This document shows positions 1 to 34,207 of a stretch of DNA of 34,207 bases, one piece after another (within the stretch, counting starts at the first letter, position 1; each line of letters begins with the position of its first letter). Source of the DNA: Candidatus Heimdallarchaeota archaeon (GTDB taxonomy: Archaea; Asgardarchaeota; Heimdallarchaeia; Heimdallarchaeales; Heimdallarchaeaceae); assembly GCA_021399395.1 (NCBI GenBank), contig JAAFKJ010000070.1, positions 1-34,207 of the forward strand. The letters are read 5' to 3'. Under the pieces are notes generated by a model, which worked only from the letters and a program-made list of their open reading frames with translations, searched no databases and was not told the origin of the DNA. A program made the translations under genes and the position numbers.

Positions 1-233
1 AAAAATATTTCATCCAGTTCATCATTGTTAACATTCCTTTTATCAATCTGAATGAAATAAAAATCTCTTATTTTCCCCTCTCTATAGAGTAAATTCTCTA
101 ACCGTTCTCCAAACTTATCTTTGAACAGACTTAGAGCTTTCAAAACTGAAGAGTTCTCATCTATCTCTATTTGGACATATCTTTCTTTAGTTATTGTACG
201 CAACTGTCCAAAGCATTGTATAGAAACCTTCAT
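1..233 (-). CDS. MoaD/ThiS-like beta-grasp protein, partial (C-terminus off the left edge)
   Basis: The frame opens with ATG at 233 and runs 77 codons to the window edge without a stop. It begins MKVSIQCFGQLRTITKE, continues through VQIEIDENSSVLKAL and LENLLYREGKIRDFYFIQID, and reaches NNDELDEIF. The pattern (KV-x-x-x-FG-LR, a hydrophobic second strand, a helix with SVLKAL, then a long third strand) is that of the MoaD/ThiS/ubiquitin-like beta-grasp sulfur carriers. The C-terminal Gly-Gly that would decide activity lies outside the window. In archaea such proteins (SAMPs) serve in molybdopterin or tRNA thiolation, or as protein modifiers. It lies on the same strand as the comDE-like genes but is separated from them by the TnpB element. 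Family call moderately sure; role unknown. Confidence 0.62.
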   Translation of the reverse strand, partial: MKVSIQCFGQLRTITKERYVQIEIDENSSVLKALSLFKDKFGERLENLLYREGKIRDFYFIQIDKRNVNNDELDEIF

Positions 234-365
234 GGTAAAGACATCTCAAGAATTTATTAAAAGATTTTGTCGTGTAGTCATATTAAAGTGATGCTGAATA
301 CGTTCAAATTAAGGCTGCAAGTAAGATATTACAGGGGCTTTTATAGAGAAATATGGGTTTACAAC

Positions 366-1676
366 ATGATGACACTAGTTTGGAGAGTAGAGTGTATAGA
401 ATTACCATTTACACCAGCTCTAAGCACACTTTGTCATCAAGTAAAAAATCTCTATAATCGAGCAAATTTTCTTATTAAAAAATCGCTAGATAAGAACAAG
501 AAATTTCTCAGTTATTACGAACTCAACAGTTTACTCAAACCAGAAGAGTGTTATAGAACCCTCCCAGCTCATACAGCTCAGCATACTTTGAAATTACTAT
601 CTAGAAATTGGAAGGCTTATTTTCAAGCATTGAAGGAGTGGAAGAATCATCCTCAAAAGTTCCTAGCTCAACCCCGAGCTCCTAGATACAAGCCTAAAGA
701 TGGAGAAGGGGTAGCGATTGTAACCAACCAACAAACTAGATTGAGGAATAGCTGGGTGATTTTTCCTAAGAAAGTGGGGTTCTACTACAAAACTCGTCTA
801 ACAGCAAGGTGTAAGTTAAAGGAAGTAAGGATAGTTCCAAGAAAGGTAGGGTATACTCTAGAAATAGTGTATGAGAAAATCCTGCCCAAGCAATTTACCA
901 AGCGAACTAGAAAAGGTGCTATCGATTTAGGGACCACAAACCTCGTGGCCTTCGTAGATAACCTCGGGAATCAAGCGATTGTTGTCAAGGATCACGGTAA
1001 AGGTATCAAAAGTATCATCCAATACTATCAGAAAAGACAGAAAGAATTGAAGGCACGGTACGTGCAGCAGCAGAAAAAAATGTTAAAACATCAACAGAAG
1101 TTAGTCTATGGTCCAGCTTATTACAAGCTAAGAGAGAAGTTTCGAAAGAAACTCAAGAATGCTCTCCATCATCTCACTACTTATCTTGTTGAGCTCTTTG
1201 TTGAGCGCGATCTTCATGAGGTGATCATAGGGTATAATCCTCTTTGGAAACAGCAAGTGAACTTAGGGAAGAAGATCACCCAGATGTTCGTCTCCGTCCC
1301 TTTCCTGAAGATCATCCAACAACTGAAGTATAAAGCTGAAGAACGAGGGATACTTGTCGATACTGTTCTTGAAGACTATACTTCCAAAAGTAGTTTCTTG
1401 GACAATGAGTTTCCTCAGAAACGAGCTAAGTATGCTGGAAAACGTCATCCTCGAGGGATGTTCACTTCTAATCTTGGACACAAGATCAACTCTGATGTTA
1501 ATGCTGCCTACAATATTCTGATCAAAAGCGATCCTAATGCACTTCCTTCACGAAGTGTTGATGGGGTAGGAGGATACGTGATGTATCCCCGTAGGGTGTG
1601 TGTAGACCCACCAGGAATGACATGCACATCGACTATGAAACATGCTCAACGATGCTTGGTTAAGATACCAACATGA
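366..1676 (+). CDS. tnpB: TnpB-like RNA-guided nuclease (IS605 OrfB family), zinc finger missing
   Basis: A 436-residue TnpB if started at the ATG at 366. The frame extends to TTG at 267, but homology-like sequence begins near the double Met. The N-terminal OrfB helical region (LPFTPALSTL, AHTAQHTLKLL) is followed by the RuvC core: RuvC-I AIDLGTTNL (Asp187) and RuvC-III INSDVNAAYNIL (Asp377). At the usual RuvC-II position there is VIIGYNPLWKQ without the expected Glu. LEDYTSKSSFLDN (Glu336) occupies the place where most TnpBs carry TSKxCxxCG, so both zinc-finger cysteine pairs are absent. This resembles a known OrfB branch with GHN..WKQ and ESYTSKASFLD motifs. TnpB proteins cut DNA guided by an omega-RNA. 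Function here is plausible but the rearranged site is inferred. Confidence 0.88.
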   Translation: MMTLVWRVECIELPFTPALSTLCHQVKNLYNRANFLIKKSLDKNKKFLSYYELNSLLKPEECYRTLPAHTAQHTLKLLSRNWKAYFQALKEWKNHPQKFLAQPRAPRYKPKDGEGVAIVTNQQTRLRNSWVIFPKKVGFYYKTRLTARCKLKEVRIVPRKVGYTLEIVYEKILPKQFTKRTRKGAIDLGTTNLVAFVDNLGNQAIVVKDHGKGIKSIIQYYQKRQKELKARYVQQQKKMLKHQQKLVYGPAYYKLREKFRKKLKNALHHLTTYLVELFVERDLHEVIIGYNPLWKQQVNLGKKITQMFVSVPFLKIIQQLKYKAEERGILVDTVLEDYTSKSSFLDNEFPQKRAKYAGKRHPRGMFTSNLGHKINSDVNAAYNILIKSDPNALPSRSVDGVGGYVMYPRRVCVDPPGMTCTSTMKHAQRCLVKIPT

Positions 1677-1690
1677 CAAAAACTCATCAT
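1540..1690 (+). ncRNA. candidate omega-RNA / right-end structure overlapping the tnpB 3' end
   Basis: TnpB guide RNAs are normally transcribed across the 3' end of tnpB. This stretch is locally G-rich and structured, unlike its surroundings. GGATAC (1572-1577) pairs with GTATCC (1583-1588) around a 5-nt loop, and TTGGT (1656-1660) pairs with ACCAA (1667-1671) around a 6-nt loop. The encoded protein tail past RuvC-III (SVDGVGGYVMYP onward) looks unconserved, as expected where RNA structure rather than protein is selected. The boundaries are guesses. Confidence 0.3.
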
Positions 1691-1703
1691 TTAAGCTCTT
1701 CCT

Positions 1704-2267
1704 TCAACCAAATTTATTCAGGAATTTTTCCTTAATCTCAATAGGTTTCCAAGGTATGTTTTCTAAGTTCTCAACGTCATCTCCAACTACAATATGTAGA
1801 ACAGCTGTTTGGTCACCGGTGAGAAGGATTTCAAAAGCTTCAGACAGTTTTGTGGGACTTTCGATTGCGTTCAGACTCCCGAAGTGTTTGATACCCATCC
1901 CTTCTAGAAGTTTAAGATAATCTAAGGATGAAGTAACTGTTTCTTGCCCACCTGTTGTGGCGTAAGATCCATTGTCAAGGATAATCAATCTAAGATTTGA
2001 AGGAAGGTTGTTTCCGATAGTTGCCAGAGAACTGAGCCCCATCAGGAAATTGCCATCTCCTGTAAAAATTATAACTTGTTTTTTTGGTTGGGCTAAAGCT
2101 AGACCCAAACCAATAGACATTGGTAAACCCATACTTCCTCGAAGATAAATCTGAGGTTGAGGTAAGAAAGTGAATACTTGTCTGCTAACGTTACCATTAG
2201 AACTCACAATTAGGACATCATCTGAAATAGAATCTTTCAAGGCAGCGACCACTTCTTCTCCTCTCAT
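1704..2267 (-). CDS. comE: ComE-like sulfopyruvate/phosphonopyruvate decarboxylase, beta (TPP-binding) subunit
   Basis: The 187-residue protein has the thiamine-diphosphate motif of the decarboxylase C-terminal half: GDG at residues 70-72, about 26 residues of spacing, then Asn99 in LDNGSYATTGGQ. The segment LRGSMGLPMSIGLGLALAQP is typical of ComE and of phosphonopyruvate decarboxylase. The length matches methanogen ComE. The start ATG at 2267 overlaps the stop of the alpha-subunit gene (ATGA), so the pair is translationally coupled and should form one enzyme. ComDE makes sulfoacetaldehyde on the way to coenzyme M; the close relative Ppd makes phosphonoacetaldehyde. No comABC or pepM gene is visible, so the substrate is undecided. 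Confidence 0.85.
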   Translation of the reverse strand: MRGEEVVAALKDSISDDVLIVSSNGNVSRQVFTFLPQPQIYLRGSMGLPMSIGLGLALAQPKKQVIIFTGDGNFLMGLSSLATIGNNLPSNLRLIILDNGSYATTGGQETVTSSLDYLKLLEGMGIKHFGSLNAIESPTKLSEAFEILLTGDQTAVLHIVVGDDVENLENIPWKPIEIKEKFLNKFG

Positions 2268-2761
2268 TCGCTCAAAACCCCCTTTTCAACAAGAATGCAG
2301 ACAACCTCATTATTCGTTATCATTTCTTCAATAGCTCGATTAATAGTATCTTGCCAATCTTGCTCATACAATATCTCATAAGGGACATTATAGGCGTTCA
2401 AAATTTCTTCAGTAACATCACCCATTATAGAATGCTCAGGGAAGTCAGTATCAGGTTCCAATCCTCTATAGCTAACAAAGAGCAGAAGAGGGATTTGGTA
2501 AAGCTGAGCTAAAGAAGTAAGAGCATCACCAATGGTAGCTAAACCAGAATTTTGCATGATAACAAAAGACTGTTTTCCTCCAAGATAATAACCACAAGAA
2601 ATACCCACTGCTTCATCTTCACGAGTAGCAGAAACATAGTTGATTTTATCACTCTTTTCAAGCTCAATGAATAACTCCTTGAAATATGAACATGGAACTC
2701 CAGAAGCAAGTGTGAAACCATGACCATGCAGATAAGAAATAAGTTCAGCTGAATCTATCAA
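2264..2761 (-). CDS. comD: ComD-like sulfopyruvate/phosphonopyruvate decarboxylase, alpha subunit
   Basis: The 165-residue protein is the length of ComD. It has GVPCSYFKEL near residues 21-30, ATREDEAVGI (Glu48 is the likely TPP-activating glutamate) and MQNSGLATIGDALTSL, followed by IPLLLFVSYRG. These are hallmarks of the PYR-domain half of ComDE/Ppd enzymes. The start is TTG at 2761: no in-frame ATG precedes the conserved N-terminus, and AGGTAG lies just upstream as a possible ribosome site. It heads a two-gene operon with the beta subunit (4-base overlap) under a TATA-like promoter near 2800. Subunit identity is well supported; sulfopyruvate versus phosphonopyruvate is not resolved. Confidence 0.85.
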   Translation of the reverse strand: MIDSAELISYLHGHGFTLASGVPCSYFKELFIELEKSDKINYVSATREDEAVGISCGYYLGGKQSFVIMQNSGLATIGDALTSLAQLYQIPLLLFVSYRGLEPDTDFPEHSIMGDVTEEILNAYNVPYEILYEQDWQDTINRAIEEMITNNEVVCILVEKGVLSE

Positions 2762-2772
2762 ACGAATCTACC

Positions 2773-2817
2773 TTAAGCAAGTGAAAAAACAATCCTAACT
2801 ATATATAATTTGCTTAA
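2773..2817 (-). promoter_or_regulatory. promoter of the comDE-like operon with flanking inverted repeat
   Basis: Read on the minus strand, AATTATATATAGT (2799-2811) is a TATA-like box about 43 bases before the TTG start, leaving a short leader with AGGTAG. TTAAGCAA at 2773-2780 and TTGCTTAA at 2810-2817 are an exact 8-bp inverted repeat bracketing the box. That arrangement would suit a repressor operator. Confidence 0.4.
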
Positions 2818-2840
2818 AGAAAGTAAGAAGAGTGTAAGAG

Positions 2841-3404
2841 TTACTTATTCTCAACGGTTAAACGTTCAAAATATGCAGAGATATTCTGCACTAAAGTATC
2901 GAAGACCTGTTCGACATTCAACCCTGTCTTAGCAGAAGTTTCCATATAAGGAACATAAAATCCTGACCACTCACTAAGTTGATCAGCATATTCTTGAGCA
3001 TATTCTGCAGGAACAGAATGAGGGGTTGATTCACGAAGGTCTGCTTTATTACCGATTAAAACGATAGGGACGATGCGGTTTTTGTTGTTACGTATTAACT
3101 CATGTAACCAGTTAGGTAGGACTGAATAGGTTTCTGGACGAGAAATATCAAAGACGAGTAAAGCTCCTGCAGTACCTCTATAGTAGACCTCTCGAACTGC
3201 AGAAAAACGTTGTTGACCGGCAAGATCCCAAATCTGAAGTGTGTATTCAGTGTTTTTGGAAACCATCTTTTTGACGGCGAAATCTGCACCAATTGTCATC
3301 ATATATCCTTCTTTGAAAGTCTCTCCTAAGTATGTACGACGAAGGGAAGTCTTTCCGACTGCTCCTTCTCCAAGCAATGAAATCTTGAAAATTCTCTGGC
3401 TCAC
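2841..3404 (-). CDS. Rab-like small GTPase
   Basis: The 187-residue Ras-superfamily GTPase has every G motif intact: G1 GEGAVGKTS (residues 12-20), switch I Thr37 in MMTIGADFAVKK, G3 WDLAGQQRF (Asp60, Gln64), G4 NKAD (119-122) and G5 ETSAKTG (Ser157-Lys159). TIGADFAVKK and YYRGTAGALLVFDI are closest in style to Rab proteins. There is no C-terminal prenylation cysteine (the end reads FERLTVENK), so it is probably cytosolic or recruited by partners. The start is GTG at 3404; TATATA at 3423-3428 lies about 22 bases upstream, consistent with a leaderless mRNA. Such GTPases are abundant in Asgard archaea and are a main reason for the taxonomic call. Confidence 0.93.
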   Translation of the reverse strand: MSQRIFKISLLGEGAVGKTSLRRTYLGETFKEGYMMTIGADFAVKKMVSKNTEYTLQIWDLAGQQRFSAVREVYYRGTAGALLVFDISRPETYSVLPNWLHELIRNNKNRIVPIVLIGNKADLRESTPHSVPAEYAQEYADQLSEWSGFYVPYMETSAKTGLNVEQVFDTLVQNISAYFERLTVENK

Positions 3405-3420
3405 TCTAACACCATCTCTT

Positions 3421-3430
3421 CCTATATATT
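3421..3430 (-). promoter_or_regulatory. TATA box of the small GTPase gene
   Basis: CCTATATATT on the plus strand (AATATATAGG on the minus strand) is centred about 22 bases upstream of the GTG start. That is close to the archaeal TATA-to-start distance, so a leaderless or near-leaderless transcript is likely. Confidence 0.4.
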
Positions 3431-3560
3431 TTGTCCTTTTTTGTTATTTAAACAATATGTTATAGGGAACGCTCAGAAATCTTCCAGTTAGATTTTCTAA
3501 AGAATGTTGGATTAAGGTTTTTCCACAAAAAAGAAATAATAGTAGTTCATAATTGAATTG

Positions 3561-4022
3561 ATGGAATATACTATCAGTCCTATCGGAACAATTGAATCAC
3601 CGTTTGAGGACAATGAAGAAGCCCCTATCCAACCTAGTTTCTCTGATGCTTTTGGAACCATCATCATTAATCCTGAATTTGTTGAAGGTCTTACAGAATT
3701 AGAAGGATTCTCACACATTATCCTCCTTTATTTGTTCGATAGAGCTACAACTGTAGACCTTAAGGTTATACCTTATCTAGATGACACTCCTAAAGGTATT
3801 TTTGCCATTCGTCATCCGAACAGACCCAATAAAATAGGCATGTCGATTGTACAATTAGTAAAAATAGACAAGAATAAACTTTTAGTCAAAGGTATAGACG
3901 TACTTAACCAAACGCCACTGATAGATATTAAACCATTTGTACCCGAATTTGATATTAAGGGGATAGACAATACAGAAATAGGTTGGTTAGCAAAGAAACT
4001 TCGTAACCAAGAAGGTGAATGA
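3561..4022 (+). CDS. trmO: TrmO-like tRNA N6-methyladenosine methyltransferase (TsaA/UPF0066)
   Basis: The protein is 153 residues from the ATG at 3561 (a TTG directly before it is in frame but unneeded). It carries the family signature: ISPIGTIESPF at the N-terminus, EGFSHIILLYLFDRA, GIFAIRHPNRPNKIGMSIVQL, then KGIDVLNQTPLIDIKPFVPEFD. TrmO uses SAM to methylate N6-threonylcarbamoyladenosine at position 37 of certain tRNAs. Archaeal members usually have only this single beta-barrel domain, as here. It overlaps the next gene by 8 bases, so the two are probably cotranslated although no functional link is obvious. Family assignment firm; tRNA substrate inferred. Confidence 0.9.
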   Translation: MEYTISPIGTIESPFEDNEEAPIQPSFSDAFGTIIINPEFVEGLTELEGFSHIILLYLFDRATTVDLKVIPYLDDTPKGIFAIRHPNRPNKIGMSIVQLVKIDKNKLLVKGIDVLNQTPLIDIKPFVPEFDIKGIDNTEIGWLAKKLRNQEGE

Positions 4023-5109
4023 TATAACAAAAGTAGACTGCGCAATAGTTTTAGCTGGAGGAAAAGGTACCAGACTAAGACCTTTAACAACTAACCTCCC
4101 TAAACCATTGGTTCCTGTTACTCTTACTCCTATGATAGATTTTTCAATCAAACAACTGACAGATGCGGGTATATCAAAGATCATAGTGGCGGTCAAATAT
4201 CTAGGAGAGCAAATCAAAGACTATCTACTCTCTTCACCTAAATTTGAGGGGTTAGACATTACTATTCCTGATATAGATCCTATTGGAACAGCTGATGCAG
4301 TTAGAAAAGTTTCCAATTTAATCGATGGAGATTACATTGTTTCAATGGCAGATATTGTTTGTGATTTATCAATCAAACAGATGCAAAAATTCTTCTACAA
4401 AACTGATGCTTATGCTACTATTAGTCTCAAGAATATAGATTTTCCTACAAAGAAATTTGGTGTTATATTATTAGATAAAAATCAGAATATAGATATTTTT
4501 CTGGAAAAACCCAAACCTGAAGAGATGTTATTTACTACAATGGCTTTTGCATATAGACCTGTTGCTGAATTTCATCAAAATTTGGTGAATACTGGTATCT
4601 ATTGTTTCAAAAATGAAACGCTGGAAATACTTGATAGTTTAAGCGATATTAATGACTTTGGTACTGATTTCTTTCCATATCTTTTACAAGAGAAATTTAA
4701 ACTAAATGGATTTATTGACGAATATTATTGGATAGATTGCGGAAATATAAGAAGCTACTTGTGGTCGAATTTTGATATAATGCGGGGATTTGTTAGTGGT
4801 TTTAATCCCCCTGGTAAAAACAAAGATGGAATATATCAAGGAGAAAATTGTTCAATCTCTCCTGATGCTAAACTTATCTCTCCTGTGGTTTTGGGAAACA
4901 ATGTGACTATAGCAGACAATACCTCTATTGGACCATTTGTTGTTCTTCATGATGATGTAAATATCGCTAAGAACTCCAGAGTTGAACGAAGTGTAATTTG
5001 GGAAAATTCTATTATAGATGAAGGTGCAACAATAGAAAAATCTGTTATATGTAATGACATGAAAATTGAAAAAAACAGAACAATAATAAACTATTCTGCA
5101 ATTAGTTGA
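4015..5109 (+). CDS. sugar-phosphate nucleotidyltransferase with left-handed beta-helix tail
   Basis: The 364-residue protein (GTG start at 4015, inside the end of trmO) opens with the nucleotidyltransferase signature IVLAGGKGTRLRPLTTNLPK, with Lys30-Pro31. VSMADIVCDLS supplies the expected metal/catalytic Asp. From about residue 270 there are hexapeptide-type repeats (CSISPDAKL, VVLGNNVTIADNTSIG, NIAKNSRVERSVIWENSII), a left-handed beta-helix as in archaeal glucose-1-phosphate or mannose-1-phosphate nucleotidyltransferases. It activates a sugar phosphate to an NDP-sugar, possibly for the glycogen or glycosylation enzymes elsewhere in the window. The nucleotide and sugar cannot be read from sequence. 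It is the middle gene of a three-gene plus-strand run. Confidence 0.9.
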   Translation: MNDITKVDCAIVLAGGKGTRLRPLTTNLPKPLVPVTLTPMIDFSIKQLTDAGISKIIVAVKYLGEQIKDYLLSSPKFEGLDITIPDIDPIGTADAVRKVSNLIDGDYIVSMADIVCDLSIKQMQKFFYKTDAYATISLKNIDFPTKKFGVILLDKNQNIDIFLEKPKPEEMLFTTMAFAYRPVAEFHQNLVNTGIYCFKNETLEILDSLSDINDFGTDFFPYLLQEKFKLNGFIDEYYWIDCGNIRSYLWSNFDIMRGFVSGFNPPGKNKDGIYQGENCSISPDAKLISPVVLGNNVTIADNTSIGPFVVLHDDVNIAKNSRVERSVIWENSIIDEGATIEKSVICNDMKIEKNRTIINYSAIS

Positions 5110-5131
5110 TTGTAACAGCTGGTTATAGACG

Positions 5132-5767
5132 ATGAAGAAGCTCCTAAACAAACTGACATTCTTTCTGATAGCTCTATTTGTGTTCAATCTCTCAATATCC
5201 CCTACACATGCACAAGCGACAAGCATAACCTTTCGTGATATGGACATAGAACTTGATGATGTGAATAATTATGGTGGAGTGAGAGTAGTTGTATTTTTTT
5301 CTCATACATGCCAAGTGTGCAAAGAAGAAGTCGCTACATTGAAACAGATTGACAATGATTACAATATTAGCATTTTCATGTTAAATTATTTTCAAGCATC
5401 TGAGAACGATACAATTGTTGATTTCATAGATGAGGCCAATGCACCTGATCACTGGATCTATGGTTTCATGACAGATGGAACAATCATTGGTTTCAACATT
5501 GTAAGTGTACCTGTAACAGTAGTGCTAGATGAATTAGGGCGAATAGTTGGAGATATGGTGGGTGCTGTAAGTTACAGATTTTTAGAGAGTGTTGTGATTA
5601 ATGCTATAGAGCAAAATACTGATGAATATTTCACAGAACGACGTGAAGACCCAGGTAGTAACTTAGATGTAATATTCATTGCTGTTGGTGTTATAATTTC
5701 TGCAGTGGTTGTTTACTTCCTTGTTCAATCTATACCCCCAAGAAAGAAAAAAGAAGAACAAGAATAA
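5132..5767 (+). CDS. membrane-anchored extracytoplasmic thioredoxin-fold protein
   Basis: The 211-residue protein has an N-terminal signal segment (hydrophobic residues about 8-24, ending near THAQA) and a thioredoxin-like core with the redox pair C60-Q-V-C63 in FFSHTCQVCKEE. A cis-proline candidate lies in SVPVTVVLDELG, and a C-terminal membrane helix (VIFIAVGVIISAVVVYFLV) is followed by a lysine/arginine-rich tail. The fold therefore faces outside, held by its C-terminal anchor. It probably reduces, oxidises or shuffles disulfides in exported proteins, and a partner could be the VKOR protein at 21135. It follows the nucleotidyltransferase by 22 bases and abuts a convergent gene with no spacer. 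Confidence 0.82.
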   Translation: MKKLLNKLTFFLIALFVFNLSISPTHAQATSITFRDMDIELDDVNNYGGVRVVVFFSHTCQVCKEEVATLKQIDNDYNISIFMLNYFQASENDTIVDFIDEANAPDHWIYGFMTDGTIIGFNIVSVPVTVVLDELGRIVGDMVGAVSYRFLESVVINAIEQNTDEYFTERREDPGSNLDVIFIAVGVIISAVVVYFLVQSIPPRKKKEEQE

Positions 5768-6694
5768 TTAAATTTTCGCACTACAACTTTGGCACTTTTT
5801 AGCATCATCATAGACTACTACACCACATTCTGGACAGAAGATTGAGAAATTTTGCTTAATTGGAACCTCAATTACTTTGTCTTGAAATTCAATTAGTTTA
5901 ATTCCCTGGATCTCAGGTAATCCATTGTTCCTCTGCTTTTTATCATGATTCAACAGAAGATGCCCTCTATCTATCTTGCTGCTGTCCTTCCAAATATAGA
6001 TGAAGAAACCTATTGCTATTACTGCTGATATGTACGTCATCACCAGCTCGGAATATATGAAGAATATAATGGCCCATGATCCTCCTAGTTGAGCAAATAT
6101 AAGGATAATGAAGGGAAGTAAATAACGAACGAAAGGATTAACAGCAAATAAGAGATAAAAGATACTTGTACCTGTTGAAACCTCCTTGTATCTCCCTATC
6201 ATGTTAATTAAATTCTTAAGAAGCACAAATCCATAAACATGCAACATTATCATGAGTAAGAATGGAACTGTTAGGTCACCTTGATGACTATAATTTAGCT
6301 CAGCTCTTAATTCTGTGAGTATCTCATACATTGTTACAAATACTCCAGCGCCAATGATTGAAATGAAGATGCGGTTTATTTTTTTCCTGCTTTCCATCCC
6401 CAGATTATTTCTTTTCCAACTCAAAACTTGCAATCCTATTGGAACAAACATTAGAGTAAGGTATGCTGAGTCAACAATTCTCCAAATTCTCCACATAGGT
6501 GCTGTAGGAATTTCTAAAGTAAGAAATAATACTCTGTTAACCATTTCTGAAATATAATAAATCATCATCCCAAACCCTGCTAATTTTAGCCAGAAGAAAG
6601 AGAATTTATCTGTTCCAAAATTATTGGTTGGATACTTCTCTTCATTCACAGAATCAGCTGCAAAATTGTCAGCTGATTGATTTTTATTACTCAT
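5768..6694 (-). CDS. multi-pass membrane protein with C-terminal zinc ribbon, function unknown
   Basis: I do not recognise a named family. The 308 residues hold roughly six or seven hydrophobic helices between about residues 30 and 235 (for example FFWLKLAGFGMMIYYI and LVMTYISAVIAIGFFIYIW). A soluble tail follows, ending in a zinc ribbon, FCPECG and CQSCS (Cys287, 290, 301, 304). The ribbon should lie in the cytosol. It joins the other zinc-bearing membrane proteins at 13771-16492, although no sequence similarity beyond the CxxC pairs is visible. Its stop codon touches that of the convergent thioredoxin gene, so the two transcripts must overlap at their 3' ends. Confidence 0.75.
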   Translation of the reverse strand: MSNKNQSADNFAADSVNEEKYPTNNFGTDKFSFFWLKLAGFGMMIYYISEMVNRVLFLTLEIPTAPMWRIWRIVDSAYLTLMFVPIGLQVLSWKRNNLGMESRKKINRIFISIIGAGVFVTMYEILTELRAELNYSHQGDLTVPFLLMIMLHVYGFVLLKNLINMIGRYKEVSTGTSIFYLLFAVNPFVRYLLPFIILIFAQLGGSWAIIFFIYSELVMTYISAVIAIGFFIYIWKDSSKIDRGHLLLNHDKKQRNNGLPEIQGIKLIEFQDKVIEVPIKQNFSIFCPECGVVVYDDAKKCQSCSAKI

Positions 6695-6768
6695 CGCTTA
6701 TCGTTTGAACTGCATCTAAAGTACTTATAAATTGTTCTGTCTTTCGGAATATTGACTTAAAACATCTA

Positions 6769-8268
6769 TTATTCTTCATCATCCTTGAGGTCTTTCACTG
6801 ATTTCTTATCTGCAGTTTTAAACTTATGACCTGGTATAACTTTAGGCACAGGAATTGTTTCAACATCTGTTGGTTCACCAATATATCCTCGTGCATCTTT
6901 TACAACTGATTTGGTTTCAGTTACAATAGGATCGATCTCCTTATCTATACTTGTAACTGAAATAATGGGTTCGATTTTTTGTTCAATTTTAGGTTTTGTC
7001 TCAATGGGATCGATTTCTTGTTTAATATCAGGAACAGGCTCTATAGGGTCAATTTCTTGCTCGATCTTTGGTACAGTCTTAATAGATACATAGTCCTCTT
7101 GTATTGATGATTTAGAATCAATTTTTTCTACATCTATTTCAACTCCTTCTGATTCTTCACCAACAGCTTCAACAACACCTCTTAATCTGATTCCTTCCTC
7201 ATGTTGAAGTTCAATTCCTTGTGAAATTTTCTTCCTAAGCTCATCTTTATCTTCAATGACCGCTACTTCTGCTCTTGTTTGAACTTGAGTGTCACCTATT
7301 CCTGTGGTTAATCCAATCATTTTACCAACATCTGGTACAAGTCTTTGATAGAGTTTATTTGCCCCTTCTTTCCAATGAATTGTATTCGTCTCAGAATCAA
7401 AAGCAAAATTCATGTCGTTTCGAACGAATTTTTTAAGCATACCAACGTTTGTGTTCATAGCATATTCTAATGATCCCCTTCTTTCTTGGTCTGTTAGTTC
7501 TAATTCTTTGATTAGCTTGACTTTAGAAGCATCGAGATTTGAGAAGAAACTCAGAATAGAGATCAATATAACAATCATGCTAATTGGTAATACAAATAAT
7601 GGCAGACTAGTAGTAGTAGTGGTAAATGGATAGGATAATCCTAAAAGAATTCCTCCAGCAACAAAACCAAAAATTTTCGAAATCAAAAGAAAGGTATGTT
7701 CCTTTCTATACTTATATGGTCCAAAAATTGAGTAGTATATCCAGTAATTGAGTGAATGCGGATTAATATAAGCTTTAGATAGTATTCCAAGAAAATTACT
7801 TCTTTCAATTTGCTTCAGATCGTCAATTTCCCGTATTTGAGAATACTCAATATGTGTAGATGCATATTCATCTCTATTTTGCATGAAAAGGAACTTGACA
7901 TAATTCTTGCCTTGCTTAATTGTACTTACAAAAGAGATATCTCTGAACCAAACTTCTCTAGGCTTGATTGTAATTGTTCCCAACTTGGAAGATTTGTTTT
8001 TCTTTGATAAATCACTATACCAACCTATAACTGAGTAACGAACTGATAAAGTAATAGGCTGACCTGTGTTATTTGTAACAAAAATTCTGATTATTCCTCT
8101 AGCCTTTTCTGGAACTTGGTCTACTATTGGAAGTATAACAAAAGAAATATCTTTGATGGTTTCCATTTCTATATTTTCTCGAAGATCTGCATCAACATCA
8201 GCATAGTGAGTAAATTTAGATATAAAACTCGAAGCGAAAATTGGATTTTCTTTTATTTCGTTACTCAT
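6769..8268 (-). CDS. two-helix membrane protein with beta-sandwich N-domain and repeat tail, function unknown
   Basis: Started at ATG 8268 it has 499 residues; an in-frame TTG three codons earlier is the alternative. Residues about 40-150 look like a beta-rich, Ig-like domain (IIRIFVTNNTGQPITLSVRYSV). Two membrane helices follow near residues 190-240 (ISKIFGFVAGGILLGLSYPF and LFVLPISMIVILISILSFF), joined by a run of threonines. After a charged middle part, four 13-residue tandem repeats of the form xPxIxQEIDPIxx occur, then a lysine/aspartate-rich end. No enzyme motif is visible. A scaffold or adaptor at the membrane is possible but unproven. It sits one gene from the zinc-ribbon membrane protein, in the same orientation. 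Confidence 0.75.
   Translation of the reverse strand: MSNEIKENPIFASSFISKFTHYADVDADLRENIEMETIKDISFVILPIVDQVPEKARGIIRIFVTNNTGQPITLSVRYSVIGWYSDLSKKNKSSKLGTITIKPREVWFRDISFVSTIKQGKNYVKFLFMQNRDEYASTHIEYSQIREIDDLKQIERSNFLGILSKAYINPHSLNYWIYYSIFGPYKYRKEHTFLLISKIFGFVAGGILLGLSYPFTTTTTSLPLFVLPISMIVILISILSFFSNLDASKVKLIKELELTDQERRGSLEYAMNTNVGMLKKFVRNDMNFAFDSETNTIHWKEGANKLYQRLVPDVGKMIGLTTGIGDTQVQTRAEVAVIEDKDELRKKISQGIELQHEEGIRLRGVVEAVGEESEGVEIDVEKIDSKSSIQEDYVSIKTVPKIEQEIDPIEPVPDIKQEIDPIETKPKIEQKIEPIISVTSIDKEIDPIVTETKSVVKDARGYIGEPTDVETIPVPKVIPGHKFKTADKKSVKDLKDDEE
6919..7074 (-). repeat. four tandem 39-bp repeats coding for 13-residue IEQEIDPIE units
   Basis: Four consecutive in-frame units are VPKIEQEIDPIEP, VPDIKQEIDPIET, KPKIEQKIEPIIS and VTSIDKEIDPIVT (7074-7036, 7035-6997, 6996-6958, 6957-6919). 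The first two are the most alike and the fourth the most diverged, as in tandem expansion followed by drift. The proline-spaced acidic pattern suggests an extended, protein-binding tail. Confidence 0.85.
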
Positions 8269-8424
8269 CTTTCTCAATTAGAAATTATTGTCTATGTTAA
8301 TAATATTTTCCTTTATTTTCCTTAAGAATCTTAAGATAATATCTCGAATTGGTTTGTTTTGTGTTTTATGGCAATGCTTGAAAGTTGTTACTAGCACTGT
8401 AAAAATCTTTAAGAAATATTTTCA

Positions 8425-8432
8425 TATAAAAG
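8425..8432 (+). promoter_or_regulatory. TATA box of the TPR-longin gene
   Basis: TATAAAAG lies about 21 bases before the TTG start at 8449 in an otherwise gene-free 180-base divergent spacer. An ATG at 8437 is followed at once by TGA and cannot start the gene. The distance is slightly short for a start exactly at 8449. Confidence 0.4.
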
Positions 8433-8448
8433 ATATATGTGAAGTATT

Positions 8449-10482
8449 TTGAGACCTGATGAATTTGATCTTCCTAATGAATTTTCTCTCTATGAGAAAT
8501 TTATTCAAGAAGATTTTATGAATTTCTTTCCTGTTTTCTCAAAATACACAGACATGGAATTTAGCTTTTTTCAGTCAATTGTATATGCTTCTGATGATTT
8601 AGCAAACTCTTTACAAATTTCAGAAGAATCACGAGATAACTATACTTTGATAGCTTTAACTGGTTATTTTCTACTTTCGCAATATAGTAAAGTACTGACT
8701 TTTCCTATACCTGTAGAAAATCTTGAAGTATTATTCTTCCGTTTCAAGTCTGCAAAATATCTGGGTGAAAAAAGCGCTGTATCAACACTTCTAGCGAATA
8801 TAATCTCTCAAATGGTTGAACTGAAGAAACAATCACCTCAGCTTCACAAAGATTTTTCGATTATTATGTCAATTGAGATTGCTTCAATGAATTCAGATGT
8901 TCAGGCCATACAGCGATACTCTAAGGAGTTTAAATCGATGCTACTTAATACAATTCTCATCAAAGATTATCCTTTACTTACATTGCAAGTTGTAAGCGAT
9001 TTGGCATACAGGGAATTCCGTACTGGTGATGAGGCTTATTTAGGATGGTTAGAAATTTACAAAGAACTTGCTGAAGCACTCAATATGGAAACAAAGAGAT
9101 TGGATTGTTATACTATGCTTGGTGGTTTGTATAGATTCAAAGGTTATCTTGAAGAAGCATCAGAATATTATAGCAAAGCTGTAATCATGGCAGAGAATAT
9201 TGGTAACAAAGAATTTATTGCATCTTTAATTGCAAATATGGCCGATCTTGAGCATACAAGAGGAAACCTAGAAAAAGCACTCTTTCTGTGCAGGGAAGCT
9301 CTTAAAGACCCAGAAATTTCGAAATCCAAACCTTCTATTTACATAACTCTATCTGAGGTATTGATCAAACAAGAGCAGTATGAAGATGCTATAAGCACTT
9401 TAGACCAAGCTCTTCAATTAACTGGTCATAAATCCCCAATTGTTAATCTTCTTTATGGATTCGCTCTAACAAAAATACCTGGTAAGAATAATTTCAATGA
9501 AGGAATACAATATATTCAGAAAGGAGGAACTTTGAGCGAACAATCTAAAAATCAAAGGTGGCTAACTTCCTATTATTATTATCAGGGTAGGGTATATCTT
9601 GATACATATGATCTCTCTTCAGCAATAGAATTTTTTGAAAAATGTTATAAATTAGCAATTTTGAGCGAGTTTCAATACGTAGTTTTATCACAATTATATC
9701 TTGCTGAAGCTTATCTCCATAGATACAAAATTTCTCAATCAGAAGATGATCTAACACAATCTGAGAAATATTTAGCTAATGTTATCTCTATATGTCAAGA
9801 ACAAGAATTACCAATTCTCGCTGAAGTTTTGTATATTAGTGGTCAGCTTCTTGTAGCTTTAAATGAAATAGTAGATGCTGAATATCTTTTCCTTCAAGCA
9901 AAAGGGTTAGCAGAAGAAAATAATAACAATCAACTTATCCATAAGTGTTCTAAATCAGTATTAAATATACAAACCAACCAAATTGAGAAACCAATAGAAA
10001 TCATTAACGAAATCACTGATGTGATCAATGATTTAGCTAAAAATTCTTACATTAAGAAAACAAAAAGAATGCCACAAATTTATTTTCTCAATATTTTCAC
10101 ACTTGAAGGTAACTTTGTCTATTCCTACTATTTCAATAGAATTTTCACCATGAATGATGTTTTGATCTCCGGATTAGTATCCGCTATAAGAACAATGTCT
10201 TCGGAAGTATTCGGCAGTGGATTACGAGGAATCGATTTTGAAGGTAAAAGGCTTCTCGTGGAAAGTTTTGGCAATTATTGTGGGATATTAGCGTGTGATA
10301 GAGATAGTTTTAATGCACGAACCAAACTTTACAACTTTGTTCAACGCTTCAACCAAAAGTTTGAAGATTCTTATACAAAAATAAATGACAATTTAACAAA
10401 AACAATGATTCAAAAAGAAGCAGATTTAATGGTAGATATCATTTTTGAAAAACCAGAAAAATCTATAGTTCCTCCTCACTAA
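8449..10482 (+). CDS. TPR-repeat protein with C-terminal longin/roadblock-like domain
   Basis: 677 residues from TTG at 8449, the first possible start after a stop in frame. The central part is helical TPR repeats (for example YTMLGGLYRFKGYLEEASEYYSKA split over two helices, LIANMADLEHTRGNLEKALFLC, YITLSEVLIKQEQYEDAISTL). The last ~130 residues differ: PQIYFLNIFTLEGNFVYSYYF, then LISGLVSAIRTMSSEVFGSG, RLLVESFGNYCGILACDRDS and LYNFVQRFNQKFEDSY. That strand-strand-helix-strand order with an LISG..SAI helix matches the longin/roadblock-type domains common in Asgard proteins and tied in eukaryotes to small-GTPase regulation and vesicle coats. No signal or membrane segment. A link to the Rab-like GTPase in this window is speculation. 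Confidence 0.8.
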   Translation: MRPDEFDLPNEFSLYEKFIQEDFMNFFPVFSKYTDMEFSFFQSIVYASDDLANSLQISEESRDNYTLIALTGYFLLSQYSKVLTFPIPVENLEVLFFRFKSAKYLGEKSAVSTLLANIISQMVELKKQSPQLHKDFSIIMSIEIASMNSDVQAIQRYSKEFKSMLLNTILIKDYPLLTLQVVSDLAYREFRTGDEAYLGWLEIYKELAEALNMETKRLDCYTMLGGLYRFKGYLEEASEYYSKAVIMAENIGNKEFIASLIANMADLEHTRGNLEKALFLCREALKDPEISKSKPSIYITLSEVLIKQEQYEDAISTLDQALQLTGHKSPIVNLLYGFALTKIPGKNNFNEGIQYIQKGGTLSEQSKNQRWLTSYYYYQGRVYLDTYDLSSAIEFFEKCYKLAILSEFQYVVLSQLYLAEAYLHRYKISQSEDDLTQSEKYLANVISICQEQELPILAEVLYISGQLLVALNEIVDAEYLFLQAKGLAEENNNNQLIHKCSKSVLNIQTNQIEKPIEIINEITDVINDLAKNSYIKKTKRMPQIYFLNIFTLEGNFVYSYYFNRIFTMNDVLISGLVSAIRTMSSEVFGSGLRGIDFEGKRLLVESFGNYCGILACDRDSFNARTKLYNFVQRFNQKFEDSYTKINDNLTKTMIQKEADLMVDIIFEKPEKSIVPPH

Positions 10483-10536
10483 TCTCCCATTCATAGAGAA
10501 AATGTTTTTATCTTGTCTTCAAACTTCTATTTGCTC

Positions 10537-11727
10537 ATGACTTCATTCAAATACAAAGATGTTTCATCAACTGCTTTTCAACTAAGATGTACAGCTTGTG
10601 GTGATTTACACAACATACTTGCAAAACATAAAACCTGTTCATGTGGTAAAGTTTTGTTTGTTGACTATGATCTGGAAAAAGCTAAGGAAACATTGGATAA
10701 ACAATCTTTACAATCTAGAAATAGATTCAATATATGGAGAATGGCTGAAATTATGCCAGTTTACCAAGAAAAATATAGATTCAGCCTAGGTGAAGGGTGG
10801 ACTCCTCTTGTAAAACTGAATAATATTGGTGAAAAACTACAACTGAATGAATTATATCTGAAAGATGAGGGTTTTAATCCTACAGGGTCATTCAAGAGTA
10901 GAGGTTTGTGTGCAGCTGTTTCTCGTGCGGTGGAGTTGGGTATTAATGAATTTGTTATCCCTACTGCTGGGAATGCAGGAGCAGCATTAGCTGCCTATGC
11001 AGCACGAACAAAATCTAATGCACATATTTTCATGCCCGAAGATACTCCCCCTTTCATAATTACTGAAATAAAAGCACTAGGTGCTGATGCTCATCTTGTA
11101 AAAGGATTAATTACCGATGCTGGAAAAATAGCTAAAGAACAAGGAATAGAGAATAATTGGTTTGATGTTTCTACCTTGAAAGAACCTTACAGAGCTGAAG
11201 GTAAGAAAACTATGGGTTTGGAATTAGCTGAGCAATTTAATTGGTCTTTACCAGATGCAATAATCTACCCAACTGGAGGCGGTACAGGAATAGTTGGTAT
11301 GTGGAAAGCATTTGATGAACTAGAAGAGTTGGGATTAATAGATGATAAAAGACCTAAAATGATCTCAGTTCAATCAAGTACTTGTGCGCCTATTGTTCGA
11401 GCTTTTGAAGAAGGTAAAGATTATGCAGAATTCTGGGAGAATGCTGAAACAATTGCTGCAGGTTTAAGAGTACCTGTTGCGATAGCTGATTATCTTATTC
11501 TTAACTCCCTTAGGAAATCAAATGGATCAGCTATAGCAATAGATGATTTAACAATGAAGATTGTTATGTCACAATTGGCAAAAGAGGAAGGGATAATGCA
11601 ATCAGCTGAAGGAGCTGCAGCAGTTGCTGCTCTAGAACCTCTGTTAGAAAATGGTTCAATTCAAGAAGATGAAAAAATAGTTGTATTTGGAACTGGTTCT
11701 GGCTTAACCACTCCAGAAGCTTGGTGA
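10537..11727 (+). CDS. thrC: threonine synthase
   Basis: 396 residues from ATG at 10537 (an upstream in-frame TTG at 10513 adds only eight unconserved residues). It has an N-terminal zinc ribbon (CTACG then CSCGK; Cys18, 21, 34, 36). The PLP-lysine motif of the fold-type II family is GFNPTGSFKSRG with Lys120, followed by the TAGNAGAALAAYAA substrate loop and a glycine-rich phosphate site PTGGGTGIVGMWKA. Threonine synthase converts O-phosphohomoserine to threonine. The ribbon, the order of motifs and the ending VVFGTGSGLTTPEAW fit ThrC rather than cysteine synthase or threonine dehydratase. It stands alone; other threonine genes are not in the window. Confidence 0.92.
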   Translation: MTSFKYKDVSSTAFQLRCTACGDLHNILAKHKTCSCGKVLFVDYDLEKAKETLDKQSLQSRNRFNIWRMAEIMPVYQEKYRFSLGEGWTPLVKLNNIGEKLQLNELYLKDEGFNPTGSFKSRGLCAAVSRAVELGINEFVIPTAGNAGAALAAYAARTKSNAHIFMPEDTPPFIITEIKALGADAHLVKGLITDAGKIAKEQGIENNWFDVSTLKEPYRAEGKKTMGLELAEQFNWSLPDAIIYPTGGGTGIVGMWKAFDELEELGLIDDKRPKMISVQSSTCAPIVRAFEEGKDYAEFWENAETIAAGLRVPVAIADYLILNSLRKSNGSAIAIDDLTMKIVMSQLAKEEGIMQSAEGAAAVAALEPLLENGSIQEDEKIVVFGTGSGLTTPEAW

Positions 11728-11731
11728 TTAT

Positions 11732-12679
11732 CTAGATTTTAGGGATAATCTCCTCTGCCATTATTTTCATCTGCTCAATTTCTTTGTTCATTGGGAACAT
11801 GAAAATAAATTGTTCAATTCCAAGTTGTTTGTAAGCTTTCATCCATTCTCGAATTTCTTCAATAGTTCCATGCATTGAACCCTTGTAACGATTTTCTATC
11901 TCTTCTTGAGAGAAACCTCTTTTCTCTGCAACTTCTTTCCAGACAGCTTTCTTCTCTTCTTCAGATTCATAGATCCGAGTCCAAACTCCATATGATTTAC
12001 GAAGTTCCTTAGGCTTTCGGTTATACTTCTCGCATAACTCATCCAATTGGTTCATTTTATCTTCAAAACTTTCGACTGTATAAGCCCAAGCTAGATTAAT
12101 GCCATCTGCAAACTCTGCTGCAATATTCAGCATCTTTGGTCTGCCGTACATAGTCCCAACCCAGACATCTGGATAAGGTTCTTGATATGGTTTAGGAAAA
12201 GAAACTGCATCAGTTAATTCGTAGAATTCTCCTTTGAAGTTAGCTCTTTCTTGAGTCCATAAATTGCGTATAACCTTGATTCCTTCTACCATTTGTTTAA
12301 GCCTAGTACCTGTCGAAGGAAATTCTAAACCATACTGAGAATATTCTACTTCTTTCCACCCTCCACCATAACCAAATTCAATTCTTCCTTTAGAGTAATG
12401 ATCTAATGAAGCGATTTGCTTGGCAAGAACTGAAGGATGTCTGTAATTATTACAGAAAACAAGTGACCCAATTCGAAGTTTTTCGGTATATGATACAGCT
12501 GCCATCATTGCAGTAAAGCATTCATATGCTAAAGTGTCAACAGCATCAGCTGTCATCATGAAATGGTCAGAAAACCAAGCATGAGTAAATTTATTATTCT
12601 CAGCGAATTGAACCATTTCTTTTATTTGTTCGAAATCAAAACCAAATTGTGGTTCAACTTGTAAACCATAGAAAGTCAT
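11732..12679 (-). CDS. LLM-class flavin/F420-dependent oxidoreductase (copy 1)
   Basis: The 315-residue luciferase-like TIM-barrel protein has FTHAWFSDHF near residues 36-45, EKLRIGSLVF, HYSKGRIEFGYGGGW and PYPDVWVG, all standard for the F420/FMN-dependent luciferase-like family. This family includes methylene-tetrahydromethanopterin reductase and many F420 oxidoreductases. The substrate cannot be read. It is a tandem copy of the next gene, with the same length and matching blocks throughout, arranged head to tail with a 44-base gap. Its stop lies four bases from that of convergent thrC. Confidence 0.87.
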   Translation of the reverse strand: MTFYGLQVEPQFGFDFEQIKEMVQFAENNKFTHAWFSDHFMMTADAVDTLAYECFTAMMAAVSYTEKLRIGSLVFCNNYRHPSVLAKQIASLDHYSKGRIEFGYGGGWKEVEYSQYGLEFPSTGTRLKQMVEGIKVIRNLWTQERANFKGEFYELTDAVSFPKPYQEPYPDVWVGTMYGRPKMLNIAAEFADGINLAWAYTVESFEDKMNQLDELCEKYNRKPKELRKSYGVWTRIYESEEEKKAVWKEVAEKRGFSQEEIENRYKGSMHGTIEEIREWMKAYKQLGIEQFIFMFPMNKEIEQMKIMAEEIIPKI

Positions 12680-12723
12680 GATTAAAAGAAAAAAAGGCGA
12701 TTAATAAATGGTTGGTTTAAAAT

Positions 12724-13671
12724 TTAAATCTTTGACATAATCGTGTTTTTGAATAGATTCATTTGTTCAATTTCTTCTTTTAGAGGGAAGAACAAAATTA
12801 AATGATCTACTCCAATATCTTTGTATGATTTAATTTTAGAAATTATCTCTTCAGGAGTACCATGAAGAATCTTTGACAATCTTTGCTCCAGCTCTTCAAC
12901 TGTAATTTTTTGATGTTCAGCTGTTTCCTTAAGATGTTTCTCTTTTTCTTCCTCATCCTTGTAAATCTGAGCCCAGGCACCATAAGATTTTTTCATGTCT
13001 TTTGGATCTCTACCATAACCAATCATAAGATCATCTAGTTTGTTGAATTTCTGTTCTAATTCATCAGCTGGAACAGCCCAAGCAAAATTAACTCCTTCTC
13101 CATATTTAGCTGTAAGATTGAGAATCTTATCCTTTCCTCCACCAACCCCAATCCAAATTGTTGGATAAGGCTTCTGGTAAGGTTTTGGAGCTGCAACCGC
13201 ATTCTTGATTTTGTAATATTTACCATCGAAATTAGTTCTTTCTTCGGTCCAAAGACTCTTTATAATTTGAAGAGCTTCTTCAAACATATCTAATCGAACT
13301 CCTCCACTTGGAAAATCTATCCCATACTGATTGAATTCTAGCTCTTTCCAACCTGTACCAAAACCAAACTCTATACGACCTTTACTAAAATGATCTAAAG
13401 TAGCAAATTGTTTAGCTAAAACAGCTGGATAGCGATAAAGGTTACATAATACTAGCGGACCTATTCGTAATTTTTCTGTTTTAGCAGCTGCTCCCATCAT
13501 CGCTGATATGCACTCAAAACAATCAGTATCAACTGAATCTTCTCTTAATAGAAAATGATCTGAAAACCATGCATGAGTGAATTCAATCTTCTCAGCTGTT
13601 TGAACAATGTCAGTTATCTCTTGCCAATTATATCCCATTTGTGGTTCGATTTGAACACCAAAAGTTGTCAT
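12724..13671 (-). CDS. LLM-class flavin/F420-dependent oxidoreductase (copy 2)
   Basis: 315 residues, the upstream member of a tandem pair. Matching blocks are FTHAWFSDHFLL, EKLRIGPLVLCNLYRYPAVL, HFSKGRIEFGFGTGWKELEF and KPYQKPYPTIWIGVGGGKDK. The last has a more open glycine-rich stretch than copy 1 (WVGTMYGRPK), so the cofactor-phosphate or substrate pocket may differ. By eye the two are alike at about half of positions, implying an old duplication with divided function rather than a recent copy. The ATG start at 13671 fits the conserved first strand TTFGVQIEPQ. Confidence 0.87.
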   Translation of the reverse strand: MTTFGVQIEPQMGYNWQEITDIVQTAEKIEFTHAWFSDHFLLREDSVDTDCFECISAMMGAAAKTEKLRIGPLVLCNLYRYPAVLAKQFATLDHFSKGRIEFGFGTGWKELEFNQYGIDFPSGGVRLDMFEEALQIIKSLWTEERTNFDGKYYKIKNAVAAPKPYQKPYPTIWIGVGGGKDKILNLTAKYGEGVNFAWAVPADELEQKFNKLDDLMIGYGRDPKDMKKSYGAWAQIYKDEEEKEKHLKETAEHQKITVEELEQRLSKILHGTPEEIISKIKSYKDIGVDHLILFFPLKEEIEQMNLFKNTIMSKI

Positions 13672-13740
13672 GGTTAGAAATTTTACTAGATTTTAATAAG
13701 TTTTTAGTCGAAAAATTATCCCATTTTGAAAAAGGAATAA

Positions 13741-13749
13741 TTAAATATT
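13741..13749 (+). promoter_or_regulatory. TATA box of the zinc-ribbon/RING membrane cluster
   Basis: TTAAATATT is centred about 26 bases upstream of the ATG at 13771, the classical archaeal distance for a leaderless transcript. It would drive at least the first two genes of the cluster, which overlap by four bases. Confidence 0.4.
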
Positions 13750-13770
13750 AGTTCTCATAATCTAATATGT

Positions 13771-14190
13771 ATGACAATCATCCAATATTTCGATGACATG
13801 GAAGTAAAAGACTTTCTGTGGCTATCTTCAGCTTTTGTAATTCTATTTGTAGCTGGATTTGTGATAGGATTTTTACGAATAGAAGATTTCTTTTGGATGA
13901 TTATTCTAGCAGCTGTTATTGCAGGGTTATTTGTTATATTTGCATCTATGTATATTATCATTAATTGGAAAGAATGGAAAAAAGAAACAGAATTATTAGT
14001 TGAACTCCCAAGTTTCCCTGAACCTGATTTCTGTGATATGTGTAGTAAAGAACTAGAGGGTGGGGAGAAAAAAACTGATGGTGAATTCCTAGTTATCATC
14101 TGTCCTTATTGTGAAGCTGAAAACATTGTATCAAGTGAAACAAAGATACAAGAAGTAGAGAAAACAATTGAGGAAGAAGAAACTGAATGA
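13771..14190 (+). CDS. small two-helix membrane protein with cytosolic zinc ribbon
   Basis: The 139-residue protein has two membrane helices (about residues 17-35 and 42-64), then a soluble part with a split zinc ribbon, FCDMCSKEL and IICPYCEAEN (Cys88, 91, 111, 114), and an acidic tail rich in Glu. No named family is recognised. Its stop overlaps the start of the next gene (ATGA), so it is translated together with the first RING protein and is a good candidate partner for it. Confidence 0.78.
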   Translation: MTIIQYFDDMEVKDFLWLSSAFVILFVAGFVIGFLRIEDFFWMIILAAVIAGLFVIFASMYIIINWKEWKKETELLVELPSFPEPDFCDMCSKELEGGEKKTDGEFLVIICPYCEAENIVSSETKIQEVEKTIEEEETE

Positions 14191-15431
14191 ACATAAGAAA
14201 ATTACAGCCAGTCAAGCTTCTTGTTCTATCTTACTGTATATCATTAATAGCATTAGCAGTCAGAGATTTTAGGTATATTTATGTAGATCAAATTGCGTAT
14301 TTCTTCGTAATTTTCCTTACCCCTATAATAATTACAGCTGTTACGATTGTTGCTTATGAATTGAAGAGAAGAAGACTGATTCACTTTGAAAGGATATTCA
14401 CTGAGTATAGCGTTCTTGAATTAATTGGAGTGATTCTTCTAGAAGGAGCTTACATTTTTGGTTTGTTTATGGCTTGGCATGGTGTTTCATTACTAACAAC
14501 CTCTAACTTTGTTCTTTTTGTAATCATTGCTATTTTCTCTAATTCATTATTTGTCGTTTATCTTGTTTTATGGATCAATCATAGACTATCTAAAAGACTA
14601 GAGACGATAGAAACGATAAACAGAGTTGCAACTGTAGTCAAAAAGAAAAAGAAAAAAATTGAATATGATAAAATAACTGAACTACTTGGATTCAGTTCAG
14701 ATGTATCATTTAATGAGATAGAAGGTGGTTACACTTTCATAGTTCCAGAAGACCACATTTATGCTGATTTTTTTGAAAGAATTAAGGTAGTTTATGATGA
14801 AGTATTCAAAGGAATAAGTATAGTTTTGAAATTAAAAAGTGACTCTCTTCTTTCGCTAGATATCAGAAAACGTGATTCAATATTCTCAAATCAAAGAAAA
14901 GAATTTTCCATTTCTCCTCTAAGTAATGTTTATTCTCTTAATTCTCAAACACCCGAGATCTGGGAAAATCTCCTCTCTGATCCTATCTTTCAACAAAATT
15001 TGTTACTTCTTAGACCATACTTCGAACATTTTTCTCTTAAAGGTGAATATGTTGAAGCACTGGTATATTCTGACACTACAATAGTCAAATTAATTGATTG
15101 GGTTATGGAGATGAATCCTTCAATGGAGCTTATGTCAAAGATCATTGATGCATCTGATGCTGACATACTCCTTTGTTACAACTGTCAAGATCCATTTGAC
15201 CCACTGGAAGAAACATGTACTAATTGTGGTAGTGCTAGACCAAGATGTATAATATGTTTTCAAGATTTAAAACCAGAAGAAGAAGATGATGTAGTTATGC
15301 TGCCTTGCTGTGAGATTTATGCTCACAGAGATCATATTATGACTTGGTTAAGAAAGAAGTCTATATGCCCAAATTGTCACAGTAGTTTAACCAGATGGAT
15401 GAATCAGACTAAATTGAATAGAGGGTTTTGA
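14187..15431 (+). CDS. four-helix membrane protein with C-terminal zinc ribbon plus RING-like domain (RING copy 1)
   Basis: The 414 residues carry about four membrane helices before residue 135, a soluble middle domain (about 150-325), then two metal modules. A ribbon C330YNC333 ... C344TNC347 is followed seven residues on by C354IIC357 ... LPC374C375EIYAH380RDH383 ... ICPNC (394, 397). The IYAHRDHIMTWL...CPNC segment matches the H/C-x2-C/H-x3-WL...CPxC second half of RING fingers, with His where RING usually has its sixth Cys. RING domains recruit E2 enzymes in ubiquitin-type modification; Asgard archaea are known to encode such systems. A membrane-bound E3 ligase is the natural guess, not shown. 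It is a paralogue of the protein at 15479. Confidence 0.82.
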   Translation: MNIRKLQPVKLLVLSYCISLIALAVRDFRYIYVDQIAYFFVIFLTPIIITAVTIVAYELKRRRLIHFERIFTEYSVLELIGVILLEGAYIFGLFMAWHGVSLLTTSNFVLFVIIAIFSNSLFVVYLVLWINHRLSKRLETIETINRVATVVKKKKKKIEYDKITELLGFSSDVSFNEIEGGYTFIVPEDHIYADFFERIKVVYDEVFKGISIVLKLKSDSLLSLDIRKRDSIFSNQRKEFSISPLSNVYSLNSQTPEIWENLLSDPIFQQNLLLLRPYFEHFSLKGEYVEALVYSDTTIVKLIDWVMEMNPSMELMSKIIDASDADILLCYNCQDPFDPLEETCTNCGSARPRCIICFQDLKPEEEDDVVMLPCCEIYAHRDHIMTWLRKKSICPNCHSSLTRWMNQTKLNRGF

Positions 15432-15478
15432 AATGTTTATTAACTGCCATGTAAAATTAACTATGGGAGAACACGTAA

Positions 15479-16492
15479 ATGAATATTGAGGATTTGGGAT
15501 ATTTTGCTTTTCTTGTAATTATCTTATTCATAGCTATTCCAATTAGTAGAGCTAGAAAGAAGAAGAAAAAAGAACGTTCACGACAGAGATATTATTCTAC
15601 CTATAATCCTCAGGCAGCTCATAGAGATTACAATGCTCAAGCAGGTCGTTCTCAATTTTATAGCGCTCCTGCGTATCAGGCAGGACAGCAACCAAATCAA
15701 CAACACATACAGCGCACAATGACTCCCAGAAGTACTTTTGACATGGAAAACATACTAAAAGATCTTAGATTAACAAATGCTCCTGTGATTCAACGAGCAA
15801 TGAATGGTTTCCAAGTAGAAACAGCTGAAGATCATCGATACACTTTATTCTCGGAAATAAAAGTAATCGAACAACAGAATAATTTTCTGAAAATTTATGG
15901 AACCTTACGTAAAATAATCCCTTCAAGTTTAGAAATGCGAAGGAGAAGTTCGATGGTAGTTCAATCACCAAACGAAATACAAATACCTCAATTAGATAAT
16001 TTCTATTCTATTTCCTCAGAACATCAAGATTTGTGGTTTGAAATCTTACATGACCATGGATTAATCCATCGAATTGAGAATCTAAAAGACCATCTAGAAT
16101 TTTTGTATATTAACGAGGACCATATGGAAGCAATTGTGGATAAAGATTTTGCAGTGAGACCTGTGTTAGATTTAACAGTATCATTACATTCCAGCTTAAG
16201 GGGAATAGCTGGAGATTCCTCAAGCTATCAAGTTGAAGAACTAAGATGCTACAACTGTGATGATCCGTTTGACCCACTAGAAGAAGAATGTGATAAATGT
16301 GGAGCTCAAAGACCTAGATGTATGATATGTTATCTTGATCTCAAACCATCTGACAAACAAGAAGTTGTTAAACATCCTTGTTGTCAAATTTACTCTCATA
16401 AAGAGCATATTCTTGTATGGTTGAAGAAGAACAAAAAATGTCCAAATTGCCATACAGATTTAAGCCACTGGGCGAAGAAACTAATGCTTTGA
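15479..16492 (+). CDS. single-pass membrane protein with C-terminal zinc ribbon plus RING-like domain (RING copy 2)
   Basis: The 337 residues have one N-terminal membrane helix (FAFLVIILFIAIPI), a Lys/Arg cluster, a Gln/Tyr/Ala-rich low-complexity linker (about 40-85), then a middle domain and metal modules collinear with RING copy 1. Ligands are Cys257, 260, 271, 274 (ribbon) and Cys281, 284, 301, 302, His307, His310, Cys321, 324 (RING-like), with the same spacings as copy 1. The shared core reads CYNC-DPFDPLEE...RPRC-IC and PCC-IY-H--HI--WL. The two therefore arose by duplication and differ mainly in their membrane part. A GGGAG about ten bases before the ATG may be its ribosome site. Likely a second membrane E3-like protein; substrate and E2 unknown. 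Confidence 0.82.
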   Translation: MNIEDLGYFAFLVIILFIAIPISRARKKKKKERSRQRYYSTYNPQAAHRDYNAQAGRSQFYSAPAYQAGQQPNQQHIQRTMTPRSTFDMENILKDLRLTNAPVIQRAMNGFQVETAEDHRYTLFSEIKVIEQQNNFLKIYGTLRKIIPSSLEMRRRSSMVVQSPNEIQIPQLDNFYSISSEHQDLWFEILHDHGLIHRIENLKDHLEFLYINEDHMEAIVDKDFAVRPVLDLTVSLHSSLRGIAGDSSSYQVEELRCYNCDDPFDPLEEECDKCGAQRPRCMICYLDLKPSDKQEVVKHPCCQIYSHKEHILVWLKKNKKCPNCHTDLSHWAKKLML

Positions 16493-16590
16493 GGATTACT
16501 GATTTAATTTCAGATAGAATACATTCTTCGTTTATTTTTTGAATATGTTTAAATTCAATATACTCAAATTATTCTTAATAAAGTGATTTT

Positions 16591-16992
16591 ATGGGTAAGA
16601 AAAAAAAAGAACTAAAGAAAAAGGCAAGAAAAAGTTTGGATTTAATAGGTAGAACAAGACTATATTTCTTTAGAGGACATAACTCTTGGCTTTATCTTCC
16701 AATATGGTTTGTGAATATTCTAATTGTTTTCTACAAACTCCTTCTGGAAGATTTGTACTTCCTCCCAGAATGGGTGTCATTTTGGAATTTTGCTATAATC
16801 TTCTCTGTAATTTATTTCCCTCTCGCAGTTTTAGTAGGACGGCTTGATTACTATAGGGGTACTTACAAAGGGGAAGCTGAAGTGGGTATGGCAGTAAATC
16901 CAATCTGGATAAGGCAATTCAAAGAACTGGAAGGATTGAAAACTGAATTAGCTGAAATAAAGGAATTGCTAGCAAAAAGTGGTAAAGATTAG
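16591..16992 (+). CDS. small two-helix membrane protein, unknown
   Basis: The 133 residues begin with a strongly basic, lysine-rich stretch (MGKKKKELKKKARK). Two membrane helices follow (LYLPIWFVNILIVFYKLLL and WNFAIIFSVIYFPLAVLVG), then a short cytosolic coiled-coil-like tail (FKELEGLKTELAEIKELLAK). I recognise no family. It follows the second RING protein by 98 bases in the same direction with its own AT-rich upstream region, so membership in the RING cluster rests on position only. Confidence 0.7.
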   Translation: MGKKKKELKKKARKSLDLIGRTRLYFFRGHNSWLYLPIWFVNILIVFYKLLLEDLYFLPEWVSFWNFAIIFSVIYFPLAVLVGRLDYYRGTYKGEAEVGMAVNPIWIRQFKELEGLKTELAEIKELLAKSGKD

Positions 16993-16994
16993 CT

Positions 16995-17336
16995 TTAGAG
17001 ATAAGGTATGACGCAGAGGAAGATGAAAGGTTCATCACCAATGTTAGTATATCCGTGAGGTTCTTCAGGAGGAACGTAAAGTACATCATCTTTACTCATA
17101 ACAACTTTCTCAAAATGCGTAAATACTTCTCCTTTACCACCCAAACAGTAGATTTCATGTTCTTGAGGATGATTATGTATACCAATTTGCCCTCCTGGTT
17201 GAATTTCAAAACGTCTGAGTGCAAACCTAGGCGCGCCTTCATTCTCCTTAGTTATCAACCATCGAATAGTTGTTTCTGTAGAACTATAATCTGTTACTGA
17301 TTGTTCTTCTGCATCTGAATAATGTTTTAATTTCAT
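16995..17336 (-). CDS. single-domain cupin protein
   Basis: The 113 residues form a small beta-barrel cupin. Motif 1 reads PGGQIGIHNHPQEHEIYCLGG, giving His54, His56, His60/Glu61 as metal ligands. Motif 2 contains VPPEEPHGYTNIGDEP with His94, completing the usual 3-His(/Glu) site. Such proteins bind a divalent metal and include dioxygenases, isomerases and sugar-phosphate enzymes; the sequence does not say which. It is convergent with the small membrane protein (two bases between stops) and divergent from the methyltransferase at 17473. Confidence 0.87.
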   Translation of the reverse strand: MKLKHYSDAEEQSVTDYSSTETTIRWLITKENEGAPRFALRRFEIQPGGQIGIHNHPQEHEIYCLGGKGEVFTHFEKVVMSKDDVLYVPPEEPHGYTNIGDEPFIFLCVIPYL

Positions 17337-17472
17337 GAGTTACACCTAATGAAAAAAAGTGTGAGAATTAAGTTTAAAAAACTAGCGCTTGACATTTTTG
17401 AAGACATAGTTAAACGAAAATGCTTATTTATTTCTCAACTTATCTACTCGTAGAAAGAATGGAGCAACTTAC

Positions 17473-18267
17473 ATGAGCGAAGGATTTTGTCCAGACCAAT
17501 CTCCCGAATATTACGAAGAATTTTTACGTGAAATTGAACATACAAAAGATTTAAGAAAGAAAATCTATGAAAAAATAGGTTTGAAGAATGCAAGAAGAAT
17601 TCTAGAAGTAGGATGTCGTCAAGGAGTTATAAGTCAAGAACTTCGGGATGCTTCAGATGCACAAATAACAGCTATAGATTCAGATTACATGAACATTGCA
17701 GATAATTCCGAAAGAATCAAGGGCATAGAGTTTTACAGAGAACCAGCTGAAAAACTTTCTATGAGAGATGAATCTTTTGATATCGTAATATGTCATTACT
17801 TCTTCTTATGGAAACCAAAACCCTTCGGGTCACTTATGGAACTTAAGAGAGTATGTAAAAAAGGTGGTTACATAGTTGCCCTTGCAGAGCCAGATTATTT
17901 GGCGTGGATAGAAAATCCAGATTTAGGACTAGGTAAATACCATATAGAAACTCTTCAGAGTCAAGGTGGTAATCCAGGTGTTGGTCGAAGCTTACTTTCG
18001 GTTTTCTCCTCTGGTGGTCTAGAAACAGAGATTTTTGTGAATGCTCGTATATGGCCACAAAGTGAGCTTGAGGGGTGTTATGAAAAAGAATGGACCAATA
18101 TCTATGATCAAGGATTAATTTCTGAAGAAGAATATAAGCAGAAGATTGCTGAAGAAAAACAGATTATAGAAAATAAACTTAGAATTATCGCCTTACCAAT
18201 TTTCTCTGCTGTAGGAAAGAAAGTTACTTTATTAGAAGAAACTATTGATCCATTCGATGACTACTAG
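17473..18267 (+). CDS. class I SAM-dependent methyltransferase
   Basis: The 264 residues form a Rossmann-fold methyltransferase: motif I ILEVGCRQGVISQEL (near residue 40), acidic motif II AIDSDY, motif III around EPAEKLSMRDESFDIVICHYF and motif IV KRVCKKGGYIVALAEPDY. The C-terminal third (NARIWPQSELEGCYEKEW) likely forms the substrate lid. The substrate is unknown; the UbiE/Methyltransf_11 style fits small molecules. ATG at 17473 is preceded by GGAG (17461-17464) at a good ribosome-site distance. It ends tail to tail with another methyltransferase, their stop codons sharing CTAG. Confidence 0.87.
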   Translation: MSEGFCPDQSPEYYEEFLREIEHTKDLRKKIYEKIGLKNARRILEVGCRQGVISQELRDASDAQITAIDSDYMNIADNSERIKGIEFYREPAEKLSMRDESFDIVICHYFFLWKPKPFGSLMELKRVCKKGGYIVALAEPDYLAWIENPDLGLGKYHIETLQSQGGNPGVGRSLLSVFSSGGLETEIFVNARIWPQSELEGCYEKEWTNIYDQGLISEEEYKQKIAEEKQIIENKLRIIALPIFSAVGKKVTLLEETIDPFDDY

Positions 18268-19049
18268 ACAATTTTGTCAATGATCACAACAAGATCATTG
18301 CTCTTTTCTTCATCAAATTCATTCCAATAATAATCACCTAAAAATGTGACTTCTAGCTTTTCATTTATTTGATATTTCTTAAAATCATCTTTACGAAGAA
18401 CAAAGAATTCAGTTTTCTTCTTACCTAGTTTGAAATCCTCTGAATCTTTTGATGCTTGCAGTATATTATGAACATACATAGTTACTTTTTGATTCCTTTC
18501 CTTCCATTCCATCATTCGTATGTGGAAGTTTAATGAACCATTACTAGAACGTTTCAAATTGGGATTATAATACCACACATCATCGTTAGAATGTGACAAA
18601 TAATTTACTACTTGTAGAAGTATTTTTCCACCAGGATTCAAGGCGTTGATTAGTTGCTGAATTATGATATTCCTTTCTTCAGCACTAAAAATGGAAAGGG
18701 TATTTCCAATGCAATAGACGAAATCGAATCTCTCTCCTTCTACTGCTTTTTCAATTTCTAGGATGTCACCTAAGATAAATTTAGCTCTTTCTTGAACGGA
18801 ACTTTCTTTAGCAAGCTTTACAGCTTCATCAACATTTTGCTCAGAGATATCTACTCCGATCCCACTAAAACCCCATTTACTTAACATTACTAGGTGAAAA
18901 CCAGTTCCGCAAGAAACATCTAAAATTCTAGCATTTTCTTTACTCATATCCTCTAGTATCTTTTTGAAAAATGGAGCTTCTTTCTTCAACCTGTCACCCC
19001 ATTTTACTAAGTCTTTATACAGAATTTCATCTTTCCATTCTATTTCCAT
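18264..19049 (-). CDS. class I SAM-dependent methyltransferase
   Basis: 261 residues from ATG at 19049; an in-frame GTG three codons upstream (19058) is the other possible start. The SAM site is clear: RILDVSCGTGFHLVMLSKWG, then GIGVDISEQNVDEA, FILGDILEIE and FDFVYCIGNTLSIF. NPGGKILLQVVNYL follows as motif IV. The beta-rich C-terminal part (residues ~150-260) is typical of glycine/sarcosine-like and small-molecule methyltransferases. Not a close relative of the convergent methyltransferase at 17473, judging by the motif wording. Substrate unknown. Confidence 0.86.
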   Translation of the reverse strand: MEIEWKDEILYKDLVKWGDRLKKEAPFFKKILEDMSKENARILDVSCGTGFHLVMLSKWGFSGIGVDISEQNVDEAVKLAKESSVQERAKFILGDILEIEKAVEGERFDFVYCIGNTLSIFSAEERNIIIQQLINALNPGGKILLQVVNYLSHSNDDVWYYNPNLKRSSNGSLNFHIRMMEWKERNQKVTMYVHNILQASKDSEDFKLGKKKTEFFVLRKDDFKKYQINEKLEVTFLGDYYWNEFDEEKSNDLVVIIDKIV

Positions 19050-19106
19050 CTTAAACACTCTCTATGAAAATACATATTCTTAATACTATTTGTTAATCAA
19101 AACTTA

Positions 19107-20048
19107 CTAATCTATGAATTCCCAGATCTTCCAATACTTTTCCAGAGTATCAACAGCTACTTTTACACCATGAAATTTCAAAACTTTTTGACGATCAATT
19201 TTTCTTGAGCTGTAAAATGTATTTAACAATGAACCATTGATTAATTCAGGATCTGGATTAATATAGTGTATAACGTCTTGCATCTCTGGAAAGTCTATAT
19301 AATCTGTCTCATAATAACTTGCAGCTAGTGTTTCACATAATAGAGACTCAATGGAAATTACATTGTATGTTTTACCAGTCTTAGGATTTGCGTGATCCAA
19401 TACAAAATCGCAGAAATTTAATGTTTCAAACATCTTCTCTCTGGGTACAGGTTCATTTAGATAGTGTATGTTGGTTGATTCATTTTTAGTAAGGTCATCT
19501 ATAGCTTTTTGTAAAATATCTGACCCTTTAATATGCGGGGAGTGGGCAAAATGTCCTACTATAAAATCGATACCATTTTCATCCTTGAACTTCTGTTTAT
19601 TTTCCTTGATTTCTTCTGAAGGAAAGAACTTACTCTCATCAACAATTCTGGGTAGAAAAATAGAAATTTGGTTATAATCCTGAAGCTCTTTTAATGATAC
19701 AAATGATGGGAACTTTGGTTTAACTGTCCCAAGTCTAAGATCGGAACCGTGATAGGAATAGCAAGTATTTCTTGTTCTAACACATTTAGGATAAGTTCCA
19801 TTGACAATCTGGATATCTGCTTTCTTAAATAATCTGCCTAATGTCATCCAAAAACCTGTATACATATAATTCCAGATTAGAGGACCTTGAACTGATCCAA
19901 GTTTATGATATTTGGCAGGTAAATCTGTAAACTTATTATGTTGAAAGAAATATTCAAGTTTATACCCTCGTTTTTCCAATTCCTTTCCAATTAGAAAACT
20001 CTGACTTGCATAATCCCCAACAATTGAAATCTTCAAATGATATCCCAA
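19107..20048 (-). CDS. GT-B fold glycosyltransferase-like protein (GT4 style)
   Basis: About 313 residues. The start is TTG at 20048 directly after a stop, or TTG at 20036, which would give the cleaner N-terminus MKISIVGDYASQSFLIG. The first half has the GT-B opening strand and helix (SFLIGKELEKRGYKLEYFF) and a YSYHGSDLRLG loop like the HGSD/HG motifs of GT4 enzymes. The second half has IVGHFAHSPHIKGSDILQKAI and a short donor-site region with VISIESLLCETLA in place of the usual E-x7-E. It probably transfers a sugar to a surface or lipid acceptor. Donor and acceptor unknown; the altered E-x7-E region makes catalysis less certain. Confidence 0.72.
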   Translation of the reverse strand: MGYHLKISIVGDYASQSFLIGKELEKRGYKLEYFFQHNKFTDLPAKYHKLGSVQGPLIWNYMYTGFWMTLGRLFKKADIQIVNGTYPKCVRTRNTCYSYHGSDLRLGTVKPKFPSFVSLKELQDYNQISIFLPRIVDESKFFPSEEIKENKQKFKDENGIDFIVGHFAHSPHIKGSDILQKAIDDLTKNESTNIHYLNEPVPREKMFETLNFCDFVLDHANPKTGKTYNVISIESLLCETLAASYYETDYIDFPEMQDVIHYINPDPELINGSLLNTFYSSRKIDRQKVLKFHGVKVAVDTLEKYWKIWEFID

Positions 20049-20122
20049 TCAGAATACTCTATACAACTATTAAAAGTTTAGTCCTTAAATAGTTCAATAG
20101 TAAAAAATAAATTCTCCTACTC

Positions 20123-20141
20123 TACAACCTACTTGGTTGTA
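20123..20141. promoter_or_regulatory. 7-bp inverted repeat just upstream of the AhpD-like gene
   Basis: TACAACC (20123-20129), spacer TACTT, and GGTTGTA (20135-20141) form an exact inverted repeat that ends three bases before the ATG at 20145. Its size and place suit a dimeric repressor operator or a hairpin at the mRNA 5' end. Confidence 0.4.
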
Positions 20142-20144
20142 TAG

Positions 20145-20519
20145 ATGGATGATTTTGAGGAATTTAAAAACAAACGTAAAGAAATGAATGAAAAAATATT
20201 CAACTTACAAAACAAGCAAGTTAACAGATTTTTTGCCTTAGATACAGGAGTATATCAAGAAGGAGCACTATCAGTGAAATTCAAAGAATTGTTAGGATTA
20301 TCAACCTCTCTAGTTTTGAGATGTGAAGATTGTGTAAGATACCATATTTTAAGAGCAGTACAAGAGGGATGCACAGATGACGAAATTGCTGAAACATTGG
20401 CAGTATCATTGATTGTTGGTGGTTCAATAGTAATCCCTGAAATGAGAAGAGCAGTGGATGCCTTATATCAACTAAGAGAAAAACAACATAAGGGAGAATC
20501 TTTAGAAAACCTGCTCTAG
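20145..20519 (+). CDS. AhpD-like (carboxymuconolactone decarboxylase family) protein
   Basis: The 124-residue all-helical protein carries the AhpD redox motif C60EDC63VRYH67 in LRCEDCVRYHILRAVQEG, followed by DDEIAETLAVSLIVGGSIVIPEMRRAVDAL, the standard family layout. Members with CxxC...H act as peroxidase or disulfide partners; others are lactone decarboxylases. The intact CxxC and His argue for a redox role. A 7-bp inverted repeat directly before the ATG suggests its own control. Confidence 0.9.
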   Translation: MDDFEEFKNKRKEMNEKIFNLQNKQVNRFFALDTGVYQEGALSVKFKELLGLSTSLVLRCEDCVRYHILRAVQEGCTDDEIAETLAVSLIVGGSIVIPEMRRAVDALYQLREKQHKGESLENLL

Positions 20520-20527
20520 TTTCAGTT

Positions 20528-21052
20528 TCATAATTGATATGTCTTGAGTTTATCCATTTCCTCGTTTAGAAGACTCTTAGCCTCTGTAAGAGCACTATTG
20601 ATTTTCAAAGCATTCTTATAACAATCTACAGCTTCTGAACCTGTATGAATCTTCCCTAATTCTAACCAATCCTTTGAGGTTTGTGGGAGTTTATTCTCAA
20701 TTACATAAGCAAGACTCTCACAAGGTGTTCCAAAATCAACAAATACCATGTCTTGTTCAATGAAATCCACTGATCCTGGTGGAACAATTGTAGTGAAAAA
20801 CTCTTCACAATACTTCGGATTTTGATATTTTCTCGATACAAGCCATATCCATCTTGGTGGATCTAAGTAAGTAAGTAAGACATGAGACTTATGTTCGATT
20901 TTTGTCTTACACTTTGGGCAGTAAGAAAAGTTAATCTTCCCCTCAATTATATCATTAACAGCTTTAGGATTTTCAGATAAATTTATGGCTTCCCCAACTC
21001 TCTTTTTCAGTATAGTCCCACATTTTAAGCATTCTATCTCTTTTAACGGCAT
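20528..21052 (-). CDS. CpXC-domain zinc protein with TPR-like tail
   Basis: The 174 residues start with IECLKCGTILKKRVGEAINL and, after about 35 residues, FSYCPKCKTKIEHKSHVLLTYLDP, the paired CxxC layout of the CpXC domain. The C-terminal ~45 residues (WLELGKIHTGSEAVDCYKNALKINSALTEA) resemble one TPR helix pair. The function of CpXC proteins is not known. The gene is divergent from VKOR, with 82 bases between the starts. Confidence 0.72.
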   Translation of the reverse strand: MPLKEIECLKCGTILKKRVGEAINLSENPKAVNDIIEGKINFSYCPKCKTKIEHKSHVLLTYLDPPRWIWLVSRKYQNPKYCEEFFTTIVPPGSVDFIEQDMVFVDFGTPCESLAYVIENKLPQTSKDWLELGKIHTGSEAVDCYKNALKINSALTEAKSLLNEEMDKLKTYQL

Positions 21053-21104
21053 TTCGAACCCCCTTCTACTATGCTATTACTAGTAATTACATTGGTGGAC
21101 ATCA

Positions 21105-21114
21105 TTTATATAAT
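21105..21114 (+). promoter_or_regulatory. TATA box of the VKOR gene
   Basis: TTTATATAAT is centred 25-26 bases before the GTG start at 21135. This supports both the GTG as the true start and a leaderless transcript. Confidence 0.5.
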
Positions 21115-21134
21115 TTACCATTCAAAATCACAAA

Positions 21135-21626
21135 GTGACCGACACAAACCCCAATATTGTGCTTCTGCAAGTTTCTGTAGTGGTAGCTTTAATTGGCTTT
21201 CTGGATGCTCTTTACCTATACTATATGGAGTTAACACAAAATTTCAAGTGCTTAATAAATACAGGAGTCTTTCAGTGTGAAACAGTAAATCAAAGTGTAT
21301 ATGCAAAAATACTAGGAATCCCAGTGAGTTTGTTAGGGTGTTTGTTTTATTTGGCTTTCATTGCATTTTTATTTTTAGCAATTTATACTGATAATCAATA
21401 CTGGCTAGGTTTCTTTCTACCTGCAGCTTCCATTGTGGGATTTCTTTTCTCAATTTACCTAACTGTTATTGAGATTTTTGTAATAAAACTCTTCTGCGAG
21501 TTTTGTGTGCTATCCGCAATATGTTCAGTCGTTTTAATTGTGTTGATATTTGTTGCTAAATCGAAGAATTTTCCAAGCTTATTCGCTAAACTCGATTTCT
21601 GGAACATGTTCAAAAAAGAAACTTAG
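21135..21626 (+). CDS. vitamin K epoxide reductase (VKOR) family membrane protein
   Basis: The 163 residues contain four to five membrane helices and both cysteine pairs of VKOR homologues. The loop pair is Cys39 and Cys48 (FKCLINTGVFQCETV) and the active-site pair is C121EFC124 in the fourth helix, with SVYAKILGIPVSLLG between. Prokaryotic VKORs oxidise a Trx-like partner and pass electrons to quinones, making disulfides outside the cytoplasm. This one is a stand-alone VKOR without a fused thioredoxin domain. The membrane thioredoxin at 5132 and the TlpA-like protein at the right end are possible partners. The start is GTG, chosen for the TATA box 25 bases upstream. Confidence 0.93.
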   Translation: MTDTNPNIVLLQVSVVVALIGFLDALYLYYMELTQNFKCLINTGVFQCETVNQSVYAKILGIPVSLLGCLFYLAFIAFLFLAIYTDNQYWLGFFLPAASIVGFLFSIYLTVIEIFVIKLFCEFCVLSAICSVVLIVLIFVAKSKNFPSLFAKLDFWNMFKKET

Positions 21627-21641
21627 AGTAAAAATGTCAGT

Positions 21642-21655
21642 CACTTATATAAGTG
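21642..21655 (+). promoter_or_regulatory. palindromic TATA box upstream of the beta-helix gene
   Basis: CACTTATATAAGTG is a perfect 14-bp palindrome containing a TATA box, about 46 bases before the ATG at 21695. It leaves a leader of about 20 bases with AGGTGG (21680-21685), a good ribosome site nine bases from the start. A regulator binding the palindrome would block TBP. Confidence 0.45.
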
Positions 21656-21694
21656 GTTAAACAATAGAACATTATACCTAGGTGGTTTAGTTAA

Positions 21695-23929
21695 ATGAAA
21701 AAATATTTGGTTTCAATAATTGTTGTCCTCTTCTTAACAGCAAATTTAACAAAGACTTCTACAAACATTCAATCTGGAGCAATATCTGAAAATAATCAAA
21801 AAATTAGTCCATCTATTAAGAATCTGGTTACTTCAGAGTCGATTATGATATATTCTGATACTGACTTGGTAGAGTACAATTTTCCAGGAAATGGTACAGA
21901 AGATGATCCTTTTAGAATCGAAAATCTGTTAATTGAAGAAGAAAATTATGGAATCTACATTAATAGTCCTAAACATCACTTTGTGATTCAAAATTGTCAT
22001 ATTATAAACGCAATTTATGGTGGTATTGTTATTAAAAAAGCCGTTTCCGGTTATGCAAATGTCAGTAACAATATAATTGAAAACTGTACTACCACACATG
22101 CGATATTTTTACAAAGTTGTTCAGAAGTCAATATTGAAAATAACATCTGTATAGGAAATGCTGTGGGTATTGATATGGAGCATTCATATAATTCTACAAT
22201 TGTCAATAATTTATGTCAAAACAACGTCTATATTGGAATTTATGTAGAAAGCTATTCAGTAGGCAATATATTTGAAAATAATACACTTAGATCAAATGGC
22301 GACTATGGATTAGCTTTCTATCAATCCAAAGGTTCTTGTGTCTATAATAACAGTCTTGAAGACAATTTATTTGCTATAATAGAAGATACAATAGACGATT
22401 ATAGGGGTTTTGAGGTAGTTGGAAATGTTCTAGATGGAAAGAAGATAATGTATCTAACAGATACGATAAACCAGACAATTACTGATACAAACATTGGTAT
22501 TTTATTTTTGATTAACTGTTCTTTAATTTTGGTGGAGAATCTTCATATCGAAAATAATCTTGCAGGAATATTTTGCTTTGGCTCTAATAATTGCACGTTT
22601 CAAAATAATGTCTTCGTAAACAATTATCAAATGGGATTAAACATCCTTGATTCAAACTTTACATTAGTTTCTAATAACACTTTTACAAGCACAGTCGGAG
22701 GGTATGGATTTTCAGCAAGTTATACTTTCTATTTGACCATTAGAGATAATTCTTTCATCTCTTCAGGAGTGACTTTTGGTAGTATAAGTGACCTTGCACT
22801 TCCAACAATTGTTATTGAAAACAATACTGTAAATGGTAAGGAATTAGGCGTTTTCTATGAAGAGGATTCTGTCACTCTTTCTGAACCAGAATATGGTCAG
22901 TTTATATTTTTTAACTGCTCAGATGTTGTTTTGAGAAATCAAATAATTCAAGATACTCCCATTGCAATGACGATTATCAACTCTAGAAATTTCACTATGA
23001 CAAATTGTGAGATTACAGCAAGAGATATAGGTATTTCAATACAATATTGTCAGACTTTTTCCTTAGATCAGTGTATAGTAAGTGGGCATATCTACTCAGG
23101 GATACAATTCTTTAACTCGGACAATCTTAACATTTCTAATTCCATTATAGACTCAAATTTAGCTGCAGGGTTAGAATTTAGAGCTGCAGGTACGATTAAT
23201 ATCGATAATTGTGAAATTACTAACAATAGAAATGGTCTCCTATTCACAAATATAAATGATTTCTCGATCACTGGATCCTTGATAGCTAATAATTCTAGAA
23301 TGAATATATATTTTAACGTATTAGATAATGCATTCATTTCTGATGTAGATGTGTATAATGGGGATTTCGGAATATACATGAACCTAGTAGATGATTGTTT
23401 TATTCAAAATTGTAATATTTTAAATGTAAATATTGATGGGATATTTTTATTGGATTCTTATAGAGTAAATGTGATGTGGAGTAATATCAGTTTGAATTTT
23501 TATGGCATTAAAATACAAGGAACTACCTATAGCCAATTCCTATATAATTCATTTGTTGGGAATTCTGTTTATGCTATATCTCTGGACTTAGATTCAAGAC
23601 ACAATTTGATTCACCATAATGTCTTCAACCTTAATCAAGCAACAGATCCAACCGGTAGATTATCTCAATGTTGGGATGACGGTTATAACAACACGTTTTA
23701 CGATGTTGAAACATTTGAGGGTAACTGGTGGTCTAACATAGAAGGTTATTCTTACGCCATTGCGGGATATGCTTACTCAGTAGATATCTTTCCACTTAAT
23801 CCTGTTGAAGTAACAGATTCCATAGATAGAACAGATGAATCATCATTTTCCTTTCTGTTATCAACAATTACTCTAATAATACCAATAACTTCTAAATATT
23901 ACTTAAAGAAGAAAAGAAAGAACAAGTAA
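21695..23929 (+). CDS. secreted NosD-like parallel beta-helix protein with C-terminal anchor
   Basis: 744 residues: a signal peptide (KKYLVSIIVVLFLTANLT), then FPGNGTEDDPFRIENLLI, the usual entry to NosD/PbH1 right-handed beta-helix domains. More than twenty short N-rich rungs follow (for example HFVIQNCHIINA, NVSNNIIENCTT, STIVNNLCQNN, NCTFQNNVFVNN). The C-terminus has a hydrophobic helix (FSFLLSTITLIIPI) and basic tail YYLKKKRKNK, anchoring it on the outside of the membrane. Many N-x-S/T sequons suggest glycosylation. Two weaker repeats of about 170 residues seem to restart with VxGNVLDGKK / IENNTVNGKE. Such proteins bind polysaccharides or act in surface layers. Only the fold is sure. Confidence 0.85.
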   Translation: MKKYLVSIIVVLFLTANLTKTSTNIQSGAISENNQKISPSIKNLVTSESIMIYSDTDLVEYNFPGNGTEDDPFRIENLLIEEENYGIYINSPKHHFVIQNCHIINAIYGGIVIKKAVSGYANVSNNIIENCTTTHAIFLQSCSEVNIENNICIGNAVGIDMEHSYNSTIVNNLCQNNVYIGIYVESYSVGNIFENNTLRSNGDYGLAFYQSKGSCVYNNSLEDNLFAIIEDTIDDYRGFEVVGNVLDGKKIMYLTDTINQTITDTNIGILFLINCSLILVENLHIENNLAGIFCFGSNNCTFQNNVFVNNYQMGLNILDSNFTLVSNNTFTSTVGGYGFSASYTFYLTIRDNSFISSGVTFGSISDLALPTIVIENNTVNGKELGVFYEEDSVTLSEPEYGQFIFFNCSDVVLRNQIIQDTPIAMTIINSRNFTMTNCEITARDIGISIQYCQTFSLDQCIVSGHIYSGIQFFNSDNLNISNSIIDSNLAAGLEFRAAGTINIDNCEITNNRNGLLFTNINDFSITGSLIANNSRMNIYFNVLDNAFISDVDVYNGDFGIYMNLVDDCFIQNCNILNVNIDGIFLLDSYRVNVMWSNISLNFYGIKIQGTTYSQFLYNSFVGNSVYAISLDLDSRHNLIHHNVFNLNQATDPTGRLSQCWDDGYNNTFYDVETFEGNWWSNIEGYSYAIAGYAYSVDIFPLNPVEVTDSIDRTDESSFSFLLSTITLIIPITSKYYLKKKRKNK

Positions 23930-23990
23930 CTGCAATTCTTTCTTCTTTTTTCAAACACATTTAAAAAATGTAGATATCTAATTTATCTAG

Positions 23991-25382
23991 ATGCAACCTA
24001 AAGAGTATGATTTTTGTCATTTGAACAGAAAAAATAGACTAGCTGGAACAGCAAATGAACTTTCACCAGATCAAGCTTCTTTGCTTGGAGAAATTCTCGG
24101 AATATATTTAGGAGGTGAAGAAGCAGTAGTTGTATCAGCAAGAGATTATAGAAAAGACACTCGAATGATTAGCCGAGCATTCAATGCAGGATTAATTAGT
24201 GTAGGGACAACTGTTTTTGAGTTACACGCATGCTCTTTACCAGTAGTTCAATTTGCTTTACGAAGATTTAGCGCTCATGCAGGGGTTCATATGGCTGCAG
24301 CCCATAGAACAGCTGATAAAATAAACATTCGAATCTTCGATCAAACAGGCATTGAGATTCCTTTCACTGATATATACTCTAAAAATAAGATCAACAAAAA
24401 ACCTATTGTAAGGGCACCTCCTGACAAAATCGCAGATATTCTCTCTGTGAAACAAGCCAATGATCTCTATAGAGCAGCATTAAGTTCAGCCTTAGGTACT
24501 GAAGTTTTAAGACAACAAAATTTTTCTGTTGTAATTGATTGTGCTTTTGGACCAGTAGCTGAAGTATTTCCAAATATATTGGTACAGAATGGATGTAATG
24601 TTCTGGCATTGAATGCTTTCAAACCAGAAAATATTCCCGCATCTCTCCCGAATCCTACATCACTGTCTATCCTTTCAAGAACCATAGTTGCTGCAAATGG
24701 CGATCTGGGGATAGCTTTTGACCCAAGTGGTTCCAGAGCAATTTACTTGGATGAACATGGGAGAATTATTGATCCTTGCGTAATTGTATCAGTTTTACTA
24801 CAGGATAAGATGATTGGAAGAAAACAAGGGAAAGTAGTTCTATCTAATACTTTGTGGATGATGGAAAAATGGTTAAACAATCACAATATTGATGTTCATT
24901 TTACAAGTGAGTATCCGGGTGAAATTTCCCGAACAATACAGTTTCAAAGAGCAATTTTTGGAGCAAATGAACAAGGAAATTATATTCACCCAACTATTTC
25001 AAATGGGTCGGAACCATTCGCATCAACAATGCTACTTCTCTCATCTTTTGCTCGGGATGAGAAACATAAATACATCTCTACATTTGTTGAAGATCGAGAT
25101 ATTTGCTCTAAAGAAATTTATGAGGACAAACCATACTCATTGGTTTCCAATCCAGATTTGTTCTTGAAAAAGATCTATGAGAAAGATAACGAAAACAAGA
25201 TTATAAATACTCTAAATGGTGTCAAAATAATTCATGATGAAAGGAAATGGAGTCACATTTTTAGTACCATAATTCCTTCTAAACTGAAGATTAGAGTGTG
25301 CGCAGAGAACAAAGAAGAGAGAGAATCAATCATGAGTGAAACTATGATGATGGTTGAGAATCTTGATGGTGAACTATCTTGA
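23991..25382 (+). CDS. phosphohexomutase-family protein with degenerate active site
   Basis: The 463 residues follow the alpha-D-phosphohexomutase layout (phosphoglucomutase/phosphomannomutase), but key sites are changed. The phosphoserine loop that is normally TASHNP reads AAAHRT (residues 102-107), with Ala104 in place of the catalytic Ser. The metal loop DGDxDR reads DPSGSR (244-249), losing two of three Asp. The sugar loop reads GANEQGNYIHPTISNGSEP. The frame is open and the fold-defining segments (VVVSARDYRKDTRMISRAF, VVIDCAFGPVAE, GIAFDPSG) are kept, so it is a maintained gene rather than a pseudogene. It may be a regulatory or binding protein, or use another chemistry. It lies two genes ahead of the glucan branching enzyme. 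Family sure; mutase activity unlikely. Confidence 0.82.
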   Translation: MQPKEYDFCHLNRKNRLAGTANELSPDQASLLGEILGIYLGGEEAVVVSARDYRKDTRMISRAFNAGLISVGTTVFELHACSLPVVQFALRRFSAHAGVHMAAAHRTADKINIRIFDQTGIEIPFTDIYSKNKINKKPIVRAPPDKIADILSVKQANDLYRAALSSALGTEVLRQQNFSVVIDCAFGPVAEVFPNILVQNGCNVLALNAFKPENIPASLPNPTSLSILSRTIVAANGDLGIAFDPSGSRAIYLDEHGRIIDPCVIVSVLLQDKMIGRKQGKVVLSNTLWMMEKWLNNHNIDVHFTSEYPGEISRTIQFQRAIFGANEQGNYIHPTISNGSEPFASTMLLLSSFARDEKHKYISTFVEDRDICSKEIYEDKPYSLVSNPDLFLKKIYEKDNENKIINTLNGVKIIHDERKWSHIFSTIIPSKLKIRVCAENKEERESIMSETMMMVENLDGELS

Positions 25383-25528
25383 AAAAGGGAAAGAACAAAG
25401 AACCAGTTGAAGAGAGTATCAATGTTTGTCTGAAATGTGGAAAACCTATTGTTAGGAAAGAGAAGTTTTGTATGCAATGCGGGATAGTAATAAATTTACG
25501 ACTTCATTATCCACATAATCTTATCTAA
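25379..25528 (+). CDS. 49-residue zinc-ribbon protein
   Basis: A short frame from TTG at 25379 (overlapping the previous stop as TTGA) to TAA at 25526. It encodes a basic start (KKGKNKEPVEES) followed by C17LKC20GKPIVRKEKFC31MQC34G, a complete CxxC-x10-CxxC zinc ribbon, then LRLHYPHNLI. The four-base overlap suggests translational coupling with the degenerate phosphohexomutase, of which it may be a subunit. Similar minimal ribbons are common in archaea. Intact ligands and the tight overlap argue against chance. Confidence 0.6.
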   Translation: MKKGKNKEPVEESINVCLKCGKPIVRKEKFCMQCGIVINLRLHYPHNLI

Positions 25529-25586
25529 TCAACTTTTTTATTCAATTTCGAAAACATTAAAGAATGAGTAATTTTAGCACATATCA

Positions 25587-27308
25587 ATGACTAAAGGTTA
25601 TCTCAGTTTTGTTCTACATGGTCACATGCCTTGGGTGCTCGAGCAAGGTACATGGCCTCATGGAGAAGTATGGTTACATGAAGCAGCTGCAGAAACATAT
25701 ACTCCTACTCTAAGCATGCTAACTAATCTACACGAAAAAAAAGGTTATACCAATATGTTAACAATAGGTATGACTCCTGTGCTCACTGAACAACTAGCTC
25801 ATCCAAGTTTCAAAGCTGGATTTGAAACTTATCTTAATGACAGAATTGAACAGAGTTACAAAGATAAAGAACACTTTAATTGGGTAGGGGATAAAGATAT
25901 TGCACAATTAGCAGAGCGTTGGATAAGCTACTACTCATCTGTCAAGGAACAGTTCGTAGAGCGATTTGACAGAAACATAATCGAAGGTTACAAAAGACTA
26001 CAAGATAAGGGAGCAATAGAGATAATCACCAGTGGAATTACACATGGATACCTTCCCTTGTTAGGAAAAGAAGAGACTGTAAATGCACAGATTAAAGGTG
26101 GACAAAGTATCTACAAATACAGATATGGTGGGAATGATTCGGTAGGAATGTGGTTACCTGAACTAGCTTATCGTCCAGAATATAGGTGGAGGAATCCTAT
26201 TACAGATGAGGAGTTTGATAGAAAGGGAATCGAGCATTATCTAGCTAAGCACAACATTCGCTATTTCCTTGTTGATACTCCATTATTAAGAGGAGGAGAA
26301 AGCATAGGAACCTATCTAGATAAATTTGATGCGTTGAAGAAATTGTGGACACAATTTGAGAAACAGAAACCAGATCTAGAAGACAAAGATTATTCACTCT
26401 TCAGACCCTATCTAGCAGGAGGAACAGAAGATTATGATAATAAGGTCAGTTTCTTCACAAGAGATGATAAAACAGGAATACTTGTCTGGTCAGGTGATAT
26501 AGGTTTTCCAGGAGATGGGAACTATTTAGAATTTCATAAGAAGCACTGGCCTTCCGGTAACAGGTACTGGAAAGTGACAGGCAAAGATGTTGATCTGGGA
26601 GAAAAAGAAGTCTATAACCACAGTAAAATTGTCGAAAGATTAGATGAAAATTCAGAACATTTCTTCAAAGTAGCTAAAGAGAGTATCCTTCAGAATTATA
26701 CTGAATCAGGAATACCAGGGATAGTAGTCTGTCCATACGATTTCGAACTCTTCGGGCATTGGTGGTTTGAGGCTGTGGGCTTTCTAGAGCGAATAATCAC
26801 CAAAGTAAATGAAGATGAAGATATTGCAACAACTACAACCAGAAACTATTTGGAAAAATATCCTCCAAGTGAAGATATCTATGTTCCTCTTCCGGAGGGA
26901 TCTTGGGGAAAAGGTAATTTCCACTGGATATGGCTGAATGATGATACAACTGCTAGTTGGAAATATATTTACGAATGTGAAGACCTCTATCTTAAAGCTT
27001 TGAAAGAATTCAAAGAGACTCATTATAGCGATTTCAATTTAGCAAAAAGATTGATCAATCAACTTGGACGAGAGTTATTCTTGCTTTCATCTTCAGATTG
27101 GACGTTTTTAATCTCAACATGGTCTGCAAGAGACTATGCCGAGGTTAGAATAAAACTACATTATGATAATTTCAAGAAATTATATGTCTTACTTAAACAA
27201 TACAAAGATGGTAAGATAAACAATCAAGCTATTCAACTTTTAGAAAAAATTGAGAAGGAAGATAGCATAGCTTGGGAACAAGATGTCTATAAGTGGTTTG
27301 AGCTTTAG
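25587..27308 (+). CDS. GH57 1,4-alpha-glucan branching enzyme
   Basis: The 573-residue GH57 (beta/alpha)7-barrel protein has the conserved regions: HGHMPW (residues 11-16), GITHGYLPLL (150-159), GMWLPELAYRP with nucleophile Glu192, and CPYDFELFGHWWFE with acid/base Asp385. The WSGDIGFPGDGNYLEFHKKHWPSG...YWKVT segment and the length agree with archaeal branching enzymes of the TK1436 type rather than amylopullulanases. It introduces alpha-1,6 branches into linear alpha-glucan. No signal peptide, so the glucan is intracellular. CATTAAAG lies about 28 bases before the ATG as a promoter candidate. It works naturally with the GT5 synthase at 28619. Confidence 0.9.
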   Translation: MTKGYLSFVLHGHMPWVLEQGTWPHGEVWLHEAAAETYTPTLSMLTNLHEKKGYTNMLTIGMTPVLTEQLAHPSFKAGFETYLNDRIEQSYKDKEHFNWVGDKDIAQLAERWISYYSSVKEQFVERFDRNIIEGYKRLQDKGAIEIITSGITHGYLPLLGKEETVNAQIKGGQSIYKYRYGGNDSVGMWLPELAYRPEYRWRNPITDEEFDRKGIEHYLAKHNIRYFLVDTPLLRGGESIGTYLDKFDALKKLWTQFEKQKPDLEDKDYSLFRPYLAGGTEDYDNKVSFFTRDDKTGILVWSGDIGFPGDGNYLEFHKKHWPSGNRYWKVTGKDVDLGEKEVYNHSKIVERLDENSEHFFKVAKESILQNYTESGIPGIVVCPYDFELFGHWWFEAVGFLERIITKVNEDEDIATTTTRNYLEKYPPSEDIYVPLPEGSWGKGNFHWIWLNDDTTASWKYIYECEDLYLKALKEFKETHYSDFNLAKRLINQLGRELFLLSSSDWTFLISTWSARDYAEVRIKLHYDNFKKLYVLLKQYKDGKINNQAIQLLEKIEKEDSIAWEQDVYKWFEL

Positions 27309-28480
27309 CCAAACAATATTCTCTTCTTTTTTCTAGTTATGATTAAGATTACTACGATTCCAAAAAGACTTAGCAAGGGATAATTTCCATTATCAGCAGG
27401 TGTAGTTATCGTAACTGCTATTTCATAAGTTTCTATCAAGATAAGATTGTTAATGTCTGATACATCTAGTACAGAAATTCTGGCATCTGAGTGTGACAAA
27501 TAAATAAGATCATTCACACTGTCTACATAGAAATCTTCTGTCATAGTCTCTATAGCGATATAATTATTTATTTCAAGAAAGGTTGAGGGTTCTGTTATAT
27601 TTATTATTCTTAGTCCATACTCAAAATTAATGTGATTTGAAGTTATCAAATATGCATGATTCCCCTCAATATATACTTCACTTACTATTGTAAGAGTTGT
27701 TACATTGAACCTTCCTAAAACACTAATATCCGATGGATCAGAGATATCAAGAGCAACTAACCCGCTTGTATCAGCTGCAATATATGCTATGTCATCGACA
27801 ATTTCAATGCTTTGAACATGCAGTGACTCCGATGTACCTGGAAATTCAGTATAAGTGTATAATTGTGCGGGATTAGATTTATCAGATAAATCGAAAACAG
27901 TTATACCAGATGCGTACCCAACAAGAAAAGCAAAATTATCTTTGATTGCTATATCTCTAGAATCAATAAAATCGAGGGCGGGGTTTGTATCTTTTGCAGT
28001 TCGGGAAAGAACTATCGGTGTAGTTGGATCTGATACATCAATAATAGCAAAACCTTCACCATTAATATCAATATAAGCTATCTCATTTTGAATGGTTAAA
28101 AATCTAGTAATATTAGCTAAATCATAAATCTTTGAAAGCGGTGAAATACTACTTGTACTGCCTGAAATGTCAAAAATTACTAATCCACTCTCTCCAGATG
28201 CTGCATATAGATAGTTTTCATTAATCACAAGTTCAATGAAGTTACCAGTATCATCATTAAATCTTCCCAGATTTTCTAAATTATACGGATCACTTACATC
28301 TATGAGCTCAATTCCACCTGTACGTTCTGCAACATAGGCAATATCCTCCTTAACCTCTATTGATGCTGCAGGATATGTTAATATTTCTGCTGTAGTTGTG
28401 GTGTTCATCAGCGAAATTAACTGGAAGGTAAAAATTAGAATAAATACAATTAATATTATAGCTCTTTTCTTCTTTTTCAT
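27305..28480 (-). CDS. secreted, membrane-anchored LVIVD-type beta-propeller
   Basis: 391 residues: signal/anchor helix (RAIILIVFILIFTFQLISL), then seven repeats of the LVIVD kind (IAYVAERTGGIELIDVSDP, LYAASGESGLVIFDISG, IAYIDINGEGFAIIDVSDP, FAFLVGYASGITVFDLSD, IAYIAADTSGLVALDISDP, GLRIINITEP, LIYLSHSDARISVLDVSD), enough for a seven-bladed propeller. A C-terminal helix (YPLLSLFGIVVILIITRKKKR) acts as outer anchor. LVIVD proteins are surface proteins of unsettled function. It lies between the two halves of the glucan gene group but its location outside the cell argues against a direct role there. The stop overlaps that of the branching enzyme by four bases. Confidence 0.87.
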   Translation of the reverse strand: MKKKKRAIILIVFILIFTFQLISLMNTTTTAEILTYPAASIEVKEDIAYVAERTGGIELIDVSDPYNLENLGRFNDDTGNFIELVINENYLYAASGESGLVIFDISGSTSSISPLSKIYDLANITRFLTIQNEIAYIDINGEGFAIIDVSDPTTPIVLSRTAKDTNPALDFIDSRDIAIKDNFAFLVGYASGITVFDLSDKSNPAQLYTYTEFPGTSESLHVQSIEIVDDIAYIAADTSGLVALDISDPSDISVLGRFNVTTLTIVSEVYIEGNHAYLITSNHINFEYGLRIINITEPSTFLEINNYIAIETMTEDFYVDSVNDLIYLSHSDARISVLDVSDINNLILIETYEIAVTITTPADNGNYPLLSLFGIVVILIITRKKKRILFG

Positions 28481-28604
28481 TATTCACTCACATTTCCTAA
28501 ATCTATAACATTTGATAGGTTCAAATAGTACACTGGAGAAAATATAAAAGGATTCGGTTGTTAAAGAATCTAAGTTAATAGTTGATAAAAAATGAAGAAC
28601 GAGG

Positions 28605-28625
28605 AAAATAGATTGTTTCTATTTT
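28605..28625 (-). terminator. inverted repeat across the glgA stop codon
   Basis: AAAATAGA (28605-28612) and TCTATTTT (28618-28625) form an 8-bp stem with a 5-nt loop spanning the TAG of glgA, with more T on both sides. It could end the minus-strand operon or simply cap its mRNA; archaeal termination mainly needs the T-run. Confidence 0.3.
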
Positions 28626-30088
28626 TTCTTCCATCTCTTTTTTAGTGCTTGTTCATAGACTTTCTGCCATTTCTTAGCTGCATTATTCCACGAGAAATCA
28701 ATATTCATTACTCTCTTTTGTAATTTGATAAAAGATGGTTGATCGTTATGATATAGACTTACTGCAAGTTCTACTGCTTCAAAGAACTCATCTGCTTTGG
28801 CATTCTCAAAAACAAATCCATTCCCATTAGCTTGATCATCAACATAATCAGTTACCGTATCTGATAATCCTCCTGTATTCCTGACGATAGGTATTGTTCC
28901 ATAAGCCATTGAATACATTTGATTCAACCCACAAGGTTCATAGATACTTGGCATTAAGAAGAAATCTGATGCAGCTTCAATTTGATGTGCTAAACGGTTA
29001 TCAAACTCTATATTTATTGAACAATCTTCAGGATACTTCTTCTCTTTTGATTTGAATCTCTTTTCTAGTTTTGGATCTCCTGTTCCTAATAGAATAAATT
29101 GAACTTTCAGGTCCATGATAGCATCAAATTTTTTCATTATCATGTTCAGTCCTTTTTGTGATGCAATTCTAGTTATTATTCCAAGAATAGGTTTATCTGA
29201 AACATCTAAGTTTAGTTTATCTTGTAGATAACTCTTACATTCTGCTTTGCCCTTCAACTTGTGAACATCGTAATTCTTGACAATGAGGGGGTCTACTTTA
29301 GGATTCCAGATAGTTAAGTCGATTCCATGAACAATTCCGTAGAGATCATCCTTACGAGTTTCAATGAATTTTTCTAACCCAAATCCATATTTCTTGGTCT
29401 GAATTTCTTCAGCATATTTAGAACTAACAGTTGTCAGAATATCAGTGTAAACGACTGCTGCTTTCATGAAGTTAATTTGGTCATTGAAACCAAGAAAATC
29501 GTCGGTGTAGTAAATTTCAGGGATATTAGCATCTGCTAATTTCTCAAGAGGATAAATACCTTGATACCCTATATTATGAATGGTATAAACTGATTTTGTT
29601 TTACTAAATAGTGGTTTTTCAACATATTGTGTTTTCAACAAAAATGGTACTAAACCTGTATGCCAGTCATTTGCATGTATGATGTCAGGAGCAAAATCAA
29701 GTAACTCAAGAGAAGTGAAAACTGACTGCGAAAAGCTGAAGAATCTCATTGCACTATCTGCATAATCCTCTCCTGTTTCTTCATCTACGTAAATACCCTC
29801 TCTAAAGAGATATTTGTTCTTGATGAAGTAAACCTGAACCAAACTGTCAGGGAGTGTTGATTCATATAGTTCAAAAACTTCTAACCCATCACCTACGGGG
29901 GCTACAAGATCCTTTTTGACCAACTTGATGTTGTGTGCTTCTAAATTGATTTTCTTATACAACGGTGTAAAGATTACTATATTATGTCCCAATTCTTTCA
30001 TAGCTTTTGGAAAAGCTGCAGAAACATCTCCTAAACCACCTGTTTTGGAGAAAGGAACTACTTCAGCTGAAATAAATACTATGTTCAT
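28619..30088 (-). CDS. glgA: GT5 glycogen/starch synthase
   Basis: The 489-residue GT-B enzyme has the GT5 nucleotide-sugar motif KTGGLGDVSAAFP near residue 15, FAPDIIHANDWHTGLVPFLLK, YTIHNIGYQGIYP and the C-terminal donor site EPCGLNQMYSMAYGTIPIVRNTGGLSDTV. It extends alpha-1,4-glucan from ADP- or UDP-glucose; which one is used is not readable. The ATG at 30088 follows GAGG at about six bases and lies 26 bases inside the end of the upstream GH57 gene, so the two are coupled. Third gene of a galT-like / GH57 / glgA operon. Confidence 0.95.
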   Translation of the reverse strand: MNIVFISAEVVPFSKTGGLGDVSAAFPKAMKELGHNIVIFTPLYKKINLEAHNIKLVKKDLVAPVGDGLEVFELYESTLPDSLVQVYFIKNKYLFREGIYVDEETGEDYADSAMRFFSFSQSVFTSLELLDFAPDIIHANDWHTGLVPFLLKTQYVEKPLFSKTKSVYTIHNIGYQGIYPLEKLADANIPEIYYTDDFLGFNDQINFMKAAVVYTDILTTVSSKYAEEIQTKKYGFGLEKFIETRKDDLYGIVHGIDLTIWNPKVDPLIVKNYDVHKLKGKAECKSYLQDKLNLDVSDKPILGIITRIASQKGLNMIMKKFDAIMDLKVQFILLGTGDPKLEKRFKSKEKKYPEDCSINIEFDNRLAHQIEAASDFFLMPSIYEPCGLNQMYSMAYGTIPIVRNTGGLSDTVTDYVDDQANGNGFVFENAKADEFFEAVELAVSLYHNDQPSFIKLQKRVMNIDFSWNNAAKKWQKVYEQALKKRWKKK

Positions 30089-31232
30089 TTTTATCCTCTA
30101 ATTGTGATGCTATATCTACTATCTTTTGAATTATGTCATTTGAGAGATTTAAAATTATTTGTTGCGAGTCCTTCGAGAGATCTTCAATCATATTGGCTAG
30201 AGCATTTCTCTGATATTTCAATCCCGTATGAATTAATTCAGGTGACCACCAATCTTTTGATGCCCACCAAAATTGGCAAGAATAATAAGCTGCATGATAC
30301 TCATCAATCCAATCTCCTTCAAGTAAGAAGCGCTTGATTTGGTGAAGTAATCGAAGGTGAGTGTGTTGAAGTTGATGGACAGAATTGTAAGGGTGATTCC
30401 ACAATGGATAGGGAACGAAAGCTTCTATATCAGCTTGGGTTGTTGACCAAGAAGAAGGAATGAAAACGTCACTAACTTGTTCTATTGGAAATCTATTCAA
30501 ACAGCTGGATAATGTCATTGTTTCTATTTGATCTGCGAGATTAAAGAAATAATAATAATATTCAGCCATATGCTCTCCGAATGTTTCTAAATCCATCGCC
30601 ATTATGATTGGCAAATTGGTTTGTCTGTATTGAATTTCTAAGTCTATGACACAGTGTGATATATTTCGATTATAATGGTTAAATGAAATCTTATTACTCA
30701 ATTCCTTGTTTCTTTTAATTAATTGAATTGATCTACCATCTTCCAAAATATAGCTGCAACCATATGGAACAGAATTGATATTTTCAGGAACAATTGCAGT
30801 TGTATATTCTTTATCTAGTATCTGAAGTAAAATTTCTTCAGACACCGCTAATTCAGGAGGGAAGAAAACGGTAGATTTCATCCCTAGAATATTCTGGATT
30901 ATTTCCTTTTGCTTCCCGATTTGATATTTTTGATTCTCAATAGAAATTAATGGAAGAAGAGGGTGATAAAATGCTGAGCCCATAATCTCTATTTGTCCAG
31001 CTGATATGCACTTCTCAATAAGTTCTAGAACATAGGGATATTTGGTTGCGAGAACTTCCAGAAGACATCCTGTCACATTGAGAGTAATTCTAACATTAGG
31101 TTTTTTAGATAAATTTTCGAAAAAGGGGATGTAACAATTATTAACTATTCTTTCCAAAATCTCAATTCTCTGAGTAATTGGTTGGTAAGCATGGAGTATA
31201 AAGGTAACAGGAACCTTCTCTTCTTCTGCCAT
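30063..31232 (-). CDS. GH57-family glycoside hydrolase or glucanotransferase
   Basis: 389 residues, shorter than branching enzymes and close to the short GH57 amylases. Region 1 is LHAYQP (13-18), the region around SAFYHPLLPLI (86-96) fits region 2, the nucleophile is Glu127 in FFPPELAVSEE, and Asp214 in AMDLETFGEH is the acid/base. No signal peptide, so it acts in the cytosol, probably trimming or rearranging the glucan made by GlgA and the other GH57 enzyme (amylase or 4-alpha-glucanotransferase). GAGGT precedes the ATG. It overlaps glgA by 26 bases and follows the GalT-like gene by 23. Confidence 0.87.
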   Translation of the reverse strand: MAEEEKVPVTFILHAYQPITQRIEILERIVNNCYIPFFENLSKKPNVRITLNVTGCLLEVLATKYPYVLELIEKCISAGQIEIMGSAFYHPLLPLISIENQKYQIGKQKEIIQNILGMKSTVFFPPELAVSEEILLQILDKEYTTAIVPENINSVPYGCSYILEDGRSIQLIKRNKELSNKISFNHYNRNISHCVIDLEIQYRQTNLPIIMAMDLETFGEHMAEYYYYFFNLADQIETMTLSSCLNRFPIEQVSDVFIPSSWSTTQADIEAFVPYPLWNHPYNSVHQLQHTHLRLLHQIKRFLLEGDWIDEYHAAYYSCQFWWASKDWWSPELIHTGLKYQRNALANMIEDLSKDSQQIILNLSNDIIQKIVDIASQLEDKNEHSIYFS

Positions 31233-31255
31233 TAAATTGACCTCTATGTTTGGCT

Positions 31256-32452
31256 TTACTTTGTTTCTTTTAAGCTTTCTCTCATGATTTTAGCTACGTC
31301 TTCAGGAAACATAGTAGCGATTCGATAGGTTTCCATAATCTCTGCTCCACCGATTCTCTGAATGGGGATGATATCTATCATGAGGTGCATACCAGAGTTA
31401 TACCCCACGTTATCTTGCCTGAAAAGGATATTTCTATCCTGCAAAAGGTTCATGCTAGGATTAGCCATTCTTACGAAGTTGTCTAATGCTTTATTAGCTG
31501 TTACAAGAGCTTCGCCTAAACCAAGAATCTGTTTTTTATCTAATTCTACAAACTGAGCAACGTGTCTTTTAGGAATTAATCGTAATTGTCCATCTCTTTC
31601 TGGTGAAAAGGCAGTTAATACTATCCATTCATCATTTTCAAAAACTATCCTCTCTTTAACAAGAAGCTCTTGATCAATAGGATCAACAACATTGTTGTCA
31701 TTCTTTGCTACTTCACAAGCTAAACAATAATTTTCATCATTTTTGAATTTCTTATGAAAACCGGGAACACTCAAAAATCCAAGTGATGTCCAACCATGTC
31801 CTATATCATTAGCATAAATGTAAGTTTGAGAATGAAGGTGGCATATACTTGCACCTGATTCTTCTCCTATATTGAAGAAATGCATAACTGTTAGTTTCTC
31901 TGTGTTATACTTCTCTTTAAGTTCCTTGATACTATTCTTATGAACCAATTGTGTGGTTGTAAGGAGCTTAACTGCTTCTTCTACAGGCACTTCAGACAAA
32001 ACATCATAATGACTTGTTAAAAGATGAACTATACCAATTCCTACACTCTTGTTTTTAACTGAATCAATTTGTTGAGCGTTATCATACAACACTCTTGCCA
32101 TGGGAGTAAAGAGATTAACAATAGAGATAGCTGTAGAATCTTGTAAATTACCTTTAGTCGAATTAACACTTAATGAATGCTCTGCAATCTTATCATCTTT
32201 GGATAAAATAACTGCTGGTAGTTCACCTTTGACTACTCTGCAGAATGAATCACTTGTTGGAGATTGTAAACATATTTCCTCTTCTTCACTTTCTTCGTGT
32301 TCAAAAGGACGCTTCCCTCTAATAGGAGAAAATTGTGTCACATGTCCAACTTTAGTGTTGAACTCATTTACTACTGTTCTAAAGGGATCAAACCTCTCTA
32401 AAGGCATATTTTCAATGTTTTTGTAGATTCCCCAATAACCTTCTTCTGCCAA
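31256..32452 (-). CDS. GalT-like HIT-superfamily nucleotidyltransferase
   Basis: The 398-residue two-HIT-domain protein is related to galactose-1-phosphate uridylyltransferase. The active-site block is NIGEESGASICHLHSQTYIYA, where HLHSQ matches the HPHxQ motif with its nucleophilic second His. A zinc-type pair appears in YCLACEVAKND. The second HIT half contains LRLIPKRHVAQF and GMHLMIDIIPIQR. Relatives include GalT, UDP-sugar transferases and ADP-glucose phosphorylase. First in an operon with a GH57 enzyme and glgA, it may interconvert NDP-glucose and glucose-1-phosphate for glycogen. The TTG start is supported by GGTGAA five bases upstream and no in-frame ATG near the conserved N-terminus. 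Confidence 0.82.
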   Translation of the reverse strand: MAEEGYWGIYKNIENMPLERFDPFRTVVNEFNTKVGHVTQFSPIRGKRPFEHEESEEEEICLQSPTSDSFCRVVKGELPAVILSKDDKIAEHSLSVNSTKGNLQDSTAISIVNLFTPMARVLYDNAQQIDSVKNKSVGIGIVHLLTSHYDVLSEVPVEEAVKLLTTTQLVHKNSIKELKEKYNTEKLTVMHFFNIGEESGASICHLHSQTYIYANDIGHGWTSLGFLSVPGFHKKFKNDENYCLACEVAKNDNNVVDPIDQELLVKERIVFENDEWIVLTAFSPERDGQLRLIPKRHVAQFVELDKKQILGLGEALVTANKALDNFVRMANPSMNLLQDRNILFRQDNVGYNSGMHLMIDIIPIQRIGGAEIMETYRIATMFPEDVAKIMRESLKETK

Positions 32453-32567
32453 ATTAATTCACCATAAACAAGCTCTGCTCCAAAAGAATAGTTCTTAAAA
32501 TTGACGATAGGACTCAAAAAATGATATGCATTTCTTGAAAAATTCTACCTTTCTACATTAAATAACA

Positions 32568-32576
32568 TTTTTAAAG
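32568..32576 (+). promoter_or_regulatory. TATA-like box of the DhaL-domain gene
   Basis: TTTTTAAAG is centred about 23 bases before the ATG at 32595, consistent with a leaderless mRNA for the DhaL/NTPase pair. Confidence 0.35.
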
Positions 32577-32594
32577 AAAAGAGTTTTATCTATT

Positions 32595-33251
32595 ATGCTA
32601 ACGACAGTGAGTAACATGATTGGAAAAACTCAATCCCTGCAACCTATTCTTTTCAAAAAAATGATGATTAAAAGTGAGAAGCACATCGCTCTTGAAAAAG
32701 AAAATATCAATGCGATAAATGTTTTTCCAATACCTGATGGAGACACAGGGTCTAATATTTATTATACGTTACAAGCAATAGTGAAAGAAGTTGCAGAGAT
32801 ATCTGAAGGGAATGGTGACAAAATCTTTCATGCAATAAGTAAGGGGAGCTTTGTAGGAGCAAAAGGAAATTCGGGAGTAATATATTCACAGTTTCTCATA
32901 GGTGTTGTAGAGCACCTAGATAAAGCACTATCAATAACACCAATAACATTTACAGAAGCTTTGAAAGAAGGAACAGAGTTTGCATATGAATCAGTTCTGA
33001 ATCCAACAGAAGGAACAATACTCACAGTAATGAAAGCAGTTACTGACAAAGCAGTAGATCTAATCACAGAAAATCCAGCAATTGATTGGATAGAATATAT
33101 CAACGAATTAGTAGATGCAAGCAACATCACTCTAAAACTAACAAAAGAAATGTTAGATGTTTTGAAGGAAGCAAACGTAGTAGATGCAGGAGCTAAAGGG
33201 TTTGTGCATATACTAGAATCGTGGAGAGATATAATAGTAGATAGTGAGTAA
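32595..33251 (+). CDS. stand-alone DhaL (DAK2) domain protein, FakA N-domain-like
   Basis: The 218-residue helical-barrel kinase domain has NVFPIPDGDTGSNIYYTL, with Asp48, Asp50 and Thr51 for Mg-ADP, then GAKGNSGVIYSQFL, NPTEGTILTVMKA and ANVVDAGAKGF, all expected nucleotide-binding blocks. These match the N-terminal domain of FakA (fatty acid kinase) and DhaL of dihydroxyacetone kinase. Full FakA is about 550 residues; the middle and C-terminal domains are missing here, as is any DegV/FakB neighbour. It could phosphorylate a substrate presented by a separate protein. It sits eight bases before the P-loop NTPase gene. Confidence 0.87.
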   Translation: MLTTVSNMIGKTQSLQPILFKKMMIKSEKHIALEKENINAINVFPIPDGDTGSNIYYTLQAIVKEVAEISEGNGDKIFHAISKGSFVGAKGNSGVIYSQFLIGVVEHLDKALSITPITFTEALKEGTEFAYESVLNPTEGTILTVMKAVTDKAVDLITENPAIDWIEYINELVDASNITLKLTKEMLDVLKEANVVDAGAKGFVHILESWRDIIVDSE

Positions 33252-33259
33252 GAACTATC

Positions 33260-33775
33260 ATGCCTTTTTTTGTGATAACAGGGAGAAAGGGAGAAGGAAA
33301 ATCTTTTCTTGCTGAAAAACTTTCTAAGCAGCTAATTATTGAGGGTTATGAAGTAAGAGGGATAATTACAAGAGGACAAGAAGAAAAAATATTTGTCAAT
33401 ATAGATACCAATGAAGAAGAAATATTGTGGAAAGAAGGAGATATTCTAGAAGAAGAAATAGGAGATTTCAAATTTTCAAAAAGAGCTTTAGCGTTTGCTA
33501 GGAAGACAATTTCAGAGATAGAATCAGCTGATATAGTAATAATAGACGAAATAGCTTGGCTAGAATCAGAAAAAAGAGGATTATATGAGGGTATAAATCA
33601 ATTCCTAAAGAAAGAAAAAAAACTAAAAGAAATGAATGTTATTTTTGTTGTAAGACATCAAATAGTGGAAAAAATGAATGAACTTTTTGAAATAGAAATC
33701 AGTAAAATCTGGTATCTAAAAAGAACAGAATTTGATAAAATATTAAACGAAATTATAGAAGAAAGTCATCGGTGA
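33260..33775 (+). CDS. P-loop NTPase, THEP1/NTPase_1-like
   Basis: The 171-residue protein has Walker A G8RKGEGKS15 and a Walker B-like strand ADIVIIDEIAWLE with Asp-Glu. GYEVRGIITRGQ lies after the first helix, and NVIFVVRHQIVEKMNEL later, in the order seen in THEP1-type nucleoside triphosphatases and the DUF2478 group. THEP1 enzymes hydrolyse NTPs slowly and their role is unclear. The short gap to the DhaL gene suggests cotranscription. Alternatively it could be a small kinase-like ATPase of another family. Confidence 0.75.
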   Translation: MPFFVITGRKGEGKSFLAEKLSKQLIIEGYEVRGIITRGQEEKIFVNIDTNEEEILWKEGDILEEEIGDFKFSKRALAFARKTISEIESADIVIIDEIAWLESEKRGLYEGINQFLKKEKKLKEMNVIFVVRHQIVEKMNELFEIEISKIWYLKRTEFDKILNEIIEESHR

Positions 33776-33784
33776 GGGAGGGAG

Positions 33785-33817
33785 GGTTGTGAGAAATAAA
33801 ACAAATTACTCACAACC
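33785..33817. repeat. 9-bp inverted repeat in a G-rich to AT-rich spacer
   Basis: GGTTGTGAG (33785-33793) and CTCACAACC (33809-33817) match exactly across a 15-base spacer, and CTCACAAACC is partly repeated at 33829-33838. Just upstream three GGG runs (33776-33786) overlap the end of the NTPase gene. It may be a terminator hairpin for the DhaL/NTPase operon or an operator for the TATATAAG box at 33839-33846. Confidence 0.45.
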
Positions 33818-33838
33818 AATACTTCTTTCTCACAAACC

Positions 33839-33900
33839 TATATAAGACCTACTATTAGGAATATAGACAAATATTCTTTTGAAAGTCTAATACTTTTTTT
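33839..33900 (+). other. orphan TATA box followed by small hairpin and T-run
   Basis: TATATAAG at 33839-33846 looks like a promoter, but the next plausible gene has its own TATA box 120 bases later. Between them GAATAT/ATATTC (33859-33876) and TAGAC/GTCTA (33864-33889) can fold alternatively, ending in seven Ts (33894-33900). It could yield a very short RNA, or it could be a second promoter and leader for the TlpA-like gene. Confidence 0.25.
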
Positions 33901-33962
33901 GAACAATTATGATTTTTTTGCAATTAGGCAAAATTGAAATACAACTGCTTTTTTTAGGTCAC

Positions 33963-33969
33963 TATAAAG
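33963..33969 (+). promoter_or_regulatory. TATA box of the TlpA-like gene
   Basis: TATAAAG is centred about 22 bases before the ATG at 33988, giving a leaderless or near-leaderless mRNA and supporting that start. Confidence 0.4.
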
Positions 33970-33987
33970 AACAAAAAATCAATATTA

Positions 33988-34207
33988 ATGTCGATTTTAC
34001 TTCTTGTTACTTTTGCTTTCAATTTAATGAATATACAAATGATAAATGCCATAACAACAAACATAGAACAAGGAGGAAATTCAGAAATTACTGTAATTGA
34101 ACCTGGAAACCCAGCTCTGGATTTTACGATAATGGATGTCGATTCCAGAATAAATTATACTTTAAGTAATTTTCTAGGGCAAGCTGTATTACTTGACCTT
34201 TGGGCTA
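33988..34207 (+). CDS. secreted TlpA/AhpC-like thioredoxin-fold protein, partial (C-terminus off the right edge)
   Basis: The frame from ATG at 33988 stays open to the end of the window (73 codons). It starts with a short hydrophobic signal (MSILLLVTFAFNLMNIQMINA), a linker, then PGNPALDFTIMDVDSRINYTLSNFLGQAVLLDLWA. This is the entry of TlpA/AhpC-TSA proteins (P-x-F-x-x-x-D, L-x-x-F-x-G-x-x-x-L-x-x-W-A), where the W-C-x-x-C motif would follow directly outside the window. Probably an exported thiol-disulfide oxidoreductase, a possible partner of the VKOR protein. Confidence 0.75.
   Translation, partial: MSILLLVTFAFNLMNIQMINAITTNIEQGGNSEITVIEPGNPALDFTIMDVDSRINYTLSNFLGQAVLLDLWA

What the first reader, a model, noticed from the sequence alone, without database searches (positions are those of the whole stretch)
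13771..16992. Membrane cluster with two paralogous zinc-ribbon + RING-like proteins
Two neighbouring genes encode different membrane anchors fused to the same C-terminal pair of metal modules, with identical ligand spacing (CxxC-x10-CxxC, then CxxC ... PCCxIYxHxxH ... WL ... CPxC). The first is translationally coupled to a small two-helix zinc-ribbon protein. Membrane-anchored RING-type E3 ligases are a eukaryotic hallmark (ER and endosomal quality control). A duplicated, clustered version in an archaeon could be a membrane-protein ubiquitination or sorting system not yet described. The E3 role is inference; what is seen is the ligand pattern and topology.
Basis: partly seen in the sequence, partly recalled or inferred. 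Interest (0 to 1): 0.8.

Follow-up and report, generated by a model that had tools for sequence, protein, structure and literature searches.

The report
Heimdallarchaeal membrane-anchored zinc-ribbon–RING proteins
Two neighbouring genes in an Asgard (Heimdallarchaeota) genome encode membrane-anchored proteins ending in a zinc ribbon plus a RING domain of the kind that recruits ubiquitin enzymes, which suggests that these archaea, close relatives of eukaryotes, already carry a family of membrane-bound ubiquitin-ligase-like proteins.

Summary
p2 (14187-15431, 4 TM) and p3 (15479-16492, 1 TM) share a middle domain, a zinc ribbon and a RING with identical ligand spacing (35% identity over 231 aa). 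p1 overlaps p2 by ATGA. p4 carries no zinc motif and is rarely conserved. The window is from an Asgard genome whose closest named relatives are Ca. Heimdallarchaeota. AlphaFold2 models of p2 and p3 each match E2-bound RING E3s (RNF165, TM 0.8), and over ribbon+RING the C-termini of SEA/GATOR2 and IFT-A subunits; the middle domain resembles TtfA. Site-2 ligation is non-canonical: an invariant Cys-Cys replaces C-x-H. The E2-contact residues (I/V, W, P) are invariant, but the R/K 'linchpin' is His. The genome encodes ubiquitin, E1, E2s and a JAB protease, none of them beside this cluster. Over 228 Asgard genomes the module and E2 occur together (162 both, 55 neither, 11 discordant), whereas a zinc-ribbon control is in all 228. 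Best reading: a genus-level family of membrane-anchored RING E3-like proteins facing the cytosol, perhaps working as paralogue pairs. Main rival: non-catalytic assembly RINGs, as in SEA/GATOR2. E3 activity itself is untested.

The parts
13771..14190 (+). p1: small protein, two TM helices plus a cytosolic zinc ribbon (C88xxC91-x19-C111xxC114)
   Evidence: its stop overlaps the start of p2 (ATGA); orthologue beside the RING genes in about 15 congeneric genomes
14187..15431 (+). p2: membrane RING protein, 414 aa
   Evidence: AF2 model mean pLDDT 80
14208..14582 (+). p2 membrane anchor, four TM helices (about residues 8-132), N and C termini cytosolic by the positive-inside rule
14664..15143 (+). 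p2 middle domain (residues 160-319), TtfA-like fold
   Evidence: 6t84, E 2.2e-4, prob 1.00
15174..15227 (+). p2 zinc ribbon C330xxC333-x10-C344xxC347
15246..15377 (+). p2 RING C354xxC357-x16-C374C375-x4-H380xxH383-x3-W387...C394PNC397
15479..16492 (+). p3: membrane RING protein, 337 aa, paralogue of p2
   Evidence: AF2 model mean pLDDT 83
15485..15553 (+). p3 single TM helix (about residues 3-25), followed by a Lys/Arg-rich cytosolic stretch
15728..16216 (+). p3 middle domain (residues 84-246), TtfA-like fold
   Evidence: 6t84, E 8.3e-5, prob 1.00
16247..16300 (+). p3 zinc ribbon C257xxC260-x10-C271xxC274
   Evidence: invariant in 39 homologues
16319..16450 (+). p3 RING C281xxC284-x16-C301C302-x4-H307xxH310-x3-W314...C321PNC324
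   Evidence: all ligands, Y305, W314 and P322 invariant in 39 homologues
16591..16992 (+). p4: two-TM protein without a metal motif; lineage-specific neighbour, probably not part of the system
   Evidence: homologues in only two other genomes of the fetched set

Best explanation
p2 and p3 are two paralogous, membrane-anchored, RING-type ubiquitin-ligase-like proteins of a Heimdallarchaeota lineage. TM helices (four in p2, one in p3) hold a TtfA-like middle domain and a C-terminal zinc-ribbon-RING unit at the cytosolic face (predicted). The RING binds an E2~ubiquitin through the conserved I/V, W and P surface (inferred). The middle domain and TM segments, perhaps with the co-translated ribbon protein p1, would choose membrane or membrane-near substrates (inferred). 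p2 and p3 may pair through their RINGs (speculative). Ubiquitin put on membrane proteins could feed the UEV/Vps28-type ESCRT-I protein encoded next to a ubiquitin and an E1 elsewhere in the genome (inferred from gene content only).
For: RING fold in two separate models: RNF165 bound to UbcH5b~Ub, TMt 0.80 and 0.79; RNF38, prob 1.00. Best PDB profile matches over the RING are E3 ligases: ARK2C, RNF165, Arkadia, RNF38, E about 1e-7; AMFR, HRD1 and synoviolin also match. E2-contact positions: I/V at C1+2 in 39/39, W314 39/39, P322 39/39. In the active C. subterraneum E3 srfp, I30Q abolished and W58A impaired ubiquitylation, and srfp also has shifted site-2 ligands with an extra Cys (PMC5654768). 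The genome's own E2s carry the reciprocal loops YPFKPP/WTPA and YPMKPP/WSPA. Ubiquitin, E1, E2 and JAB are present. Module and E2 co-occur over 228 Asgard genomes: 162 both, 55 neither, 4 and 7 discordant, Fisher p=6e-40; 1.5e-10 without the large E2-less family; 1.3e-12 without the two largest families. A zinc-ribbon control family is in 228/228. Positive-inside rule puts the RINGs in the cytosol.
Against: The linchpin residue after the last Cys, R/K in most active RINGs, is His in p2/p3 and K in only 3 of 39 homologues. The canonical H4 ligand is absent. The conserved E2-facing hydrophobic and Trp positions are also kept in WDR24, whose RING belongs to a complex where RINGs are described as structural, so they do not prove catalysis. 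No ubiquitin, E1 or E2 gene was recognised at this locus. The co-occurrence is for the ribbon-RING module in general; the full architecture is known only from this genus and a few genomes of its order. Related genomes are not independent, so Fisher p-values overstate the evidence.
Confidence: 0.57

Rival explanations
1. The ribbon-RING units are non-catalytic assembly modules: paralogous RINGs heterodimerise to build a membrane-bound scaffold, as Sea2/Sea4 and Sea3/Sea4 do in SEA/GATOR2. Ubiquitin is not involved directly.
For: SEA/GATOR2 chains are the best structural matches that cover ribbon plus RING (9oti_C, 9h5k_G, 8adl_G; prob 1.00), and WDR24, MIOS and an IFT-A subunit match the sequence profile over both modules. 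SEA RINGs heterodimerise and play a structural role, with a ubiquitin role undetermined (PMC9646525). Two or three different paralogues sit in tandem in many congeneric genomes. The linchpin is lost.
Against: It does not explain why the module is absent together with E2 across the phylum. p2/p3 lack the beta-propeller and alpha-solenoid of SEA proteins. p2 is missing or reduced in several species that keep p3, so an obligate p2-p3 pair is not general.
Confidence: 0.27
2. Membrane receptors or adaptors in which the RING recruits E2 or ubiquitylated proteins but the ligase step is done by another RING, for example the multi-TM RING of the ubiquitin locus (C179). p2/p3 would then be E2-docking partners, as in BRCA1-BARD1-like asymmetric pairs (analogy from general knowledge).
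For: E2-contact residues kept while the linchpin is lost; at least 11 RING proteins in the same genome, most of the others with R/K after the last Cys.
Against: No interaction data; no shared locus with the operon RING in this genome.
Confidence: 0.12
3. Zinc-binding membrane proteins of unrelated function, for example redox, metal or lipid handling through the TtfA-like domain, with the RING as a stable zinc fold only.
For: The middle domain's nearest solved fold is TtfA, a membrane-associated lipid-transport factor; members with anchor and middle domain but no RING exist.
Against: Invariant E2-facing residues and co-occurrence with E2.
Confidence: 0.04

Closest known systems
Caldiarchaeum subterraneum srfp (small RING finger protein, archaeal E3; PMC5654768)
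   Same: RING with shifted site-2 ligands and an extra Cys; conserved E2-contact I and W; active with archaeal E1/E2
   Different: srfp is a small protein in a ubiquitin operon with a linchpin Arg (R69); p2/p3 are larger, membrane-anchored, with zinc ribbon and middle domain, outside any ubiquitin operon, and with His at the linchpin
C-terminal zinc-binding and RING region of SEA/GATOR2 subunits (Sea2/WDR24, Sea3/WDR59, Sea4/MIOS) and of an IFT-A subunit
   Same: Ribbon followed by RING; in WDR24 the same C-x4-H-x2-H-x3-WL core; best structural matches covering both modules
   Different: Eukaryotic proteins are soluble coatomer-like subunits with beta-propeller and alpha-solenoid; their RINGs serve assembly
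RING-H2 E3 ligases of the RNF165/Arkadia/RNF38 type
   Same: RING fold (TMt about 0.8 for RNF165), E2-contact residues, closest sequence profile match over the RING alone
   Different: Canonical C-x-H site-2 ligands and basic linchpin; no zinc ribbon of this kind
Eukaryotic membrane RING E3s such as HRD1 and AMFR/gp78
   Same: TM anchor plus cytosolic RING; weaker profile matches
   Different: No shared TM or middle domains found; likely the same working plan rather than orthology
TtfA (PDB 6t84), mycobacterial TMM transport factor
   Same: Fold of the middle domain (E 8e-5 and 2e-4, prob 1.00) and an N-terminal membrane anchor
   Different: No RING; about 8-10% identity; remote similarity only

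Membership tests
RING-type E3 ubiquitin ligase | RING (cross-brace) fold | tested here: met
   AF2 models of p2 and p3 superpose on E2-bound RNF165 (TMt 0.79-0.80, rmsd 1.9) and on RNF38. Coordinates and zinc geometry could not be inspected directly.
RING-type E3 ubiquitin ligase | Canonical eight ligands in RING-H2 order, including C3-x-H4 | tested here: not met
   H4 position is I/V/S/T/E/A in 39 of 39; an invariant Cys directly before C3 replaces it. The active archaeal srfp also departs from the canon at this place.
RING-type E3 ubiquitin ligase | E2-contact residues: hydrophobic at C1+2, Trp on the helix, Pro after C7 | tested here: met
   I/V 39/39, W 39/39, P 39/39
RING-type E3 ubiquitin ligase | Basic linchpin residue after C8 | tested here: not met
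   His in p2 and p3; K in 3 of 39 homologues
RING-type E3 ubiquitin ligase | Ubiquitin, E1 and E2 in the same genome | tested here: met
RING-type E3 ubiquitin ligase | E2 binding and stimulated ubiquitin transfer | not testable with these tools
   needs biochemistry
SEA/GATOR2 C-terminal ribbon-RING | Zinc-binding module directly followed by RING | tested here: met
SEA/GATOR2 subunit | Beta-propeller plus alpha-solenoid upstream | tested here: not met
   Models show TM helices plus a TtfA-like alpha/beta domain
SEA/GATOR2 C-terminal ribbon-RING | RING-RING heterodimer | not tested
   no complex prediction available
Archaeal ubiquitin-operon srfp | Small RING protein encoded in the ubiquitin operon | tested here: not met
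   No ubiquitin, E1 or E2 gene recognised beside p2/p3 in the window or in syntenic congeneric loci
Membrane-anchored RING protein (architecture class) | TM segment(s) with cytosolic RING | tested here: met
   Hydropathy, AF2 helices and positive-inside rule; prediction only

The most novel reading that the evidence does not exclude
The Asgard ribbon-RING unit with shifted site-2 ligands, here mounted on membrane anchors as an E3-like family, is the prokaryotic source of the C-terminal ribbon-RING of eukaryotic SEA/GATOR2 and IFT-A coat-like subunits. A ubiquitin-linked membrane module of Asgard archaea would then have become an assembly module of eukaryotic membrane machinery.
Probability: 0.22. 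Interest if true: 0.85.

Novelty: new variant of a known kind. Interest (0 to 1): 0.62.

Why it matters
Asgard archaea are known to have ubiquitin operons and ESCRT genes, but in the papers found here the E3 side is represented almost only by small operon RINGs. A genus-level family of membrane-anchored, cytosol-facing RING proteins, whose module is absent where E2 is absent across the phylum, would place membrane-protein ubiquitylation before eukaryotes and give testable candidates that could feed the archaeal ubiquitin-ESCRT pathway. The match to SEA/GATOR2 and IFT-A C-termini opens a second question: where the non-catalytic RINGs of eukaryotic coat-like complexes came from.

Tried and rejected
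Operon or neighbourhood link to E1/E2/ubiquitin at this locus: rejected; flanks are threonine synthase, luciferase-like oxidoreductases, cupin and methyltransferases. p4 as part of the system: rejected. A known Pfam family for the middle domain: none found; only the fold search gave TtfA. Plain zinc-ribbon explanation: rejected as sufficient, since ribbon proteins are in all 228 genomes while the ribbon-RING follows E2. A wide alignment (A1) could not be used for the named-genome scan because no stretch was conserved enough; a narrower one (A3) worked and gave Heimdallarchaeota titles. Literature searches for membrane RING proteins or SEA-type RINGs in Asgard archaea found no description; subscription papers are not in the library. 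The nearness of one family member to a ubiquitin locus (L131, G004) is suggestive, but in other genomes E2 and family members lie on different contigs, so it was not used as evidence.
Full report
What is there. The window is contig C161 of a 2.8 Mb, 201-contig genome. p1 (13771-14190) is a two-TM protein with a zinc ribbon; its stop overlaps the start of p2 (ATGA). p2 (14187-15431) has four TM helices and p3 (15479-16492) one; both end in a zinc ribbon CxxC-x10-CxxC and, six residues on, a RING CxxC-x16-CC-x4-HxxH-x3-W...CPNC. The spacing is identical in both, and no shuffle of either tail reproduced even a loose version (0 of 200,000 each). The two align over 231 residues at 35% identity, so they share more than the metal modules. 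p4 (16591-16992) has no metal site and only two homologues among the fetched loci, so it is a neighbour rather than a member. p3 against its nearest orthologue has dN 0.11 with near-saturated dS, and p1 0.085 against 0.86.

Who carries it. A scan of named genomes with an alignment of close p3 orthologues returned 15 loci, 14 titled Candidatus Heimdallarchaeota and one Asgard group archaeon. In congeneric genomes the order threonine synthase, one or two luciferase-like oxidoreductases, p1, RING genes, cupin is kept, with one to three tandem RING genes (gene names by position and length relative to the window). The p2 orthologues in the tree form their own group (support 94/71), and the p3 orthologues of several species group together, so the duplication is older than these species. 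p2 is absent or only a remnant in some species that keep p3 (for example G002, where a 42-residue match is broken by four stops). The same genome has a second tandem pair on contig C53 and several other RING proteins: eleven zf-RING_2 hits in all.

Structure. AlphaFold2 gave mean pLDDT 83 for p3 and 80 for p2. Against the PDB, both models found the same things: TtfA (6t84) for the middle domain (E 8e-5 and 2e-4, prob 1.00); SEA/GATOR2 chains (prob 1.00) and IFT-A (prob 0.98 and 0.93) over ribbon plus RING; RNF38 and RNF165 for the RING, the latter in complex with UbcH5b~Ub, TMt 0.80 and 0.79. A sequence profile of the module alone finds E3 ligases first (ARK2C, RNF165, Arkadia, RNF38, E about 1e-7), then an IFT-A chain and WDR24 over ribbon and RING (E about 3e-6 to 6e-6), then HRD1-type, AMFR and MIOS chains. 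The RING fold is therefore well supported; zinc geometry was not inspected.

Ligands and surfaces. In 39 homologues all four ribbon Cys, both RING Cys pairs, the adjacent C301-C302, Y305, H307, H310, W314, C321, P322 and C324 are invariant. The usual H4 position is never a ligand; the Cys just before C3 takes its place. Other RINGs of this genome have CPxC at that point, and WDR24 has CxxC before the same x4-H-x2-H-x3-WL. The C. subterraneum E3 srfp was described with C3 and H4 out of register by two residues and an extra Cys, and is an active E3. So a shifted site 2 is compatible with activity. The E2-facing positions are kept: I/V at C1+2, W314, P322. The linchpin after C8 is His in p2 and p3 and basic in only 3 of 39, which argues for weak or assisted activity.

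Ubiquitin context. The genome has ubiquitin on C180 beside an E1 and a UEV-Vps28 fusion, and on C179 a second locus with E1, ubiquitin-like protein, a multi-TM RING protein, JAB protease and E2; another E2 is on C18. The E2s keep the loop residues that meet RINGs: YPFKPP with WTPA, and YPMKPP with WSPA. None of this lies near p2/p3.

Co-occurrence. Over 228 genomes of the phylum the module model hits 166 and E2 hits 169; 162 have both, 55 neither, 4 only the module (two incomplete genomes, two marginal E-values) and 7 only E2. Fisher p is 6e-40, 1.5e-10 without the large E2-less family f28, and 1.3e-12 without f19 and f28. The absences include whole families (f21, f22, f24, f28) and single genomes in mixed families (f25: G173 lacks both, G174 has both). 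Double zinc ribbons (PF12773) are in all 228, so this is not a general lack of zinc proteins. Limits: at most about nine or ten candidates per genome were scored, genomes are related, and the test concerns the module rather than the full p2/p3 architecture, which is known from this genus and a few genomes of the order.

Topology. p3 has an acidic, very short N-terminus and a Lys/Arg-rich stretch right after its helix; p2 has basic even-numbered loops and a basic stretch after TM4. Both put the middle domain and RING in the cytosol, where E2 would be. This is prediction.

Reading. The most economical account is a family of membrane-anchored RING E3-like proteins. Fold, cytosolic side and E2-facing residues are shown by computation; linkage to ubiquitin is supported by co-occurrence; catalysis, substrates and pairing are inferred. 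The main rival takes the SEA/GATOR2 match seriously: there, RINGs of paralogous subunits heterodimerise, play a structural role, and a ubiquitin-related function is undetermined (PMC9646525). Tandem paralogues and the lost linchpin fit that too, but joint absence with E2 does not. Combinations of the two are possible.

Novelty. The library searched holds no description that I found of membrane-anchored RING families in Asgard archaea or of SEA-type ribbon-RINGs there, but many subscription papers are missing from it. RING E3s in archaea are known (srfp), so this is a new variant of a known kind.

Noticed in passing
G000:C180, L037:5257-8113: E1 and ubiquitin (ending KGGS) next to a 470-aa protein that fuses a UEV/E2-like domain to a Vps28-type region.
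   Followed up: partly
G000:C179, L036:9199-10329: The RING protein of the E1/ubiquitin-like/JAB/E2 locus is itself a multi-TM membrane protein with a Ser/Thr/Arg-rich linker; the same organisation occurs in G004 (L131:779-1885).
   Followed up: partly
G000:C172, L035:4628-6703: A 691-aa protein, seemingly built of winged-helix-like repeats, ends in a ribbon-RING with the same spacing; hits in open frames of similar length occur in other families of the phylum.
   Followed up: no
G000:C95, L065:470-2119: Superfamily 1 helicase with a C-terminal RING in an open frame of about 1012 aa; similar long frames with a RING hit occur in other genomes of the class.
   Followed up: no
L113:3115-3897, L114:3383-4165, L115:537-1304, L116:3028-3558: Paralogues with the same middle domain but no ribbon and no RING, three of them with a membrane anchor: the anchor plus middle domain exists as a unit of its own.
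   Followed up: partly
L131:5682-6716 (G004:C114): A p2/p3-family member lies about 2.5 kb from the E2/JAB/RING ubiquitin locus, with a gelsolin-like protein between them; in G019:C72 an E2 and a family member are also about 2.5 kb apart.
   Followed up: partly
family f28 of the phylum (47 genomes): A whole family lacks E2 in every genome and all but lacks the ribbon-RING module, although many of its genomes are over 90% complete.
   Followed up: partly
window 13771-14190: p1 is strongly conserved between species, above all its cytosolic tail (CDxCxKELEGGEKKTDGEF...CPHCxAENIVS), which suggests a tight partner.
   Followed up: partly
window 21135-21626: VKOR-family membrane protein (PF07884, E 3e-23), a disulphide-forming enzyme type.
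   Followed up: no
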